Positions 1-64,000 of a DNA stretch of 64,000 bases are shown piece after piece. How positions within the stretch are numbered: position 1 is the first letter of the stretch; each line of letters opens with the position of its first letter. Under the pieces are notes generated by a model. It was given only the letters and a program-made list of their open reading frames with translations. It searched no databases and was not told where the DNA came from. Source of the stretch: Mesonia phycicola (lineage in GTDB: Bacteria; Bacteroidota; Bacteroidia; Flavobacteriales; Flavobacteriaceae). Made by a program: the position numbers and the translations under genes. The stretch covers positions 1 to 64,000 of the forward strand of contig NZ_FQYY01000001.1 of NCBI RefSeq assembly GCF_900141885.1, written 5' to 3'.

Positions 1-2
1 TG

Positions 3-680
3 ATTTACAAACTTCAGAACATAAAGAATAATGATTTAGAAAGTCTAAAAAAAGACATTGATTCTGGAGGTAAATTTATATTATTCAATTATAGAATTGG
101 ACTTGGAGCAGTATCTTTATTGAGGTTTTCGCCTGCAATATTTATTAAACGCAGCGAGGAAATTGAAAAATTCAAAAGAAAATACAATAGAATGAATTTT
201 ATATTTGGACCTTGGTTCATTTTCAAAGGTCCATTTTTAACTTATGATGCTTACAAAGTCAATAAAAATGGAGGAATAGACATTACCAAAGATATACTGA
301 CTAATTTAACTCAAGAACATCTTGAAAAAGGAGAAGTAAATATTCAGGTTTTACACAACATATTTTCAAAAGTAAATAAATCTGACAAAAAGAATATTAT
401 TAAAGCTTTACAGAAAACAGATTTAAATATTGTTCCTGTTAAAAATGTTTATACAGCCTTGTTTGTTAATGTTGAGGAATATCAAGAAGCATATTTTGTT
501 ATTGGAATAGAACTTTCCAAACAAATTGATTTAAACATAGAACATATCAAAACAAATCTGAATAAATACTTTTATAAACACGTAGAATTTGACATATTTG
601 AAATTAATGAGAATGATGAATATTCAGAAAAACTAATTGAACAAGGAGAAAAAATTAACGGAATAAAAAGCGTGTGGTAA
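3..680 (+). CDS. Hypothetical protein, 5' end outside window (cassette 1)
   Basis: The reading frame is open from base 3, well before the first possible internal start (TTG at 120), so this is the 3' part of a longer gene. I do not recognise the family. A hydrophobic stretch in the region translated from bases 75-150 and an FIFGPWFIFKGP segment suggest one or two membrane-associated segments followed by a soluble C-terminal part. The stop codon TAA (678-680) lies inside the left edge of the first structured repeat, so the gene ends exactly at a cassette boundary. It is the first visible gene of the same-orientation array. Confidence 0.6.
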   Translation: MYKLQNIKNNDLESLKKDIDSGGKFILFNYRIGLGAVSLLRFSPAIFIKRSEEIEKFKRKYNRMNFIFGPWFIFKGPFLTYDAYKVNKNGGIDITKDILTNLTQEHLEKGEVNIQVLHNIFSKVNKSDKKNIIKALQKTDLNIVPVKNVYTALFVNVEEYQEAYFVIGIELSKQIDLNIEHIKTNLNKYFYKHVEFDIFEINENDEYSEKLIEQGEKINGIKSVW

Positions 681-813
681 CACTGTACAATTCCAACTAA
701 GGTTTGGTTGTGTCCTGCGGACACAGACGCAAAAGCGTCAAAGTTAGCCCTTTTTATTATCTTTACTCTTAACCTTCCCTTAGCTGGGAAATTATACAAA
801 ACCGTTGGCAACA
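678..813 (+). repeat. Structured cassette-junction repeat R1
   Basis: Left boundary TAAC (678-681), right boundary GTT (804-806). The left arm around 684-702 pairs imperfectly with the right arm around 777-799. Inside are two perfect hairpins: GTGTCC/GGACAC (710-715 with 719-724) and GACGC/GCGTC (726-730 with 735-739). The left end belongs to the preceding gene's unit and supplies its stop codon. The right end begins the acetyltransferase unit. Confidence 0.8.
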
Positions 814-829
814 AGCTAAAAAAACAATC

Positions 830-1330
830 GTGATAAAATTAGAATCATTTAAAATAGATTATTGGAAATATCTCAAAAAATGGATTTCAAGTGAATCGGA
901 ATTAGTCCAATTCGCCGGACAAATTTTCTCTTTTCCAATTGACAAAAAACAAGTCGAATTATATTTATCGGAATCAAATAGAACTGTATTTAAAATAGAA
1001 AACGAGAATAATGAAACAATCGGAATTGCAGAAATAAACATTCCAGAGGATAATGTTGCGAAATTAGCTCGAATTTTAATCGGGGAAAAATCAATGCGTG
1101 GAAAAGGAATCGGAACGGAATTGATTAATAAACTGACTGAATATGGGTTTTATAATCTAAAAAAGGAAAGAATTATACTAAATGTATATTCTTGGAATAT
1201 TTGAGCAATTAAATGTTATGAAAAAGTTGGTTTTCTAAAAACTGACAAACCAATAAAACGTATAAAGGTTGGAAATGAAAATTGGGAAACAATCGAAATG
1301 GAAAAAAAGCCAGTGCCTAACAATGTATAA
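830..1330 (+). pseudogene. GNAT-family N-acetyltransferase broken by an in-frame TGA (cassette 2)
   Basis: The GTG start at 830 opens a GNAT acetyltransferase that would transfer an acetyl group from acetyl-CoA to an amine. The acetyl-CoA loop region contains MRGKGIGTELI. Translation stops at TGA (1202-1204) after NVYSWNI, but the same frame continues at once with AIKCYEKVGF, the expected final GNAT strand and helix, and ends at TAA 1328-1330. The usual residue at the stop would fit Gly (GGA to TGA, one base). The restored stop lies inside repeat R2, as in neighbouring units. Either a real nonsense mutation or a base error; the truncated 124-residue product would lack the C-terminal core. Confidence 0.8.
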
Positions 1331-1452
1331 TTCCAACTAAGGTTTAGTTGTGTCCTGCGGACACAGACGCAAAAGCGTCAAAGTTGGCTCTTTTTACTAT
1401 CTTTACTCCTAACCTTCCCTTAGCTGGGAAATTACACAAAACCGTTACAAAA
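1311..1452 (+). repeat. Structured cassette-junction repeat R2
   Basis: Left edge GCCTAAC (1315-1321) matches the classical integron R'' consensus RYYYAAC exactly. The right edge GTT is at 1444-1446. It has the same two internal hairpins and paired outer arms as R1. It separates the broken acetyltransferase from the PA3715-like gene. Confidence 0.8.
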
Positions 1453-1460
1453 CATTAGAA

Positions 1461-2198
1461 ATGAAATACTACATTTTAATATTCTTTTTTCTTATAAACA
1501 CATTTTCATTTTCTCAAAATATTGATTTTATTAAAATTGTTTCCGAACAACTCGGTTTAGACAAATCAAAAATTAAAAGAGAATTGTTTACTTATAAAAC
1601 TATCCCAAACAATCAGTCTGAAACTATTGTAGTCATTCCTGAGATTTCTAATGAAGACGAAGATGACTATTTTTTTGAACTTAACAGTTATATTCTAATA
1701 GTTGACAGCGAAACAGGAAAGATTAAAAATCAATATTATGAAAGTTCAAAAACCAATAATTGGACGTCTGATGCTGTAGTTTTATCAGAAATTATAATAG
1801 ATACTGCACCTTACCAAATTTCAAAAGAAAAAAGAGCTTTTGGAATACGAGTAAATTATTATGGAATGTCTAAAGCTAATCCATATAGTAACACGACTAT
1901 TTCGTTATTTATAAAATCCAAAAACAAATTAAAAAAAATATTAGACAATTATGATGTAATGGATTATGGTGGCGAATGGGACACTAACTGTGCTGGAGAA
2001 TTTAAAAATGAAAAGAAAATATTGATTATATCATCAAATAAAACAAATGGTTATTATGATATTTTAGTAAAAAACAAAATTACAACAATAAAAAACTTTG
2101 AGAACGAAAATGGAGACTGTGACTACGAAGAAAAGAGAACATCTCAATCAATTCGATTAAAATATAATGGTGAAAAATACAAAAAAAACGTTTTGTAA
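1461..2198 (+). CDS. Exported protein resembling the PA3715 family (cassette 3)
   Basis: 245 residues with an N-terminal signal peptide of about 18 residues ending FSFSQ, so probably periplasmic. The body, with IVVIPE, an acidic EDEDDYF stretch, YILIVDSETGKIKN, DTAPYQIS, FGIRVNY and GEWDTNC, resembles exported proteins annotated as PA3715 family in Gram-negative bacteria. That assignment is from memory of the family and no molecular function is known to me. The stop codon TAA (2196-2198) is part of the unit's right end TTTTGTAAC, which is the exact complement of its left end GTTACAAAA at 1444. Confidence 0.6.
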   Translation: MKYYILIFFFLINTFSFSQNIDFIKIVSEQLGLDKSKIKRELFTYKTIPNNQSETIVVIPEISNEDEDDYFFELNSYILIVDSETGKIKNQYYESSKTNNWTSDAVVLSEIIIDTAPYQISKEKRAFGIRVNYYGMSKANPYSNTTISLFIKSKNKLKKILDNYDVMDYGGEWDTNCAGEFKNEKKILIISSNKTNGYYDILVKNKITTIKNFENENGDCDYEEKRTSQSIRLKYNGEKYKKNVL

Positions 2199-2394
2199 CA
2201 CGGTGTATAAAACATAGCTAATAAGTCCATAACCAAAAGGTTTGTGTATATTTAGAAGGTACGCCAAATTTTTAATTTGGCTTTAAAAAAGAGAAAAATT
2301 AAAAACAAAATATAAAAATTCGGCTCTGTGTTAATCCGAAAAGTTAGTGTCTTTTTGCACGCTACGTTTCATACATAAGTCCGTTGGCAACAAT
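2191..2394 (+). repeat. Divergent, longer cassette-junction repeat R3
   Basis: A different repeat family from R1/R2. The left arm after TTTTGTAAC starts GTGTATAAAACATAGC (around 2203-2218) and pairs imperfectly with the right arm around 2356-2377 (GCACGCTACGTTTCATACAT). The right boundary GTT is at 2383-2385. It is about 200 bases instead of about 130 and lacks the GTGTCC/GGACAC hairpin, but has the same boundary logic (AAC on the left, CCGTT on the right). Confidence 0.65.
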
Positions 2395-2415
2395 ATACCA
2401 ATCACTCTCTGAAAA

Positions 2416-2934
2416 ATGAATGAAAGCGAAATTGTAAAATATTTTAATATTGTTTTATTATCTGAAAAAGACGATAAGTTTTTTAACATATATGAATGTT
2501 TAGTTCCGAAACATCTTAAATATGAAACTAAAGACGAAAAAGAATACTTTAATGAATTATCAGAAAAAATTGCCGATTTTTTAAAAAGCAGAAAGTATTT
2601 TAACTAATTTGGGAATGGTTCGTTTGAACTGACTACAAAAGGAGAAAAAGCAAAAAGAAAAGGAGGGCATTTTGAATTAGAAAAATACGAGAATGATAAA
2701 GAAGATAAGCAAGACAAAATACTAGACTTAGATGGAAAACTTAAGAAATTTGAATTAAAGTTTGGTAATAAAATATTAGTCATCGGAATAGTTTTTACAA
2801 TTTTAAATTTTCTAATAACATTTGCAACTCTTGAATTTTGGAAGCGTGGCGAAAATAAGAGTGAACAAAAAATGCAAGTAACGAACCCATTAAAGATTGA
2901 AAAAGCAGAAAAAATAAAAGATAGTTTGAATTAA
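2416..2934 (+). pseudogene. Small membrane-anchored hypothetical, broken by in-frame TAA (cassette 4)
   Basis: The open frame from ATG 2416 stops at TAA (2605-2607) after 63 residues, but the same frame continues to TAA 2932-2934. The continuation begins FGNGSFELTTKGEKAKRKGGH, typical of the basic linker of small flavobacterial proteins with a winged-helix-like N-terminus, and then has a transmembrane helix (KILVIGIVFTILNFLITF region). The full product would be about 172 residues. One base change explains the stop. No enzyme function can be proposed. It is flanked by R3 and R4, and its unit ends are complementary over 10/10 bases. Confidence 0.7.
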
Positions 2935-2935
2935 A

Positions 2936-3082
2936 TAATGTTGCCAACAATGTATAATTCCAACTAAGGTTTAGTTGTGTCCTGCGGACACAGACGCAAA
3001 AGCGTCAAAGTTAGCTCTTTTTACTATCTTTACTTCTAACCTTCCCTTAGCTGGGAAATTATACAAAACCGTTGCCGCCAAT
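2936..3082 (+). repeat. Structured cassette-junction repeat R4
   Basis: Left edge TTGCCAAC (2941-2948), right edge GTT at 3071-3073. The sequence is nearly identical to R1/R2, including both internal hairpins. The left edge pairs with the start of the same unit (GTTGGCAACA at 2383). Confidence 0.8.
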
Positions 3083-3115
3083 TAAAAAACTCAACAAAAT
3101 CAACATATTGACAAG

Positions 3116-3137
3116 AATGTCGTAAAAATGTCGCAAA
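3116..3137 (+). promoter_or_regulatory. Tandem 11-bp direct repeat upstream of the XRE gene
   Basis: AATGTCGTAAA (3116-3126) is followed directly by AATGTCGCAAA (3127-3137), identical at 10 of 11 positions. It lies about 32 bases before a TAGTTTTG element at 3169-3176, a match to the Bacteroidota -7 consensus TAnnTTTG. It could be an operator for the helix-turn-helix protein encoded just downstream (autoregulation) or for another regulator. The position is seen; the role is inferred. Confidence 0.45.
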
Positions 3138-3201
3138 CAAACCGTTATCAAATTGATAGATTCATAAGTAGTTTTGTAGTAACAATAAACCAAAATTAAT
3201 T

Positions 3202-3765
3202 ATGAACGAAATCGGAAAAAAAATTAGAGAAATAAGAAAGAAAAAAGGACTTTCTCAAGAAAAGTTGGCTGAATCTGCAAAAGTGAATTTAAGAACAATT
3301 CAACGGATTGAAAATAACGAAAGTGAACCTCGTGGAAAAACCTTGAACTTAGTTTGCGAGGTGCTTAACATAAATGCAGAAGATATTTTAGATTATGGAA
3401 AACAAACTGACAAAAGCTATCTAACAATTTTTCATCTTTCTGTAATAGTCTTTTTAGCAATACCTGTTGGAAATATAATTGTCCCTCTGATTTTATGGAT
3501 AAATAAAAAAGATAAAATTGTTGGACTAAAAGAAATCGGAGCAAATCTTTTGAATTATCAAATCTTATGGTCGATTATAACATTTTTATGTATAACAGGA
3601 TTCGCATTTTCGAAAATTATGCATTATGGTTATTATCCTATTCTTTTTTATATTTTCATCGGACTTTATACTTTGAACATAATATTACCAATAGTTTTTG
3701 CATTTAAAACGAGTAAAGGGAAAACAGAAAATTTATATCCAAATATAATTAAACTGATAAAATAA
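3202..3765 (+). CDS. XRE-family regulator fused to a DUF4870-like membrane domain (cassette 5)
   Basis: 187 residues. Positions 1-60 form an XRE/Cro-C1 helix-turn-helix (IGKKIREIRKKKGLSQEKLA, then a recognition helix with NLRTIQRIEN). The rest has three to four hydrophobic helices resembling the DUF4870/Tic20-like domain. A DNA-binding head on a membrane domain suggests a membrane-tethered regulator, a combination known in Bacteroidota. The gene has its own candidate promoter (TAGTTTTG at 3169) and a tandem direct repeat upstream, unlike most units in the array, so it may be expressed independently of its position. Confidence 0.75.
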   Translation: MNEIGKKIREIRKKKGLSQEKLAESAKVNLRTIQRIENNESEPRGKTLNLVCEVLNINAEDILDYGKQTDKSYLTIFHLSVIVFLAIPVGNIIVPLILWINKKDKIVGLKEIGANLLNYQILWSIITFLCITGFAFSKIMHYGYYPILFYIFIGLYTLNIILPIVFAFKTSKGKTENLYPNIIKLIK

Positions 3766-3908
3766 CTGGTGGCAACATTGTATAATTCCAACTAAGGTTT
3801 AATTGTGTCCTGCGGACACAGACGCAAAAGCTTCAAATTAAGTTCTTTTTATTATCTTTAACATTCATTCAACGCAACTGAAAGTTATATTAAACCGTTG
3901 TGGGTAAT
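3766..3908 (+). repeat. Structured cassette-junction repeat R5, divergent right arm
   Basis: The left part (GGCAAC at 3771-3776, then TGTATAATTCCAACTAAGG and the two hairpins) matches R1. The right part (about 3860-3896) differs from other copies but still ends in ACCGTT, with GTT at 3897-3899. The copy looks mosaic, with left and right halves of different ancestry. Confidence 0.7.
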
Positions 3909-4003
3909 GCGAAAAAACACTCAAAACGAAAACAGAACTCAAATTAATACTGATTTACAGATATTTAATGTATTTTAGAAATGGAAAACTAAAAAATCAT
4001 ATT

Positions 4004-4345
4004 ATGAAAAATTGGATTTTATTAATCGGACTTTTAATTGGAGTAAATTCATTTGCTCAGGATAAAAGTATAGAAAACGAAAAAAACGAACCGTCTTTTA
4101 AATGCGATATCGTCAAATTTGACTCTAAAAAAAACACAATGGAATTCCAAGGAAACGTGAATTTTAAATCAGATATTATTGAACTGAAGAATGCTGACAA
4201 AATCGTTCTTAATAATAACACGAATGAAATAATTGTTACAGGTTTAGGAGAGTTTACGATCGATGGAGCAATTCAAATAAAAGATAAAGCGGAAAAGAAT
4301 ATATTGAAATACACTATTGGCGAACGAATAGCATATTTGGAATAA
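4004..4345 (+). CDS. OstA/LptA-like exported protein (cassette 6)
   Basis: I chose ATG 4004 rather than the upstream ATG 3968, because it gives a clean signal peptide (MKNWILLIGLLIGVNSFAQ) and about 113 residues. The mature part has short alternating strands: CDIVKFDSKKNTMEFQGNVNFKSD, then IELKNADKIVLNNNTNEIIVTG. This is the pattern of the OstA-like/LptA beta-jellyroll domain. LptA binds lipopolysaccharide in the periplasm, but related single domains occur in many contexts, so the ligand is unknown. The unit ends (GTTGTGGGTA at 3897 and TACCCACAAT ending near 4361) are complementary at 9/10 positions. Confidence 0.6.
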   Translation: MKNWILLIGLLIGVNSFAQDKSIENEKNEPSFKCDIVKFDSKKNTMEFQGNVNFKSDIIELKNADKIVLNNNTNEIIVTGLGEFTIDGAIQIKDKAEKNILKYTIGERIAYLE

Positions 4346-4496
4346 AAAACACTACCCACAATACTGTATAATTCCAACTAAGGTTTGGTTGTGTCCTGCG
4401 GACACAGACGCAAAAGCGTCAAAGTTAGCTCTTTTTACTATCTTTACTCCTAACCTTCCCTTAGCTGGGAGATTATACAAAACCGTTAGCCACGAG
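4346..4496 (+). repeat. Structured cassette-junction repeat R6
   Basis: Left edge ACCCACAAT (near 4353-4361), where AAT replaces the usual AAC; right edge GTT at 4485-4487. Both internal hairpins and the CTTAGCTGGGA right arm are intact. Confidence 0.75.
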
Positions 4497-4525
4497 ATAT
4501 AACAACTTAGTAATAAATTATAACA

Positions 4526-4954
4526 ATGACTAAAATTACATTAAAAGCAATTTTTATTTTTTATCTTCTTTTTTCTTTTTACCAAGCGAAAGCACAAGTA
4601 AGCGTTTCCTACTTTGGAAATTCTGACAATTCAAAAGTAGGTGTCGGATACGATTTTAACGAAAAATTATGGACGGAATTAAGGATTTATTCAGGCACAT
4701 CATTAGAGAATGTAACTGCAGAAGCAGTTCTTAATTATAATTTTTTACGAAGAGAAGAATATCGAACTTATATTGGAGGAGGAATTGTGGTAAATAATTT
4801 GAATGGAATTGTTGTACCGATAGGAGCTCAATTTACTCCATTTGAGAATTTAAAAAATTTCTCTTTTCATATTGAATTACAACCAATGTATGAGGTAGAT
4901 TACGCAGATTTGTTCGTTAACGGATTTGGTGGTATTCGATATAAATTTAATTAG
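4526..4954 (+). CDS. Small outer-membrane beta-barrel-like protein (cassette 7)
   Basis: 142 residues with a signal peptide of about 24 residues ending QAKAQ. The mature chain is a run of amphipathic strands rich in aromatic and glycine residues (VSVSYFGNSDNSKVGVGYDF, then RTYIGGGIVVNN) and ends in an aromatic strand (GGIRYKFN), as outer-membrane barrels do. This size would allow about eight strands. No specific function can be given. It sits between R6 and R7; the end complementarity of this unit is weaker (7/10). Confidence 0.6.
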   Translation: MTKITLKAIFIFYLLFSFYQAKAQVSVSYFGNSDNSKVGVGYDFNEKLWTELRIYSGTSLENVTAEAVLNYNFLRREEYRTYIGGGIVVNNLNGIVVPIGAQFTPFENLKNFSFHIELQPMYEVDYADLFVNGFGGIRYKFN

Positions 4955-4977
4955 AGAAATTTCATAACTGATTAAAT

Positions 4978-5124
4978 TCAGTTGCCAACACTGCATAGTT
5001 CCAACTAAGGTTTAGTTGTGTCCTGCGGACACAGACGCAAAAGTGTCAAAGTTAGTTCTTTTTATTATCTTTATTCCTGACCTTCCCTTAGCCGGGAAAT
5101 TATACAAAACCGTTATGAAACAAT
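4978..5124 (+). repeat. Structured cassette-junction repeat R7
   Basis: Left edge TTGCCAAC (4982-4989), right edge GTT at 5112-5114. A typical copy with small substitutions (GTGTC in place of GCGTC in the second hairpin, which weakens it). Confidence 0.75.
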
Positions 5125-5127
5125 AGT

Positions 5128-5727
5128 ATGACAAGATATCATAACAATCAATTAAGTAAAAGATTAATACAAGATGCAGCTAAGTATGGCATATCTGAGG
5201 ACTTAATTCAGAAAAATCTATCCAAAGGAAAACTAATACAAGTAAAAAGAAATGAGATACTTTTAAATATTGGTGAACAAAACAATTATATTTATTTTAT
5301 TCTTGAGGGTGGCTTTATAAGTCAATATTATAATGAGGAAAGTTCAAAGTACAGAACAATTGCTTTTTACATCGATAATTATCAACCCTATATGACGGAG
5401 CCCGAAAGTTTTTTTACCAACTCTATTTCCAATTGTCAACTAAAAGCATATAAAAAATCAAAATTAATAGCTTTTCATCGTGAAAGTATCACTAGTTTAA
5501 ATAATGAGTACAAAAATTTTGATAAATATTATAATGCAAAAATTTTACAAGCACTTATAATTGAAGGTCAGATGAAAACAAAACTCATAAGTCTTTCTAA
5601 AAAGAATTTATATAGCTATTTAATAACAGAACATAATGCTGTTACAAGAAATGTCCCTTCAAAATATATAGCAGAATTTATTGGTGTAACTCCGCAATGG
5701 TTAAGTAAGATTAAAAAGAGTATTTGA
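5128..5727 (+). CDS. Crp/Fnr-family transcriptional regulator (cassette 8, first gene)
   Basis: 199 residues. The N-terminal two thirds is a cyclic-nucleotide-binding-like beta roll (RNEILLNIGEQNNYIYFILEGGF). The C-terminal end is a short helix-turn-helix (SKYIAEFIGVTPQWLSKIKK). Flavobacterial Crp/Fnr proteins of this type usually lack the residues for cAMP, and the effector is unknown. It is followed after 77 bases by the carotenoid-type gene in the same unit, with an inverted repeat between them, so it may control that gene. Confidence 0.8.
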   Translation: MTRYHNNQLSKRLIQDAAKYGISEDLIQKNLSKGKLIQVKRNEILLNIGEQNNYIYFILEGGFISQYYNEESSKYRTIAFYIDNYQPYMTEPESFFTNSISNCQLKAYKKSKLIAFHRESITSLNNEYKNFDKYYNAKILQALIIEGQMKTKLISLSKKNLYSYLITEHNAVTRNVPSKYIAEFIGVTPQWLSKIKKSI

Positions 5728-5761
5728 AAGATGAAATTAGTTTCATAAAAGTCATTTAATT

Positions 5762-5798
5762 TTCTCATTAATTTGTTTAAGAAAAAATTTAATGAGAA
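5762..5798 (+). promoter_or_regulatory. Inverted repeat just before the carotenoid-type gene
   Basis: TTCTCATTAA (5762-5771) and TTAATGAGAA (5789-5798) are perfect 10-base arms separated by 17 bases, ending 6 bases before the ATG at 5805. It could be an operator for the upstream Crp/Fnr protein or an mRNA hairpin that hides the start. The arms are seen; the role is inferred. Confidence 0.45.
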
Positions 5799-5804
5799 TA
5801 TATT

Positions 5805-6701
5805 ATGAAAAAAATGAGTTCTTCTGCAAAATTGAGCTATTACTTAGGTTGGGGATTAATATTAATCTATTTTATAAGTAACCTTATTTTTGTTCATGAC
5901 CCAAGGCCCGCAACAGGAATTCTTGCTCTCGCAGGGTGTATATTTCTTGTAATTCACGGCGTAGCTCGATATGGCTGGAAAGGTACCGGACTATTCGTTA
6001 TTTTAGCTTATACAGTTAGCACATTTTTAGAAGATTTAAGCATACATACGGGCTTCCCTTTTGGAAATTATCATTACGATTTATCTAGTGCTCCTTTTGC
6101 TGTTCCTTTTATAGACCAAGTGCCGGTAGTTGTAGGTCCAATTTATATAGCAGTTGGCTATTTGTCTTGGACTATAGGATCTATTATAATGAATCATGCC
6201 GATCGTCATTTGGATAAAAAAAGGAATATTTTCTTGCTACCTATGGTTAGCGCGTTTATAATGGTGCAATTTGATTTGGTTCAAGACCCATCAACATCTA
6301 CCTATCAAGGATTATGGGTTTGGGAAAATGGTGGTGGTTTTGTAGGTGTACCTTTGGTTAATTTTCTTGGCTGGTATTTCACTTGCTACCTTTTTATGCA
6401 AATATTTACACTAGTTCTTGCCAAAAATCAACAAATGATTAAAACTTCAGGTTTAGTTGATAAGAAATTTTATTGGATGCAACCAATCGTTCTATATTTA
6501 ACTATTGCTTTTTCTTATGTTACACAATACATTTATCATATAGACAATGAAACAGAAATACAAGATTTGGCAGGCAATACATGGACAGTAGCAAACCTTT
6601 ATGAGATTTCGGTAACTGTTATGGTGTTTACGATGTTATATTCTGCTGTATTAGCAATTGTAAATTTATATAAAGATGCAAATGGTGACTTGAAAACATA
6701 G
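5805..6701 (+). CDS. Carotenoid biosynthesis protein, CruF/DUF422 family (cassette 8, second gene)
   Basis: 298 residues with about eight hydrophobic helices. Family hallmarks visible are TGFPFGNYHY (conserved Gly/Asn/Tyr loop), VPVVVGPIYIAVGY and WVWENGGGFVGVPLVNFLGWY. The DUF422 family includes the carotenoid hydratase CruF, an inner-membrane enzyme adding water to an end group of C40/C50 carotenoids. No other carotenoid genes are in the window, so the substrate is uncertain. It lies within the array as the second gene of the longest unit, whose ends (GTTATGAAAC at 5112 and GTTGCATAAC near 6838) are complementary at 9/10 positions. Confidence 0.75.
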   Translation: MKKMSSSAKLSYYLGWGLILIYFISNLIFVHDPRPATGILALAGCIFLVIHGVARYGWKGTGLFVILAYTVSTFLEDLSIHTGFPFGNYHYDLSSAPFAVPFIDQVPVVVGPIYIAVGYLSWTIGSIIMNHADRHLDKKRNIFLLPMVSAFIMVQFDLVQDPSTSTYQGLWVWENGGGFVGVPLVNFLGWYFTCYLFMQIFTLVLAKNQQMIKTSGLVDKKFYWMQPIVLYLTIAFSYVTQYIYHIDNETEIQDLAGNTWTVANLYEISVTVMVFTMLYSAVLAIVNLYKDANGDLKT

Positions 6702-6834
6702 TAGTTATTATATGTTTATTTGTTTTCATTTAGAACTAGAATTAGTGAATATATATTTTTCTAAATGTATTAGAGTATATTTAGAATCCAATAAATTAAA
6801 TAGAATTTTAGTAATGATTGGTAACTATGAAAAA

Positions 6835-6985
6835 ATCGTTGCATAACACCATATAATACCAACTAAGATTTAGTTATTTCTTGCAGACACAGACACAAAA
6901 GCAATACAGTTAGCTCTTTTTGTTATATATTTACTACCAAATCTTACCATCGTCGGATAATTACACGAATACATTGGCAATAATC
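6835..6985 (+). repeat. Decayed cassette-junction repeat R8
   Basis: Left edge GCATAAC (6841-6847), right edge ATTGGCAA (from 6973) where GTT has become ATT. The arms and loop are recognisable (CAACTAAGATTTAGTT, ACACAGACACAAAAGC) but both internal hairpins are damaged by substitutions. The remaining intergenic bases 6702-6834 are AT-rich with nothing recognisable. Confidence 0.65.
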
Positions 6986-7006
6986 ATAAATTACTCCCAT
7001 ATTTAA

Positions 7007-8284
7007 ATGAAAAAAGCACTGTACTTTTTAATAGCAATCTTATGTTTGAGTTGTAAAACAAATCAAAATAAAAAATCAGCTAATAAAAAACCAAATATCT
7101 TATTTATTATAGCAGATGATATGGGTAAAGATGCCTTAGCCGGATATACTGAAGGAACTATAAAACCACACACACCAAATATAGATTCTATTAGAAAAGC
7201 AGGTTTAAGCTTTAATAATTTCTGGACATACCCCACTTGTTCACCAACTAGAGCATCAATGATTACAGGTAAATATGGATATAGAACAGATGTAAGATGG
7301 GCTAATCAAAAATTAAATGAAAGTGAAATTTTATTACAAAAATATATTAACCAAAATACTAATAATTCTTACGCGACAGCTGTAGTTGGTAAATGGCATA
7401 TTTCTGGTTACGATACAACAATTAATCCAGAAACATTTGGCATTGATTATTATGCAGGCATATTTATTGGTTCTGTAAAAGATTATTACAACTGGCCTTT
7501 ATCTGAAAAAGGAAAGCAAACAACAGCTACAGAATATACTACCAAAAAGTTTACAGATTTAGCGTTCAATTGGATTAATAAACAAGAAAAACCTTGGTTT
7601 ATGTGGTTAGCCTATAATGCACCACATACTCCTTTTCATGTCCCTCCTGCAGAAATGCATAGTCAAGGAAACTTACCTCCTTACACAGAAAATGTAGATC
7701 CTACTCCTTATTTTATGGCTTCTATAGAGGCTATGGATTTTCAAATAGGAAAACTTTTAAATTCACTATCAAAAGAAGAAAAAGAAAATACAATTATTAT
7801 TTTTATGGGTGATAACGGTACAGAACCAATAGTTACCCAAGATCCATATAATAAAAATCAAGTAAAAAGAAGTTTATATCAAGGTGGTATAAATATGCCT
7901 TTATTTGTGTCTGGAAAGGGAGTTGAAAGAAAAGGAATCGATAATAATTTAATTACTACAACAGATATGTTTGCTACAATAGCCGAAATAGCAGGTGTAG
8001 AAATTGATGAAATAAATGATAGTAAAAGTTTTAAAACACTTTTTTCTGAAAAGAAATCTATTAGAAAGTACCAGTATTCTGAAATGAAGAATGAAAAAAA
8101 TGATGCTTGGACCATTAGTAATGGTACTTACAAATTATTAGTGTTTGTAAATGGAAAAGAAGAAATGTACAACTTAAGTACCGATCCATATGAAAAAAAC
8201 AACATTCTAAATTCGACTCTTAATTCTATAGAAAAAAAATCTAAAGAAGAGTTAGAAATTGAATTGTTGAGGATAAGAAATTAA
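7007..8284 (+). CDS. Sulfatase lipoprotein (cassette 9)
   Basis: 425 residues. A lipobox-like LCLSC (Cys16) indicates a membrane-anchored lipoprotein. The sulfatase fold is clear. IADDMG (35-40) supplies metal-binding Asp residues, and TCSPTRASMITG contains Cys78 in C-x-P-x-R, the residue converted to formylglycine. VGKWHISGYD and FMGDNGTEP supply further active-site His, Asp and Asn residues. It would hydrolyse a sulfate ester, probably of an algal polysaccharide or mucin-like glycan. The maturase that makes formylglycine is not in the window. It lies alone between R8 and R9, not in a polysaccharide utilisation locus. Confidence 0.85.
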   Translation: MKKALYFLIAILCLSCKTNQNKKSANKKPNILFIIADDMGKDALAGYTEGTIKPHTPNIDSIRKAGLSFNNFWTYPTCSPTRASMITGKYGYRTDVRWANQKLNESEILLQKYINQNTNNSYATAVVGKWHISGYDTTINPETFGIDYYAGIFIGSVKDYYNWPLSEKGKQTTATEYTTKKFTDLAFNWINKQEKPWFMWLAYNAPHTPFHVPPAEMHSQGNLPPYTENVDPTPYFMASIEAMDFQIGKLLNSLSKEEKENTIIIFMGDNGTEPIVTQDPYNKNQVKRSLYQGGINMPLFVSGKGVERKGIDNNLITTTDMFATIAEIAGVEIDEINDSKSFKTLFSEKKSIRKYQYSEMKNEKNDAWTISNGTYKLLVFVNGKEEMYNLSTDPYEKNNILNSTLNSIEKKSKEELEIELLRIRN

Positions 8285-8287
8285 AAA

Positions 8288-8437
8288 TACCTACCATCCA
8301 ACGATGTATAATTCCAACTAAGGTTTAGTTGTATCCTGCGGAAACAGACGCAAAAGTGTCAAAGTTATCTCTTTTTACTATCTTTATTCCTATTACTTCA
8401 ATAGCTGGAAAATTACACAAAATAGTTATATAACATT
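8288..8437 (+). repeat. Structured cassette-junction repeat R9
   Basis: Left edge ATCCAAC (8296-8302), right edge GTT at 8425-8427. Compared with R1 it has changes in both hairpins (TGCGGAAACAG, GTGTC) and a shortened right arm (ATTACTTCAATAGCTGG). Confidence 0.7.
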
Positions 8438-8441
8438 ATAA

Positions 8442-8972
8442 ATGAAGCAATTACTATTTACAATATTATTTTTCAATTTAAATTTTGGATTCTCACAAAT
8501 TCCAAATAATAGCTATGAAATTAATAAAAAAATTGAATTAAATTATATTAGTTTAGAAGTAGAATGTTTTTATAACAGAACTGATGGAGGTAAAATTTTA
8601 AAGAAAATTGTTCTAAATAGATATAGTGATACCTTAAGTCATTTATTTAAAATTTATGACCAAAAAGACACAATTGGCGACCATAAATTATCTCTAAAAC
8701 AGTTATTTTCAAAATATGCTATAAAAATACCTACTTCTAAATTTGATGAAATTGCTTTATTATTGAAAGATTTAGATGTAAATAAAATAAATGAAATATA
8801 TAGCAAACCAGATAACCTTACTGATGGCTGCCAAAACGTTCTGACTTTTTCTGATAATATTTATACTATTAAAATTAACGCACATGCACCTGAAGCTCTC
8901 CCTATAAAAAGAGGTTTATTAAATTTTTATAATTTATACAGAAAAATTTGGGATTTAGCAGTACGTTATTAA
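8442..8972 (+). CDS. Exported hypothetical protein (cassette 10)
   Basis: 176 residues with a signal peptide of about 18 residues ending FGFSQ. No recognised domain. The mature protein has several charged helices and single Cys residues (VECFYN, DGCQNV). The stop TAA at 8970-8972 precedes the right end of the unit, GTTATATAAC (8977-8986). That end is complementary over 10/10 bases to the start of the unit at 8425; the sequence is itself palindromic. Confidence 0.6.
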   Translation: MKQLLFTILFFNLNFGFSQIPNNSYEINKKIELNYISLEVECFYNRTDGGKILKKIVLNRYSDTLSHLFKIYDQKDTIGDHKLSLKQLFSKYAIKIPTSKFDEIALLLKDLDVNKINEIYSKPDNLTDGCQNVLTFSDNIYTIKINAHAPEALPIKRGLLNFYNLYRKIWDLAVRY

Positions 8973-8973
8973 A

Positions 8974-9110
8974 AACGTTATATAACAACGTATAATTCCA
9001 ACTAAAGGTTGTTTGTGTCCTGTAGACACAGACGCAAAAGCGTCAAAGTTATCTCTTTTTACTATCTTTACTCCTAACTTACACCTACCCTTAACTTAAT
9101 AACACAAGAA
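8974..9110 (+). repeat. Truncated cassette-junction repeat R10 at the array's right edge
   Basis: The left edge CGTTATATAAC (8976-8986), left arm and both hairpins are present (a slightly altered loop CCTGTAGACAC). After CTTTACTCCTAACTT the right arm dissolves into unrelated AT-rich sequence with no ACCGTT boundary nearby. It marks the degraded end of the array. Bases 9111-9300 hold nothing recognisable except an isolated ACCGTTAT at 9254. Confidence 0.65.
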
Positions 9111-9300
9111 TATTCAAATCAGGTTCTTAAAATTTTTGTATGTCTAAAACATTATTCTTTTAAATAAATCTAGTAATGAAAAATTGAAAATTTAAACTAT
9201 ACAAATCAATATTTTATTTTTTTAAAAAAACTTCAAAATAAATATTAAACAATACCGTTATAAAAAAGAAGTTCATTACTAATATTTTAAAACAATAAAC

Positions 9301-9735
9301 ATGGAAAAATTTGCTCACATATATTTTCAAAATAAAATCTGTAGAATAACAATTATAACGCTAATGTTATTTTTTCTATATAATAAAACTAATGCTCAAG
9401 ATCAATTAGATCAAAGGGCTGAAGAAAAACAGATAATTGAAAAACAGAGACAATTAACTCTAAGTCAGATACAGCAAGCAAAAATTGAAAGAAAATATCA
9501 AAAAAATTTAGCATTAAATCAACAAGAACAAGCTAAAATTAAAAGGAAAGAACAAAGAGTATTAGCTTTAAATAAACGAGAACAAGCTAAAATTAAAAGA
9601 AAACAACAAAGAGCATTAGCTTTAAAAAAACGAGAACAAGCTAAAATTAAAAGAGAACAACAAAGGGCCTTAGTTTTAAATAAACGAGAACAAGCTAAAG
9701 TTAAAGGCGAAAATTCAGATAAAAAAATTGAATAA
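9301..9735 (+). CDS. Exported coiled-coil protein with 18-residue tandem repeats
   Basis: 144 residues. An N-terminal hydrophobic segment (ITLMLFFLYN) ending TNAQ acts as a signal peptide. The mature part is about 110 residues of Lys/Arg/Gln/Glu/Ala without Cys or aromatic clusters. It is dominated by four near-perfect copies of an 18-residue unit of the type REQAKIKRKQQRALALKK, encoded by 54-base tandem repeats around 9525-9710. It should form a long, strongly basic alpha-helix or coiled coil in the periplasm. The repeat number may vary between strains. No family recognised. A terminator hairpin follows. Confidence 0.65.
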   Translation: MEKFAHIYFQNKICRITIITLMLFFLYNKTNAQDQLDQRAEEKQIIEKQRQLTLSQIQQAKIERKYQKNLALNQQEQAKIKRKEQRVLALNKREQAKIKRKQQRALALKKREQAKIKREQQRALVLNKREQAKVKGENSDKKIE

Positions 9736-9760
9736 CAAATACCAATTAACAATAAATAAA

Positions 9761-9808
9761 AAACTAAAGTTAATTTGTTTTACACAAAAGAGCTTTAGTT
9801 TTTTTATT
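9761..9808 (+). terminator. Rho-independent terminator
   Basis: AAACTAAAG (9761-9769) pairs with CTTTAGTTT (9793-9801), followed by a T-rich run. Ends transcription of the repeat protein. Confidence 0.6.
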
Positions 9809-9888
9809 TTTATGCCTAAAATTCCATGTATAGAAAATAATATAATATTATTTGGGTTTATAGAAACCAAAACTCTTTAATAAAAAGC

Positions 9889-10467
9889 ATGGATATCTTA
9901 AAATATATACAAAAGCAATACAGCCATTTTAACCTCACTGACAATGAACTAGCAGTATTAGGAGAACACATTACAGTTCAACACTTTAAGCGTAATCAGT
10001 TATTCTTAGAAGAGAATACTACTTGTAAAAAAATGGGGTTATTAATAACAGGAATTGCTTATTCGTATATAATAAACAATCATGCTGAAGAAGTTATTCA
10101 AGACTTTTATTATCCTAGTGGTCCAGAAATTCTTTTTGATTATGAGAGTTATTTTCTACAAAAAAAATCTAATTTAAATATAAAATTTCAAGAAGAGGCT
10201 ATTGTGTCTTATTTTTATATTGAAGAAATTAAAAAATTGTACAATGAATATCCTCGATTTCTTCAATTTGAATTTTTACTAACACAGCAAGAGTTTGTAA
10301 AAACAGTTCATAAAAATCAAATACTACAAGTTAAATCTGCTGAAGAAAAAATAACACTACTACAACATCAAAACCCTAAAGTTTTTGAACTATTTCCATA
10401 CGTACAAATTGCATCTTACTTAGGCATTCATAGAAATACATTTAGACGTGTTTTCTCAAAGCACTAA
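9889..10467 (+). CDS. Crp/Fnr-family transcriptional regulator
   Basis: 192 residues. The N-terminal beta roll (residues about 20-120, with FKRNQLFLEENTTCKKMGLLITGIAY) belongs to the cyclic-nucleotide-binding superfamily. The C-terminus is a short winged-helix (QIASYLGIHRNTFRRVFSKH). It is placed directly upstream of a 14-base palindrome that recurs once more in front of the next operon, both at the same distance from a -7 element. It is therefore the best candidate for the activator of the SDR and GXWXG genes. The effector is unknown. Confidence 0.8.
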   Translation: MDILKYIQKQYSHFNLTDNELAVLGEHITVQHFKRNQLFLEENTTCKKMGLLITGIAYSYIINNHAEEVIQDFYYPSGPEILFDYESYFLQKKSNLNIKFQEEAIVSYFYIEEIKKLYNEYPRFLQFEFLLTQQEFVKTVHKNQILQVKSAEEKITLLQHQNPKVFELFPYVQIASYLGIHRNTFRRVFSKH

Positions 10468-10476
10468 TTAGTTTTT

Positions 10477-10490
10477 GCACCAAATGGTGC
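10477..10490 (+). promoter_or_regulatory. Palindromic operator copy 1 (GCACCAAATGGTGC)
   Basis: A 14-base palindrome with 5-base perfect arms GCACC/GGTGC. The centre is 30.5 bases upstream of the first base of TACTTTTA (10514-10521), a match to the -7 consensus. That places the operator near -42 of the predicted transcription start, the classical class II activator position for Crp-type proteins. Confidence 0.65.
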
Positions 10491-10513
10491 GTTTATTTTT
10501 AATTGAGTCATGC

Positions 10514-10521
10514 TACTTTTA
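10514..10521 (+). promoter_or_regulatory. Predicted -7 element of the SDR promoter
   Basis: TACTTTTA, one mismatch to the Bacteroidota TAnnTTTG element, 70 bases before the ATG at 10592. Its spacing to the palindrome is identical to that seen at 11488. Confidence 0.5.
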
Positions 10522-10591
10522 TACTGAAAATTGCCACTGTAATAACTATTTACAGTAAGGGTTTATAAAAACAATAAAATATAAATATAAT

Positions 10592-11341
10592 ATGAAACAG
10601 TTAAAAAATAAAGTAGCATTAGTAACTGGTGCTGGATCTGGAATAGGTAAAGCTGTAGCAGTTTTGTATGCCAAAGAAGGAGCTAAAGTAATTATAAATG
10701 ACATTAACGAAGAAAATGGGCAGCTTGTTGTTAACCAAATAAAATCTCAAGGAGGAGAAGCTTTTTTTATTGAGGCAGACGTTTCTAAAGAAGAAGATAT
10801 TCAGAATTTGATTAATAAAACAGTAGAAAAATATGGACAACTAGATATTGCTTGTAATAATGCCGGAATCACTGGAGAACAAAACTTAACAGGACAATAT
10901 TCGGTTAGTTCTTGGGAAAAAGTAGTTGCTATTAATTTAAATGGTGTGTTTTTAAATTGCAAATATCAGCTAGAACAGATGGAAAAAAATGGCGGAGGTG
11001 TTATTGTTAATATGGCCTCTATTCACGGGATGGCCGCTGCTCCTATGTCGTCTGCATATACCACCACTAAACATGCAGTAGTTGGTTTAACAAAAAATAT
11101 AGGTGTAGAATATGCACAAAAAAATATTAGATGTAATGCTGTAGGACCTGGATATATTGAGACTCCCTTACTGAAAATGGCAGATACTGAAATGTTAGAA
11201 ATGCTTAAAGCTAAACACCCTATGAATAGATTAGGTAAAGCTGAAGAGGTAGCCGAACTAGTATTATTCTTAAGTTCTGAAAAATCGTCTTTTATGACTG
11301 GAGGTTATTATCTAATTGATGGTGGATATACGGCTGTTTAA
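10592..11341 (+). CDS. Short-chain dehydrogenase/reductase (SDR)
   Basis: 249 residues, a normal classical SDR length. The TGAGSGIG cofactor loop (12-19), NNAG (89-92) and catalytic Ser143, Tyr156 and Lys160 (YTTTK) are all present. An acidic residue follows beta-2 (NDINE), which suggests NAD(H) preference. The substrate is unknown; the closest style is 3-oxoacyl-ACP reductase or cyclohexanol-type dehydrogenases. It is the single gene of a unit with a Crp/Fnr-type operator and a strong terminator. Confidence 0.85.
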   Translation: MKQLKNKVALVTGAGSGIGKAVAVLYAKEGAKVIINDINEENGQLVVNQIKSQGGEAFFIEADVSKEEDIQNLINKTVEKYGQLDIACNNAGITGEQNLTGQYSVSSWEKVVAINLNGVFLNCKYQLEQMEKNGGGVIVNMASIHGMAAAPMSSAYTTTKHAVVGLTKNIGVEYAQKNIRCNAVGPGYIETPLLKMADTEMLEMLKAKHPMNRLGKAEEVAELVLFLSSEKSSFMTGGYYLIDGGYTAV

Positions 11342-11373
11342 TAAAACTTATGATTATCAAGATTTACCTTTAT

Positions 11374-11406
11374 AAAAAACAGAGCAAAATTGCTCTGTTT
11401 TTTTTT
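11374..11406 (+). terminator. Rho-independent terminator
   Basis: AAACAGAGCAA pairs with TTGCTCTGTTT (11377-11400), followed by a run of T. Separates the SDR from the next operon. Confidence 0.85.
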
Positions 11407-11450
11407 AGTCTTTGAAAATGGTATCATAACCCTAACAGACTTTTAATTTC

Positions 11451-11464
11451 GCACCATATGGTGC
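11451..11464 (+). promoter_or_regulatory. Palindromic operator copy 2 (GCACCATATGGTGC)
   Basis: A perfect 14-base palindrome, 13 of 14 bases identical to the copy at 10477. The centre is 30.5 bases upstream of the first base of TACTTTTG (11488-11495), exactly the spacing of copy 1. Confidence 0.7.
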
Positions 11465-11487
11465 ACTCCTACAAACCAATGGCATAA

Positions 11488-11495
11488 TACTTTTG
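11488..11495 (+). promoter_or_regulatory. Predicted -7 element of the GXWXG-SDR operon
   Basis: TACTTTTG is a full match to TAnnTTTG and lies 48 bases upstream of the ATG at 11543. Confidence 0.55.
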
Positions 11496-11542
11496 TATTA
11501 GAGTTATTTACTCTTACATATTGACAATTAAAATAGTGTATT

Positions 11543-12127
11543 ATGAATTTTGATAATAAACAAAAAGTAAATAAAGAACTTCTAAATGAGTTGCTTACAA
11601 ATAAAAAAGGTAATGTAGCAGATGTTCTTAGGGTTTATGATCAATTAGAATCCGTAAATTTAGATTTTATGACTGGCCGTTGGAAAGGTGAAGAAATAAA
11701 AACAGGTCATTCTTTAGACGGCATGCTAGTGCCATCTGGCTGGTATGGTAAAGTATTTATTTCCCCAGAAGAGGTACATCCATTGGTTTTCTATACAAAG
11801 AATAAAACTCAATTATATTCTGTAAACCCTAAATATCTTCCAATGGATATTAATGTTCCAAAAAATAAAGTCTTGGGAGTTTTAATGGCATTATCAAAAC
11901 CTTTCGTACAAACAAAAAAATCTAGTGCAAGACTTAGAATGATTGAATATAGAGGAAAGTATACTGCAACTATGGCCTATGATGCAAAACCAATAAATGA
12001 TCATTTTGTAAAAATTGATGAAAATACGGTTTTAGGTTTGATGGATAAAAAAGGTAATTCTAAAAATTTCCCATATGCATTTGTACTTCAACGAGATGAC
12101 AACACAAACTTCAAAATAAATTTATAA
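11543..12127 (+). CDS. GXWXG/DUF4334 domain protein
   Basis: 194 residues, no signal peptide, so probably cytoplasmic. FMTGRWKGEEIKTGH (about 42-56) is the GXWXG motif region. The C-terminal half, with SARLRMIEYRGKYTATMAYDAKPINDHFVKID, matches DUF4334. The two domains are commonly fused; a lipid or small-ligand barrel has been proposed for such folds but the function is unknown to me. It is the first gene of an operon with the SDR that starts 10 bases after its stop, under the palindromic operator at 11451. Confidence 0.75.
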   Translation: MNFDNKQKVNKELLNELLTNKKGNVADVLRVYDQLESVNLDFMTGRWKGEEIKTGHSLDGMLVPSGWYGKVFISPEEVHPLVFYTKNKTQLYSVNPKYLPMDINVPKNKVLGVLMALSKPFVQTKKSSARLRMIEYRGKYTATMAYDAKPINDHFVKIDENTVLGLMDKKGNSKNFPYAFVLQRDDNTNFKINL

Positions 12128-12137
12128 ACTATTACCT

Positions 12138-12881
12138 ATGAAATTTAAAGATAAAGTAGTAATTATATCAGGAGGAGCAAGTGGTATAGGACAATTACAT
12201 GCTATAAAATTAGCTACAGAAGAAGGTGCAATAGTTGCCATACTAGATGTTAATAAAGAAGGTTTAGAGAAGACAGCATCAAGATCAAAAAACATACACC
12301 CGTATTATTGCGATGTAACTGATATAAAATTAGTAAGAGAAGTAATTAGCAAAGTAATTGCCAATTTAGGTACTATAGATCGTTTGTTTAATTGCGCCGC
12401 AATTATGCCAGCCGGGTTATTAAAAGATTTAACAGCAGAACATATCAATAAATTAATGCTTATAAATTATACGGGAATGGTAAACATTTGCCAGACTGTA
12501 ATTCCTGATATGTTAAAAAGAAATTGTGGCGATGTAATTATTTACGGTTCTACTGCGGGAATGCTAGTTACCCCAAAATTTGGAGCTTATGGAGCTACTA
12601 AAAGTGCCAATAATTTTTACACGAAAGTATTAATTGAAGAAAACAAAAAATCCAAAGTAAGAATATTACTTGTTTGTCCGCCAGCTGTAGATACACCTCT
12701 TTTAAAACAAGCAGAACAAACAGATCAGCCTGATATTTTTAACACCTCTTTTTTTAAAAAATATATGACCTCTTCTCCTGAAGATGTTGTTAAAACAGTT
12801 GAAAAAAGTATAAAAAGAGGTAAAAAAATATGTTATCCTGGTTCTGCTAAAATTACATCATTACTAAGCAGGTTTATGTAA
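12138..12881 (+). CDS. Short-chain dehydrogenase/reductase (SDR)
   Basis: 247 residues. The cofactor loop is SGGASGIG (11-18). Catalytic Ser138, Tyr151 and Lys155 are present. The usual NNAG is changed to NCAAI (85-89). Lacking the Asn-Ala-Gly loop, it is nearer the KDSR/oxidoreductase-type SDRs acting on lipids or sterol-like substrates than FabG; that is inference. The C-terminal TSLLSRFM may contact membrane. Co-transcribed with the GXWXG protein. Confidence 0.8.
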   Translation: MKFKDKVVIISGGASGIGQLHAIKLATEEGAIVAILDVNKEGLEKTASRSKNIHPYYCDVTDIKLVREVISKVIANLGTIDRLFNCAAIMPAGLLKDLTAEHINKLMLINYTGMVNICQTVIPDMLKRNCGDVIIYGSTAGMLVTPKFGAYGATKSANNFYTKVLIEENKKSKVRILLVCPPAVDTPLLKQAEQTDQPDIFNTSFFKKYMTSSPEDVVKTVEKSIKRGKKICYPGSAKITSLLSRFM

Positions 12882-12955
12882 TTTAAGAATATTTAAATGA
12901 ATGAACTTTCCTGAAATAGGTTGACTAAAAATTAAGCCATTAATTATAGTCACTT

Positions 12956-13640
12956 ATGAAATCACAAAATGAACACTGGCAAAAAAAATCCTATCAAAAA
13001 GTAATTTTAGAGACAAAACTTTTAGTCGTTGACCAAATCCTTACAGGATATATATCAAACAACCAGGCTTCTAAAAAATACGATGTACCCTGAACAACTA
13101 TTATCTATTGATTAAGAAAATACAGTACCTTAGTGCAATAAAATAATGGTATGAGTAAGAACGATGAACTGCGAAGCACATCACGAATACCTTTAAAAAA
13201 AAATAATGAGTAAATTAAAAAGTTAAGGGAAAAGATTAAAGAACTAGAGTTTAAAAAGACTTTCTACAAAACATAATCGTGGATATGGAACTTATTACAG
13301 GCGTCGATATGTCAAAAAAGTCATTACTGAAAACATTAACAAAAGAGATAGAGATAGAGATAGAGATAAAGTTTATAGATTTCTTAGAATTAATAACCTT
13401 CTCGTCCCTAAAACTAAAAATTACATCACTACTACTAACTCTGACCGTATGTACAAAAAATATAAGAACCTTATAAAAGACCACGTCCCTACTCGTTCGG
13501 AACAATTATGGCTAAGTTATATTACCTACATTACAACTAAAAACGGACACAACCATATCAGTATAATACGTGAATTGACTTACCAAAAAGATAATAACTT
13601 ATCTAGCCTAAAACATAACCCAAATTGACCAGTTTAGGGT
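12956..13640 (+). pseudogene. IS3-family transposase remnant (orfA plus orfB fragments)
   Basis: ATG 12956 begins an OrfA-like helix-turn-helix (QKVILETKLLVVDQILTGYI, then NNQASKKYDVP) that hits TGA at 13091. The frame continues with TTIIYWLRKY, the expected second helix. Later fragments in changing frames read KIKELEFKKTF, VDMELITGVDMSKKS and, near 13410-13560, KNYITTTNSDRMYKKYKNLI and LWLSYITYITTKNGHNHISIIR. These are the typical OrfB regions before the first catalytic Asp of IS3/IS150-group integrases. There are multiple stops and frameshifts, so it is dead. Ends and target duplications were not identified. Confidence 0.7.
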
Positions 13641-13669
13641 ATTGGTACACTAAATACTACAGTATCGAA

Positions 13670-13697
13670 ACAGCCTTAATATAATTGCTGTTTTTAA
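13670..13697 (+). terminator. Possible terminator hairpin
   Basis: AACAGC pairs with GCTGTT around a 12-base loop (near 13670-13693), followed by T-rich sequence on the + strand. It lies just downstream of the IS3 remnant and past the end of the SDR on the other strand. Confidence 0.35.
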
Positions 13698-13716
13698 AAT
13701 TTTCATAGCTTTTAAT

Positions 13717-14454
13717 TTAAGCCATTCCACCATTAACTCCTATGTTTTGGGCATTTATCCATTTTGCATCATCACTTGCAAGAAAAGCTACAATACTTGT
13801 AATGTCATCTGTTTCTCCAATTCTCCCATATGGATTCATTGAGGCTAAACGGTCTATAACCTCTTGTGGTTTTCCTTTTACAAATAACTCGGTGTTTGTT
13901 GGTCCTGGTGAAATAGAATTTACATTTACACCTCTTCCTATTTCTTTTGAAAATACCTTGGTTAACTGTTCTACCGCAGCTTTTGTTGCTGCATAAGTTC
14001 CATAAGTTGGGAGTATTAAACGATTTACCGTTGTAGAAAAATTAATGATACTCCCGTTATCGGCCAATTTTGTTGCAGCTTCTCGTAACGTATTAAATAC
14101 ACCTCTCACGTTTACATCAAATTGTTTGGTAAAATCATTATCAGAGGTATCTTTAATAAATTTGGTTATCATTATTCCTGCATTATTTACTAATACATCT
14201 ATTTTGCCATAATATTTGATTGATGCATTAAAAAGTAATTTTACCTCTGCTGGTTTACTCACGTCTGCTTGAATAGAAATTGCGTCTCCACCAATAGTTT
14301 TAATTTGAGATACTAATTTTTCAGCTTCAGGTTTACTACCAGCATAATTAACGATAATTTTTGCTCCCTGTTTGGCTAACTCTGTAGCAACTTCTGCTCC
14401 AATACCTCTTGATGCTCCTGTTATTAAGATTACTTTGTTGTTTAAATTTTTCAT
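13717..14454 (-). CDS. Short-chain dehydrogenase/reductase, FabG-like
   Basis: 245 residues with TGASRGIG (12-19), NNAG (90-93), Ser140, Tyr154 and Lys158 (YAATK). The basic-turn GASRGIG with a Tyr-Ala-Gly-Ser stretch after beta-2 suggests NADP(H). The closest general class is 3-oxoacyl-ACP or glucose-1-dehydrogenase-like reductases. It lies 119 bases downstream of the AraC regulator on the same strand, with its own TACATTTG element, so the AraC protein is a plausible controller. Confidence 0.85.
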   Translation of the reverse strand: MKNLNNKVILITGASRGIGAEVATELAKQGAKIIVNYAGSKPEAEKLVSQIKTIGGDAISIQADVSKPAEVKLLFNASIKYYGKIDVLVNNAGIMITKFIKDTSDNDFTKQFDVNVRGVFNTLREAATKLADNGSIINFSTTVNRLILPTYGTYAATKAAVEQLTKVFSKEIGRGVNVNSISPGPTNTELFVKGKPQEVIDRLASMNPYGRIGETDDITSIVAFLASDDAKWINAQNIGVNGGMA

Positions 14455-14484
14455 TTGACTACTTACTATTTACTTTTAATAGTT

Positions 14485-14492
14485 CAAATGTA
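14485..14492 (-). promoter_or_regulatory. Predicted -7 element of the SDR at 13717-14454
   Basis: On the minus strand this reads TACATTTG, a full match to TAnnTTTG, about 30 bases before the start. An imperfect inverted repeat (AGAC, N7, GTCT at 14495-14509) lies just upstream of it. Confidence 0.45.
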
Positions 14493-14573
14493 TTTAGACA
14501 GTTAAAGTCTATTGTTACGAAAAATACAGTATAAGTTGTAAATTTTAAAGAAGTTAATTTATTTGAAAATAAA

Positions 14574-15488
14574 TTATGATTTTCTGAATTGATTTGGAGA
14601 CAAACCGATATGCTTTTTAAAGTAATTGCTGAAGTGTGCAGTTTCTGAAAAACCTAACTGATAGGCAATTTCTTTAATGGAAAGTGATTTATTTTGCAAA
14701 AGAGTTTTTGCTTCTATAATTGTCTTTTGTGTTATCCATTCAGAAATAGTTTTCCCAGTTTTAGTTTTTATAACATTACTTAAATAATTTGGATGTAGAT
14801 TTTGAGCATCTGCATAATCTTTTACTCTAAATACTTCTTTTATAGTGCCTCTATTTAAATCTCTATAATGTTTTTCTAGCTGAACTTTAAATAATTTCAC
14901 AATTTGAGAACTACGGTTTCCTTCAAAAATAGGATTATAATCTTTCCAAAAGTAATCTTTAATTTTATATAACAATACTGCTAAAAGATGTCCAATAATT
15001 TTATTTTTATCGGTAACTTCTTTAATGTATTCTTTATTTATTTGTAAATATATATTTTCTATATCATTGAAAAATTTAGTGTCGGCAATTTTAGGACTTA
15101 CTGTTTCTGACAATAAGAAAGGGAATAAGTTAAATACATTTTCATCAACATATTTTTTTAGAAAAATCTCATCAAAAGTAATTAGGTAAACTTCTTCAAG
15201 TTTATCCCAATAAAATGTTCTGTGATTACTTGGATTTGTAAAATAAATAGAATGAGTTTTTACATTAAAAGTATTATCATCAATAGAATATTTTCCTTTA
15301 CCGTTTTTTATGAATATAAATGAAAAATAATTAGGTCTATATGAAGGCGATTGATAGGGTAATTGAAAACCAACATCTTTTAAATTATTTATTGTAAATC
15401 CCTTTATAGGCTTAACCCAGTCAATACGAAGATTTAATTTTTCATATAATTCAACTAAAGATTTAGATTCAGGATTGTCGTATTTCAT
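14574..15488 (-). CDS. AraC-family transcriptional regulator
   Basis: 304 residues. The N-terminal half is a cupin-like sensory domain (FSFIFIKNGKGKYSIDDNTF). The C-terminal 100 residues hold two helix-turn-helix motifs (VKDYADAQNLHPNYLSNVIK and SIKEIAYQLGFSETAHFSNYF) with the family ending GLSPNQFRKS. The gene precedes an SDR on the same strand, a common local regulator-target arrangement. The inducer is unknown. Confidence 0.85.
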   Translation of the reverse strand: MKYDNPESKSLVELYEKLNLRIDWVKPIKGFTINNLKDVGFQLPYQSPSYRPNYFSFIFIKNGKGKYSIDDNTFNVKTHSIYFTNPSNHRTFYWDKLEEVYLITFDEIFLKKYVDENVFNLFPFLLSETVSPKIADTKFFNDIENIYLQINKEYIKEVTDKNKIIGHLLAVLLYKIKDYFWKDYNPIFEGNRSSQIVKLFKVQLEKHYRDLNRGTIKEVFRVKDYADAQNLHPNYLSNVIKTKTGKTISEWITQKTIIEAKTLLQNKSLSIKEIAYQLGFSETAHFSNYFKKHIGLSPNQFRKS

Positions 15489-15727
15489 TAATCAACAATG
15501 ATGAGTTTATATTATCATTTTACAGATAAAATTTTATAAGTAAAGATAATAAAAAGGGTAAAATTCTATATTTAGAAGTGAATATTTATAATACAAAACT
15601 AACTTTAGCAAGAATGATATAGTTGTTATCATTCTTTTTTCTGTTTTTAAACTTTATTAGTTAATTTTAATTATCTAATATTTTCTTTAGTAATTTTTAA
15701 AACATTTTCTATCTAAATTCGATATTT

Positions 15728-16012
15728 TTAATGGCTGTAAGTATAACTCATTAAATACATTGTAACTAAGAATGTTAAAGCAAAAAAAATACTTGAAATT
15801 ACACTAGTTATAATAGCTGTTTTATTTTTATTAATTCGAAATGAAATTATAGATAGTACGAGTGTTATGAGAAAAAATATAGGAAATCCCAATATAAATG
15901 TTTCTGGAATTTTCCAAGATATAGGACTATCATTAAGAATTAATAATATAAGTACTACCAATACCAATAACATAGTAATAACCACAATATTTAATTTCTT
16001 ATGTGTTTTCAT
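15728..16012 (-). CDS. Small membrane protein, three transmembrane helices
   Basis: I chose the start at 16012 (MKTHKKLNIVVI), since the upstream Met at 16036 only adds a short Lys-rich lead. About 94 residues with three hydrophobic segments separated by short loops (one with RINKNK). No family recognised. A TACTTTTG element lies upstream on the minus strand (16174-16181). Confidence 0.5.
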   Translation of the reverse strand: MKTHKKLNIVVITMLLVLVVLILLILNDSPISWKIPETFILGFPIFFLITLVLSIISFRINKNKTAIITSVISSIFFALTFLVTMYLMSYTYSH

Positions 16013-16036
16013 ATAAAGGTATTTTTTTAATAGCAA

Positions 16037-16418
16037 TTATTATTTAGCCCTACTTTGGTTTTAGAGTTTACTTTTAAAGTATCAATATTAATTTTCAGTG
16101 TTTTAACTAACAATTTTAAAATATTTTTCTCTTCAAAATTAAAAAAAGTAAAAATTTATAATATACTGTATTACAAAAGTAGAACCTTATTTAACTTTTA
16201 GTTTTCTATTTGTAGATTATTTTATTTATAATGAAAATGTTTACTTTTTATCAAACTTTAAAGTTGACGAAAATTATATTAAAACAAGGATAAATGTTTT
16301 TTTGTAAATAATTAAAAGACTTAAAGTTTTAATATATAAAATATTGAGATTTGATTAATATTAATGTATTTTGCTAAAGGTGTAGTTTTAATTTGTAGAT
16401 AGAATTATAATTTAGAAA
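16037..16418. other. AT-rich intergenic region
   Basis: Divergent spacer of 382 bases. It contains a minus-strand TACTTTTG (16174-16181), a likely promoter of the small membrane protein, and near 16365-16375 a + strand TGTATTTTGC that may serve the next operon. Nothing else recognised. Confidence 0.5.
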
Positions 16419-16700
16419 ATGTTTAATAAAGCAGTTTTAAAATACGTACTAGATGTAAATATTTTTAATGTAGTATTTTGCTTATTAGTTGGTGCATTTT
16501 CTAGCGTTTTTTGGAGTGCTGTACTATTTTCTACAGTTGGTATTTTTGTGGGATATTTAGGTTTTAAAACCTTTAAAAAAAATGAATATTACACATATTA
16601 TAATTTAGGTTACACAAAAAAACACCTTCTAAAAAGAGTACTTTTACTTAACTTCTTTATATCTGTTTTTATTATTTTAACTTACCAATTGTTTCTATAA
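16419..16700 (+). CDS. Small membrane protein paired with an ABC ATPase
   Basis: 93 residues with two to three hydrophobic helices and a Lys/Tyr-rich cytoplasmic segment (KTFKKNEYYTYYNLGYTKKHL). The stop codon abuts the ATG of the ABC ATPase directly (16700/16701), so the two are translationally coupled. It is too small for a normal permease. It may be a truncated or minimal membrane partner for the ATPase. Such small partners are seen in flavobacteria, but I know no function. Confidence 0.6.
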   Translation: MFNKAVLKYVLDVNIFNVVFCLLVGAFSSVFWSAVLFSTVGIFVGYLGFKTFKKNEYYTYYNLGYTKKHLLKRVLLLNFFISVFIILTYQLFL

Positions 16701-17369
16701 ATGGATGTATTAGATATAGCCAACCTAAATAAATCTTACGGCAAAAAAACTGTACTAAATAACATTAAATTTAGCTGTCAGACAGGAGAAATAATTGGGA
16801 TATTTGGCCGTAATGGTTCTGGAAAATCGACTTTATTTAAAATAATATTTGGAGTCACCAAAGCAGATTCTATTCAGCTTAAAATTAATTCTAATATATT
16901 ACCTCAAAAAGAGGTTATAGCTTCCAAAAAAATTGGCTACTTGCCACAAGATAGCTTTTTGCCAAAAGAGTTAAAAGTAAGAGATGTAATTCCGTTATTT
17001 TTTTCTTCTGAAGAGCAACAAGACAAAGTTTTTTATGCACCACAAGTTTATTCTTTTGATAACGTAAGAGTTGGAGAATTATCTCTTGGTCAATTACGAT
17101 ATTTAGAATTACTAATTTTTGGCAACCTAAATCATCCGTTTATTTTATTAGATGAGCCTTTCTCTATGATAGAACCACTTTATAAAGAAGTGATTAAAGA
17201 ATTTTTACAAGAAATTAAAAAGACAAAAGGTATAATTTTAACAGATCATTATTACAACGATGTGCTTGGAGTGACTAACAGAAATTTTGTTTTAAAAGAT
17301 GCTACATTAATTTCTATTAACAATAAAAAAGATTTAGAAAAATTTAATTATTTAACTTCTAACTTATAG
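16701..17369 (+). CDS. ABC transporter ATP-binding protein
   Basis: 222 residues. Walker A GRNGSGKST (36-44), a Q-loop (GYLPQDS), a signature motif in slightly unusual form (LSLGQ within ELSLGQLRYLELL), Walker B FILLDEP, and an H-loop (LTDHYY). An export-type stand-alone ATPase. The only candidate membrane partner is the 93-residue protein directly upstream. Confidence 0.85.
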   Translation: MDVLDIANLNKSYGKKTVLNNIKFSCQTGEIIGIFGRNGSGKSTLFKIIFGVTKADSIQLKINSNILPQKEVIASKKIGYLPQDSFLPKELKVRDVIPLFFSSEEQQDKVFYAPQVYSFDNVRVGELSLGQLRYLELLIFGNLNHPFILLDEPFSMIEPLYKEVIKEFLQEIKKTKGIILTDHYYNDVLGVTNRNFVLKDATLISINNKKDLEKFNYLTSNL

Positions 17370-17576
17370 ATAAGCTTTACTCTACTCACCCCCTTTTAGC
17401 TAAAATAGTGCATTTATTACATACAATTTTACAAGCCTATTTTGCTGTAAAATACGACCTACTGACTATGAAAAATACGGAGAAAACCTCTTATTTTTTG
17501 CATAAATAATATTCCTATTTCTTTCCATATTTGAGCCTTTAATTTGTTTTAAAATAAATTTTTATCTAAGCAAATT

Positions 17577-18341
17577 ATGTTAAAAACGTGGATATTATTT
17601 CTATTAACAATTACCACTTGTTCTACAAGTTTAGCTCAATTTACTCCTCCAGGATTAGGGAAAACAAACTTAGCCTCTTGGTTTGCTATTGGAGTAAAAC
17701 AAAACCTTAATAAAGAAAAAACTATTAAATCTGCTACTCATTTTGGTACAGGAAGAGTTAGTGATCCAGATGACTATAATTTAGTAAAAAAACACTCTAT
17801 ATATGTTTTTAATGAAGAGGTTACTCATCAATTTAAAGATAACTGGAAATACTCTTTTGCGGTAAGTTACCGTTGGCAAAATAAATACCAATCTACACAA
17901 CCTTATTCTATAGATACACCTAAGGCTAGACAAGAACTAAGGTTTTATAGCCGTTTTTCTTACCTTAACTCTTATAAAAATGTAGATTATTCATTTAGTT
18001 ACCGACCAGAACTTCGTTATTTTTATAACCCAGATTTTAGTCCCGCTACTAAAAACACACAATTTCGTTCTCGTTTTAGAGGGAAAGCATCCTTTAACCT
18101 AAATTCTTTAAAAACTCAAAAAATTATTACTACCGCAGAATTTTTGTTTTCTACGACTAAAACCAGTAAGTGGAGCAGTTTTGAATATCAAGAGACTAGA
18201 TTCTGTTTATACTATTCTGTATTATTTCCTCAACAAAAAATCACTTGTAACTTAGGTTATATGAATGATTTGATAGGTAAATCTTCTATAACAAATGTGC
18301 ATTATCTTGCATTTGATGTGGTACTAAATAACCCCTTTTAA
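17577..18341 (+). CDS. DUF2490 outer-membrane-like protein
   Basis: 254 residues with a signal peptide of about 20 residues (TCSTSLAQ). The mature chain has alternating aromatic strands (YSFAVSYRWQNKYQS, LRFYSRFSYLNSYKNVDYSF) and ends LAFDVVLNNPF, as expected of a beta-barrel of the DUF2490 family. Function unknown. It is the last + strand gene before a bidirectional terminator shared with the convergent SDR. Confidence 0.7.
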   Translation: MLKTWILFLLTITTCSTSLAQFTPPGLGKTNLASWFAIGVKQNLNKEKTIKSATHFGTGRVSDPDDYNLVKKHSIYVFNEEVTHQFKDNWKYSFAVSYRWQNKYQSTQPYSIDTPKARQELRFYSRFSYLNSYKNVDYSFSYRPELRYFYNPDFSPATKNTQFRSRFRGKASFNLNSLKTQKIITTAEFLFSTTKTSKWSSFEYQETRFCLYYSVLFPQQKITCNLGYMNDLIGKSSITNVHYLAFDVVLNNPF

Positions 18342-18418
18342 AATAAATTAACTTGGTTTTATACTAGCAATGCCTTTCTCATTTTTGCTCTAAAAAACCT
18401 CAGCTAGATACAAACAAA

Positions 18419-18446
18419 AAAACCGCTTTAAAAGCGGTTTTTTTAT
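18419..18446. terminator. Bidirectional terminator
   Basis: AACCGCTTTAAAAGCGGTT (18421-18439) is a perfect hairpin flanked by A and T runs. It serves both converging genes. Confidence 0.85.
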
Positions 18447-18469
18447 GCATTAGAAGTAATTATAATAAC

Positions 18470-19309
18470 TTATTCAAAGTCACAATTTTTACCTAAACTT
18501 TCAAATTTAGCTAACTCTTCTATTAATCCATTATTTACATTTCCAAAAACTTCATAGGCAATTTTACCTAAAGGTAAATGTACTGGCGCTTCTTCTAATT
18601 GTGCTAACTTGTAGATAGCTTCAGCTGCTTTTGCTGGGTCTCCTGGTTGGTTACCACTTAATTTTTGTAAACCTCTTATACGCTCACCTACTGTAGATTC
18701 GTAATCTTCAATTTTAGTATTATCGTAAGCTGCAGAGCTTCCTGCCCATTCTGTTCTAAATGGTCCTGGTTCTACATTAGTTACTTTTATGTTTAATGGC
18801 TTTAACTCTGCTGCTAAAGCTTCTCCAATACCTTCTAAAGCAAATTTAGATCCGTTATAAATCCCTAAACCTTGAGAGCCTATACGCCCTGCAATAGAAG
18901 TAATATTAATAATATGACCAGAACGTTGTTTACGCATTTGAGGTAATACTTCTCTAATAGTAGTTAATACACCAAAAACATTTACTTCAAACTGTCTTCT
19001 AACTTCTTCATCAGAAATTTCTTCTACACTTCCCATAGCACCATAACCAGCGTTGTTTACTACTACGTCTATTTTTCCGAATTTATCAAAAATAGTTTTT
19101 ACACCATCTATAATCATTTCTGTAGAAGCTACATCTATAAGTACACCAAAAGAATTACCTGGACTCTCATTATTAAAAGCCTCTACTTGGGCTTGTTTTC
19201 TAAAAGTACCAACTACAATTTGACCTTGTGCTAATACTTCTTTAGCTAACTGCTTGCCTAAACCTGATGAAACACCAGTAATAAACCATACTTTTTTATC
19301 TGTACTCAT
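18470..19309 (-). CDS. Short-chain dehydrogenase/reductase, retinol-dehydrogenase-like
   Basis: 279 residues. TGVSSGLG (11-18), NNAG (85-88), Ser138, Tyr151 and Lys155. The long C-terminal region after the catalytic site (VEPGPFRTEWAG, then variable) is typical of the oxidoreductase/17-beta-HSD-like SDRs common in Bacteroidota. TFRKQ after beta-2 suggests NADP(H). Substrate unknown. It is divergent from the ketopantoate-reductase-like gene. Confidence 0.85.
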   Translation of the reverse strand: MSTDKKVWFITGVSSGLGKQLAKEVLAQGQIVVGTFRKQAQVEAFNNESPGNSFGVLIDVASTEMIIDGVKTIFDKFGKIDVVVNNAGYGAMGSVEEISDEEVRRQFEVNVFGVLTTIREVLPQMRKQRSGHIINITSIAGRIGSQGLGIYNGSKFALEGIGEALAAELKPLNIKVTNVEPGPFRTEWAGSSAAYDNTKIEDYESTVGERIRGLQKLSGNQPGDPAKAAEAIYKLAQLEEAPVHLPLGKIAYEVFGNVNNGLIEELAKFESLGKNCDFE

Positions 19310-19511
19310 TTTTGTTTTATTGAAAATTTGTAAAAAAATCTATTTATATGTCAAAATTACTAAAATTTTAAAGAATGCTAACTAAATGAAGTTAAACTCT
19401 GGTAAATAAATAGATTTAATATAATTTGAAATAATAATAATAAAAATAGGTTTTAAAAATGAGTAAATTTAACCATCATAACTTTTCTAGAAAAAGTAAA
19501 AATTTTAAGTA

Positions 19512-20435
19512 ATGAAAAAAATAGGAATTTTAGGAATGGGCGGCATTGGTAGTTTTGTTGGTGCCAAACTTTCTAAAAGTTATAAAAACAGTAACGAGGT
19601 AGAAGTAATATTTATTTGCCGTGATAAAACAAAAGAGGTAATTAACCATAAAGGCCTCACACTTATTACTTCACAAGAAACTATTACTGCTAATGCTAAT
19701 TTAACGTCTAACAACCCAGAAGAAATTGGCTTATTAGATGTTTTAATTGTTGCTACAAAGTCTTACTCTTTAGCAACTGCTATTAGTAGTTATAAAAAAT
19801 GTATTCATTCTAAAACAGTTATTATTCCTTTACAAAATGGAGTAGATGCAAAAAGTATTATTGAACACAATTTAGATATTAACCCTACCAATATACTAGA
19901 AGGTTGCATATACGTAGCTTCTAATATTGAACAGCCAGGAGTGGTAAAACATGTGGGCGGACCAGGTAAAATATTTATAGGAAATAATGACGAGCTCGAT
20001 TTTAAATGGGTTGAAAAATTGTTAATAGAAGGTGGATTAGATGTGGTTTACACCCATAACATTCAAGAAATTTTATGGAAAAAATACCTTTTCGTATCTC
20101 CATTAGCGGTAATGACGAGTGCTCTTCATATTACTTTTGGCGAATTAGAGGAAAGTACGGAGTACATGGAGATACTTGAAAAAATGATGAAAGAAGTGCT
20201 AAGTTTGGCCAACAAATTTAACATAACTCTAACCCATAAGGATATTGAAGATTCGTTAGCTATGTTATCTAAATTTCCGTATGCGTCTAAAACATCTCTT
20301 CAATTAGACATAGAAAATAAGAAACAAAATAATGAAAAATATAATCTATTAGATTTTGTAATTAATAATGGTGAAAAATTTGGTATAAACGTAGATACCT
20401 ACAAAGCAATGAATGAGAAAATAACCAATAAATAA
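19512..20435 (+). CDS. 2-dehydropantoate 2-reductase-like protein
   Basis: 307 residues, the usual length. The Rossmann loop GMGGIGSFVG, the ICRDKTKE turn, the VATKSYSLATAI region, PLQNGVD, and C-terminal catalytic features (WKKYLFVSPLAVMTS with Lys, KTSLQLDIENKKQNN) fit ketopantoate reductase (PanE/ApbA), which makes pantoate with NADPH for coenzyme A. Bacteroidota often carry several paralogues, so the exact substrate here is not certain and no symbol is given. A strong terminator follows. Confidence 0.8.
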   Translation: MKKIGILGMGGIGSFVGAKLSKSYKNSNEVEVIFICRDKTKEVINHKGLTLITSQETITANANLTSNNPEEIGLLDVLIVATKSYSLATAISSYKKCIHSKTVIIPLQNGVDAKSIIEHNLDINPTNILEGCIYVASNIEQPGVVKHVGGPGKIFIGNNDELDFKWVEKLLIEGGLDVVYTHNIQEILWKKYLFVSPLAVMTSALHITFGELEESTEYMEILEKMMKEVLSLANKFNITLTHKDIEDSLAMLSKFPYASKTSLQLDIENKKQNNEKYNLLDFVINNGEKFGINVDTYKAMNEKITNK

Positions 20436-20445
20436 TTCATTAAAA

Positions 20446-20492
20446 AAATATGGTTTACTCACTTAGGTGAAATTTAGTAAACCATATTTTAT
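20446..20492 (+). terminator. Rho-independent terminator
   Basis: AATATGGTTTACT (from 20447) pairs with AGTAAACCATATT (20476-20488), followed by T. It also bounds the downstream end of the IS110 element, which must lie between here and 20519. Confidence 0.7.
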
Positions 20493-20518
20493 ATTCCTAT
20501 TTAAATACACATCACTTT

Positions 20519-21511
20519 CTAGTTCTCTGAATTTACAAACTGCTTAACATGTAAAGAAGGTTGGTAATTTTCGTGATATGGAAAGCCTGATTTAACTACT
20601 GCAAACGCTTGTTTTACTAGTTTATTAGATACTGCAATTAAAGCTAATTTTTTACTTTTCCCTTTGGCTATTATTCGGTTATAAAGGTCACTACAGCTTT
20701 TATTGTTTTTACTAGCGGTAAAAGCACATAAAAATAATAGATTTCTTAATTTTTTGTTCCCTACTTTGCTAATTCTGCTTCGACCACGTATACTTTTCCC
20801 CGACTCTCTTATAGTAGGTGTTATGCCTACGTAACTAGAAAGTTGTGAAGATGTTTCAAATCTAGAAAATCCGTTAGTGATAATAATTAGAAAAAGTGCC
20901 GTCTTGATACCAATACCCGGAATACTTGTAAGCAAACAAAACTGTTGTGGATATGCTTCTTGAAGAATAATTAATAATCTGTTTTCTATTTCAGTAATTT
21001 CTTTAGACAAATGTTCTAAATCTCTCTGTAAAGACCTAAATACATACATAGAAGGAATGCCTAATATTTTCTCTGCGTGAAGTTTATTTTTAGTGACTGT
21101 TCTTTTTTTTATATAACTATCCATTAAGCTATACAGTTGTAAACATTCTGCTTGTGTTTTATTTTTTGCAGTATATAAAGTTACTTTATTAACTAGTGCA
21201 TAATCACAAATAGCCTTTGCATCACTCTTATCTGTCTTTATTTTAGATAATTTCATCTGTAAAAACCGTTTTACTGATAACGGATTTACTACTGCCACTA
21301 AAATAGATCTTTTATATAAATATTGAGCTAGCTGAAAATGATAATAGCCTGTTGCTTCCATCACTACTAAGCTGCTTTTTTTTAATTTTTTTCTGAATAA
21401 CCTAAAACCTTGAAAGTTATTTGCAAATTGATAATGCCCGTGAATAGTACTATAAACATCAAAAAAATCTTTACTAATATCTACTCCTAACGTTTCTTTG
21501 CATTTATACAT
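20519..21511 (-). mobile_element. IS110-family transposase
   Basis: 330 residues. The N-terminal RuvC-like DEDD domain starts GVDISKDFFDVY (catalytic Asp11) and includes VVMEATGYYHF (Glu) and KTDKSDAKAI (Asp pair). The C-terminal Transposase_20 domain has LTSIPGIGIKTALFL, SYVGITPTIRESG and the serine-bearing KGKSKKLALIAVSNKL region. It is intact. Less than 30 bases separate its stop from the panE terminator, while about 130 structured bases lie upstream. That is the layout of the IS110 subgroup, whose left end encodes a bridge RNA. Confidence 0.9.
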
Positions 21512-21550
21512 ATGCCTTGTTTTATTAGAAACTGCTTTTTTACAAAAACT

Positions 21551-21632
21551 ATAAAATAAAGAGAGTTGGTTATCGATGTTGTCGAAGTCTACGCTTCATC
21601 GTATAGCAGAACCTTTTCTCTCTTTATTTTAT
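21551..21632 (-). ncRNA. Candidate IS110 bridge RNA region (structured left end)
   Basis: On the transposase strand this 82-base region lies 40 bases upstream of the ATG. The outer stem has perfect 15-base arms (21551-21565 with 21618-21632). An internal loop (TT against TTTT) and GGTT/AACC come next. An inner hairpin uses CGAT/ATCG and GAAG/CTTC with an asymmetric bulge (21574-21601). Stems broken by internal loops are the architecture of IS110 bridge RNAs, which guide target and donor choice. It could alternatively be part of the SCO1 gene's terminator, though the loop is too large for that. Confidence 0.45.
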
Positions 21633-21650
21633 AAAAATGGGTAATATGTA

Positions 21651-22343
21651 CTATTCTTTTTCTAAAGCTTTTACATCTGTAATTAATTGTGCAATAGAAG
21701 CTCTGTTTAAACCATTATATATACCTCTAATGTGTTTATTTTTATCTATTAATAAAAAGTTTTCTGTATGTAAAAAATCATCTATGCTTTTCTCTTCTCC
21801 TAAATCATTTTCTACAAAATAAGACTCTCTTCCTAATGAATAAATTTGTTTTTTATCTCCGGTAACTAAATGCCATTTATTGTCTATTACGCCATGTTCT
21901 TTTGCATATTCTCTTAAAACAGAAACAGAATCTACAGAGGGCATTACAGAGTGACTTAGTAACAATACTTCAGAATTATCTTTAAACTCTTTCTGTATCT
22001 TAGACATATTATCTGTCATTTGCGGACAAATACCAGGACACGTAGAAAAGAAAAAATCTGCTATATATATTTTGTCTTTAAACGTTTCTTGCGTAATGGT
22101 ATCTCCCAATTGATTTACCAATTTAAAATCTGGTATCTTATGAAAGTTTTTTTCTTCTTCTGTATTAGGTGTTAACCAATTAGGTGTAAAAGATTTTTCA
22201 TTGTAATATGGTAAATAATCTGTTCTACTGGTTTCAGTAACTTTAATATCTTCCTTTTTCAATGTCTCTTTACAACTAACAAAAATACTTACTAATAAAA
22301 TTGCTAATATCTTGTAGTTTTTAATAATCGCTAATAACCTCAT
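21651..22343 (-). CDS. SCO1/SenC-family copper protein (lipoprotein)
   Basis: 230 residues, lipobox FVSC (Cys24). A thioredoxin fold with the copper site CPGIC (Cys102, Cys106) and the conserved distal His (His192 in FLHTENFLLID). SCO proteins deliver copper to cytochrome oxidase or act as periplasmic thiol redox proteins. Its start overlaps the end of the YwqK-like gene by 23 bases, so it is the third gene of a YHYH-YwqK-SCO operon. The IS110 element inserted just downstream. Confidence 0.9.
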   Translation of the reverse strand: MRLLAIIKNYKILAILLVSIFVSCKETLKKEDIKVTETSRTDYLPYYNEKSFTPNWLTPNTEEEKNFHKIPDFKLVNQLGDTITQETFKDKIYIADFFFSTCPGICPQMTDNMSKIQKEFKDNSEVLLLSHSVMPSVDSVSVLREYAKEHGVIDNKWHLVTGDKKQIYSLGRESYFVENDLGEEKSIDDFLHTENFLLIDKNKHIRGIYNGLNRASIAQLITDVKALEKE

Positions 22344-22935
22344 CTTCTAATTTATAACATGAATTTGCTCTTCGCATACCAAAAATACGTCCATTTTTAG
22401 CTTCATAATTAACATATAATGCACCGTTTTGTAACCAAGCTTTTTGTAGACCTTCTTCTTTCCCATCTACAAGTTGTCTTTTTTTTGCTAATTGTCCCGT
22501 TGGGTACCATTCTCTCTCTACCCCTTGTTTAACTCCATTTATATAGTGAGATTCTGCAGATAATACTCCATTTTCCCACCAGCTTTTATACACGCTATCT
22601 AACCTATTATGCTTATAATAAGACTCTATACGTAATACCCCATTTTTAGACCATTTTCTAGCTACTCCTTCTCTCTTTCCTTTATTATAGCCAATTTTTT
22701 CTCCCAATGTATCATTCTCATGATATTTTAAAGAATAACCAGAAAATGGTTTGTTGTTGTAATACCATTTACCCTCTAACTGATTTAATACTAAATTTTC
22801 TTTTAATACTTGTACGCTATCAATAACTACAGTTTTGCTTATTTCTGTAACTGTACTATTATTTTTCTGAAGATTGTTTTTAGTACAACTAGAGAATACA
22901 AATACAATAAATGATATTAATAAAAGTGGTTTCAT
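22321..22935 (-). CDS. MORN-repeat (YwqK-like) lipoprotein
   Basis: 204 residues, lipobox VFSSC (Cys17). Residues about 55-190 contain MORN-like repeats of the form NGVLRIESYYKHNRLDS, NGVLSAESHYINGVKQG, TGQLAKKRQLVDGKEEG. Database entries call this family toxin-antitoxin YwqK antitoxin, but in Bacteroidota it is mostly exported and a toxin role is not supported here. It is the middle gene of the operon, 6 bases after the YHYH gene and overlapping SCO1. Confidence 0.8.
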   Translation of the reverse strand: MKPLLLISFIVFVFSSCTKNNLQKNNSTVTEISKTVVIDSVQVLKENLVLNQLEGKWYYNNKPFSGYSLKYHENDTLGEKIGYNKGKREGVARKWSKNGVLRIESYYKHNRLDSVYKSWWENGVLSAESHYINGVKQGVEREWYPTGQLAKKRQLVDGKEEGLQKAWLQNGALYVNYEAKNGRIFGMRRANSCYKLEDEVISDY

Positions 22936-22941
22936 AAAAAA

Positions 22942-23751
22942 TTAGTAACCTTGAAAAGGACCAGCAAAAGCAATGTAAGATCCTGTGTTAGAATATAACT
23001 CATTAATAATATGGTAGTGATACTCTTCGTTACCATCTGTATATTGAGTAACCGAAGTATGACCTCCAGACTCATCTAAATCTGTTGGATATGTACTTGT
23101 AGAGTAACATTTACGTCCGTAAAGAAACACACCGTCTAAAAGTATACCTACTAAATTTTCATCATCATTTGAAAAAGCTTTTGGCTCTAAGTGATAATGA
23201 TATACTCCAGGACCAATGTGTGCACCTGTCCAATCTAAACTAGCAGCTGCTTGACTTAAAGCTCCGTTTCCTTCTTGATCGTTAAAAATTGAAGCTCCAC
23301 TTACAGCAATACCAATAGTGTTTAGCTCTGTAGCAACTGTACTTCCTGTTAAATCTGGTGTAGCATCTACAGTAATTGTTACAGCATTATTATTACTAGA
23401 CATAATTGATGGAGTAGTTTCTACATCTGGTTCTTCTAAATACAAATCGTTACCTTCTCCCCAATATACAGTTTCGTGATTTGGTAAGCCTGTGGTTTCT
23501 ATAACTACATTGCTACCGTCTAAATAAATAGTTGTTGCCTCTGTATTAAAAGCTTCAAAAGCTGCGTGAAGTTCTGTAGCAACTTCATCATCATCATCAT
23601 CGTCATCGTTATCTCCATCGTCTCCTTCACCTATCACCTCTTCTTCTTCTACGGTAGTAGAATCATCATCTGCGCAAGAAACAAAAACTCCTAAAATAAA
23701 TAAAACAAATAATGAGTATGGGAATAATTTACTTCTAACATTTTTCTTCAT
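22942..23751 (-). CDS. YHYH-domain surface lipoprotein
   Basis: 269 residues. The lipobox FVSC is followed by ADDDSTT and a long Asp/Glu stretch, the kind of acidic lead used for surface export in Bacteroidota. The YHYH domain has two His-rich motifs: GVYHYHLEPKA and EEYHYHIINELY, with GILLDGVFLYGRK between. The His pairs suggest metal (possibly copper) binding. Together with the downstream SCO1 gene this supports a copper- or redox-related envelope operon; that link is inference. Confidence 0.8.
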   Translation of the reverse strand: MKKNVRSKLFPYSLFVLFILGVFVSCADDDSTTVEEEEVIGEGDDGDNDDDDDDDEVATELHAAFEAFNTEATTIYLDGSNVVIETTGLPNHETVYWGEGNDLYLEEPDVETTPSIMSSNNNAVTITVDATPDLTGSTVATELNTIGIAVSGASIFNDQEGNGALSQAAASLDWTGAHIGPGVYHYHLEPKAFSNDDENLVGILLDGVFLYGRKCYSTSTYPTDLDESGGHTSVTQYTDGNEEYHYHIINELYSNTGSYIAFAGPFQGY

Positions 23752-23977
23752 AATTCTTCGATTTAAATTGATTATAGAATAAATGTATTTAATTACTCTT
23801 TAGGTAATTTATAAAGTCTGCGAAACAAATGATCTTTTAAGTGAATACGCCTATTTAGCCTTATATAAAATTCTTAATTAATTAAACATATAATAATTTA
23901 AAGGTGAATAATGTTAAAAATCCCTCTGATGGTTTCTGTTTTTGGTATATTCAAAAAAGTCTCTTAAATATATAGTT

Positions 23978-24712
23978 ATGGAAAAAGTAAATTTTAGTGA
24001 TCTTAAAGTAGTTTTTGTAAACTGTACTTTAAAAAAATCTCCACAAGAAAGTCATACTTCGCTTTTAATTAATGTTTCTAAAAACATTTTAGACAAAGAA
24101 AACGTAAGACATGAAGAAATTAGATTAGTAGATCACGAAGTTGCTAGTGGTGTATATCCAGATATGACTGAGCACGGCTGGGATAAAGACCAATGGCCTT
24201 CTATTTTTAAAAAGATTATAGATGCAGATATTTTAATTGTTGGTACTCCAATTTGGTTAGGTGAAAAATCTAGTGAAGCTCAAAAATTGATAGAACGTTT
24301 ATATGCAATGAGCGGAATGGTAAATGATAAGGGACAATATTTATTTTACGGGAAAGTTGGTGGCTGCATAATTACAGGTAACGAAGATGGTATAAAACAT
24401 TGTGCTATGGGTATTTTATACTCATTACAACATGTTGGATATAGCATACCGCCACAAGCAGATTGCGGATGGATAGGCAAGGTTGGCCCAGGACCAAGTT
24501 ATGGAGATAAAGTGTGGAAAGGAGAAGAATTAAAAGAACCCGTAGGCTTTAATAGTGATTTTACAAATAGAAATACCACATTTATGACTTACAATCTACT
24601 TCACTTAGCTTCTATGTTAAAAGCAAATAATGGATATTCTAATTATGGAAACTCTCGAGAAAAATGGGACAATGGCACTCGTTGGAATTTTGAAAATCCC
24701 GAATACCGTTAA
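23978..24712 (+). CDS. Flavodoxin-like NAD(P)H-dependent FMN reductase
   Basis: I chose ATG 23978 (MEKVNFSDLKVVFVNCTLKK) over the upstream GTG 23942, since the flavodoxin fold starts there. About 244 residues. The FMN-binding pattern is visible in VNCTLKKSPQESHTSLL, ADILIVGTPIWLGEKSSEAQ and GCIITGNEDGIKHC. It resembles flavodoxin family proteins that reduce quinones or iron chelates. It precedes, on the same strand, an AraC/TonB iron-type locus but is separated by the oppositely oriented AraC gene. Confidence 0.8.
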   Translation: MEKVNFSDLKVVFVNCTLKKSPQESHTSLLINVSKNILDKENVRHEEIRLVDHEVASGVYPDMTEHGWDKDQWPSIFKKIIDADILIVGTPIWLGEKSSEAQKLIERLYAMSGMVNDKGQYLFYGKVGGCIITGNEDGIKHCAMGILYSLQHVGYSIPPQADCGWIGKVGPGPSYGDKVWKGEELKEPVGFNSDFTNRNTTFMTYNLLHLASMLKANNGYSNYGNSREKWDNGTRWNFENPEYR

Positions 24713-24738
24713 TTTATTAATATGCTAGGTTTTTAAAA

Positions 24739-25710
24739 TTACGTAAGTAATTCACTTGGCAAGTAACCTAACTTCTTTTTAAAAGCAACTGTAAAATGCT
24801 GCGGATTTTTATAGCCAACCTCATAAGAAGCTTGAGAAATTGTATAATCGTGCTTTAAAATTAATTCTATCGCCTTTTCTATTCTTAAACTAGTTAGGTA
24901 TTTAAATACAGGCATTTTAAATACTTCTTTAAAATCGTTTTTAAACTTAGAAGTATTAAAACCTGCTAATGCAGATAATTTTTCTATGCTTAAATCTTCT
25001 TTTAAATTAGCACGCATATAATTTTCTATTCTAATTAAATTCTCTTTATCTGCTTCTCTTAAATTGTATGTTTTAGTGGCTGAATAATTAGAAGCTAATG
25101 CCATGAGAACTAGCTCGGTTAGTTTAGCCTCTAAGTAAGATTTTTTAGTAACCCCTTCAAAAGAGCAAGTTAAAAATTCATTTATAATATTGCGTAGCTG
25201 TTTATTTACCACCAAACCTTTTTCAAAAAAAGAATAAAACTGATTTTCTTTTTTTGCTTCTAAATACTGTTTAGAATTATTTATAAATGATTTACCCATC
25301 TTGTCTTTTAAAAAAGACTCTTTAAAATAAATATTTAAAATATTCTTCTTGGTTTGAAAGTAATTATGCGTGTAAGATAACGATGGTATATAAAACAAAT
25401 TATATGTGTTTCTTGTCAAGTGATATTCTATATCATTAATAGAAATGGTTTTATTTCCCTCCATCACAAATTGAAGTAAAAAAACAGATTGACTCTGTTT
25501 TATCTGTAAAGAGTGGTTCTCTAAATTTACATTATTGTAATTTTGATGTAATACAAAAGCTTGATTTAAATGAATTTCTTTTAACTCTCCCGTACCTACA
25601 TTTAAATTAGAGTGCTTATTTTCTAATAATAAAGATGTACGCATGCCTTTATCAAAGCATTTTTTTAACTCTCCATTATTAAATCCTATACTTTTAAACC
25701 GAATTTTCAT
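24739..25710 (-). CDS. AraC-family regulator, PchR/YbtA-like
   Basis: 323 residues. A sensory N-terminal domain of about 220 residues, and two helix-turn-helix motifs at the C-terminus (LSIEKLSALAGFNTSKFKNDF and TISQASYEVGYKNPQHFTVAF, ending GYLPSELL). Divergent from a TonB-dependent receptor 100 bases away. The shared spacer has a tandem 21-bp-phased direct repeat just before the receptor promoter. PchR-type regulators sense a siderophore and activate its receptor, which fits this layout. Confidence 0.85.
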   Translation of the reverse strand: MKIRFKSIGFNNGELKKCFDKGMRTSLLLENKHSNLNVGTGELKEIHLNQAFVLHQNYNNVNLENHSLQIKQSQSVFLLQFVMEGNKTISINDIEYHLTRNTYNLFYIPSLSYTHNYFQTKKNILNIYFKESFLKDKMGKSFINNSKQYLEAKKENQFYSFFEKGLVVNKQLRNIINEFLTCSFEGVTKKSYLEAKLTELVLMALASNYSATKTYNLREADKENLIRIENYMRANLKEDLSIEKLSALAGFNTSKFKNDFKEVFKMPVFKYLTSLRIEKAIELILKHDYTISQASYEVGYKNPQHFTVAFKKKLGYLPSELLT

Positions 25711-25717
25711 TAATTCC

Positions 25718-25749
25718 TTTTACGTTATATTAAGTTCTTTTTGCGTTAT
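25718..25749 (+). promoter_or_regulatory. Tandem direct repeats (likely AraC sites) before the TonB receptor
   Basis: TTTTACGTTAT (25718-25728) and TTTTGCGTTAT (25739-25749) are identical at 10 of 11 positions and offset by exactly 21 bases, two helical turns. The second ends 21 bases before TACATTTG. This is the usual geometry of an AraC activator bound next to RNA polymerase. Confidence 0.6.
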
Positions 25750-25770
25750 TAAGAACTAATATAAACAAGA

Positions 25771-25778
25771 TACATTTG
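25771..25778 (+). promoter_or_regulatory. Predicted -7 element of the TonB receptor operon
   Basis: TACATTTG, full match to TAnnTTTG, 33 bases upstream of the GTG start at 25811. Confidence 0.55.
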
Positions 25779-25810
25779 CAAAAGTAATTGTTTTTATTAA
25801 GTCTAAATAA

Positions 25811-28225
25811 GTGAATTTAAAATTATTTCTTTTAATCTTTATTATCACCATATCTGCATACTCGCAAGATAGTCAAAATACTCTTTCAGGAAAAGTATCA
25901 GACAATTTGGGCCAATCTATTTTTGGGGCAACAGTTTCTCTTGATAATAACAAACAAGTAACCCTTACTAATAGTGATGGTTTTTACGAAATTAAAAATA
26001 TTTCTGCAGGAAAACATAGCATTAAAATCTCATATATGGGATTTTCTACAGTTACTAAAGAGATAAATTTCTCTAATAAAAATAACCTTGTTTTAAATTT
26101 TAGCTTAGAAGAAGATATTAAGTCTTTAGAAAAAGTACTTGTTAATGGTAAAACAGAAAAAACAAAAAAAGAAACAAGTGGTTTTGCCGTAAATGTAGTA
26201 AACACTAAAGAAGCTAGCCTTAGAAGTATTCAAACAAATGAATTATTAAATACAACCGTTGGAGTTAAAATTCGTCAAAATGGTGGTTTAGGCTCCGAGG
26301 TAGAATATAGTTTAAATGGTTTATCTGGTAATGCTGTACGTATATTTATAGATGGTATACCAATTTCTACTTACGGTTCCTCTTTTAGTTTAAATAGCAT
26401 CCCACCTTCTATGATTAAAAACATTGAAGTATATAAAGGTGTAGTACCAGGACATTTAGCAGACGATGCTTTGGGCGGTGCCATTAATATAATTTTAAAT
26501 AAAGATGCTAAAACAAATTTAAATGCATCAATTTCTTACGGTTCTTTCAATACTTTACAAGCTAGCATCAATGGTCTATATCGTTTTGAAGAATCTGGAT
26601 TTACGGTAAAAGCATCTCTTTTTCATAATTATTCAGACAATGACTATAAAGTTTCAGGAAGAAGTGTTGTAGTAACTGGTTTAGGTGGAGTACAGACCCC
26701 TATTACAGCAAGACGATTTAACGATGCTTATAGATCTACCGGAGGTATAGCGCAAGTTGGTTTTACCAATGTAAAATGGGCAGATCAATTTTTTGTAGGA
26801 GTTACAGGGTCTGATGATTATAAAGAAGTACAACACGGTGCTTTCATGACAATTACTCCATATAAAGATCGTTTTTTAGAATCTGATGCTTTATTAGCTA
26901 ATTTAACCTACCAAAAGAAAGATTTATTTACTAAAGGTTTAGACGTAAACATTAATGGTGTTTACGGGAAAAGAAACCGTATGGTGAATGATACGGTTGC
27001 TTGGGCTTATAGCTGGACTGGAGAAAGAGCTATAGACTATAAAGGAGATGAATATCAATATACCTGGAGATCTCAACAAGAAGGTGGCCCTACTTTAGCT
27101 AAAATTAAAAGAAAAGTGGCTTCTATAAGAACAGGTGTTTCTTATAGCATTAATAAACACCACAAAATTTTAGCAAATCACGTATATAGTGGCATAGATA
27201 GAGAAGATAGTGATGCTTTAAAATCTGTATTAGAAAATACTTTTGTAGGCACAAGAGATTTGCACAAAAATATATTCTCACTAAGTTATGAGTTAACAGC
27301 TTTTAAAAATAAATTAAGAGCTAGCATTTTTGGTAAACATTATCATCAAAAAACAATTAGTATAGATCCTGCAATTGTACAAGATGATAACGGAAATAAT
27401 ATAATAGTAGATGAAGAAATTAGCAGTGATAACAAATATGAAGGTTATGGTTTTGCTGCATCTTATGCTATAATACCAGAAATTACCTTATTAGCTTCTG
27501 CAGAAAAAGCTATTCGTTTACCAAATGAAACAGAAGTATTTGGTAACGATGGTGACAATGTAGTTGCAAACCCATACATAAATCCAGAACAGAGCAAAAA
27601 TTATAATCTTGGTTTTAAATTTGGAAACTTTCATATTAAAAAACACACCTTCTCTGTCGCTACAAATCTTTTTACAAGAAATATAGAAGATAGAATTGGT
27701 TTACCTATTGAAACTTCTTTAAATATTGATGATGAATTAATTGTTTACGTAAACCAAGGAAGTGGTACCTCTAAAGGTTTTGATGCTCAGTTAAATTATA
27801 CTTATAATAAAAATTTTGGATTTAATTTTAATGTCTCACGTTTTGAATTAGACATTGTAAGTAACGGTATAGAAATAGATGTACCAAACACCCCATTTTT
27901 CACAATGAATGGTGGCTTACGTTATTCATTTAAAGATCTTATTCAAAAGAAATCTAGGGTAAATCTTTTCTATACAATGTATTTTACAGATGAATTTTCA
28001 TACCTGCCTGCACAAGGATCTAATACAGTAGGAGATGAATTTTTTAAAATACCTAGACAATTACAACAAGATTTAGGAATAAGCTATGTTTTCCCTAACA
28101 AAAAATTAGTGGCAAGCTTTGATATCAAAAATATTTTTGATGAAGCTGTATATGATAATTTATCTGTACAAAAGCCAGGAAGAGCATTTTACTTTAAACT
28201 TAATTATTCAATAAATAAATTTTAA
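25811..28225 (+). CDS. TonB-dependent outer-membrane receptor (siderophore type)
   Basis: 804 residues, GTG start. A signal peptide ends SAYSQ; a carboxypeptidase-regulatory-like domain (about 24-110: LSGKVSDNLGQSIFGATVSL) precedes the plug (VEYSLNGLSGNAVRIFIDGIP, EVYKGVVPGHLADDALGGAI) and a 22-strand barrel ending FYFKLNYSINKF. It imports a ligand using TonB energy. With the divergent PchR-like AraC protein and the DUF4374 lipoprotein 18 bases downstream, a ferric siderophore is the most likely ligand. Confidence 0.9.
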   Translation: MNLKLFLLIFIITISAYSQDSQNTLSGKVSDNLGQSIFGATVSLDNNKQVTLTNSDGFYEIKNISAGKHSIKISYMGFSTVTKEINFSNKNNLVLNFSLEEDIKSLEKVLVNGKTEKTKKETSGFAVNVVNTKEASLRSIQTNELLNTTVGVKIRQNGGLGSEVEYSLNGLSGNAVRIFIDGIPISTYGSSFSLNSIPPSMIKNIEVYKGVVPGHLADDALGGAINIILNKDAKTNLNASISYGSFNTLQASINGLYRFEESGFTVKASLFHNYSDNDYKVSGRSVVVTGLGGVQTPITARRFNDAYRSTGGIAQVGFTNVKWADQFFVGVTGSDDYKEVQHGAFMTITPYKDRFLESDALLANLTYQKKDLFTKGLDVNINGVYGKRNRMVNDTVAWAYSWTGERAIDYKGDEYQYTWRSQQEGGPTLAKIKRKVASIRTGVSYSINKHHKILANHVYSGIDREDSDALKSVLENTFVGTRDLHKNIFSLSYELTAFKNKLRASIFGKHYHQKTISIDPAIVQDDNGNNIIVDEEISSDNKYEGYGFAASYAIIPEITLLASAEKAIRLPNETEVFGNDGDNVVANPYINPEQSKNYNLGFKFGNFHIKKHTFSVATNLFTRNIEDRIGLPIETSLNIDDELIVYVNQGSGTSKGFDAQLNYTYNKNFGFNFNVSRFELDIVSNGIEIDVPNTPFFTMNGGLRYSFKDLIQKKSRVNLFYTMYFTDEFSYLPAQGSNTVGDEFFKIPRQLQQDLGISYVFPNKKLVASFDIKNIFDEAVYDNLSVQKPGRAFYFKLNYSINKF

Positions 28226-28243
28226 CCTTTCAAACAAAAACTA

Positions 28244-29581
28244 ATGAAACGTAAATCAATGAACATGAAAAGACTAGCTTTACTAGCAATTTCTATTGGT
28301 GTATTGGCATCTTGTAGTAGCGATGATGACAGTAGTACAGACACAGCTACAAATCCAAACGATTCTAGATGGATTACTGTTGCTGCAGCAAAAATGGGTG
28401 ATGATCCAGGTGATGGTAATGGAGGTACATTAATTTACTCTGTAAGTAGTGAAGATGCTAAAAATCCAGAAGTCTCTATTGAAGCTTTTGATAATGGTTT
28501 TATAGCTCCATCTAACAGAACTGCTAGATTACAATCATCTGAAGACGGTAATACTATCTTTAACATTAGTTATGCTGGTGATACTGGTGGTAACTATACA
28601 AAATACACTGTAGGTGGTGGACAAACTTTTACGCAAACAGGTAGTGAAATAAGTATTGCACCATACGTAGGAACAGCTCCTAGATGGATTAAATTATTTG
28701 ATGGTGACAAAACTGGATCTGCAGTTTATGTTAATACAGAAAATGAATTTGATGAAGAAGGTAATTATACTAGAACAGAAGCTACTATTGGAGTAGTAAC
28801 TTTAGATTTAGAAAACTCTTTAATTAACAACTTCCAAGAGCATAGCGTTCCTTTAAGTGCAGAAGAAGAAGCTGCTGGATATTATATCTCTAGAATAGAT
28901 ATGCCAACTTTAAATGCAGCTGGAGATAAATTATACATTGGTGCACGTTTAAGTAAACTTGATCCTGCTACTACAGAAAGTGATAGCGATTATGAAATTT
29001 TAGGTTCTAAAACTATTGTATTAGACTACCCTTCTCTATTAAACCCAACTGTAATTACATCAACTGTAGGTCATGGTAATACAAACGGATACCGTAGTAT
29101 TAATGCTTTTGAATATAACGGAAGTGTTTACCAGGCAAACCAAAGTGATCCAGAAGGTTCTCACATCTTAAAGATTGATGCAGATAATCAATATGATGAT
29201 TCTTACGACTTTAATTTAGATGATGCTTTAGGTGTTCAAGGAGCTTATGTATTAGCTTGGAGACCAGCAGCTAATGGTAAAGCTGTATTAGCTTACCGTC
29301 ACGATGGTTCTGCAGAAGGTGTTGCAGGTGCACAAGGATTTTTTGCTTTAGTAGATTTAAATGCTAAAACGGCTACAAAAATTGACGCAATTCCTTACGA
29401 CCCAGATTTCTACTTATTCCAATACCAAGGTTTTGTAGTTGATGGAACTGAGATTTACTTAACTCAAGCTCCTGTAGGAGAAAATGGAAATATTTATGTA
29501 GTAGATACAGAAACTGGTGAAGTTATTAAAGGTGCTGAATTAGTTAACGTAACAGGAAGCCACTTTATAGGTACTTTCTAA
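28244..29581 (+). CDS. DUF4374 lipoprotein
   Basis: 445 residues; an internal start at 28265 (MKRLALLAIS) is equally possible. Lipobox LASC followed by SSDDDSSTD, a surface-export lead. The body is a beta-propeller-like repeat protein of the DUF4374 family (SRWITVAAAKMGDD at the start, SHFIGTF at the end). DUF4374 proteins are usually encoded next to siderophore TonB receptors and may bind the ligand at the cell surface. Same operon as the receptor; strong terminator after it. Confidence 0.85.
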   Translation: MKRKSMNMKRLALLAISIGVLASCSSDDDSSTDTATNPNDSRWITVAAAKMGDDPGDGNGGTLIYSVSSEDAKNPEVSIEAFDNGFIAPSNRTARLQSSEDGNTIFNISYAGDTGGNYTKYTVGGGQTFTQTGSEISIAPYVGTAPRWIKLFDGDKTGSAVYVNTENEFDEEGNYTRTEATIGVVTLDLENSLINNFQEHSVPLSAEEEAAGYYISRIDMPTLNAAGDKLYIGARLSKLDPATTESDSDYEILGSKTIVLDYPSLLNPTVITSTVGHGNTNGYRSINAFEYNGSVYQANQSDPEGSHILKIDADNQYDDSYDFNLDDALGVQGAYVLAWRPAANGKAVLAYRHDGSAEGVAGAQGFFALVDLNAKTATKIDAIPYDPDFYLFQYQGFVVDGTEIYLTQAPVGENGNIYVVDTETGEVIKGAELVNVTGSHFIGTF

Positions 29582-29606
29582 CACACACACACATAATAAT
29601 TTATTA

Positions 29607-29647
29607 AAATCCCTATCTGATAAATTCAGGTAGGGATTTTTTTGTTT
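29607..29647 (+). terminator. Rho-independent terminator
   Basis: AAATCCCTATCTGA pairs with TCAGGTAGGGATTT, then a T run. A short AC-dinucleotide tract precedes it (29580-29592). Confidence 0.8.
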
Positions 29648-29706
29648 AATTATGAAAACAGGAATAATTTTTGTGAATAGAACACAGAAACTTAATTTAA
29701 AATTCT

Positions 29707-30627
29707 ATGGGCTTCAGATTTACTATTTTATGTTTAGTATTATTTGCGTGTATTAGTTGTAATTCAGAAAAAAATAACAAAACAGAATTAGCTGTTGTTA
29801 CAAAACAAGACAACTCTACCACTACTAATAATAAGTTTAATGACTATTGGTATACAGGTAAAGCCGAACTAAACAGCTACGAGCTCAAACAAGCTAGATA
29901 TAATGAAATAAGAGACGGAGAAGTTGTCTTGATATTTGTAACAGAACCATTTTCTTTAAGCAAACAAGTAAAGCTAGATAGACCCGATAAAGCTGGGAAA
30001 GACAAAGTAACGGTAATGAAATTGAACCAAGTACGTAAGTTTAATACTGGTATTTATGATTATTCTATTGTTACATCTACTTTTACACCTGTAGACACAC
30101 AAAACCACCCTTTAACCTTAAAATCTACCACTAGTATTCAAGAATGGTGTGGACAAACATTCACGCAATTAAACTTAGACCAAAAAAAATACAACTTTCA
30201 GCAATTTACTTATTTTGAATCTACAGGAGATGAAAAAAAACAATTTGATGCTGCTTTACTAGAAGAAGATTTAATGACGCGTATTCGTATAAACAATGGG
30301 CAATTACCTTTAGGAGAGATAGACTTAATCCCCTCTACCCTATACAGTAGATCATCTCATAAAAACTTACAACCAGAAAAAGCTAAAATTTCTAAAACCG
30401 AAAATAAAAAATCTATTACTTATAAAATAGAATACTCTACGCTAAATAGAACAATTACTATAGAATCAGAGAAAAATTTTCCTTTTAAAATTTTAGGTTG
30501 GATAGAAGATAATGGAAGTGATTTAATTACTACTGCCCGTTTAAAATCTAGTATAAATGAGCCATACTGGAAACAAAAAAGCGTGAAAGATGAGGCTAAA
30601 AGAAAAGAATTAATGTTATCAAAATAA
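29707..30627 (+). CDS. Lipoprotein of unknown function
   Basis: 306 residues, lipobox ACISC (Cys18). The mature part begins with an Asn/Thr-rich linker and then KFNDYWYTGKAELNSYELKQARYNEIRDGEVVLIFVTEPF. Homologues in flavobacteria are often labelled septum formation inhibitor Maf, but no Maf nucleotide-pyrophosphatase motif is visible, so that name looks wrong. Function unknown. It follows the DUF4374 terminator and may be independently expressed. Confidence 0.65.
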   Translation: MGFRFTILCLVLFACISCNSEKNNKTELAVVTKQDNSTTTNNKFNDYWYTGKAELNSYELKQARYNEIRDGEVVLIFVTEPFSLSKQVKLDRPDKAGKDKVTVMKLNQVRKFNTGIYDYSIVTSTFTPVDTQNHPLTLKSTTSIQEWCGQTFTQLNLDQKKYNFQQFTYFESTGDEKKQFDAALLEEDLMTRIRINNGQLPLGEIDLIPSTLYSRSSHKNLQPEKAKISKTENKKSITYKIEYSTLNRTITIESEKNFPFKILGWIEDNGSDLITTARLKSSINEPYWKQKSVKDEAKRKELMLSK

Positions 30628-30778
30628 ATTAATTTTAAGTAAAACAATCTTTTTTTAACGATTTTAATAGCTAGATAGTAAAGAAATCCTAAAAAAGGAG
30701 ACTGTAATGTTGTTCAACTAAATCTACAACTGAAATAATTTAATCTTATTTATAAATTAAATATTCAGTAATTAAAAT

Positions 30779-31339
30779 ATGAATAACATTTTAGACGACT
30801 TAAAAACTGAAAATAATTTTGCATTTGGGAAATTATACAAAGAAAATTTTTCTAAAATTTTAAGCTTTGTAAAAAATAATAATGGTAGCAAAATAGATGC
30901 TGAAGATTTATTTCAAGATGCTATGCTTGTTCTCGTAGAAAAATTAAGGCAAGATCACTTCTTATTAACCGCTTCTATCAACACTTACGTATATGCTATT
31001 TGTAAAAACTTGTGGTTTAAAAAACTTAGAAGCAGAAATTTTGAATTGTCTATTGATGAAATTCAATCTTATCACTTCCAAGAGTCTATTAATGAATCTA
31101 TAGAAAATGAGAAGAACTACTCAGAAAAACTAAAAGGTTACTTATTAAAAATTACAAATCACTGTAGTAAACTTATTCATGACATTTTTTTTAATGAAAA
31201 AGAAATAGATCAAATTCAAAAAGATTACGGCTATTCTAGTAAGCATAACGCTCAAAATCAAAAACATAAGTGCGTACAGCAAATTAGAAAAATTAAACTG
31301 GAAGAAGAAAAATTAAAAAAAAATAATTCTATTGGGTGA
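30779..31339 (+). CDS. ECF-type RNA polymerase sigma factor
   Basis: 186 residues. Region 2 (DAEDLFQDAMLVLVEKLRQ, then YVYAICKNLWFKKLRS) is clear. Region 4 is divergent but has KEIDQIQKDYGYSSKHNAQNQKHKCVQQIRK, a recognisable helix-turn-helix. No anti-sigma gene follows; instead YceI, OsmC and DoxX-like genes lie downstream on the same strand, a possible stress regulon. Confidence 0.85.
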   Translation: MNNILDDLKTENNFAFGKLYKENFSKILSFVKNNNGSKIDAEDLFQDAMLVLVEKLRQDHFLLTASINTYVYAICKNLWFKKLRSRNFELSIDEIQSYHFQESINESIENEKNYSEKLKGYLLKITNHCSKLIHDIFFNEKEIDQIQKDYGYSSKHNAQNQKHKCVQQIRKIKLEEEKLKKNNSIG

Positions 31340-31411
31340 TTTTTTAGAAACAATGGTATAAAGGTATAGATAGTTCATTTTGGCTATCCTAACTTTTATA
31401 AAATTTAAACC

Positions 31412-32014
31412 ATGTTTTTAAAAATTAAAAAAATAACATTTGCGGCTGTTTTAGCCATACTAAGCATTTACACTTCTAACGCTCAAGAAGCAACCTCTTG
31501 GAAAATAGATAAAGCACATACTTTTGTTAATTTTTCTATCAATCATTTCTTCTCTTCTGTACCAGGAAACTTTACCGAGTTTGATGGAGATTTCTATTTT
31601 GACGCTAACAATTTAGAAACCAGCAAGGCAAATTTTACCATTGCCAGCAACAGTGTAAATACAAGAAATGAAAAAAGAGATAATCACTTGTTATCTACAG
31701 ATTTTTTTGACGCCAAAAATTATTCAAATATCACTTTCAAATCAACCAAATTTGAAAAACAATCTGATAAAGAATACTTACTTCACGGTAAACTAACCAT
31801 AAAAAATAAAACTAAAAACATCACTCTTGTTATGAAAATTACAGGAGAAATGGAACATCCTATGATGAAAGGCACCAGTGTTTTAGGAGTAAATTTTAAC
31901 ACCTCTATTAATAGAACAGATTATGGAGTTGGTACAGGAGATTGGGCTACTACAATGGTTGTAGGAGACGAAGTAAATATTAACATTCCAATGGAATTAA
32001 CTCATAAAAAATAA
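31412..32014 (+). CDS. YceI-family lipid-binding protein
   Basis: 200 residues with signal peptide ending SNAQ. The YceI start WKIDKAHTFVNFSINHF and inner motifs (NTRNEKRDNHLLSTDFFDAKNY, VLGVNFNTSINRTDYGVG) are complete. YceI forms a lipocalin-like barrel that binds isoprenoids such as polyprenyl pyrophosphate in the periplasm. It is 6 bases upstream of the OsmC-like gene and follows the sigma factor, a grouping suggestive of envelope or oxidative stress. Confidence 0.9.
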   Translation: MFLKIKKITFAAVLAILSIYTSNAQEATSWKIDKAHTFVNFSINHFFSSVPGNFTEFDGDFYFDANNLETSKANFTIASNSVNTRNEKRDNHLLSTDFFDAKNYSNITFKSTKFEKQSDKEYLLHGKLTIKNKTKNITLVMKITGEMEHPMMKGTSVLGVNFNTSINRTDYGVGTGDWATTMVVGDEVNINIPMELTHKK

Positions 32015-32020
32015 AATATC

Positions 32021-32428
32021 ATGGCTACAGTTATTAAAATTAAAAACCTTATCGAAGGTTACCAAAGTATTATTACAAACGGCACACACAGCATTGTTGG
32101 TGACGAACCTATAAAAAGTAAAGGGACAGACTTAGGTTTAGCTCCTTCAGAATTAGTATTAAGCGGTCTAGCGATGTGCAAAGTAGCAACTATTAGATAC
32201 ATTGCTAGAATGAAGAATTGGGAAATTGGAGAAGTAAATGCAGAACTCTCTCAAGAAGTAAAACGAGAACCTAACGGGTTAAAAACAAATATAAAAGTTG
32301 CTATTCATATTGAAGGTGATATTACACAAGAACAAAGAGATGAGTTATTAAAACAGGCAAACGCATGTTACATACATAGACAAATTATGGGCGAGTGGAA
32401 TATTGAACACGCAACAGAATTAAAATAA
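32021..32428 (+). CDS. OsmC-family peroxiredoxin-like protein
   Basis: 135 residues, slightly short for OsmC/Ohr but complete. It has the two family Cys positions: LAMCKVATIRYIA (the peroxidatic Cys region) and ANACYIHRQIMG. GTDLGLAPSELVLSGLAMC is the usual helix start. It would reduce organic hydroperoxides or handle sulfur metabolites in the cytoplasm. Probably co-transcribed with YceI and the DoxX-like gene. Confidence 0.85.
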   Translation: MATVIKIKNLIEGYQSIITNGTHSIVGDEPIKSKGTDLGLAPSELVLSGLAMCKVATIRYIARMKNWEIGEVNAELSQEVKREPNGLKTNIKVAIHIEGDITQEQRDELLKQANACYIHRQIMGEWNIEHATELK

Positions 32429-32444
32429 ATTTTACTTTAAAAAA

Positions 32445-32870
32445 TTGAAAATGAAAAAAACTAGAAAAATTTTTATTGCAAGTACTAGCCTTCTAATTGG
32501 CTTAGTATTTATAAGGTTTTCACTTTCTAAACTAACCAGCAACCCAATGGTGGTAGAACAGTTTATAGAAATGGCTAAACCTATTGGCGTAGACCCTACA
32601 TTTTTTAGAATGTCTACAGGAGTATTGTTACTAATCATAGCGGTTTTATACATCTTAAGCGCTTTGGGTGTAATATTTAAAAGTAAAAAACCTAATCCAC
32701 TTGTGTATTTATTAGGTATAGGTATAATGTTAGGTGCATTATTATCTGAATTTTTATTACGTACAGAACCTAAATGGATGCTAGTGGTTATAGCACTATT
32801 TATTACTACCTTTTCTACTATAAATTTTTTAATGCTAAGAAATAGTAAGCTAAACACAATTACCGCATAA
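32445..32870 (+). CDS. DoxX-like membrane protein
   Basis: 141 residues, four transmembrane helices. Features of the DoxX-like family are seen in GLVFIRFSLSKLTSNPMVVEQF and GVDPTFFRMSTGVLLLIIAVLYI, and the last helix is followed by a polar tail. DoxX proteins associate with redox and thiol stress systems, but their activity is not settled. Last gene of the sigma-YceI-OsmC-DoxX group; a hairpin terminator follows 16 bases after the stop. Confidence 0.7.
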   Translation: MKMKKTRKIFIASTSLLIGLVFIRFSLSKLTSNPMVVEQFIEMAKPIGVDPTFFRMSTGVLLLIIAVLYILSALGVIFKSKKPNPLVYLLGIGIMLGALLSEFLLRTEPKWMLVVIALFITTFSTINFLMLRNSKLNTITA

Positions 32871-32885
32871 TAGTTATCTAGCTCT

Positions 32886-32912
32886 AAACCTTTATAAAAA
32901 TTATAAAGGTTT
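32886..32912 (+). terminator. Terminator hairpin
   Basis: AAACCTTTATAA pairs with TTATAAAGGTTT around a short loop, followed by AT-rich sequence but not a clean T run. Confidence 0.5.
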
Positions 32913-32932
32913 AAAATTACTATTAAAAAAAC

Positions 32933-33039
32933 GGCTACAATAAAGTTTATAAATCACCCCACACTTCCCTCCCCCAAGAAATTTATAAAATTTCTGGAAG
33001 TGGCTTTAAGTCAAGATTTATACACTAAATATTGTAGCC
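32933..33039. repeat. 107-base nested hairpin element (possible structured RNA or miniature element)
   Basis: Four nested stems: GGCTACAATA/TATTGTAGCC (32933-32942 with 33030-33039, 10/10), GTTTATAAATC/GATTTATACAC (32945-32955 with 33015-33025, 10/11), CACTTCC/GGAAGTG (32962-32968 with 32996-33002, 7/7) and AGAAATTT/AAATTTCT (32977-32984 with 32988-32995, 8/8). A C-rich single strand (CCCTCCCCC) stands out in this AT-rich genome. No coding potential. It may be a transcribed structured RNA or a short palindromic repeat element; no second copy is in the window. Confidence 0.6.
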
Positions 33040-33163
33040 TATTTTATTTTAAAAAACACTTTTTATTTAATAAAAAAACAAACAATTAAAAGTATTTATA
33101 ACCAAGCATTAGTAAATTTGCTCTACCAATAAAATATATACTTACTATAACAACTTAACCCCC

Positions 33164-35311
33164 ATGAGCAAAGGCAAAAAAATACTAATTGGTATATTAG
33201 TAATAATACTATTAGTACTGTTTTTTTTACCCGGAATTATTAAAGATTATGCCATTAATAACAGCAAAGAACTTATTGGCAGAAAAATAGACATTAAAGA
33301 ACTTCACTACAACTACCTCTCTAGTACTGCAAAAGTTTATAATTTTAAAATGCTAGAAGAAAATAATCAAGATGAATTTATAAAATTTGATACGCTTATA
33401 GTCAATCTAGAGCCATACAAACTTCTATTTAACGAAACCGTAATTGAACAATTTTATATAGATGGTTTAACAGTAAACACGACCCTTAAAGATTCTGTTT
33501 TTAATTTTGACGATCTTATAGCTTTTCATACGCAAGAAAATGATACTGTTACTACGGAAGAATCAGAAACTGTAAAATATGATATTTCTAATATTGAATT
33601 AAAAAATGCTAATTTCTTTTTCAATAATAAAAATGTAGATCATACCACGCATATAGATGATTTTTCAATTTTTATGGATAATATAAGTTGGAATAAAGAA
33701 GAAAAAAGCAATGCAGACATCAAATTTAATTTTAAAAACGGTGGCTATTTAGAGACCTCTTTAAATATTAATCCTGCAGATGGTGATTATGATGCTCAAG
33801 TAACTATTAACAATTTAATACTAGATCCTTTTTATAAATATGCGCTAGAATATGCAGACATAAACAGTTTAAAAGGTATATTAAACTCTAAAATATTAAT
33901 AGAAGGTAATACGAATAATCCCATAAACACACTTGTTTCTGGTAAAGTTAATATAGACGATTTTGCCTTAACAGATAAAAATAACAAAGAAGTAATTAAG
34001 TCTAAAAAAATAAGTTCTGCATTAAAACTTATAGATTATGCAAATGCTACATACGAGTTAGACTCACTTACCCTCTCTACTCCATACATTTATTTTGAAA
34101 TGGATTCTATCACTAACAACTTAGTGAAACTATTTAAAGTAGATACAGAAGATAATACGCTGGCTAACGAAGAATATAAAACACAAATAGACACCACAGC
34201 TACAGGTTTACACTATACCATTAATAATTTTATTGTAAAAGATGGAATAATGGATTACAGAAATAATTTAACAGGCAAAAATTTTGATTATCACTTAAAT
34301 GATATCAAAATTAATTCTGATAAAATAGATAGCCAAGCAGATTGGGTAAATATAAATGCTAATATGCTTTTAAATAATCGTGGTAATCTAGATGCTAAAC
34401 TTGGCTATAATCCTCAAAATTTAGATAATTTAAATTTAGGTATTAGTATAGAAAAATTTCAGTTATCAGATATTAATATATACTCTCAATACTATATGGG
34501 ACATAGTGTTTTGGTTGGTGATTTTTATTACTATTCAACCTCAAAATTAACCAATGCAAACCTTATTAGTGAAAATCAATTATTGGTAAAAAACCCTAAA
34601 GTAAAAAATGAAAAAAATGGTTTATACAGCTTGCCTCTTAAATTTGCATTATTTATTCTAAAAGATAAAAATAATGAAGTTCGGTTAGAGGTACCTGTTC
34701 GTGGTAATTTAAACAATCCTGAAATTAATATTGGTAAAATAGTCTGGACAACGCTTAAAAACAGAATTACAGGAACAGCAGCTAGCCCAGTAACTACTCT
34801 TTCTACACTTGTAGATGTAAACCCTAAAGATTATGAAGAGTTAGTTTTTAAATACACAGACACTATCCCTGATGAAAACAACATTAAAAAACTACATAAA
34901 CTTCTAGAAATTGAAACACTTAAAAAAGGTTTAAAAATTGAATTAGCTCATTTTGTAGATACAGACTTACAAAGAGACGCTATTGTTTTTTCAGAATTAG
35001 GCAAAAAATACTTTCAAGAAAAAAATAAAAACTATTTAGAAGACCAAACTGGGTTTCAAAATTACATTAACACCAAAGTAGCAATAGATTCTTTAAGCGT
35101 AAAAGAGAAAGCATACACGTTAATCAACTCAAAAACAGCAGACTCTTTAGTTAATATTTATAATAAAACCTTAGAAAAAAATATTACTACCGCTCTAACT
35201 ACAGCAAAAGACTCTACCAATATTACTGTAAAAAGTTTAGATATTAAACAAACAGAAAATGTTAACTCTGCCCCTAGATTTAAAATAAATTTTGATTTAT
35301 TAGAAGAATAA
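33164..35311 (+). CDS. DUF748/AsmA-like inner-membrane anchored protein
   Basis: 715 residues. An N-terminal transmembrane helix (IGILVIILLVLFFLPGIIKDYAI) is followed by a very long, strand-rich region with AsmA-like features (IDIKELHYNYLSSTAKVYNFKM, then VNLEPYKLLFNETVIEQFYIDGLTV). DUF748 and AsmA proteins resemble bridge-like lipid carriers between inner and outer membrane. The C-terminal 150 residues are helical and charged. Single gene unit with its own upstream hairpin element. Confidence 0.75.
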   Translation: MSKGKKILIGILVIILLVLFFLPGIIKDYAINNSKELIGRKIDIKELHYNYLSSTAKVYNFKMLEENNQDEFIKFDTLIVNLEPYKLLFNETVIEQFYIDGLTVNTTLKDSVFNFDDLIAFHTQENDTVTTEESETVKYDISNIELKNANFFFNNKNVDHTTHIDDFSIFMDNISWNKEEKSNADIKFNFKNGGYLETSLNINPADGDYDAQVTINNLILDPFYKYALEYADINSLKGILNSKILIEGNTNNPINTLVSGKVNIDDFALTDKNNKEVIKSKKISSALKLIDYANATYELDSLTLSTPYIYFEMDSITNNLVKLFKVDTEDNTLANEEYKTQIDTTATGLHYTINNFIVKDGIMDYRNNLTGKNFDYHLNDIKINSDKIDSQADWVNINANMLLNNRGNLDAKLGYNPQNLDNLNLGISIEKFQLSDINIYSQYYMGHSVLVGDFYYYSTSKLTNANLISENQLLVKNPKVKNEKNGLYSLPLKFALFILKDKNNEVRLEVPVRGNLNNPEINIGKIVWTTLKNRITGTAASPVTTLSTLVDVNPKDYEELVFKYTDTIPDENNIKKLHKLLEIETLKKGLKIELAHFVDTDLQRDAIVFSELGKKYFQEKNKNYLEDQTGFQNYINTKVAIDSLSVKEKAYTLINSKTADSLVNIYNKTLEKNITTALTTAKDSTNITVKSLDIKQTENVNSAPRFKINFDLLEE

Positions 35312-35381
35312 AACCTTTAGCAAATCCTGTAAAAATCGTACCTTAGTAGTAGAAAATTAATCGACACAAAAAACACATAAA

Positions 35382-35858
35382 ATGAGTACAAAAAACCAAA
35401 TAGGATTAGACACTAACAAATCTGAGCAGTTAGCAAGTAAACTAAACGATCTTTTAGCTAACTATTCTATATTTTACCAAAATACAAGAGGTTTTCATTG
35501 GAATATTAAAGGAGAAAAGTTTTTTGAACTGCACGTGAAGTTTGAAGAATTATACAATGATTTAATTCTTAAAATTGATGAAGTTGCAGAAAGAATTTTA
35601 ACTTTAGGCTACTCACCAAAGCACAATTATGCAGATTACAGAAAAGTCTCTAAAATTAAAGAAAGTGAAGAAGTTAGTGATGGCGGTAAAGCTGTAAAAA
35701 GTATTTTAGAATCTTTTCAAACTACTTTAATTCTTCAAAGAGAATTACTTGGTCTTGCATCTGACGCTGAAGATGAAGGGACAAGCGCATTAATGAGTGA
35801 TTATATAAGAGAGCAAGAAAAAATGGTTTGGATGTATTCTTCTTTTTTAAATAAATAA
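35382..35858 (+). CDS. dps: Dps-family ferritin-like DNA protection protein
   Basis: 158 residues, no signal peptide. The four-helix bundle has Dps ferroxidase features: FHWNIKGEKFFELHVKFEELYNDL (His and acidic residues) and later the helix with LASDAEDEGTSALMSDYIREQEKMVWM. Dps stores iron and shields DNA during starvation and peroxide stress. A strong terminator follows. Confidence 0.9.
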   Translation: MSTKNQIGLDTNKSEQLASKLNDLLANYSIFYQNTRGFHWNIKGEKFFELHVKFEELYNDLILKIDEVAERILTLGYSPKHNYADYRKVSKIKESEEVSDGGKAVKSILESFQTTLILQRELLGLASDAEDEGTSALMSDYIREQEKMVWMYSSFLNK

Positions 35859-35886
35859 AATTAAATCCTAACCTTAAAATAAAACG

Positions 35887-35926
35887 AAGCGTTAAGTAAT
35901 TACTGTAATTATTTAGCGCTTTTTTT
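35887..35926 (+). terminator. Rho-independent terminator
   Basis: AAGCGTTAAGTAATTA pairs with TAATTATTTAGCGCTT around CTG, then a T run. Ends the dps transcript. Confidence 0.8.
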
Positions 35927-35963
35927 ATATAAAAACAGTTATAAAAAAAGTAAAACTATATCT

Positions 35964-36254
35964 ATGAAAACAATAAAAACTATAACCAAAATTATATGGA
36001 TTATACTTTTAGTTTTAATGGTTATCACATTATTTATGGGCGGTTTTATGCCACTGTTTAGTATTGCTTTTGGCTTTTTATTTCTTTATTATTTAATTAT
36101 TTATATACTAATACTCGTTTTCTATAATCAAACACAGAAAACATATAAGTATTTTATTTGTCTCCTCTTAATCATCCCTATAATATTTACTTTAATTGAT
36201 TTTGAAACATTTTTTGACTTTTTATTACAAACCGTGCATCTTGATATGAAATAA
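35964..36254 (+). CDS. Small membrane protein
   Basis: 96 residues with three transmembrane segments (ITKIIWIILLVLMVITLFMGG, LFSIAFGFLFLYYLIIYILIL, YFICLLLIIPIIFTLI). No recognised domain. The start is well placed after an A-rich leader. Nothing in the neighbourhood indicates a role. Confidence 0.5.
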   Translation: MKTIKTITKIIWIILLVLMVITLFMGGFMPLFSIAFGFLFLYYLIIYILILVFYNQTQKTYKYFICLLLIIPIIFTLIDFETFFDFLLQTVHLDMK

Positions 36255-36314
36255 TTGCTCAATATCTATTTAATCTTCAAAAACATCACCTCTATCAAAT
36301 TCAGTTCTTTTTGA

Positions 36315-36322
36315 TATATTTG
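36315..36322 (+). promoter_or_regulatory. Predicted -7 element before the DUF5018-like lipoprotein
   Basis: TATATTTG fully matches TAnnTTTG. Two inverted repeats follow in the leader: AAAACAGTTAAC with GTTAAACTGTTTT (36350-36390) and GATTATAG with CTATAATC (36400-36429). The long structured 5' leader before the ATG at 36448 may be regulatory. Confidence 0.45.
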
Positions 36323-36447
36323 CTTCCAAAATTAACAATTATAATATTTAAAACAGTTAACTATAAATTTATTTGTCGTTAAACTGTTTTAATATTATTG
36401 ATTATAGCTTCTTATAAGAATCTATAATCTAAACAAACTAAAAATTA

Positions 36448-37941
36448 ATGGCACCTAGAATATTTTTATTATTATTACTAACATTTTGTTTTACAAGCTG
36501 CTCTGATGATGATGAATCTCTTAGTAGTAAAAATCAAATTCTTTCTTTTAGTATAAATGATCAAAATAAAATTTTTGATGGAGAAATTGATTATAGTACA
36601 CTTTCTATAATTGTGAATATGGAGGATGTTGATTTAAATCAACCTTTAACTCCTATTATAAAAATTTCTAATAAAGCTACGATTTCACCAAGTATGGATA
36701 TTTCACAAGTATTTAAGGATGATGTAAAATATACAGTTACAGCTGAAAATGGCATAAAAAGTACTTATACTGTTAAAGCACAAAGTCAAAATTCTAATAA
36801 TTTTATAGAATCATTTAAAATTAAAATAAATGATACAATATTTAATGGAATTATTAATGAAGTAGAAAGTACAATCACAATCAATACACAAGGAATAGAG
36901 AAAAACCCTTCTATTATCCCAATAATTGAATATTCAGATGATGCAAAGATATTCCCCTCTTCTGAAGAAGCTCAAAATTTTAATGAACCAATTAGTTATA
37001 CAGTTGTAGCACAAAATGGAGCCAGAAATAATTATAAAATCATAGTTAATAATAATATTATACTTTCTAGTGAAAAGAAAATTATTAGCTATCAACTATT
37101 TTATAATAACAAAATCCATAATGCTATTATAGACCATGAAAATCTAACAATTGATGTAGAAACTACCCAAGGTATAGGTCAGGCTAAATCTACCATCATA
37201 CTCTCAGATGGGGCTACATATACTTTTGAACCTGGGACTAATGAAAATTTTTACTTACCCATAACTTATAAAGTAACTGCCGAAGATGGAACTTCTAATA
37301 ATTATATTATGACCCCTAAAATATGTATGTTTAATTATAATTATTCTACATATCATTTACAATATTTTGCTAATATAACACCAGCTTTTGGCTCTTACAA
37401 TGTTGATTTAAACATACCTAATTCCTCATTAGTGTTAGAAAATAACTCTAACTCTTATAATCTTAATTATATAGATTACCTTTCACAACAATCACAATAT
37501 GTAGATGGAATATATACAAGTTTCAAATTAGTTTTTCCTCAAAACATAGTATCTGCAAATAACTATAAATTGAAATATAAAGTTAATGGTAATACATTAG
37601 CTGAAACCTTAGATTATCTTGATGTTAAATCTGAAAATGCCCCTATAATCACTTCTATAAATCAACAATCCTACGATAGAGGAGATACATTAATAATAAA
37701 AGGAGAAAATCTACCCGATTATATCTCAATAGCTTCTAATGGTTATATATATATAATAACTAACTCTAATAACTATGATTTAACAGTTAATCCTGAAAGA
37801 ACTGAATTATCTCTTACTTTAAACTATAATTTTTTTCCGTCTTATTATGGACATAGCCCGTCATCACAAACCATCACTTTAATTGAAGCTTCAAGTTTAG
37901 GGTATAGAAGAGGTGTTAGCGTAAATGCTGTATTTAATTAA
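36448..37941 (+). CDS. Surface lipoprotein with DUF5018-like repeats and an IPT-like C-terminus
   Basis: 497 residues; lipobox CFTSC (Cys17) followed by SDDDE. Three consecutive domains of about 85 residues each begin ILSFSIN, FIESFKIKIND and IISYQLFYNN and contain Y(T/K)VTAE(N/D)G with a final YTVKA or YKI strand, as in DUF5018/Ig-like modules. The last 200 residues include ITSINQQSYDRGDTLIIKGENL, an IPT/TIG-type domain. Likely an adhesin or carbohydrate-surface protein; its ligand is unknown. Confidence 0.65.
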   Translation: MAPRIFLLLLLTFCFTSCSDDDESLSSKNQILSFSINDQNKIFDGEIDYSTLSIIVNMEDVDLNQPLTPIIKISNKATISPSMDISQVFKDDVKYTVTAENGIKSTYTVKAQSQNSNNFIESFKIKINDTIFNGIINEVESTITINTQGIEKNPSIIPIIEYSDDAKIFPSSEEAQNFNEPISYTVVAQNGARNNYKIIVNNNIILSSEKKIISYQLFYNNKIHNAIIDHENLTIDVETTQGIGQAKSTIILSDGATYTFEPGTNENFYLPITYKVTAEDGTSNNYIMTPKICMFNYNYSTYHLQYFANITPAFGSYNVDLNIPNSSLVLENNSNSYNLNYIDYLSQQSQYVDGIYTSFKLVFPQNIVSANNYKLKYKVNGNTLAETLDYLDVKSENAPIITSINQQSYDRGDTLIIKGENLPDYISIASNGYIYIITNSNNYDLTVNPERTELSLTLNYNFFPSYYGHSPSSQTITLIEASSLGYRRGVSVNAVFN

Positions 37942-38095
37942 TCCAATATACTTGAGAAACTACTCTCATTATAATCTTTTACAATAAAATGTTAACCCCC
38001 TAAAAATTGTCTCCTTTTTGATATATTTACTTCTTAAGAATTAATTACTGAAGTTATTTTAAAAAAAAAGAATCAATTCAACTAAAAAACACCCC

Positions 38096-38938
38096 ATGAA
38101 AATAAAACTATCTTTATTAGCCATTTCTATTTTTACTCTAATTTCTTGTAAAGAAGAAAAACAAAATAAAACAGAAGAAACACAAGTTTCTGAAACTGTA
38201 ACTCCAGAAGAAAAAAAATTAGAATTTGAAAACAAAGCTCATGAGTTAGTATATAATATGACTCAAAAAATTGGAGATTACAATAAGTTATTAGATAAAA
38301 AAGACGTGGTATTTACCTACACTTACCAAACTCCAGATAATAAAACCAACGTATCTACAGAAAAATATATGTTTGACGGAGAGTTATCGTATGGTCACTA
38401 CACACAACACGAAAGAACCATGCCTAATTTAGAAGGAGAAATTGAACAAGGTTATGATGGTAAAGAGTACTGGTTAAAACACAATGGAGAAATAGTAACA
38501 GACACTTTAGCCTTAAAAAAAGTAGCTTTTAATAGACCAACAAATTACTATTGGTTTACTATGATGCAAAAATTAATGGATCCTAGTGTAAATTACGAGT
38601 ATGTAAAAGAACAAACTATAGATAGTACTGCTTATGATGTGGTTAAAATTTCTTTTGATGCAGAAGATAAAAAACCAAGAGACATTTACCAAGTATATAT
38701 AAATAAAGACACTAAACTAGTAGATCAATTTTTATTTACTGTGGCAGATTATAACAAAATGACACCTTCATTAATGCAATTAGAATATACAGAAGTAGAT
38801 GTTTTTTTAATTCCATCTAAACGTAGATACAAAGCATCTAATTGGGATGCTGAAGTTACAGATAAACCTTGGGTTACTGCTAACTGGACAGATATAAAGT
38901 TTGATAACAACTTAACTAAAGCAGATTTTCAAAAATAA
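38096..38938 (+). CDS. DUF6503-like lipoprotein
   Basis: 280 residues, lipobox LISC (Cys18), then a Lys/Glu/Thr-rich linker. The body with VFTYTYQTPDNKTNVSTEKYMFDGEL, GYDGKEYWLKHNGE and FNRPTNYYWFTMMQKLMDP resembles the family listed as DUF6503, related in fold to outer-membrane lipoprotein-sorting proteins (LolA/LolB-like half-barrel). That assignment is from memory. A strong terminator follows. Confidence 0.7.
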   Translation: MKIKLSLLAISIFTLISCKEEKQNKTEETQVSETVTPEEKKLEFENKAHELVYNMTQKIGDYNKLLDKKDVVFTYTYQTPDNKTNVSTEKYMFDGELSYGHYTQHERTMPNLEGEIEQGYDGKEYWLKHNGEIVTDTLALKKVAFNRPTNYYWFTMMQKLMDPSVNYEYVKEQTIDSTAYDVVKISFDAEDKKPRDIYQVYINKDTKLVDQFLFTVADYNKMTPSLMQLEYTEVDVFLIPSKRRYKASNWDAEVTDKPWVTANWTDIKFDNNLTKADFQK

Positions 38939-38959
38939 AAAGCTTTTATAGTTAAAAAT

Positions 38960-39001
38960 AAAAACGCGCAAAACTTCACCTGAGTTTTGCGCGTTTTTTA
39001 T
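38960..39001. terminator. Bidirectional terminator
   Basis: A long perfect hairpin: AAAACGCGCAAAACT pairs with AGTTTTGCGCGTTTT (from 38961), followed by T. Shared by converging genes. Confidence 0.9.
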
Positions 39002-39019
39002 AATATATTCTATCATATT

Positions 39020-39943
39020 TCACCTCCAATTAACCTTTATAAAACGTTCATTTTTCACAAATTCAGATGGTGTTTTCTCTATAATTTCTAAACGTAAAGC
39101 ATTTAATAATACTTCTTTAGAAAATGTTTGATGCGTTACCAAACTTACTTCTCTAATAGGTTTAGGCTCAGAAAAATGAATTATTCTTCCCGTATCATTA
39201 GCATTAATAGCCATTTCTGGCACTAAGGTATAACCACCATAATTATCTACCATTTTTTTTAAAGCTTCAATAGAACCACTTTGAAATTGAATTGTATTAG
39301 AGTTCTCTTGTTTACCACAAATATTTAAAACCTGATTTCTAAAACAATGTCCTTTTTCTAATAACCATACATTCTCTAATTTCTCTAACTCATCAATATC
39401 AATAGATTTTTTTTCGTCATCAAAATAATCGCTTTGCCCATAAAATACAAAAGGCTCATTATAGAGTTTAATTTCTCTAATAAAAGCTTCATTTAACGGT
39501 GTAACTAAAATACCTATATCTATTTCTTTTTTCTGAAGTGCTAAAATAATTTGATCACTTTCTAACTCTTGAATTTTTAAAATAGTTTTGGGGTATTTTT
39601 CTGAAAATGAACCTGAAATTAAAGGAATTAAATAAGAAGAAATAGTTGGTATTACTGCTATTTTAAATTCGCCCTCCAAATTATCTAGCTCTACATTCAC
39701 CATATTTTTTAGCTCGCTAACTTCATCTAAAATAGTTTTAGCTTTCAAAATAAATACCTTTCCTAAATCTGTTGGTTTTAATGGAAATTTACTTTTATCA
39801 AAAATTAAAAAACCAATTTCTTCTTCTAGTTTTTTTACCTGAATAGTGATTGTTGGTTGGGTAACAAAGCATTTTTCTGCAGCGGTAACAAAGTGTCTAT
39901 AAGTATCTAAGGCTATTACATACTGTAATTGCTGTAAGGTCAT
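39020..39943 (-). CDS. oxyR: OxyR, peroxide-sensing LysR-type regulator
   Basis: 307 residues. The N-terminal winged helix reads LQYVIALDTYRHFVTAAEKC. The regulatory domain contains the redox pair Cys200 and Cys209 in KGHCFRNQVLNICG, matching Cys199/Cys208 of E. coli OxyR in context and spacing. It is divergent from an exported catalase, with 111 bases between the start codons, the classic oxyR-kat arrangement. Peroxide forms a disulfide that switches it to an activator. Confidence 0.92.
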   Translation of the reverse strand: MTLQQLQYVIALDTYRHFVTAAEKCFVTQPTITIQVKKLEEEIGFLIFDKSKFPLKPTDLGKVFILKAKTILDEVSELKNMVNVELDNLEGEFKIAVIPTISSYLIPLISGSFSEKYPKTILKIQELESDQIILALQKKEIDIGILVTPLNEAFIREIKLYNEPFVFYGQSDYFDDEKKSIDIDELEKLENVWLLEKGHCFRNQVLNICGKQENSNTIQFQSGSIEALKKMVDNYGGYTLVPEMAINANDTGRIIHFSEPKPIREVSLVTHQTFSKEVLLNALRLEIIEKTPSEFVKNERFIKVNWR

Positions 39944-40054
39944 TTTTTAACGATATTAATTTTAACAATACAAGTATATAAAGTATTAATTTGATTAATA
40001 ACGCTATCTAATTGATTTTTACACCGTTCTAATAAATTAAATTGATACAAAAAA

Positions 40055-41575
40055 ATGAAACTAAAATTAACAACACTTTTAATGCTTTCTTTAGTTTGGG
40101 CTGGGTTTGCACAAACCAACCAAACTATCACTACCAATGGTGGCGTACCGGTAGGTGATAATCAAAATTCTAAAACGGTTGGAGAATACGGACCTGTTTT
40201 ATTAGAAGATATTTATTTGGTTGAAAAATTAGCTGCTTTTGATAGAGAAAGAATTCCTGAAAGAGTAGTTCACCCAAGAGGTGCGGGTGCTTCTGGATAT
40301 TTTGAAGCTACCAAAGATATGTCTGAATATACTCGTGCAGTTCTTTTTTCTGAAGTAGGTAAAAAAACAGATTTAGCAGTAAGATTTTCTACTGTAATTC
40401 ATGGAAAAGGTTCTCCAGAAACGGCTAGAGATCCAAGAGGTTTTGCAGTAAAATTTTATACTGAAGAAGGTAATTATGATATTGTAGGTAACAACTTACC
40501 AATATTTTTTATTAGAGATGCTATTAAGTTTCCAGATATGGTACACTCTTTAAAACCATCTCCAGTTACTAATAAACAAGACCCTAATAGATTTTTCGAC
40601 TTTTTCTCAAACGTACCAGAATCTACCCACATGCTTACAAGGTTGTATACAGATTTAGGTATACCAAAAGGTTACCAGTATATGAATGGTAGTAGTGTAC
40701 ACGGTTACAAATGGATTAATAAAGAAGGTAAAGTAACTTATGTTAAGTATTCTTGGGTATCTAAACAAGGTGAAAAAAATCTTACTGTAGAAGAAGCGCA
40801 AGAGCAACAAGGTAAAGATTGGCAACACGCTACTGTTAGTTTAAGAAAAGATATTACAGATAAAAACTACCCACAATGGGATTTATATGTGCAAATGATT
40901 GCTCCAGAAGATATCCATTCTTTTGATTTTTGGCCTTTAGATGCTACTAAAGACTGGCCAGCAGACCAGATAGAAAAAATTAAAATAGGTACTATGACAT
41001 TAAATCAAAATCCTGTTAATTATTTCGAGCAAGTAGAGAGTATTGCATTTTCTCCAGGAGCTTTAATACCTGGTGTAGAGCCTTCTGAAGATAAATTATT
41101 ACAAGGTAGATTGTTTTCTTATTTTGATACACAAAGACATAGATTAGGTCCTAATTTTTTACAATTAGAGGTAAACAAACCTTTAGAAGAGCCTAATAAC
41201 TATAATTCTGATAGTTGGATTAGCTCTGGCAATAAAAGGTTTGAAAATCCAGATGTTAATTACCAACCAAGTTCTAAGGCTTCTTTAAAAGAAGACCCAC
41301 AGTACAAACAAGCAGAAACTACACTTACTAACGTTACTATTACTCAAAAGAAAATCTCTAAAACTAATGATTTTGCACAAGCAGGAGATTTCTACAGATC
41401 GCTGTCTAAAAAGCAAAAAGACAATTTAATTAAAAATTTAAAAGGAGATTTAGGGCAAGTAACAGATAAGAACATACAGAAAAAAATGATTACTCATTTT
41501 TACTTAGCAGATAGAGATTTTGGGATGAGAATAGCAAAAGAGCTAGGTTTTTCTCAAAAAGATTTTATGCACTAA
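40055..41575 (+). CDS. katA: Exported monofunctional haem catalase
   Basis: 506 residues, a small-subunit clade catalase. The N-terminal signal peptide (KLTTLLMLSLVWAGFAQ) indicates export. Catalytic His73 (VVHPRGAGASG), Asn146/147 (VGNNLPIFFIRD) and haem-ligand Tyr356 (RLFSYFDTQRHRLG) are present. It breaks down hydrogen peroxide in the periplasm. It is under divergent OxyR and followed by an ankyrin protein, as in katB-ankB loci of other bacteria. Confidence 0.95.
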   Translation: MKLKLTTLLMLSLVWAGFAQTNQTITTNGGVPVGDNQNSKTVGEYGPVLLEDIYLVEKLAAFDRERIPERVVHPRGAGASGYFEATKDMSEYTRAVLFSEVGKKTDLAVRFSTVIHGKGSPETARDPRGFAVKFYTEEGNYDIVGNNLPIFFIRDAIKFPDMVHSLKPSPVTNKQDPNRFFDFFSNVPESTHMLTRLYTDLGIPKGYQYMNGSSVHGYKWINKEGKVTYVKYSWVSKQGEKNLTVEEAQEQQGKDWQHATVSLRKDITDKNYPQWDLYVQMIAPEDIHSFDFWPLDATKDWPADQIEKIKIGTMTLNQNPVNYFEQVESIAFSPGALIPGVEPSEDKLLQGRLFSYFDTQRHRLGPNFLQLEVNKPLEEPNNYNSDSWISSGNKRFENPDVNYQPSSKASLKEDPQYKQAETTLTNVTITQKKISKTNDFAQAGDFYRSLSKKQKDNLIKNLKGDLGQVTDKNIQKKMITHFYLADRDFGMRIAKELGFSQKDFMH

Positions 41576-41588
41576 AAATTAATAATAT

Positions 41589-41613
41589 AGAGGAAGTAGT
41601 TTTTGCTTCCTCT
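41589..41613 (+). terminator. Hairpin between catalase and ankyrin gene
   Basis: AGAGGAAG pairs with CTTCCTCT, followed by a weak T-rich stretch. Readthrough may still allow some coupling to the ankyrin gene. Confidence 0.6.
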
Positions 41614-41630
41614 TATTTATCTTTTTAATT

Positions 41631-42143
41631 ATGAAAAATATCATCATTATATTAAGTTTCGTTTTTACCATTAGTAGTTACTCGCAATCTATTTTTGATG
41701 TTGCTAGAAGTGGTGATGTAGATAAACTAGAAGAACTGTACCAGTTAAATAACGATACTATTAATGCTGTGGACCATAAAGGTTTTACTCCGCTAATATT
41801 AGCAACTTACAACAGACAAACAGAAATTGTTGAATTCTTGTTAGAAAAAAATTGTAACATTAATGCACAAGATCTTTCTGGAAATACCGCTTTAATGGGA
41901 GTTTGCTTTAAAGGTGATTTTAATATTGCTAAAATGCTTATTGATCACGGAGCAAATGTAAATCAGCTAAATTTTAATAATGCTACAGCTCTAATCTACG
42001 CTAGTACATTTGGGCATAAAGAAATAGCTTCTTACCTATTAAAAAACAATGCAGATAAAAAAATAATGGACAATAGAGGTAATACCGCTCTTAAACACGC
42101 AGAAATGCAAGGTAATACTGATATTATTGCTCTTTTAAAATAA
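41631..42143 (+). CDS. Exported ankyrin-repeat protein (AnkB-like)
   Basis: 170 residues, signal peptide ending SSYSQ. It has four ankyrin repeats: GDVDKLEELYQLNND, DHKGFTPLILATYNRQTEIVEFL, DLSGNTALMGVCFKGDFNIAKML and NFNNATALIYASTFGHKEIASYL, plus a fifth partial one. Immediately downstream of a catalase, the same pairing as Pseudomonas katB-ankB, where the ankyrin protein is needed for full catalase activity. A helper role for the exported catalase is inferred from that. Confidence 0.85.
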   Translation: MKNIIIILSFVFTISSYSQSIFDVARSGDVDKLEELYQLNNDTINAVDHKGFTPLILATYNRQTEIVEFLLEKNCNINAQDLSGNTALMGVCFKGDFNIAKMLIDHGANVNQLNFNNATALIYASTFGHKEIASYLLKNNADKKIMDNRGNTALKHAEMQGNTDIIALLK

Positions 42144-42192
42144 AAAATCTATGTAATTTACAGAGAGCATAATGTCTAATTTTAATACCTTT

Positions 42193-42226
42193 AAAGTCTA
42201 ATAATTAAATATTGTTAGACTTTTTT
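42193..42226 (+). terminator. Rho-independent terminator
   Basis: AAAGTCTAATAAT pairs with ATTGTTAGACTTT, then a T run. Confidence 0.75.
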
Positions 42227-42261
42227 GTTTTAATAAATACTCTTGATAAAAACTACCGCAG

Positions 42262-42840
42262 ATGAAGAAGATTTTAATTATTGTATTTTTATTTTCAAAT
42301 TTACTGGTAATTTCCCAAAACAAAATACCTGCTAAAAATTTATCTACGGCTGCTTTAGAGCTTACTACCCAAAATGTAACTTACGACCCTAGCTACTTTT
42401 CGATAGATTATCCAAACGGAGATGTACCTGCAAATAAAGGAGTTTGTACAGATGTAATTATAAGAGCTTATAGAAAAGTTGGTATAGATTTACAAAAATT
42501 AGTTCATGAAGATATGAAAGCTAATTTTAGCAAATATCCTAAAAATTGGGGTTTAAAATCTACAGATAAAAATATTGACCATAGAAGAGTACCTAACCTA
42601 ATGATTTTTTTTAGCAGAAATAATGCTAGTATCCAAATTAGCCAAAACCCTAAAGATTATTTACCAGGTGATGTAGTTTCTTGGAGTTTAGGTGGTGGCC
42701 TAACTCATATAGGTATTGTGGTAAATAAGAAATCTACTGATGGTAATAGGTATTTAATAGTACACAATATTGGTGGTGGGCAAGTATTAGAAGATTGTCT
42801 TTTTAGTTATAAAATTATTGGTCACTATCGTTACCTCTAA
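42262..42840 (+). CDS. DUF1287 family exported protein
   Basis: 192 residues with signal peptide ending VISQ. DUF1287 features: YFSIDYPNGDVPANKGVCTDVIIRAYR (Cys at the position of a papain-like nucleophile), HRRVPNLMIFFSR, YLPGDVVSWSLGGGLTHIGIVV (His) and HNIGGG. This is an NlpC/P60-like cysteine peptidase or amidase fold, so a peptidoglycan role is likely but unproven. Single gene between two terminators. Confidence 0.8.
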   Translation: MKKILIIVFLFSNLLVISQNKIPAKNLSTAALELTTQNVTYDPSYFSIDYPNGDVPANKGVCTDVIIRAYRKVGIDLQKLVHEDMKANFSKYPKNWGLKSTDKNIDHRRVPNLMIFFSRNNASIQISQNPKDYLPGDVVSWSLGGGLTHIGIVVNKKSTDGNRYLIVHNIGGGQVLEDCLFSYKIIGHYRYL

Positions 42841-42943
42841 ATTTTATTAAAATATTTCAATTTAATCTTCAATTAAAAATTTCCTTAAAAAATCAAATAG
42901 TTTATTTTTGAAGAAAACAAAACCCCAATAAAAACCTTTAATC

Positions 42944-45178
42944 GTGCCTGATTTTCAAATTAAACTTTCCTTATTTTTTTTATTATTTATTAGCTCCTAT
43001 TCTACTATTTACAGCCAAACTATAGAAGGTACTGTAGTAGATCAATATGATATATCTGTGCTAGGAGTTCAAATTCTAAACAAATCTAACAACCAACATA
43101 CCCATAGTGACGCTAGAGGTTATTTTCAATTAAGTAAAACTAAAATTGGAGATACGTTAGTATTTAGCCATACGCAATTTAAAAACCAACCAGTCATTAT
43201 TCAATCTTTAGAAGAGCCTTTAAAAATCTACTTAAACAGATCTTCTATTTCTCTAGATGAAGTAGTTATTACAGATAAAATTAATGCGCTTCATTTAATT
43301 TCAGATATAGATATTCAAATAAACCCCGTAAACTCTTCTCAAGATATTCTTAGAAAAGTTCCAGGTCTTTTTATTGGTCAACATGCTGGTGGTGGTAAAG
43401 CTGAGCAAATATTTTTAAGAGGTTTTGATATTGATCACGGTACAGATATTAGTATAAATGTAGACGGAATGCCAGTTAATATGGTTTCTCACGCTCACGG
43501 GCAAGGTTACTCAGACTTGCATTTTGTAATTCCAGAAACTATTGAAAAAATTGATTTTGGTAAAGGTCCGTATAACGAAGACAAAGGTAATTTTGCAACC
43601 GCAGGTTTTGTAGATTTTAAAACCAAAAGTAGACTAGATAATAGTTCTATTAAATTAGAAGCTGGCCAATTTAACAGCCAGAGATTACTTGGTATGTTTA
43701 ACTTACTTAACGATGATCATCAAAATGCTTACGTTGCTTCAGAATATATAAGTACAGACGGACCCTTTGATAGTCCTCAAAATTTTCACAGAATAAATCT
43801 CTTCGGAAAATATACAGCACAAGTAAATGATAGAGACAAAATAGGTATAACTGCCTCTTACTTTACTAGCACTTGGGATGCCTCTGGACAAATACCTGTA
43901 AGAGCAGTTGAAAGTGGATTAATAGGAAGATTTGGTGCTATTGATGATACAGAAGGTGGTACAACTGGCAGAAAAAATATTCTAGTGAATTATGATCGAG
44001 TAATTAATGAAACCTCATCTATAAAAAATAACATTTACTACTCTCAATATGATTTTGAATTATATTCTAATTTCACTTTCTTTTTAGACGACCCTATTAA
44101 CGGTGACCAAATTAAGCAGAAAGAAAACCGTGAGATTTATGGGGTAAATAGTGAATACAAAAAAGATTTTTTCACCAATACAATAGAAGGTAATTTCACT
44201 GCTGGTATTAGCTTAAGAAATGATGTAAGTAAAAATAATGAACTTTCTCACACCTTAAATAGAAGCACAACACTTAATCAAATTCAGTTTGGAGATATAA
44301 ATGAAACTAATTTTGGAGCTTATTTAGGTACGCAAATCAATATTAAAAAGTGGACCTTTAACCCTACCCTACGTGTAGATTATTTCAACTTTATGTATAA
44401 TGATCATCTACAAACTACTTATGAAACGCAAACCAATACCAAAACAGTAGTTAGTCCTAAATTTAATATTCTATACAATCAATCTGAAGATTTACAACTC
44501 TACCTAAAAACAGGAAAAGGATTTCACTCTAACGATACTCGTGTAGTTGTTGCAGAAGATGGTGTAAATATTTTACCAGCGGCATACGGGCTTGATCTTG
44601 GATATATCTGGAAAATTTCACCTAAAATGCTATTAAATATGGCGTATTGGTATTTATACTTAGAACAAGAATTTGTGTACGTAGGTGATGCTGGTATTGT
44701 GGAGCCAAGCGGAAAAACAAGAAGACAAGGTATAGATTTAAGCTACAGATACCAACCTACCTCTTCTCTATTCTGGAATTTAGATGTAAACTACACCTAT
44801 GCTAGAGCAATTGACGAAGCAGACGGGCAAGATTACATTCCGTTAGCGCCAGATTTCACCTTAGTTAGTGGTATTAATTTTAAACATAAAAGTGGTATTT
44901 ACGGGAGTACCAATGTTCGTTATTTAAAAGATAGACCTGCTAACGAAGATAATTCTATTGTAGCAGAAGGTTACACCGTAGTAGATTTAAATGCTGGCTA
45001 TAGATGGAAAAATTTAGAGTTTGGTATACAAATTCAGAATTTACTAAATACCGAATGGAATGAAACACAATTTGCTACAGAATCTAGACTGCAAAATGAA
45101 GCAAACTCTGTAGAAGAAATACATTTTACTCCAGGTACTCCATTTTTTGCAAAAGGTACAATTCAATATAATTTTTAA
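42944..45178 (+). CDS. TonB-dependent outer-membrane receptor
   Basis: 744 residues, GTG start. Signal peptide ending TIYSQ; carboxypeptidase-regulatory-like domain (TIEGTVVDQYDISVLGVQIL); plug with QDILRKVPGLFIGQHAGGGKAEQIFLRGFDIDHGTDI and VPVNMVSHAHGQGYSDLHFVI-type motif; barrel ending FFAKGTIQYNF. A cluster of His in the plug (HAHGQGYSDLH) recalls receptors for metal or metal-chelate ligands. No regulator nearby tells which. Confidence 0.88.
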   Translation: MPDFQIKLSLFFLLFISSYSTIYSQTIEGTVVDQYDISVLGVQILNKSNNQHTHSDARGYFQLSKTKIGDTLVFSHTQFKNQPVIIQSLEEPLKIYLNRSSISLDEVVITDKINALHLISDIDIQINPVNSSQDILRKVPGLFIGQHAGGGKAEQIFLRGFDIDHGTDISINVDGMPVNMVSHAHGQGYSDLHFVIPETIEKIDFGKGPYNEDKGNFATAGFVDFKTKSRLDNSSIKLEAGQFNSQRLLGMFNLLNDDHQNAYVASEYISTDGPFDSPQNFHRINLFGKYTAQVNDRDKIGITASYFTSTWDASGQIPVRAVESGLIGRFGAIDDTEGGTTGRKNILVNYDRVINETSSIKNNIYYSQYDFELYSNFTFFLDDPINGDQIKQKENREIYGVNSEYKKDFFTNTIEGNFTAGISLRNDVSKNNELSHTLNRSTTLNQIQFGDINETNFGAYLGTQINIKKWTFNPTLRVDYFNFMYNDHLQTTYETQTNTKTVVSPKFNILYNQSEDLQLYLKTGKGFHSNDTRVVVAEDGVNILPAAYGLDLGYIWKISPKMLLNMAYWYLYLEQEFVYVGDAGIVEPSGKTRRQGIDLSYRYQPTSSLFWNLDVNYTYARAIDEADGQDYIPLAPDFTLVSGINFKHKSGIYGSTNVRYLKDRPANEDNSIVAEGYTVVDLNAGYRWKNLEFGIQIQNLLNTEWNETQFATESRLQNEANSVEEIHFTPGTPFFAKGTIQYNF

Positions 45179-45316
45179 ACCTACCATTAAAGTAATTTAC
45201 AAGTGTAGCAGATCCCTAAAAAAAACCAAAAATATTTAGTTTATTTATTATCCTACATCAATTTTTAAAAGCTCTTTTCTTGATAATTTTGAAAGAAAAA
45301 GAATTTTAAAAAAAAG

Positions 45317-46000
45317 ATGATGAAAAAGGTATTATTTGTTTTAACAAGTCACGAAGATTTAGGGGATACTGGCCACAAAACTGGATTTTGGGTAGAAGAA
45401 TTTGCAGCACCATATTATTTACTAAAAGATAAAGGTGTAAACATTACATTAGCTTCTCCCAAAGGAGGGCAACCACCAATAGACCCAAAAAGTAATGAAG
45501 AAGATTTTCAAACTCCTGCTACAGTAAGATTTAATGAAGATAAAGAAACGCAGGCTCTACTTTCTAAAACAGAAAAGTTAGAAACTGTAAAAGAGAAAGG
45601 TTTTGATGCTATCTTTTTTCCTGGAGGTCACGGACCGTTGTGGGATTTAGCAGAAGACAAAAATGCAATTGCTTTAATTGAAGATTTTTACAATAGTAAC
45701 AAACCTGTTGCTGCTGTTTGTCACGCACCTGCTGTATTTAAACATACTAAAACCAAAGATGGTAAATCTTTAGTTAGTGGTAAAAAAGTAACTGGCTTTA
45801 CTAACGGAGAAGAAGAAGCTGTACAGTTAACTAATGTAGTACCATTTTTAGTGGAAGATATGCTGAAAGAAAATGGAGGTATTTATTCTAAAAAAGATGA
45901 TTGGGCAACTTATGCTATTGTAGATGGTAATTTAATTACTGGTCAAAACCCTGCTTCTTCAGAGTTGGTAGCAGAGTATTTGCTAGATAAATTAAAATAG
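45317..46000 (+). CDS. DJ-1/PfpI-family protein (Hsp31-like)
   Basis: 227 residues, cytoplasmic. The nucleophile elbow is AAVCHAPAVF (Cys135, His136), with Glu27/Glu28 near the start (FWVEEFAAPYYLL) and GGHGPLWDL. This matches class I glutamine amidotransferase-like proteins of the Hsp31/glyoxalase III group that detoxify methylglyoxal or repair glycated molecules. Single gene with a strong terminator. Confidence 0.88.
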   Translation: MMKKVLFVLTSHEDLGDTGHKTGFWVEEFAAPYYLLKDKGVNITLASPKGGQPPIDPKSNEEDFQTPATVRFNEDKETQALLSKTEKLETVKEKGFDAIFFPGGHGPLWDLAEDKNAIALIEDFYNSNKPVAAVCHAPAVFKHTKTKDGKSLVSGKKVTGFTNGEEEAVQLTNVVPFLVEDMLKENGGIYSKKDDWATYAIVDGNLITGQNPASSELVAEYLLDKLK

Positions 46001-46025
46001 AAGAAAATAATTTTTCAACTATACC

Positions 46026-46060
46026 AAGTGACTTAAACCAATGGTTTAAGTCACTTTTTT
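46026..46060 (+). terminator. Rho-independent terminator
   Basis: AAGTGACTTAAACC pairs with GGTTTAAGTCACTT, then T6. Confidence 0.9.
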
Positions 46061-46295
46061 GTTAGAATTTTTTATATTATTCCAACCTTATTGCCAATAT
46101 TTTTCTTAGAGTTAATTAAAAGAAAAATGAATTATTCAATTTATTAAGAAAAAAATTATTTTTATCTGAAAGAAACCTAACTTATTAACGTCTAACTTTA
46201 TTTAATAACAACATAGTTTTCTTTTATAAAATGAAATAGAATCGGGATACTTTCTTGATACTTTATAAGTAGATTGCTCGCAAAAAATAATTTTA

Positions 46296-46997
46296 ATGGT
46301 TAAAATTTTAGTAGTTGAAGATGATGTGCATATTGCTGAGTTAGTAACAATTAACCTTCAAGATGACCAAACAACTTTAAAATGTTGTTACCATGGGAAC
46401 GAAGGTTTTATTGAAGCTTCTAAAAATGAATATGATCTAATTATTTTAGATTTAATGCTTCCAGGTAAAAAAGGCTTAGATATTTGTAGAGAGTTAAGAG
46501 CGTCTAATATTAACACTCCTATTTTAATGCTTACCAGTAAAAGTGACGAAATAGATAAAATTCTTGGTTTAGAAACAGGTGCAGATGATTACATGACAAA
46601 ACCCTTTAGCATTAGAGAATTGCAAGCTAGAGTAAAAGCTATTTTAAGAAGGCGTTCTTTAGATACTACTCCAACAAAAAACACCAACGACCTACCTGTA
46701 CTTACCCATAAAGACTTAGTAATTACGCAAGAGTTGAGAAAAGTAGAGCTAAACGGAGAACGTCTTAATCTTACCCCAAAAGAGTTTGAGTTACTCTGCT
46801 TACTATCTAATAATATTGGTAAAACTTATAGCCGCGCACAACTTCTTCATTTAATTTGGGGATATGAGTTTGAAGGTTACGAGCACACCGTAAATTCTCA
46901 CATTAATAGATTACGTGCAAAAATAGAAAAAGACCCTGGCAATCCTGAATATATACTTACTACTTGGGGTGTAGGATATAGATTTTCTGAATTATAA
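46296..46997 (+). CDS. OmpR-family response regulator
   Basis: 233 residues. The receiver domain has acidic pocket Asp9-Asp10, phosphoacceptor Asp52 (YDLIILDLMLP) and LTSKSDEIDK. A C-terminal winged helix follows (LTPKEFELLCLLSNNIGKTYSRAQLL, ending TTWGVGYRF). It is 4 bases upstream of its sensor kinase, one operon. Targets unknown; the spondin-domain lipoprotein gene lies next. Confidence 0.92.
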   Translation: MVKILVVEDDVHIAELVTINLQDDQTTLKCCYHGNEGFIEASKNEYDLIILDLMLPGKKGLDICRELRASNINTPILMLTSKSDEIDKILGLETGADDYMTKPFSIRELQARVKAILRRRSLDTTPTKNTNDLPVLTHKDLVITQELRKVELNGERLNLTPKEFELLCLLSNNIGKTYSRAQLLHLIWGYEFEGYEHTVNSHINRLRAKIEKDPGNPEYILTTWGVGYRFSEL

Positions 46998-47001
46998 TAT
47001 T

Positions 47002-48474
47002 ATGAAAACAAAAAACACCTTATTTTACAAAATAGCAGGAGTTTTAACACTTTTATTTGTGTTACTAGCTTTTCTTATTACTAAAACCTCTACACGCCTC
47101 TCTGAAGATTATCACAATGAAATCTCTCAAGGTTTAAATAAAGATGTCTCTAAATTTATTGTTGAAGAGATACAAGGCTTGTATAATGGAGATACTGTGG
47201 TAGAAGCTAAAATGGGCAAATTAATGCACCACGTAATGGCTACTAATCCTGCTACAGAAGTTTATCTACTAGACTTAGAAGGCAATATTCTTAAACATGT
47301 TGCCATGAATAAAGAGGTAAAAGCAAAAAAAATTAATCTTGAACCTATAAAAGAATTTATAGCAAAAGATGGAAATACTTTTGTAAAAGGCGACGATCCA
47401 AAATTACCAGGTACTAAAAAAATATTTTCTGCAGCACCATACCTATTTAACAATCAAAAAGTAGGATATATCTATACCATTGTAGGTGGTAATGATTATG
47501 ATACGCTTATAAAAAAACACGAAGCAAGCTACATACGTAAATTGAGTGTGCGTACAATTTTATATGCTTTATTTGCGGCTCTTCTGGTAGCGCTACTTTT
47601 CATTTATATAATTACTAGAAATTTTAATAAAATTATATCTGCATTTAAATCTTTTAAAGAAGGTAATCATGATGCAAGAGTTACTGGTGTAGAACACGGA
47701 GAAATGGGATTATTAGCCAATACATATAATGATATGGCTAGTACAATTCAAAATAACATAGAAGAATTGCAGAGTGTAGATAAATTACGAAAAGAACTTA
47801 TAGCAAATATCTCTCATGATTTAAGAACACCTATAGCCTCTATACAAGGATTTGTAGAAACAATATTAATAAAAGGTGATGAGCTTAATAACGAAGAAAA
47901 AACTCGTTACATGGAAATTGTTCTAAAAAATTCTGAAAGATTAAAAAAACTAGTGAACGATTTGTTTGAACTAAGCATTTTAGAAGCAAATCAAAAAAAA
48001 TTACAGCCAGAAGCTATTCAAATGGCAGAAATTATTCAAGACATAGCAGATAAATATAGAATTATCACAAAAAATAAAGGGATAAATATTAACACCATAT
48101 ATTCTAAAGATTTACCATTAGTATACGCAGATATAGCTTTAATAGATAGAGCATTACAAAACATAATTGATAATGCAATAAAACATTGTAAAGCTGGAGA
48201 TGTGGTTACCCTAGAGCTTACTAGAGATAATAATTATGTCTCTATAAAAGTAGCAGATACAGGTAGTGGTATTTCTTCTCAAGAACTTCCATTTATTTTT
48301 GAAAGATATAGAAAAGGTAAATTTTATTCTGATGCAGAAAAAGGAAGCGGACTAGGTTTGGCCATTGTTAAAAAAATTATGGATTTACACAATGCTACCA
48401 TTAATGTAACCAGCACTTTAAATCAAGGAACCCAGTTTTATTTCAACCTTCCTATTAATCCACACTCTGTATAA
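47002..48474 (+). CDS. Sensor histidine kinase
   Basis: 490 residues. Two transmembrane helices (about 12-28 and 184-205) enclose a periplasmic sensor. HAMP linker, then HisKA with His272 (ANISHDLRTPIASIQ), and an HATPase with N-box (IIDNAIKHC), G1 (DTGSGI) and G2 (KGSGLGLAI). Partner of the OmpR-type regulator directly upstream. The signal is unknown. Confidence 0.92.
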   Translation: MKTKNTLFYKIAGVLTLLFVLLAFLITKTSTRLSEDYHNEISQGLNKDVSKFIVEEIQGLYNGDTVVEAKMGKLMHHVMATNPATEVYLLDLEGNILKHVAMNKEVKAKKINLEPIKEFIAKDGNTFVKGDDPKLPGTKKIFSAAPYLFNNQKVGYIYTIVGGNDYDTLIKKHEASYIRKLSVRTILYALFAALLVALLFIYIITRNFNKIISAFKSFKEGNHDARVTGVEHGEMGLLANTYNDMASTIQNNIEELQSVDKLRKELIANISHDLRTPIASIQGFVETILIKGDELNNEEKTRYMEIVLKNSERLKKLVNDLFELSILEANQKKLQPEAIQMAEIIQDIADKYRIITKNKGININTIYSKDLPLVYADIALIDRALQNIIDNAIKHCKAGDVVTLELTRDNNYVSIKVADTGSGISSQELPFIFERYRKGKFYSDAEKGSGLGLAIVKKIMDLHNATINVTSTLNQGTQFYFNLPINPHSV

Positions 48475-48578
48475 TTATAAATTGTTTTAAATATTTGATG
48501 GTATAGTTATAACTCTGTTATAATTTGGTGATACTCTAAGAAGATATTTGTAGATATAACAAATAAACATATTTAGAG

Positions 48579-49946
48579 ATGAAAAAATTTCAATTATTTA
48601 CCTTACTATCCATCATTAGTCTTTTTGCAAGTTGTGATAATGATGATGATTCAACTACTACAACATCACCAACAGTTTCAAGCTTCACGGTTACTATAGA
48701 AAACATTGCTGCAGTAAATGATTTTATAGGTTCTGGAGTTTTTAACACCCCTGTTGGTGATTCTAATCCAGGTCCTGCTACTCCAGGTAAAAGTTATGAG
48801 TTTACTTTTGATGCTGGTAAAAATAACAAAGTTTCTTTTGTAACTATGCTAGCTGCAACCAACGATTTGTTTTTTGCTCCAGAAGGAAGCGGTATTGCTC
48901 TTTATGATGAAAACGGTGATCCTTTTTCTGGAGATGTAACAGACCAAGTTTATTTATGGGATGCTGGTACAGAGGTAAATGAAGAACCTGCAGTAGGCCC
49001 TAATACTGTTGGTAATCAAGCTGCTGCAGATACTGGTGTAGAAGAAAACGGAAATGTATTAAAAATAGAAGATGTTACTAATGGAGTTATGTTTAATTAC
49101 CCAGATGTAGATGAGTTAATTAATGTAACAGTTACTCACGTAGAAGGTACACAATTTACCGTTTCTATTGAAGATTTATCTACTGCAAGCTTAAATACAA
49201 GTGATGGTATGAAAGCAGCACCATTATCTCCTGGAGTATATGTGGTACACAGTGCAGACAACCCTTTATTTGAAGAAGGAGAACCTGACTTTGATCAAGG
49301 AGTTGAAGCAATTGCAGAAGACGGAAACACTGAGCCATTAGGTACTTACACAGCCAGTACTACAGGCGTAACTTACCCTTCTTCTCCAGGGGTTTGGGTA
49401 ACACACCAAGAAGGTACTATGCCATTATTTACTGCTAATAGTGCTGATTACGGACTAGGTCTTGAACATATTGCTGAAGACGGAGATACTTCTCTTTTAA
49501 ATGATAATTTAAGTTCTTTAGAAGGGCAAATTTCTGGAGCTGTAATTAATACTCCTGTTGGTAGTAGCTCTCCTGGTCCACTTTTACCTGGTGCTTCTTA
49601 TGAGTTTACTTTCTCTGCAGAAGATGGTGATTACTTATCTTTCGCTACAATGTTAGCTGCAACAAATGATATATTATTTGCAACAGATGATACTGGTATT
49701 GCTTTATTTGATGCAAACGGAAATGCAATAAACGGTGATATTACAAGTATGGTTTCTCTTTGGGATGCTGGTACAGAAGTTAACGAGCAACCTGCAATTG
49801 GTGCTAATACAGTAACTAACCAAGTAGCTGCAGATACAGGTGTAGATGAAAATGGTACTGTTCAATTATTAGATCAAGTAAACGACGGGTTTGATTACCC
49901 TGCAGTAGATAGTGTATTAAAAATAACAATTACCCCAAATCTATAA
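48579..49946 (+). CDS. Lipoprotein with two spondin-like domains
   Basis: 455 residues; lipobox FASC (Cys19) followed by DNDDDST. Two similar halves of about 180-200 residues share SFTVTIENI...FNTPVGDSNPGP / VINTPVGSSSPGP, YEFTFDAGK, MLAATNDLFFAPEGSGIAL, VYLWDAGTEVNEEPAVGPNT and the AADTGV(D/E)ENG motif. These are spondin N-type features seen in bacterial spondin-domain proteins. The link is internal duplication of one domain. Likely surface-exposed; may be regulated by the adjacent two-component system. Confidence 0.75.
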   Translation: MKKFQLFTLLSIISLFASCDNDDDSTTTTSPTVSSFTVTIENIAAVNDFIGSGVFNTPVGDSNPGPATPGKSYEFTFDAGKNNKVSFVTMLAATNDLFFAPEGSGIALYDENGDPFSGDVTDQVYLWDAGTEVNEEPAVGPNTVGNQAAADTGVEENGNVLKIEDVTNGVMFNYPDVDELINVTVTHVEGTQFTVSIEDLSTASLNTSDGMKAAPLSPGVYVVHSADNPLFEEGEPDFDQGVEAIAEDGNTEPLGTYTASTTGVTYPSSPGVWVTHQEGTMPLFTANSADYGLGLEHIAEDGDTSLLNDNLSSLEGQISGAVINTPVGSSSPGPLLPGASYEFTFSAEDGDYLSFATMLAATNDILFATDDTGIALFDANGNAINGDITSMVSLWDAGTEVNEQPAIGANTVTNQVAADTGVDENGTVQLLDQVNDGFDYPAVDSVLKITITPNL

Positions 49947-49960
49947 ATTGTTTTTTTGTA

Positions 49961-50000
49961 ACTCATCTTTTCTATATGAAAAAGGAAAGGTGAGTTTTTT
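49961..50000 (+). terminator. Terminator 1 after the spondin gene
   Basis: AACTCATCTTTTC pairs with GAAAGGTGAGTT, then T run. Confidence 0.7.
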
Positions 50001-50006
50001 ACTTCT

Positions 50007-50045
50007 AAAAAGTAACTAAACACTAAGTTTAGTCACTTTTTTTAT
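50007..50045 (+). terminator. Terminator 2 after the spondin gene
   Basis: AAAGTAACTAAAC pairs with GTTTAGTCACTTT, then T run. Two terminators in series isolate the spondin gene from the PAS gene. Confidence 0.7.
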
Positions 50046-50109
50046 TATTTAGCCTTTCATTAAATAATAGTTATTTAATTTTACCTCTTATTTTATTTAT
50101 CTAATTAAA

Positions 50110-50676
50110 ATGAAAAATAAACTTGAAGATATGGTGGGGTTAGATTTTTATCTTTCTAATTTAAGTGAGAAAGAGTACAAAAAAATAGAGAATAGAATTT
50201 CTACCCTAAACTCTTCTATGATGCCACTATTAAGTTGGGATTTTTTCATGGATAACTATCATAAAAAAATTATTGAGTCAAGAAAAAACAAAGAATTATT
50301 GCACTTTCAATCATTAGCTAAAAAATATAATTGGAAAAATAACTTGAAGCAAGAATTCTCTGTTAATGATTATGAAGCATTGGTAATTACAGATGCGCAA
50401 CAAAAAATTATTTGGGTAAATGAAGGCTTTTCTACCATGACAGGTTATTCTAAAAAATTTGCCATTAATAAAACTCCAAAATTTTTACAAGGAGAAAAAA
50501 CTTCTACAGAAACAAAAAATAGAATCAAAGAAAACCTCACAAATAATAAACCTTTTAAAGAAGTAATAATTAATTACAGAAAAGATAAAACTAGTTATAA
50601 TTGTGAAGTTAAAATTATTCCTCTCTACAATAAAGAGGTAACACACTTTATAGCTTTTGAAAAAGAAGTAATATGA
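50110..50676 (+). CDS. LOV-like PAS domain protein lacking the photoactive Cys
   Basis: 188 residues. A helical N-terminal part of about 85 residues is followed by one PAS domain (LVITDAQQKIIWVNEGFSTMTGYS, then IINYRKDKTSYNCEVKIIPLYN). The region NKTPKFLQGEKTS (120-132) aligns with the LOV consensus GxNCRFLQ, but the cysteine position is Pro123. It could still bind flavin or another ligand; no output domain is present. Its stop overlaps the next start by 4 bases (ATGA), so it is coupled to the thioesterase. Confidence 0.75.
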   Translation: MKNKLEDMVGLDFYLSNLSEKEYKKIENRISTLNSSMMPLLSWDFFMDNYHKKIIESRKNKELLHFQSLAKKYNWKNNLKQEFSVNDYEALVITDAQQKIIWVNEGFSTMTGYSKKFAINKTPKFLQGEKTSTETKNRIKENLTNNKPFKEVIINYRKDKTSYNCEVKIIPLYNKEVTHFIAFEKEVI

Positions 50677-51059
50677 CAGACCACAGTTTAAAAATTGAAA
50701 AATCTAGAACAACTATTTTTAAAGCAGTTTTCCCAAACACTACCAACCATTATGATACTCTTTTTGGTGGTACAGCTATGCAATTAATGGATGAGACTGC
50801 ATTTATTACCGCTACAAGATTTAGTAGACAACAAATGGTAACGGTAAGTAGTGATAAAATAGACTTTAAAAAACCTATTCCTGCAGGTACTATAATTCAA
50901 TTAGATGGTTATGTTACCCACGTTGGTAATACAAGTTTAAAAGTACGAGTAGATATTTATGTAGAAGAAATGTATAGTGACTCTAAGTTTAAAGCTGTTT
51001 CTGGAGAGTTTACTTTTGTTGCTATAGATGAAAATAAAATTCCGGTTAAAATTTTATAA
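50673..51059 (+). CDS. Acyl-CoA thioesterase, hotdog fold
   Basis: 128 residues. The hotdog helix FPNTTNHYDTLFGGTAMQLMDETAFITATR and the MVTVSSDKIDFKKPIPAGTII strand are typical of the YciA/BFIT acyl-CoA hydrolase group (family Cys/Asn-His region DTLFGG). It hydrolyses acyl-CoA thioesters in the cytoplasm. Translationally coupled to the PAS protein. Confidence 0.88.
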   Translation: MTDHSLKIEKSRTTIFKAVFPNTTNHYDTLFGGTAMQLMDETAFITATRFSRQQMVTVSSDKIDFKKPIPAGTIIQLDGYVTHVGNTSLKVRVDIYVEEMYSDSKFKAVSGEFTFVAIDENKIPVKIL

Positions 51060-51088
51060 TCTATCATTACTATATCTATTTCTAGTTA

Positions 51089-51114
51089 AAATAGAATTCC
51101 TATTCTTTTTTAAT
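51089..51114. terminator. Short hairpin between converging genes
   Basis: AATAGAATTCCTATT palindrome (about 51090-51104) with T run; bidirectional. Confidence 0.5.
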
Positions 51115-51193
51115 AGAGCTTAAATGGTAAATTAATTAGTAAAGCAATCTTTGTACTACTAATTAATTTACTATTTATATTTTTACCTCTGCT

Positions 51194-52228
51194 TTAATTA
51201 ATAAACTCTTCATCACTCAGCGTTTTCATAAAAGCAATTAAATTTTCTTTCTCTACTTCTGTTAATGGTATTTTGTTGTTATTTTCTTTCAATATTGAGT
51301 CTAAATTATCTGCCTCTAATACACCGTTACTTAAATAATCTAGTACTTCTTTTAAGCTAGCAAATTGACCAAAACTACCGTATGGAGCGGTATATTCTAT
51401 ATTACGTAAAGAAGGTACTCTAAATTTTAAATAATCTTCTAACTCACCTGTTACTCTAGAACGTCCACCTTCTTCGGTACTTGGGTTAACGGGAAAACCT
51501 ATATTTCTATAACTCTGATCTGTAAAGAGCTCTGTATTATGGCAGCTCATACATTTTTCTTGAAATACGCTGTACCCTAAAGCTTCACTTTCGGTAAAAG
51601 TTTCTCCTTCTTTTCGTTTTACTTTATCATATTTACTATTGGCAGAAATAAGGGTATATTCATATTGAGCAATACTATTGTATATTCCTTCTGCGGTAAC
51701 TCCTTCCCCATTAAAAGCTTTAATAAATAACTCAACATATTCTTCATCATTTTCTATCTTTTCTATAACTTCTACTATAGAAGAATCCATTTCTTCATAA
51801 GTAATAATGGGTACTAGTGGTTGTTCTTCTAACTCTAGTTTGTTTCCATCCCAATTATAGGCCTGCATAAATATCATATTTTGTATAGGTGGTGCATTAC
51901 GTAAACCTACTCTACCCTCTATACCTATACCAATAGCATTATGATCTGCAAATGCATTTTCTTGCATATGGCAACTAGCACAAGCAATTGTATTATCTGC
52001 ACTTAATTGTTTATCATTAAATAATTTCTTACCCAACTCTACTCCATATTTTGTAGAAATATTATTGTATGCATAGCTGTTAATTTCTGGAAAACCTTCT
52101 GGTATATTTAAATCAACTTCCGGATTATCATATAAAACCACTTCATAACTAAAATCATCATCGCTACTACAAGAGACTAATGTTAAAAAACAAAAAATAA
52201 CAGATAAATTTCTTAAACTATTTTTCAT
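51194..52228 (-). CDS. Dihaem cytochrome c peroxidase-family protein (MbnH-like)
   Basis: 344 residues, lipobox VSC (Cys20) followed by SSDDD. Two haem c sites: CASCH (Cys83, Cys86, His87) and CMSCH (Cys226, Cys229, His230). The MbnH/MauG branch oxidises protein residues rather than peroxide alone. Its neighbour is an MbnP protein whose Trp is the known substrate in methylotrophs. A strong terminator separates the two genes, so they may be expressed at different levels. Confidence 0.82.
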   Translation of the reverse strand: MKNSLRNLSVIFCFLTLVSCSSDDDFSYEVVLYDNPEVDLNIPEGFPEINSYAYNNISTKYGVELGKKLFNDKQLSADNTIACASCHMQENAFADHNAIGIGIEGRVGLRNAPPIQNMIFMQAYNWDGNKLELEEQPLVPIITYEEMDSSIVEVIEKIENDEEYVELFIKAFNGEGVTAEGIYNSIAQYEYTLISANSKYDKVKRKEGETFTESEALGYSVFQEKCMSCHNTELFTDQSYRNIGFPVNPSTEEGGRSRVTGELEDYLKFRVPSLRNIEYTAPYGSFGQFASLKEVLDYLSNGVLEADNLDSILKENNNKIPLTEVEKENLIAFMKTLSDEEFIN

Positions 52229-52249
52229 AAGATAGGTTATAAGATAAGA

Positions 52250-52290
52250 AGAAAAAGAGTCGGTTATCTATTATAATAACCGACTCAAAA
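52250..52290 (-). terminator. Terminator or attenuator between MbnP and MbnH genes
   Basis: GAGTCGGTTAT pairs with ATAACCGACTC (52257-52267 with 52276-52286) with a T run on the minus strand. It lies inside an otherwise continuous gene cluster, so it may set the ratio of MbnP to MbnH. Confidence 0.8.
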
Positions 52291-52296
52291 ATTATA

Positions 52297-53145
52297 TTAG
52301 TTTTCTACAGAAATAATAGAAAACATTCCCGTAACATCATCACTACCATTTCCTCCTAAATTATCTACAAATAACTCCATATTTGCTGCAGAATGTACAC
52401 TAGGCGTTGCGTTATCTTCTCCTAATTCTATAGTATTAGTGTGCCCACTTAATAGAGCATCAAAATCTGCTTCAATTTTAATTGTTGGCGCACTATTACC
52501 AACATTAGCACTTTCAGGAAGATCTAATATAATATCTCTATAAGCATCTACACCTTGTGTATAATTACCTTCTTCTCCTTCTATAGTACTCCCAGAGTGA
52601 AAAGATAATTCTGAATCATCTGCACCGTAAAATCCTTCAATTTTAGTAAAACGGTATCCTGTACCCCATTCCCAATGCATTTCTGTATCGTTTGCCCCAG
52701 CAGATGCATAAAACTCAGGAAAACTCACCTCATCTAAGGTGTTTAAATCTGTTTTCACTCCTAATCCAAATTTTATTTGATTGTAATTGTCGGTAGGTAT
52801 TTCACTTAAAACATAAGACAATGTCTCTTCTTTAGATTGATTAACTACAGTTGCTCCGTTATCTAAATTATTTACATTGTAAGGTATTTCTGTACCATCT
52901 TCTTTAATTAAACGAATGTTACTTATTACGTATTTCAATTCTGAAAAATAGTGATCTTGCCCCATTGCAGAAGTATTTACAGTTGCCGTGGTAGAAGCTT
53001 CTTCTCCCAAAACAATTGGCGTGCCTTTAAAAGTGTTATTAAATTCTAAAGTTACATTGTTTGCCACCGGTGTATCGTCATCACTACAAGAAATAATAGT
53101 TAATGAGGCAATTGCTAATAAGAAATAATTTTTAATGGTTTTCAT
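52297..53145 (-). CDS. MbnP-like copper-binding lipoprotein
   Basis: 282 residues, lipobox IISC (Cys20) followed by SDDD. MbnP features: LEFNNTFKGTPIVLG, YFSELKYVISNIRLI and MHWEWGTGYRFTKIEG, where Trp158 or Trp160 would be the residue converted to kynurenine by MbnH to make a copper site. The protein is exported and surface-facing, next to a TonB receptor. Confidence 0.85.
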   Translation of the reverse strand: MKTIKNYFLLAIASLTIISCSDDDTPVANNVTLEFNNTFKGTPIVLGEEASTTATVNTSAMGQDHYFSELKYVISNIRLIKEDGTEIPYNVNNLDNGATVVNQSKEETLSYVLSEIPTDNYNQIKFGLGVKTDLNTLDEVSFPEFYASAGANDTEMHWEWGTGYRFTKIEGFYGADDSELSFHSGSTIEGEEGNYTQGVDAYRDIILDLPESANVGNSAPTIKIEADFDALLSGHTNTIELGEDNATPSVHSAANMELFVDNLGGNGSDDVTGMFSIISVEN

Positions 53146-53185
53146 TTTTGATTTGATTTAATTATTAATAGTTTTTGTTTAATTT

Positions 53186-55162
53186 TTATAAATTTATTTT
53201 AAGAGACGTAAAAAAATTGCGTCCCATTCTTGGTATGTTTCCCCAATCTGCATATGTACTGTAATAGTTATTAAAGACATTCTCTGCCCCTATTTGCACT
53301 ACCGTTTTTTTATTTTTTATTTGAAAAGTATAATCTGCAGAAATATTACAATTGGTGTAAGATGGTGTTCTATCTTCTCCGTATTCTGGACTGTAATTAA
53401 TTTGTTCTACATCTCCATTTAAAGAGGTTAAAAAACCAAATTTGTGATGCTTAAAATGTAAACTTGTTTGGTAACTTAACGGACGTATAAATGGTAGGTT
53501 ATTTTTATTATCATCTAAACCTCTAGCATAAGTTAATGTTCCATTCCAATGTAAATTTTCTAAAATGGCATACTTAGCTTGTAGAGAAAAGTTGAATAAT
53601 GTAGAATAATCTAACGAAGTGTAGCCTTTTACACCCACAGACTGGTAATTCATGGGGCTACCCGCGCTTAAAATTCTACCTATAATATAATTTTGAATAT
53701 AGAAATAATTAGCTTTTGCCTGTATGCTTCCGTTTTTATAAGTAAACCCAACACTTACGTTAGCTTCATAAGAAATTTCATTTTCTAAATTAGGATCACC
53801 TATATAATCATACCTATCAAAACTATTATAAATATAATACCCATAACCTTCTGAAACAGAAGGCGCTCTATGCCCGAAACCACCACCAACAGATGCATTA
53901 AAATTATTTAAATGAAATTGGTAGTTGGCGTAGAGATTAGGTAAATATCTAGTTTTTTCTTGCGGCGCTCCCGGATGAAAAATCCAATTAAACTCTACAT
54001 ATTTAGAGTAATTGTAATTTACCCCCAAACTACCTCCAAAATTCAATTGGCTTTTATTAGTAATATCCCAAGAGTTATTTATAGATAAACCTGCATAACG
54101 AGTAGTTACCCAAGGCCAACTGTAAGCAAACATAGTTCTCTCACTTCTATCTTGCGGATACATTCTCATTTCTGCAATAGATAAATTGTCGTACGCATTC
54201 AATTGTATTTCTGAAGAGTAGTTATCTTTTTTCAAATTAATTTTTGAAAGAAATCCATAAGTTGTACTCCAACCAGGCATATCCATATGTACAAGGTTTT
54301 CTGGTCTTGTAGTATCATCCATATAATGCTCTATGGTATTGAAGTATAATTTTGTATCCCAGACTTTAATTAGTCCTTTTTCAAAAAACTGTTTATAAGC
54401 AAGTGAGGTTATTAAAGCTCTAGATAATGATAAATCCATAGGTAGTGCTGGGTACCCCACATCTTTAGCTTTATCAAAAATAGCATCTACACGTACAGAA
54501 GATAAATCTCCTGTTTTGTATGCTAGCCCAAGAGAGGTGTTAAATTTATTATACTGCGAGTGTTTAATCTCTTTGTTATTACCATCATTATAATTTTCTG
54601 CTTTTCTACTAGAAATACTTCCATCTATCACAAGTTTATCTGAAGAATAGGCTACGTTACCAAAATTAAAAAACTGATTGTTATTAAACTCGAAACCAGT
54701 TTGGTAGTCTCCTTTCCATTTTTTAACTAAGCCAAACGGTGTACTTCTTCTTTTTAAATCTATACTTCCTGCTACTGTAGAGCCGTGCATACTTCCTTCT
54801 TGCCCAGATTTCACCTCAACCTCAGAAAGGTTATTACTTTCTACATAAGAAGTAACTGGGTCCATTTTATCTGTACAAGCACCAAATAAATGCATGCCAT
54901 CTATAGTTACTACAGATCGTTCTGTACTCATATTATTTAGTAATGGCTCCCAAGCATAAGATCCTCTTTTTATAAAACTTATATTGTCGGAAGAAGCTAA
55001 GTACTCATCTACAGAAACTGCCATTTTTAAGTCTGTTTCTATCTTGCTTTTCTTTGCTGCTACAATAACTACTACCTCTAAACTATCTGGCGTAGAGGTA
55101 TTTTCTTGCGCTTGAAGCCAAGAGACTAACAAAAGAGAAATAACAACTATAATTTTATTCAT
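53186..55162 (-). CDS. TonB-dependent receptor, probably copper-related
   Basis: I chose the start at 55162 (MNKIIVVISLLLVSWLQAQE) over 55195, giving a clean signal peptide and avoiding overlap with the upstream gene. About 658 residues. The plug contains VTIDGMHLFGACTDKMDPVTSYVESNN and GQEGSMHGSTVAGSIDL; barrel ends GRNFFTSLKINL. The Met/Cys/His-rich plug and MbnP/MbnH neighbours suggest a copper or copper-chelate import role. Confidence 0.82.
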   Translation of the reverse strand: MNKIIVVISLLLVSWLQAQENTSTPDSLEVVVIVAAKKSKIETDLKMAVSVDEYLASSDNISFIKRGSYAWEPLLNNMSTERSVVTIDGMHLFGACTDKMDPVTSYVESNNLSEVEVKSGQEGSMHGSTVAGSIDLKRRSTPFGLVKKWKGDYQTGFEFNNNQFFNFGNVAYSSDKLVIDGSISSRKAENYNDGNNKEIKHSQYNKFNTSLGLAYKTGDLSSVRVDAIFDKAKDVGYPALPMDLSLSRALITSLAYKQFFEKGLIKVWDTKLYFNTIEHYMDDTTRPENLVHMDMPGWSTTYGFLSKINLKKDNYSSEIQLNAYDNLSIAEMRMYPQDRSERTMFAYSWPWVTTRYAGLSINNSWDITNKSQLNFGGSLGVNYNYSKYVEFNWIFHPGAPQEKTRYLPNLYANYQFHLNNFNASVGGGFGHRAPSVSEGYGYYIYNSFDRYDYIGDPNLENEISYEANVSVGFTYKNGSIQAKANYFYIQNYIIGRILSAGSPMNYQSVGVKGYTSLDYSTLFNFSLQAKYAILENLHWNGTLTYARGLDDNKNNLPFIRPLSYQTSLHFKHHKFGFLTSLNGDVEQINYSPEYGEDRTPSYTNCNISADYTFQIKNKKTVVQIGAENVFNNYYSTYADWGNIPRMGRNFFTSLKINL

Positions 55163-55166
55163 GAAA

Positions 55167-56087
55167 TTAAAATAAGATGTCAATATATAGTTCACTTTTT
55201 TCTCCCTCTATTCCTGGAGTAAAATCTGTAGAAACCTCTGTCCCTTTTATAAGCTCTCCATTTTCATTTTTAAAAATGAAATTTAAGGTCCAGTTTCCTG
55301 TCATAGTATAATTAACCACACCGTAGTACAAACCATCTTCGCCTTGAGTTAAGTCTTGGTTATTTGGTGAAGAGTGGTTCCCCATAGAAGGCTCTGGCAT
55401 TCTGGGGTCTAAATACAAAGTATAGCCTTCTACTTTACTATATGAATATTGAGATAAATCTGGAAATTCACCTTCAGAAGTGGTAGGCTGGTTGTATTTG
55501 TAAATTCCCGCTACCAAATCATTTTCTGATACTCCTGGACTTTGTGGGGCTATTAATGCTATAAAATATTGCTCATCATCATTACCCGTAAAAGCAGTCA
55601 TATTCAAATTCATATTGGTTTGTGACTCTACCGTAATTACTTCATTTAAAGTATTTACCTCTTCATCTTGTAAATCAATATAGAGCTGCCAATTATTGGT
55701 GGTGTCACTCTCGCTAGTAAAAACTACATAGCCTTTGTAATAAGCTTCTTCTTCATTGTATTCTAAATTATATAAATGCGGACAAGAAGATTTATTACCG
55801 TTAGCATCTGTTAATATTGGTAAAAAAGTAATTGGCAAACCTTTTACGCTTTCGTTGGTTTGCGTATCTATAATTTTTAAATGAATTTCATTATAACCTT
55901 TAAAAAAGCTAGCATTTAAAGTTTCTATACTCACTTTATAAGTAGCACTACTTATAGTAAGCGCTTCTTCAAACTCAAAATACTCTGTTACCTCTGTGTT
56001 TATTTCTGCTTCATAATCTGTTTTGTCTAACGTACAAGAGGTAATTATAAGACACAGGGTCGCGATAAAAAAAATATATTTTTTCAT
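55167..56087 (-). CDS. YtkA-like lipoprotein of the copper cluster
   Basis: I chose the start at 56087 (MKKYIFFIATLC) for a lipobox IITSC (Cys18). About 306 residues. Two YtkA/FixH-like beta-sandwich domains: the first with FKGYNEIHLKIIDTQTNESV, the second with MPEPSMGNHSSPN and GLYYGVVNYTMTGNWTLNFIF. The Met/His-rich loop fits copper binding. It is the first main gene of the TonB-MbnP-MbnH operon, 4 bases before the receptor. Confidence 0.75.
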   Translation of the reverse strand: MKKYIFFIATLCLIITSCTLDKTDYEAEINTEVTEYFEFEEALTISSATYKVSIETLNASFFKGYNEIHLKIIDTQTNESVKGLPITFLPILTDANGNKSSCPHLYNLEYNEEEAYYKGYVVFTSESDTTNNWQLYIDLQDEEVNTLNEVITVESQTNMNLNMTAFTGNDDEQYFIALIAPQSPGVSENDLVAGIYKYNQPTTSEGEFPDLSQYSYSKVEGYTLYLDPRMPEPSMGNHSSPNNQDLTQGEDGLYYGVVNYTMTGNWTLNFIFKNENGELIKGTEVSTDFTPGIEGEKSELYIDILF

Positions 56088-56153
56088 TTTAATTAATTTT
56101 AGAAAAGCCAATAAAAATTTAGCTAATCGTTTATGTTAACGCTAGTGTTTGGG

Positions 56154-56227
56154 TAGGAGTAAAAAAAGCAATGCTTAATTTCAATTGCATATTTATACAT
56201 ACAAAACCTTGCTTTTTATAGCTCCTA
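56154..56227 (-). promoter_or_regulatory. Large inverted repeat upstream of the copper cluster
   Basis: TAGGAGTAAAAAAAGCAA (56154-56171) pairs imperfectly with TTGCTTTTTATAGCTCCTA (56209-56227) around a 37-base loop. It lies 67 bases before the YtkA-like start, inside the likely mRNA leader. It may be an attenuator, a terminator of the preceding gene, or a regulator site. Bases 56228-56409 hold no further recognised signal. Confidence 0.45.
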
Positions 56228-56409
56228 TAAAAGATAAATAAAGTACTCTTTTATAAAATTGCTGCACTACCATTTAAGTTGGTTTATTACCAATTAAACA
56301 GAAATACAAAATTCTATTTCGTTAAAATAACAGCATAACGTATCCGTATATAATTCTTATTGAAAATTTTAGAATATATAGTACAGAGTAATTTATTTAT
56401 AAAATGTAA

Positions 56410-56781
56410 TTAAACTAGTGGAGGGTGAAAAATACAATCTATAAAACTAAATTTATAGATATTGCTATAAGAAGAAAGTACTTTTGATTTCTCTTCTTTT
56501 GGAAGAATAAATAAATTATTTATAGAAAACTCTTGAAAGAAAACAATTTGAAGTTCTCCTGAAGAGGTTGAAGAGTTGTTTTTATCATTATCAGACTCTG
56601 ACTCGGAAGATTCGGCTAATTTTTTCATTAAATAACACTTACCATTACATTGAAGTTTAGGTTTGTCTCTATTTACACAAAGCTCCGTTTTAATGTAATC
56701 GTAAAAAGCCATATATTCTAACACAGGAATAACAGGCTTAAAAAGTATTAGAAAAGATAATATGAAGGTTGCCTTTTTCAC
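56410..56781 (-). CDS. Small Cys-rich membrane protein of the copper cluster
   Basis: 123 residues. An N-terminal hydrophobic helix (FILSFLILFKPVIPVLEYM) is followed by ELCVNRDKPKLQCNGKCYLMKKL, a conserved CxxxxxxxxxC..C pattern. The C-terminal end reads HPPLV. Such proteins are common next to copper and TonB genes in Bacteroidota, and the Cys triplet suggests metal binding, but the function is unknown. First gene of the minus-strand cluster. Confidence 0.6.
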   Translation of the reverse strand: MKKATFILSFLILFKPVIPVLEYMAFYDYIKTELCVNRDKPKLQCNGKCYLMKKLAESSESESDNDKNNSSTSSGELQIVFFQEFSINNLFILPKEEKSKVLSSYSNIYKFSFIDCIFHPPLV

Positions 56782-56917
56782 TCTACAAATATCTTACTTT
56801 TATTTATAAAAGGCTAAATTTTATTTATTTTTTTACACTGAAGCATTATTATTTTTGACAATTATTATATACATTTTCCCCCGTTAAACACACATTCACT
56901 TTAAAGGTTTTTTCTAT

Positions 56918-57724
56918 ATGATTATTAAAGTAGAAAATGGTAAATCTCTTATTCAATTAAAAATGAATGAGCTTGGTAGCTATTTAAAATTTATTAAGCC
57001 ATTAGCGATAAATTGGAGTGATTGTCAAGGTTCTATTGCTCAATTTTATGCTATTTTTTCTTACACAAAAGAACATAAAGAAAAAATTGATGTAGACCTA
57101 AAAGAAAAACTCAACTCTGGAAAGTTTAAATTGAAAAATAACATTAACCATCTTAATAAACTACTTAGTCTTTTTGAGAATGCAACTTATGAGTTAAGTT
57201 TTGAACCTGAATATGATATTTCTGATTTTTGGGATATTGCTAAAAACCACCACCTCTATACCTCTAATCAAATTATGAGAGAAAAAGGCAAAATAGAGTT
57301 TTGTGAAGATAAAGAAAATTTAGATTTTCTATCTGAATCTTATTACGATGGGTTTAGTGAATATTTTATTTACACCCAACCTACACAAAGCTTAAACCAA
57401 GAAAGAGTTAAACATTACGAAGAGCTTTTAAATACAGGCATTAGACCTACTGCTATTGTTTATAGTGGGCAGGCTAAATCAAAAGGTAGTTACAAAGACG
57501 GTACTTCTTGGCAATCTAATTACAACTCTGGAAATTTTATTTTAGACGGACACCACAAATTGGCTGCTTACAAAAATTTAAGTTTACCTCCTTCACTATT
57601 AAGAATTACAAAAATGTATTCTTCTATAAATGAATTAAACTTCAATTTAAAAGATTTTAAAAAAGACATTGAGCCAAGATTACAAAAACCTCAAGTCACT
57701 CATTATTTAGAGAATATTAAATAA
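56918..57724 (+). CDS. Orphan protein with a ParB-like DGHHK motif
   Basis: 268 residues, no signal peptide. A helical N-terminal half (about 1-110) and a C-terminal region with IRPTAIVYSGQAKSKGSYKDG and FILDGHHKLAAYKNLSLPPSLLRI. D-G-H-H-(K/R) with a following helix is the motif of the ParB/sulfiredoxin-like (ParB-N) superfamily, where it binds or hydrolyses nucleotides. Partner genes for partition are absent, so a role beyond chromosome segregation is likely. No promoter or operon partner seen. A terminator shared with the convergent VOC gene follows. Confidence 0.6.
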   Translation: MIIKVENGKSLIQLKMNELGSYLKFIKPLAINWSDCQGSIAQFYAIFSYTKEHKEKIDVDLKEKLNSGKFKLKNNINHLNKLLSLFENATYELSFEPEYDISDFWDIAKNHHLYTSNQIMREKGKIEFCEDKENLDFLSESYYDGFSEYFIYTQPTQSLNQERVKHYEELLNTGIRPTAIVYSGQAKSKGSYKDGTSWQSNYNSGNFILDGHHKLAAYKNLSLPPSLLRITKMYSSINELNFNLKDFKKDIEPRLQKPQVTHYLENIK

Positions 57725-57727
57725 AAA

Positions 57728-57761
57728 ACTCATCCCTATTAAAATTTAATAGAGATGAGTT
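57728..57761. terminator. Bidirectional terminator
   Basis: AACTCATCCCTATTAA pairs imperfectly with TTAATAGAGATGAGTT. Lies between converging genes. Confidence 0.7.
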
Positions 57762-57769
57762 ATAGAAAA

Positions 57770-58366
57770 TTATTTATATGCTCCTGCGGAATAATTTAAC
57801 TCATAAGAATGAGAATAAACTTCAAAAACATTACCAAATGGATCTTCCACATAACACATACGGTAAGGTTTTTCTCCAGGATAATATTCTCTAATTGGCA
57901 TTCTTTGCTTACCTCCTGCAGCTACAATTTTTGCTACTAACCCTTCAATATCTGGATCTTGTACTGCAAAATGAAATAATCCTGTTTTAAAAGGCTCAAA
58001 AGTTGGTTTTAGGTCTTTACTTACAGGAAACTCAAACAACTCAACCCCTATTTTATCTCCCGTAGAAAGATGGGCAATATTAAAAGTTTCCCAACCTGTA
58101 CCAAATACATCTATACACATTTGCCCAATTGCGGTTTTGTTCTCCTCTTTAATAACGGTAGGCTCCATAATTACATAAAACCCCAATACTTCTGTATAAA
58201 ACTTTACTGCTTCATCTATGTCTGGTACTGTAATACCTATGTGAGAAAATGTTCTAGGAAAAGGTTTTTCTGCTTCATTTGAATAAGTAGTATCAATTTT
58301 ATCTTGTGAGTAACCAATAGTTGAAAACATTAAACTGAAAACAACTAATACTAATAATTTCTTCAT
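57770..58366 (-). CDS. Exported glyoxalase/VOC-family protein
   Basis: 198 residues, signal peptide ending TIGYSQ, so secreted to the periplasm, which is unusual for VOC enzymes. Two beta-alpha-beta-beta-beta modules: FSHIGITVPDIDEAVKFYTEVLGF (metal-ligand His) and LFHFAVQDPDIEGLVAKIVAAGG, with PFGNVFEVYSHS supplying a Glu. Metal ligands His/Glu are visible, so it may be a dioxygenase or lyase; substrate unknown. A minus-strand TAGTTTTG is at 58389-58396. Confidence 0.8.
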   Translation of the reverse strand: MKKLLVLVVFSLMFSTIGYSQDKIDTTYSNEAEKPFPRTFSHIGITVPDIDEAVKFYTEVLGFYVIMEPTVIKEENKTAIGQMCIDVFGTGWETFNIAHLSTGDKIGVELFEFPVSKDLKPTFEPFKTGLFHFAVQDPDIEGLVAKIVAAGGKQRMPIREYYPGEKPYRMCYVEDPFGNVFEVYSHSYELNYSAGAYK

Positions 58367-58672
58367 ATTATTTTTTTTTAATTTGAAGCAAAACTATACT
58401 ATACAATACTACTAAACAAGAAGTTACACATTTAACCCTTAGTTACCAAAACGTGTATTTTTATGATTTACAACAGTTTAAAAATGAAAAAAAAGTAAAT
58501 TATTTATAATCTAACAATAAGAGCAACACACCTTTTAATTGTATAATTAGTAGAATAATAGTTAAATCACTCAAATTATTTCTAATAAAAAATAAAAAAA
58601 CAAACTTTGTATTAAACCTTTAATAAAACAAACAGTCTAAATAAAATATAAAGAATTAAGTAAATTTATTTA
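58367..58672. other. AT-rich divergent spacer
   Basis: 306 bases. Contains TAGTTTTG on the minus strand (58389-58396), a full TAnnTTTG match 23 bases before the VOC start. No other recognised element; the + strand promoter for the TlpA gene is not clear (ACAAACTTTG near 58600-58610 is a weak candidate). Confidence 0.45.
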
Positions 58673-59212
58673 ATGAAAAATAGCAAGAGTATTTTAATAC
58701 TAACAATTCTACTAATCTCTATGTTTTATGGATGTGTAGATAATAAGAAAAAAACAGAAGAAACTAAGCCGGTAGTAGAAAGTGTTGAAGACACAGATGA
58801 AATTAAGGTTTATGATTTTGAATCTATAGAGCCTCTATTATACACAAATTCTGATAAAACTTATATTGTAAATTTTTGGGCAATGTGGTGTGCTCCTTGT
58901 GTAAAAGAACTTCCTATAATTCAAGAATATGAAAAGAACAATCCTAATGTAGAAGTTCTATTAATCAGTCTTGATTTCCCTAAAGATATTGAAACAAAGC
59001 TTAAACCGTTTTTAGAAAAAAAAGAAATTACTTCTAACGTTGTATTGTTAGATGACCCAGATGCTAACAGTTGGATTAATAAAATTAACCCAAATTGGTC
59101 TGGAGCTATACCATATACTATAATATTTAATAATGAAAATCGTTCTTACCACGAACGTGCTTTTGATAATCTTCAAGATTTAGAAACAGAAGTTCTTAAC
59201 ACCTTTAACTAA
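58673..59212 (+). CDS. TlpA-family thioredoxin-like lipoprotein
   Basis: 179 residues, lipobox FYGC (Cys21). Thioredoxin fold with redox motif WCAPC (Cys73, Cys76) and cis-proline region GAIPYTIIF. It would reduce or oxidise periplasmic thiols, for example in cytochrome c or copper-centre maturation. It is 10 bases upstream of a second thioredoxin-fold lipoprotein, one operon. Confidence 0.88.
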   Translation: MKNSKSILILTILLISMFYGCVDNKKKTEETKPVVESVEDTDEIKVYDFESIEPLLYTNSDKTYIVNFWAMWCAPCVKELPIIQEYEKNNPNVEVLLISLDFPKDIETKLKPFLEKKEITSNVVLLDDPDANSWINKINPNWSGAIPYTIIFNNENRSYHERAFDNLQDLETEVLNTFN

Positions 59213-59222
59213 AATTTTAAAA

Positions 59223-60002
59223 ATGAAAAAAATTAGTACACTATTACTAGGTCTTTCTTTAATTGCTGGTACCTTAGTTTCTTGCAAAGACAACGCAGAA
59301 AAATCAGAAAATTCTGACAAACAAGAACATACAGAAGGCCACGAAAAAATGGCTTCTAAAGACCATAAAGGGAAACCAGGACACCCACCTAAAGGTAAAG
59401 GCGACAGAAAAGGACCTCCTCCAGGTGGCGGTAACCATAGCCCAGAACAAACCAAAACTTTAGAAGAAATTGGTGGTTACAAAATAGGTGAAGTAGCTAC
59501 AGATTTTGATCTTAAAAATGTAGATGGTAATATGTTTTCTTTAGCAGATATTGAAAACGCTAAAGGTTATATCGTAGTATTTACTTGTAACGAGTGTCCA
59601 TTTGCAAAAATGTACGAAGACCGTTTAATTGCTTTACATAATAAATATGCTTCTAAAGGATATTCTGTAGTTGCTATTAACCCTAATGTAAGTGAAGATA
59701 ATGAGAAAGAAAACTTTACTGCAATGCAAAAAAGAGCTGAAGAAAAGCAATTTCCTTACGTTTATTTAGCAGATACAGAACATAAAATATTTCCTCAATA
59801 TGGAGCAGTAAGAACTCCTCACGTATTTTTACTAGATGCAGAAAGAAAAGTACAATACATTGGTACTATAGATGATAATGCTAAATCTGCAGAAGATGTG
59901 AAAGTTAAATATGTAGAAAATGCTATTGAAGCATTAGAAAAAGGAGAGAAAATTGAGCCTAATTTCACAAAAGCTATTGGTTGCCCAGTAAAAGCAATTT
60001 AA
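59223..60002 (+). CDS. Thioredoxin-fold lipoprotein with a His/Lys/Gly/Pro-rich linker
   Basis: 259 residues, lipobox LVSC (Cys21). Residues 30-72 are low-complexity, rich in His, Lys, Gly and Pro (DHKGKPGHPPKGKG then GPPPGGGNH), a possible metal-binding tether. The C-terminal domain (78-259) is AhpC/TSA-like with CNECP (Cys122, Cys125) and the late FTKAIGCPVK. It probably acts with the TlpA protein upstream in periplasmic redox chemistry. Confidence 0.85.
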   Translation: MKKISTLLLGLSLIAGTLVSCKDNAEKSENSDKQEHTEGHEKMASKDHKGKPGHPPKGKGDRKGPPPGGGNHSPEQTKTLEEIGGYKIGEVATDFDLKNVDGNMFSLADIENAKGYIVVFTCNECPFAKMYEDRLIALHNKYASKGYSVVAINPNVSEDNEKENFTAMQKRAEEKQFPYVYLADTEHKIFPQYGAVRTPHVFLLDAERKVQYIGTIDDNAKSAEDVKVKYVENAIEALEKGEKIEPNFTKAIGCPVKAI

Positions 60003-60040
60003 TTTCAACTATACCTAAATATTTACTTAACCACTTACAA

Positions 60041-60076
60041 AAAAGCGATTTAAACATTATGTTTAAGTCGCTTTTA
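60041..60076 (+). terminator. Rho-independent terminator
   Basis: AAAAGCGATTTAAAC pairs with GTTTAAGTCGCTTTT. Ends the thioredoxin operon. Confidence 0.85.
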
Positions 60077-60259
60077 TTTTGGTTGCTATTTGCTGTAAAC
60101 CTATAATATTTGATAATCTAAATATAGAAGTTATTTTTAAAACAATAACTTTATTAATTATAAATTGTTTTACAATTACCATCTTGATAAAATCTATAAG
60201 TTAACTAACAGATAGTATCTATAAAAAAGATTTTTATTAATAATAATGGATAGGTATAA

Positions 60260-60299
60260 AAACAAAAAACCGCCAAGTCTGGCGGTTTTTTGTTTTTAT
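60260..60299. terminator. Terminator after acnB (bidirectional)
   Basis: AAAAAACCGCCA pairs with TGGCGGTTTTTT around AGTC, flanked by A and T runs. Confidence 0.9.
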
Positions 60300-60311
60300 A
60301 TTTTACTAAAA

Positions 60312-63110
60312 TTAGTAAGTCTGTAAGTGAGCTGGGGTAGACATTTTACCTGCAGGTGGAGCAAATTGTGTAAGCTCAATACCTTTAACAGCTGCTGCAT
60401 ATTCTTCTTTATTAGGTGTTCTTCCTAAAATTGCAGAAAGTACAACTACTGGAGTTGAAGCTAACAAAGATTCTCCCTTTTTACGGTCTGCATCTGCTAC
60501 CACACGTCCTTGAAATAAACGAGTTGAAGTTGCCATTACCGTATCTCCCTTTTCTGCTTTTTCTTGGTTACCCATACAAAGGTTACAACCTGGACGCTCT
60601 AAATACAAGATATTTTCGTATTCGGTACGTGCTGAAGTTTTAGGTGCATTATCATCAAACTCAAAGCCTGAGTATTTTTGTAATATTTCCCAATCACCTT
60701 CAGCTTTTAATTCTTCAATAATATTATATGTTGGAGACGTTACAACAAGTGGAGCCTTAAACTCTACCTTACCGTGTAATTCTTCTAAATTTTTAAGCAT
60801 TTTTGCTACAATCTTAATATCTCCTTTATGTACCATACAAGATCCAACAAAACCTAAATCTATTTGTTTGTTTCCTCCATAAAAAGATAATTCTCTAATT
60901 GTATCGTGTGTGTAACGCTTAGAAACATCATCATTGTGCACATCTGGATCTGCAATCATTGGTTCATCAATAATATCTAGATCTACCTCAAATTCTGCAG
61001 CGTATTTTGCATTTTCATCTGGAGCAAGTGCTGGCTTCTCTCCTGATTTAATTTCGTTAATTCTTTGGTTAGCTTTATCTATAAGTCCTTGTAGTACTTG
61101 CTTTTCATTATCCATACCTTTATCTATCATGATTTGGATACGGCTTTTTGCAATTTCTAGAGACTCAATTAGAGTTTCATCTTGAGAAATACAGATAGAT
61201 GCTTTTGCTTTCATCTCTGCAGTCCAGTCTGTAAAAGTAAAAGCTTGATCTGCTAGTAATGTACCTATGTGTACTTCAATAATTCTTCCTTGGAAAACAT
61301 TTTCTCCATTGAATTTCTTCAGCATTTGTGCTTGTGTAGCGTGAACCACATCACGGAAATCCATATATTCTTTCATCTTCCCTTTAAAAGTCACTTTTAC
61401 TGACTCTGGGATAGGCATAGAAGCTTCTCCTGTTGCAAGTGCTAAAGCTACTGTACCAGAATCTGCACCAAAAGCAACCCCTTTAGACATTCTAGTGTGA
61501 GAATCTCCACCTATAATGATTGCCCAATCATCTATTGTAATATCATTAAGTACTTTATGAATTACATCTGTTAATGGAGGATATGCATTTTTAGGATCAC
61601 GCCCAGTAATTAATCCAAAGTCATTCATAAACTTCATTAACCTTGGCGTATTACGTTGTGCTTTTAAATCCCAAACAGAAGCTGTATGACAACCAGATTG
61701 GTAACCTGCATCTACAATTGGAGAGATAACCGTTGCAGCCATCATTTCTAACTCTTGAGAAGTCATTAATCCAGTAGTATCTTGAGAACCTACAATATTT
61801 ACATTTACACGTACGTATGAACCTGCGTGTAAAGTAGCTCCAGAGGTACCTACTGCATTTTTATTAAATATTTTTTCTACAGCTGTTAAACCTTGCCCTT
61901 TATGAGAAACCTCTTTAGATGGTGCGTATACTAATGGTATATCTATACCTAAAGTGTTTGCTGCAAAAGTTTGTAACTTTTTACCAAATACAACTGCATA
62001 AGAACCACCTGCTCTCATAAACTCCATTTTTTGTGGAGTAAGTGCAGAAGAGATATCTTTTACCTCTTTCCCTTCGCTGTCGTATAATTTTTTTGTTTTT
62101 GTATTGATGGTAAATACAGAACCTGTATCTACAGAGTATTCTTGTTTTAAAATAGGCTCTCCTTCTTCATTCAAAATTAGATTGCCATTATCATCTGTTT
62201 GCTTTACCCAGTTTTTAAGATCTATACCAATACCTCCTGTTACCCCTACTGTGGTTAAGAAAATAGGAGAAATACCGTTAGTTCCTGCTACTATAGGCGC
62301 CATATTGATAAATGGCACATAAGGGCTTGCTTGTTTCCCTATCCAAAGTGCTACGTTGTTTACTCCAGACATACGAGATGATCCTACACCCATTGTTCCT
62401 TTTTCTGCAAGTAACATTACACGTTTATCTGGATGCGCCTCTTTTATTGCAAGAAGTTCTTTTTGTTTTTCTTCATTAAACTCAAACATACACTTACCGT
62501 GTAATTCACGGTCAGATCTTGAGTGAGCCTCTTTTCCTGGAGATAATAAATCTGTAGAAATATCACCAACTCCAGCAACATAAGTAACTACTTTTATTTC
62601 TTCTTCTACCTCAGGTAGTTTTGTAAAAAACTCTGCCTGAGCATAACTTTCTAAAATTTCTTTAGCTATAGTGTTACCATTTTTATAGGCAGTACCTAAA
62701 CGCTCCATATCTGCTTCGTAAAGAAAAACTTGCGTTTTAAGTACAATAGCAGCTTCTTTTGCTATAGCTTCGTCTGCTTCTAGAGCCAAATCAAGTAGCA
62801 CCTTTGTAGATGGTCCCCCTTTCATGTGAGAAAGCTGCTCAAAAGCAAAAGCCGGTGTAATTTCTTCCACTTTGGCTTCTTCTAAGATAATCTCTTTTAA
62901 AAATTCAGCTTTTACCTGAGCGGCACTTGTGGTACCTGGTAAAATGTTATAAATAAAAAAATTGAGTGAATCTTCACGATGTGGATGATTTACGTCTTTG
63001 ATCTGCGCAATAATTTCTGCAGTTAAATTAGCTCCATCAATTGGTAATGGTTTTAAATCTTCTGCTTTGCGTTCTTCAATTTGCTTTAAATATGCGTTAT
63101 ATTCTGTCAT
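60312..63110 (-). CDS. acnB: Aconitate hydratase B
   Basis: 932 residues, longer than E. coli AcnB (865) but typical of Bacteroidota. N-terminal HEAT-like and swivel domains, then the aconitase core with 4Fe-4S ligands in GFVGSCMVHKGD and ERPGCNLCMGNQ. IIGGDSHTRMSKG and GSSRMSGVNN are active-site regions. It interconverts citrate and isocitrate in the TCA cycle and may also use 2-methylisocitrate. Single gene with its own terminator. Confidence 0.95.
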   Translation of the reverse strand: MTEYNAYLKQIEERKAEDLKPLPIDGANLTAEIIAQIKDVNHPHREDSLNFFIYNILPGTTSAAQVKAEFLKEIILEEAKVEEITPAFAFEQLSHMKGGPSTKVLLDLALEADEAIAKEAAIVLKTQVFLYEADMERLGTAYKNGNTIAKEILESYAQAEFFTKLPEVEEEIKVVTYVAGVGDISTDLLSPGKEAHSRSDRELHGKCMFEFNEEKQKELLAIKEAHPDKRVMLLAEKGTMGVGSSRMSGVNNVALWIGKQASPYVPFINMAPIVAGTNGISPIFLTTVGVTGGIGIDLKNWVKQTDDNGNLILNEEGEPILKQEYSVDTGSVFTINTKTKKLYDSEGKEVKDISSALTPQKMEFMRAGGSYAVVFGKKLQTFAANTLGIDIPLVYAPSKEVSHKGQGLTAVEKIFNKNAVGTSGATLHAGSYVRVNVNIVGSQDTTGLMTSQELEMMAATVISPIVDAGYQSGCHTASVWDLKAQRNTPRLMKFMNDFGLITGRDPKNAYPPLTDVIHKVLNDITIDDWAIIIGGDSHTRMSKGVAFGADSGTVALALATGEASMPIPESVKVTFKGKMKEYMDFRDVVHATQAQMLKKFNGENVFQGRIIEVHIGTLLADQAFTFTDWTAEMKAKASICISQDETLIESLEIAKSRIQIMIDKGMDNEKQVLQGLIDKANQRINEIKSGEKPALAPDENAKYAAEFEVDLDIIDEPMIADPDVHNDDVSKRYTHDTIRELSFYGGNKQIDLGFVGSCMVHKGDIKIVAKMLKNLEELHGKVEFKAPLVVTSPTYNIIEELKAEGDWEILQKYSGFEFDDNAPKTSARTEYENILYLERPGCNLCMGNQEKAEKGDTVMATSTRLFQGRVVADADRKKGESLLASTPVVVLSAILGRTPNKEEYAAAVKGIELTQFAPPAGKMSTPAHLQTY

Positions 63111-63544
63111 AGGATATCTTAGGTGAAAGAAAATAATTAAATTTTTTCAAATGTTGCGAATTTAAGCAATTATTTATCATAATCAAAAAGTATTTTAAAA
63201 GCTAAGCCACAACACTTAATTACATACATATCAATAATTTAAATTTATAAATTCTTCTTTTTATTCTATTTCATCAAAAAAAATTTACATCCATTTATTG
63301 CTTAAATAATTAAAACTATAGTTTAAAATATCTACCATTACCTTATATCGAGAGGAAATCTAAAGTAATATGGCTAAGTACTTATATTTAGTATTTTTAT
63401 ATTTCTATTATTCATGTTACATACTTCTATTACCTATTAAAATGTTGTAATTGTCTATATTTTACTTTCTTTTGCAGCCTGTTAATTTTCTGATATTAAG
63501 AAAAAAGAATTCTACACAATAATCTCATAATTTATAAATAACAT
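63111..63544. other. Divergent spacer between acnB and a phosphotransferase gene
   Basis: 434 bases, AT-rich. CAACATTTG on the minus strand (63148-63156) is a weak -7 candidate for acnB. TTTACTTTCTTTTGC near 63461-63475 is a weak + strand candidate for the phosphotransferase. No structured element recognised. Confidence 0.4.
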
Positions 63545-64000
63545 ATGAAGACCTTTTCTGCTATTACTTCTACTCTTTCTGAAAAAGAATTAGGTGATTT
63601 TGTGATTGAACAATACCAGCTTGATAAAAATTTTACTTGTTCTTTGTTTAGAACCGGCATGAATCACACTTACCTTATTACCTATCAAGATACTACATAC
63701 GTTTTAAGAGTGTATTGTTTTAATTGGAGAAGCAAGCAAGAAATTACGGAAGAGCTAGAACTTTTAACTCTATTACAGAAAAATAACTTGAGTATATCTT
63801 ATCCTCTTCCAGATAAAGACAACCAAGTAATACAAGAAATTAAGGCACCAGAAGGTGTTAGATATGCAGTACTTTTTTCGTTTGCTAAAGGAGAAAAAAT
63901 AAGATTTTTAAAAGAAGATACTTGTTTTGCTATTGGTTCTTTAATGTCTAAAATACATAACACTACTTTAAACAAATCTATTAACAGAATAACTTACAAC
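63545..64000 (+). CDS. Phosphotransferase (APH/homoserine-kinase-like), cut by the window edge
   Basis: The frame is open from ATG 63545 to the last base, at least 152 residues (MKTFSAITSTLSEKELGDFV start). It has the aminoglycoside phosphotransferase fold start: RTGMNHTYLITYQDTTYVLRVY (ATP-binding Lys/Arg strand region), then EELELLTLLQKNN, SYPLPDKDN and YAVLFSFAKGEKI. The catalytic HxD..N lies beyond the window. Likely a small-molecule kinase (homoserine or similar alcohol); true substrate unknown. Confidence 0.75.
   Translation, partial: MKTFSAITSTLSEKELGDFVIEQYQLDKNFTCSLFRTGMNHTYLITYQDTTYVLRVYCFNWRSKQEITEELELLTLLQKNNLSISYPLPDKDNQVIQEIKAPEGVRYAVLFSFAKGEKIRFLKEDTCFAIGSLMSKIHNTTLNKSINRITYN

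Follow-up and report, generated by a model that had tools for sequence, protein, structure and literature searches.

Self-paired gene cassettes with a fixed A/C at position 11 in Mesonia phycicola point to an integron-like system with a non-IntI recombinase

Near the start of contig NZ_FQYY01000001.1 of Mesonia phycicola (GCF_900141885.1), genes alternate with repeats, and the first bases of a unit are complementary to the last bases of the same unit. What kind of system would match the two ends of one unit is the question addressed here. The window, i.e. the whole stretch of 64,000 nucleotides that was analysed (positions 1-64,000, forward strand), holds the cassettes and attC-like sites listed in Table 1. 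On recount, the own-end pairing described in the initial annotation was reproduced for the three units paired throughout and the three with a single mismatch, and the remaining three (804, 4485 and 6973) pair at fewer positions. As had been claimed, all nine starts have A at position 11, and the opposing C was found in eight of the ten unit ends, the exceptions being A (end at 2948) and T (end at 8302). Pfam searches at E 0.001 gave no match for six of the ten cassette ORFs, and annotation was little informative; the four Rfam matches to the array were all under the gathering scores, and no DNA relatives of a 1,821-base array stretch were found in phage and plasmid collections.

Table 1 Cassettes and attC-like sites of the array in the window (pairing: matched positions out of ten between the two ends of a cassette)
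Feature	Coordinates	Strand	Content	Pairing	Remarks
Cassette	804..1321	+	ORF 830-1204, GNAT acetyltransferase	6/10	Starts GTTGGCAACAAG; start and end codes differ; frame broken by in-frame TGA at 1202-1204
attC-like site	1322..1443	+	AAC-3 nt-L box ... L box-6 nt-GTT		Main repeat family
Cassette	1444..2199	+	ORF 1461-2198	10/10	
attC-like site	2200..2382	+			Other, longer sequence family; no match with main repeat
Cassette	2383..2948	+	ORF interrupted	10/10	A facing A at position 11
attC-like site	2949..3070	+			Main repeat family
Cassette	3071..3776	+	ORF 3202-3765, HTH-DUF4870	9/10	
attC-like site	3777..3896	+			Main repeat family
Cassette	3897..4362	+	ORF 3968-4345	9/10	End AAT replaces AAC
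attC-like site	4363..4484	+			Main repeat family
Cassette	4485..4989	+	ORF 4526-4954	7/10	
attC-like site	4990..5111	+			Main repeat family
Cassette	5112..6847	+	ORFs 5128-5727 (no Pfam match) and 5805-6701 (carotenoid synthesis)	9/10	Two genes
attC-like site	6848..6972	+			Decayed; following unit begins ATT
Cassette	6973..8302	+	ORF 7007-8284, sulfatase	4/10	Second-to-last; starts ATT, not GTT
attC-like site	8303..8424	+			Main repeat family
Cassette	8425..8986	+	ORF 8442-8972	10/10	Last cassette
attC-like site	8987..9080	+			Last site, decayed; right end of array on contig, right limit approximate

In the whole genome, 66 units were detected, 12 of which were left out (end without the TT of GTT, or reverse-strand artefact), and 54 were scored. 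Positions 4-10 matched the unit's own end at a mean of 5.22 of 7, against 2.57 for the neighbour across the repeat and a highest mean of 3.33 in 5000 shuffles. Each of these positions matched in 69-80% of the units, compared with 32-50% after shuffling and 26-46% with the neighbour, and the covariation thus extends beyond the GTT/AAC bases. Position 11 matched in none of the 54 units and is far from random, with A in 74/74 starts and C in 73/77 ends; pairing returns at positions 12-14 (87/83/76% versus 71/54/51% shuffled) and ends at position 15. Paired ends with a fixed A/C at position 11 are therefore real and beyond chance. This within-unit design also implies, as had been proposed, a single strand, circular or folded, that brings the two ends of one unit together. 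Cassette-specific end pairing is a known property of integron cassettes, so that half of the observation is not new.

A cassette consists of a gene and a site of about 120 bp (170-210 bp in some relatives), and the site is built from two box pairs: an outer R pair (the cassette starts with GTTN7A.. and ends with ..CN7'AAC) and an inner L pair of 6-9 bp. The L boxes pair within the site at 5.21 of 6 positions (n=67, repeated copies included and the best of the offsets tried), compared with 3.96 after shuffling and at most 4.43 in 2000 shuffles. When sites were folded in the circle form, the bottom strand was predicted to be more stable in 63/63 sites of this genome and 85/85 of relatives (148/148, only units with at least 5/7 code matches being folded), and in 41/100 random fragments. 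Units with fewer than 5/7 code positions paired number 2/65 in this genome and 11/96 in relatives. Since folding is predicted to favour the bottom strand, the A.C of the top strand becomes a G.T wobble on the strand that is probably folded. The initial annotation had read position 11 as a mismatched recognition mark akin to an extrahelical base of attC; its conservation stands, and the extrahelical reading was dropped because the bottom strand has a G.T pair there. The unequal R-to-L spacers, 3 versus 6 nt, are the nearer counterpart of the attC extrahelical bases. The earlier interpretation as a whole is partly supported.

The other stem mismatches, written for the top strand, are also mostly of the A.C type (24, versus three of the G.T type); 13 of the 24 sit at position 10, and the A.C fraction in shuffled stems was 0.54, with 0.60 as the highest of 500 shuffles. 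Position 11 as the sole cause of the strand bias was ruled out, as the predicted gap (bottom minus top) is -4.65 kcal/mol and still -3.61 kcal/mol with A-T there; in these folding models it would account for just part of the bias. It should be noted that the generic site finder, which also demands that the L boxes pair at 6/6, and the strict attI pattern both presuppose A at 11 (at the unit start for the former); neither is evidence for it. No such condition was set in the scoring of the 54 units, the exact-pair search, the named-locus and class-level surveys or the loose attI motif.

The same paired-end A/C pattern was found downstream of homologous recombinases across the class Bacteroidia. 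The test in other genomes that had been suggested was favourable: in the loci of 20 relatives, a search for exact 10-bp GTTN7...N7'AAC pairs, blind to position 11, returned pairs carrying A/C there in 131/197 cases, compared with 2/70 in a complement-not-reversed control, and 19 of the 20 loci held one or more such pairs. No A/C unit was found in 6/16 class-level loci for which some 12 kb of downstream sequence was covered, in 22/43 named loci, many with short flanks, or within 10 kb downstream in Mesonia aestuariivivens, the nearest named relative (74% identity), which also had no attI match. Relatives of the recombinase occur in 149/295 Bacteroidia genomes, arrays not in all of them. The longest ORF runs in the array direction in 123/126 units with an ORF of at least 60 aa; 22 units have no such ORF.

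In the relatives, arrays start at an attI-like site directly behind a tyrosine recombinase gene that points toward the array. The strict attI-like motif lies at most 250 bp from the recombinase stop codon in 35/43 loci and occurs elsewhere six times in 732,262 nt (both strands); it is absent in 8/43 loci, including the host's own, which reads ATGTAAC, and one cut by a contig end. The loose motif adjoins the recombinase in 41/43. In the host genome the recombinase heads a cassette, and its contig in the draft ends before the first repeat, so the linkage between recombinase and array is direct in relatives only.

This enzyme has the catalytic residues R235, K260, H324, R327, H350 and Y359, invariant among 31 orthologues, and an N-terminal extension of about 95 residues, and is without the IntI insertion of about 42 residues (about 43 are missing compared with IntI4). 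TIGR02249 matches it with a jump over positions 180-239 and at 209.4 bits (cut-off 265), and the motif distance is 60, compared with 102 in 14/19 IntI proteins, the search having failed or given other values in five. Its best profile is NF040815 (218.9 bits, cut-off 220), its closest solved relatives are XerA (5hxy) and then IntI4, and a quick tree places it apart from IntI. All relatives on plasmids (among the matches listed) and phages are below 60% identity.

The Xer-like affinity leaves room for double-strand recombination of circular cassettes, as by Xer or CTnDOT, with the ends as inverted arms for two protomers and A/C at 11 as a left/right base contact. The missing insertion and the solved relatives suit this view, as does an attI that resembles a double-strand core. 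Such arms would need conserved bases, yet positions 4-10 vary while pairing; the nested box pairs, the unequal spacers and the predicted bottom-strand bias suit a hairpin substrate, and double-strand exchange across codes that vary would presumably require homology, which attI does not provide. We regard this explanation as improbable. XerA, XerC and XerD are simple tyrosine recombinases, but the enzyme here heads cassette arrays and carries the extension; Xer/dif resolution uses a single dif and cell-wide XerC/D, whereas here there are arrays of many sites, and two further host proteins are the ones labelled XerC/D-like.

The sites resemble those of sedentary chromosomal integrons (IntI/attI/attC), of which the Vibrio superintegron is an example. 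Shared features are tandem cassettes in one orientation, host-homogeneous sites with R and L boxes and AAC/GTT edges, a bottom-strand fold (here predicted), an attI next to a tyrosine recombinase, and complementary ends within a cassette. The differences lie in the recombinase, which lacks the insertion and has gained an N-terminal extension, in its gene, which points at the array whereas an integron integrase diverges from the cassettes (reversed integrons are known), in attI, which lies downstream of the recombinase and perhaps reaches into the 3' end of its gene, and in the R box, where GTTRRRY/RYYYAAC is replaced by GTTN7A..CN7'AAC with the fixed A.C (G.T on the bottom strand). It is very unlikely that we are dealing with a CALIN, a cassette array derived from a canonical integron that has lost its IntI or has it at another location, even though the site anatomy is attC-like, two host contigs (C37 and C14) with attI copies and no gene come close to the CALIN definition, and CALINs are common according to passages of PMC9024848. 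No IntI over the cut-off was found in the host genome, and canonical IntI occurs in 1/198 Bacteroidia genomes; GTT/AAC is retained, but the canonical GTTRRRY core in just 7/148 starts; A/C at 11 was seen in 1/35 exact pairs from nine loci with canonical IntI in this phylum, of which only L262 has an evident array; and a CALIN is an attC cluster without a recombinase gene, whereas a different, non-IntI recombinase heads the array in relatives.

Signs of cassette mobility come from three loci (L083, L090 and L095), where identical or near-identical cassettes stand both at attI and deep in the array, and identity stops at GTT on both sides, at the resolution of the GTT triplet. Homologous cassette pairs with differing codes have both ends changed in step in 3/4 cases. 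Both ends are recoded jointly in the homologue of cassette 3071 in L255, and of the homologues of that cassette, 2/3 have no well-matched ends. A copy of cassette 804 in another genome (89% identical) has a better matching end. Could the repeats instead act as transcription terminators or structured RNAs that homologous recombination has spread, with arrays as hot spots and no site-specific cassettes? They do form hairpins, recombination between very similar repeats is conceivable, and the same loci contain some long repeats without GTT boundaries (in L084, L087, L096 and one in L090). Yet the pairing links cassette ends hundreds of bases apart and not the two sides of a repeat, the duplicated cassettes stop at GTT and not randomly within the repeat, and codes change at both ends jointly in 3/4 cases; of the explanations considered, this one is the least credible.

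The best explanation, with a probability of about 0.82, is an integron-like single-strand system that is run by a non-IntI recombinase and whose mobile gene cassettes are the units seen here, the recombination being deduced from sequence. Once a cassette is a free circle, its start and end would flank the site, so that the bottom strand, the putative substrate, is predicted to fold as one long hairpin: ten Watson-Crick pairs, the G.T wobble at 11, three pairs, and a bulge formed by the 6-nt spacer opposite the 3-nt one. The tyrosine recombinase at the array head would cut in or at GTT and insert the folded strand at the attI-like site behind its own gene, would also excise cassettes or move them within the array, and position 11 may help strand choice or polarity. 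By prediction, a site folds about 7 kcal/mol better in the circle than within the array, and the code may therefore act as a ratchet favouring integration over excision. Going further, we lean towards the view that Bacteroidia commonly carry a second kind of integron that does not depend on IntI. Its Xer-like recombinase, lacking the I2 helix, would recombine bottom strands in folded form and recognise GTT, the L boxes and the G.T at 11 as a strand mark, and a private code of 7-10 bp would pair the two ends of each cassette.

No description of such a system was found in the open-licence literature. Smyshlyaev et al. 2021 (PMC8138268) describe an integron-like subgroup of simple tyrosine recombinases in which conservation of the insertion is incomplete; in the relevant passages, no array is linked to members without it. 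PMC8138268 and PMC7790495 regard the insertion as essential for integron function, and its absence here counts against an integron-like system. CTXphi and other Xer-exploiting hairpin elements, as far as PMC7790495 describes them in part, share the folded single strand and an Xer-type enzyme without the I2 helix, but the hairpin there mimics dif, whereas the sites here are specific to their cassettes and are used over and over in long arrays. Private-code cassettes beside an enzyme without the IntI part thus look like a widespread, so far unrecognised relative of integrons.

Integrons spread antibiotic resistance, and integron-calling tools that depend on IntI would miss these platforms. The portion of the IntegronFinder 2.0 paper (PMC9024848) on this group names one complete Bacteroidetes integron, in Salinibacter ruber M1, besides Chlorobi and Ignavibacteriae, in contrast to the frequency of the recombinase relatives reported above. 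The private end codes offer a natural record of cassette identity. According to parts of PMC7790495, gain of the I2 helix let integrases shift from double- to single-strand recombination; a widespread hairpin-site cassette system without this helix would, if true, be either a solution reached independently or a relic of an earlier stage, and offers a way to test that question.

The cassettes of the array at 804-8986 start with GTT (ATT in the unit at 6973) and carry a code at start positions 4-10 that pairs with the end of the same unit. The initial annotation had described this pairing for six units, and its coordinates and its counts of 10/10 and 9/10 were correct on recount, as were the A at position 11 (9/9 starts) and the opposing C (8/10 ends); three units that it did not name pair at 6, 7 and 4 of 10 positions. 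For the host genome as a whole, 66 units of the main repeat were found, 12 were dropped (end without TT, or reverse-strand artefact) and 54 were scored. At positions 4-10, 69-80% of the 54 starts matched the reverse complement of their own end; the rate was 26-46% when the neighbour across the repeat was taken instead (74 sites) and 32-50% when ends were shuffled. On average, 5.22/7 positions matched for the own end, 2.57 for the neighbour and 2.67 for shuffled ends (highest of 5000 shuffles, 3.33). Position 11 matched in 0/54 units, and the fixed A-C held in the larger set, with A in 74/74 starts and C in 73/77 ends. Pairing resumed at positions 12-14 (87, 83 and 76% against 71, 54 and 51% in shuffled ends), and positions 15-16 matched in 11 and 9% only (n=54). 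Some poorly pairing units are long ones hiding a missed diverged site, e.g. 1444-2948. A broader finder, which accepts other site families and demands A at start position 11, gave a 7/7 code match in 43/65 own units and at least 5/7 in 63/65. The repeat core has 64 exact copies spread over 19 of the 43 contigs of this 3.28-Mb genome; 16 of these 19 are 3.7-9.2 kb long, which fits repeats having broken the assembly.

In relatives, exact 10-bp GTTN7...N7'AAC pairs were counted downstream of the tyrosine recombinase at the array head, with the complement, not reversed, as control. Twenty recombinase loci gave 197 exact pairs against 70 control pairs, and the expected A/C enrichment was evident (131/197 against 2/70), with at least one A/C pair in 19/20 loci and at least two in 16. 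A/C accompanied 46/130 pairs against 3/65 in the control in 43 of 80 named loci (present in 21/43), and 41/61 against 2/19 in a class-wide sample of 49 loci, in which five regions were taken twice and at least one unit was double-counted. Six of the 16 class-wide loci with about 12 kb downstream had no A/C unit. Named loci with A/C units include Algibacter onchidii (5), Winogradskyella ursingii (5), Seonamhaeicola aphaedonensis (7), a Rufibacter (5) and Zunongwangia mangrovi (1, on 2.4 kb). Nine loci with canonical IntI from this phylum had A/C in just 1/35 pairs (17 control pairs); L262, the sole locus among them with a clear array (a repeat in 12 copies), had 13 pairs, 10 of them with Watson-Crick pairing at position 11. 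Cassette-specific end pairing is thus a feature that integrons share, whereas the fixed A/C was not seen in these nine loci with their one evident array.

The outer pair (R box, GTTN7A..CN7'AAC) encloses an inner one. The layout AAC - 3 nt - L box ... L box - 6 nt - GTT was seen in 67 sites from relatives, a set that includes repeated copies, and the L boxes pair at 5.21/6 against 3.96 when shuffled (highest of 2000 shuffles, 4.43) at the best of the offsets tried. Their sequences vary (GGCTAT, GTGTAT, GTATAA, GCATAA), and site lengths fall into two groups, 115-122 and 168-210 nt, apart from a single site of 54 nt. Folding was compared with cassette end, site and own start joined as in a circle, for units with at least 5/7 code matches. 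The bottom strand was predicted to be more stable in 63/63 own and 85/85 relatives' sites, by a mean of 4.4 and 4.8 kcal/mol; among random window fragments it was better in 41/100. The circle was also predicted to fold more stably than the array form of its site, by about 7 kcal/mol (62/63 own, 83/85 relatives'). Besides position 11, top-strand stem mismatches are of A.C type in 24 cases (13 at position 10) and of G.T type in 3, the A.C fraction in shuffled pairs being 0.54 (highest 0.60); this skew agrees with selection favouring pairs that form wobbles when the bottom strand folds. The A-C mismatch, initially read as a recognition mark, is real and the most regular among such pairs, and is reinterpreted here as of this bottom-strand wobble type. 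With A-T placed at position 11 in silico (130 sites), the bottom-top gap was -3.61 instead of -4.65 kcal/mol; position 11, which may help in strand choice or polarity, accounts for only part of the strand bias.

No IntI over the cut-off was found in the host genome. The best partial IntI match lies inside a 397-aa tyrosine recombinase and stops 617 bp short of the end of contig C21; the nearest named relative of this recombinase is that of Mesonia aestuariivivens (74% identity). Pfam detected SAM-like and catalytic domains from residue 108 onward, while the N-terminal 95 or so residues, a beta-alpha region in the structural model, had no Pfam match. The catalytic residues are invariant across 31 orthologues. 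The best NCBIfam model is XerA-like (218.9 bits, cut-off 220), and the integron-integrase model fell under its cut-off (209.4 against 265 bits). Compared with IntI4, the protein lacks about 43 residues where the integron-specific insertion lies, and two of its catalytic motifs are 60 residues apart against 102 in 14/19 IntI, the motif search having failed or given other values in the other five. The model of the Mesonia protein (18 sequences, mean pLDDT 82.0, pTM 0.56) matched XerA best by E-value, followed by IntI4 with a higher TM-score. A quick tree of 111 sequences placed the 19 IntI on one side of a branch (support 100) and 31 array recombinases, with other relatives interspersed, on one side of another (support 91).

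On C21, the recombinase stop codon is followed by 33 bp and then by GTTGCCCACAAT, a cassette start, and the contig ends without reaching any repeat beyond the recombinase. The attI-like consensus is about TATATTT-N7-ATATAAC-NN-GTT. A loose form precedes a GTT start in 41/43 Flavobacteriaceae loci, and 39/40 readable starts behind it have A at position 11, the single exception (L088) being a misregistered match upstream of the true one. A strict pattern occurs at most 250 bp from the stop in 35/43 loci and 6 times in the 732,262 nt elsewhere in those loci; the host's own site (ATGTAAC) does not match it. At C37, a 12-residue likeness to the last codons of the recombinase (8/12 identical, E 1.8), made credible only by its place, precedes the attI-like site, and a shorter one was seen by eye at C14. 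These likenesses suggest that attI may take in the 3' end of the gene, and the C21 recombinase may serve both sites in trans. The Mesonia aestuariivivens locus (L101, 11186-21185) has no attI match and no A/C unit in 10 kb downstream of the recombinase, and is an empty or displaced platform.

Features of the host genome, with positions in the window unless a contig is named
Feature	Position	Strand	Remark
Cassette with interrupted gene	830-1321		In-frame stop in GNAT acetyltransferase
Cassette with interrupted gene	2383-2948		In-frame stop in another ORF
ORF with 54-bp tandem repeats	9301-9735		KREQAKIKR-type; immediately outside the array
ORF, 330 aa	20519-21511		Presumably resembles IS110-type transposase
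attI-like site, no recombinase gene	C37 (L020), oriented 13100	-	Cassette start follows
attI-like site, no recombinase gene	C14 (L013), oriented 793	-	Cassette start follows

Duplicated cassettes were found in three loci: 757 bp in five copies of 100% identity (L083; a tandem of three at attI and two far into the array), 571 bp in four copies of 94.6-100% (L090) and 556 bp in three of 100% (L095). Their identity starts and stops at GTT, barring chance shared letters, which puts the exchange point in or at GTT. Some further long repeats, in L084, L087, L096 and one in L090, lack GTT bounds and could represent different elements. For window cassette 3071-3776, three homologues (82-91% identity) were examined: in L255 both ends are altered together and still match; the L254 copy, directly behind attI-like sequence, has an end that does not match; and the L256 copy starts with GCT and has no matching end. 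Among 13 homologous unit pairs, codes were unchanged in nine and different in four; in three of these (L092/L026, L107/L086, L019/L083) the two ends carry equal numbers of changes, with an own match of 6-7 and a cross match of 3-4 of 7. Recoding was unequal in L092/L019 (3 and 2 changes). In these few cases, recoding at both ends could reflect either copying between the ends or selection. Cassette 804-1321 has a counterpart in another genome (L253) with the same gene and an unrelated attC stem, and the site sequence therefore seems to go with the host rather than with the gene.

Recombinase relatives occur in 190/299 Flavobacteriaceae (E <= 1e-40) and 149/295 Bacteroidia genomes (E <= 1e-60), some matches being confined to the core and lacking the N-terminal part, and arrays not being present in all; canonical IntI was found in 1/198 Bacteroidia genomes. 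A phylum sample gave 85/296 matches, none of these 85 being marked as the same family and one as the same class. Distant recombinases (35-40% identity) also stand ahead of A/C cassettes in Algibacter, Winogradskyella, Seonamhaeicola, Rufibacter and one further Flavobacteriaceae (L107, L114, L116, L122, L135). Near-full-length relatives are present in a Spirochaetota MAG (L121, one A/C unit) and an Undinarchaeales MAG (L125), which may be due to either transfer or misbinning.

The Natural History of Integrons counts Bacteroidota among the phyla with integrons. Judged by listings and abstract openings, the open-licence literature contains no account of a system of this kind in the phylum. The sequence itself shows the cassettes and sites, the covariation with its fixed A/C, the attI adjacency in relatives, the duplications and the missing IntI insertion; the bottom-strand fold is a prediction, and the adjacent recombinase would use the folded strand. 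The system is therefore said to work like an integron, but because neither the IntI insertion nor the integron core consensus was found, it is not classed as an integron member.
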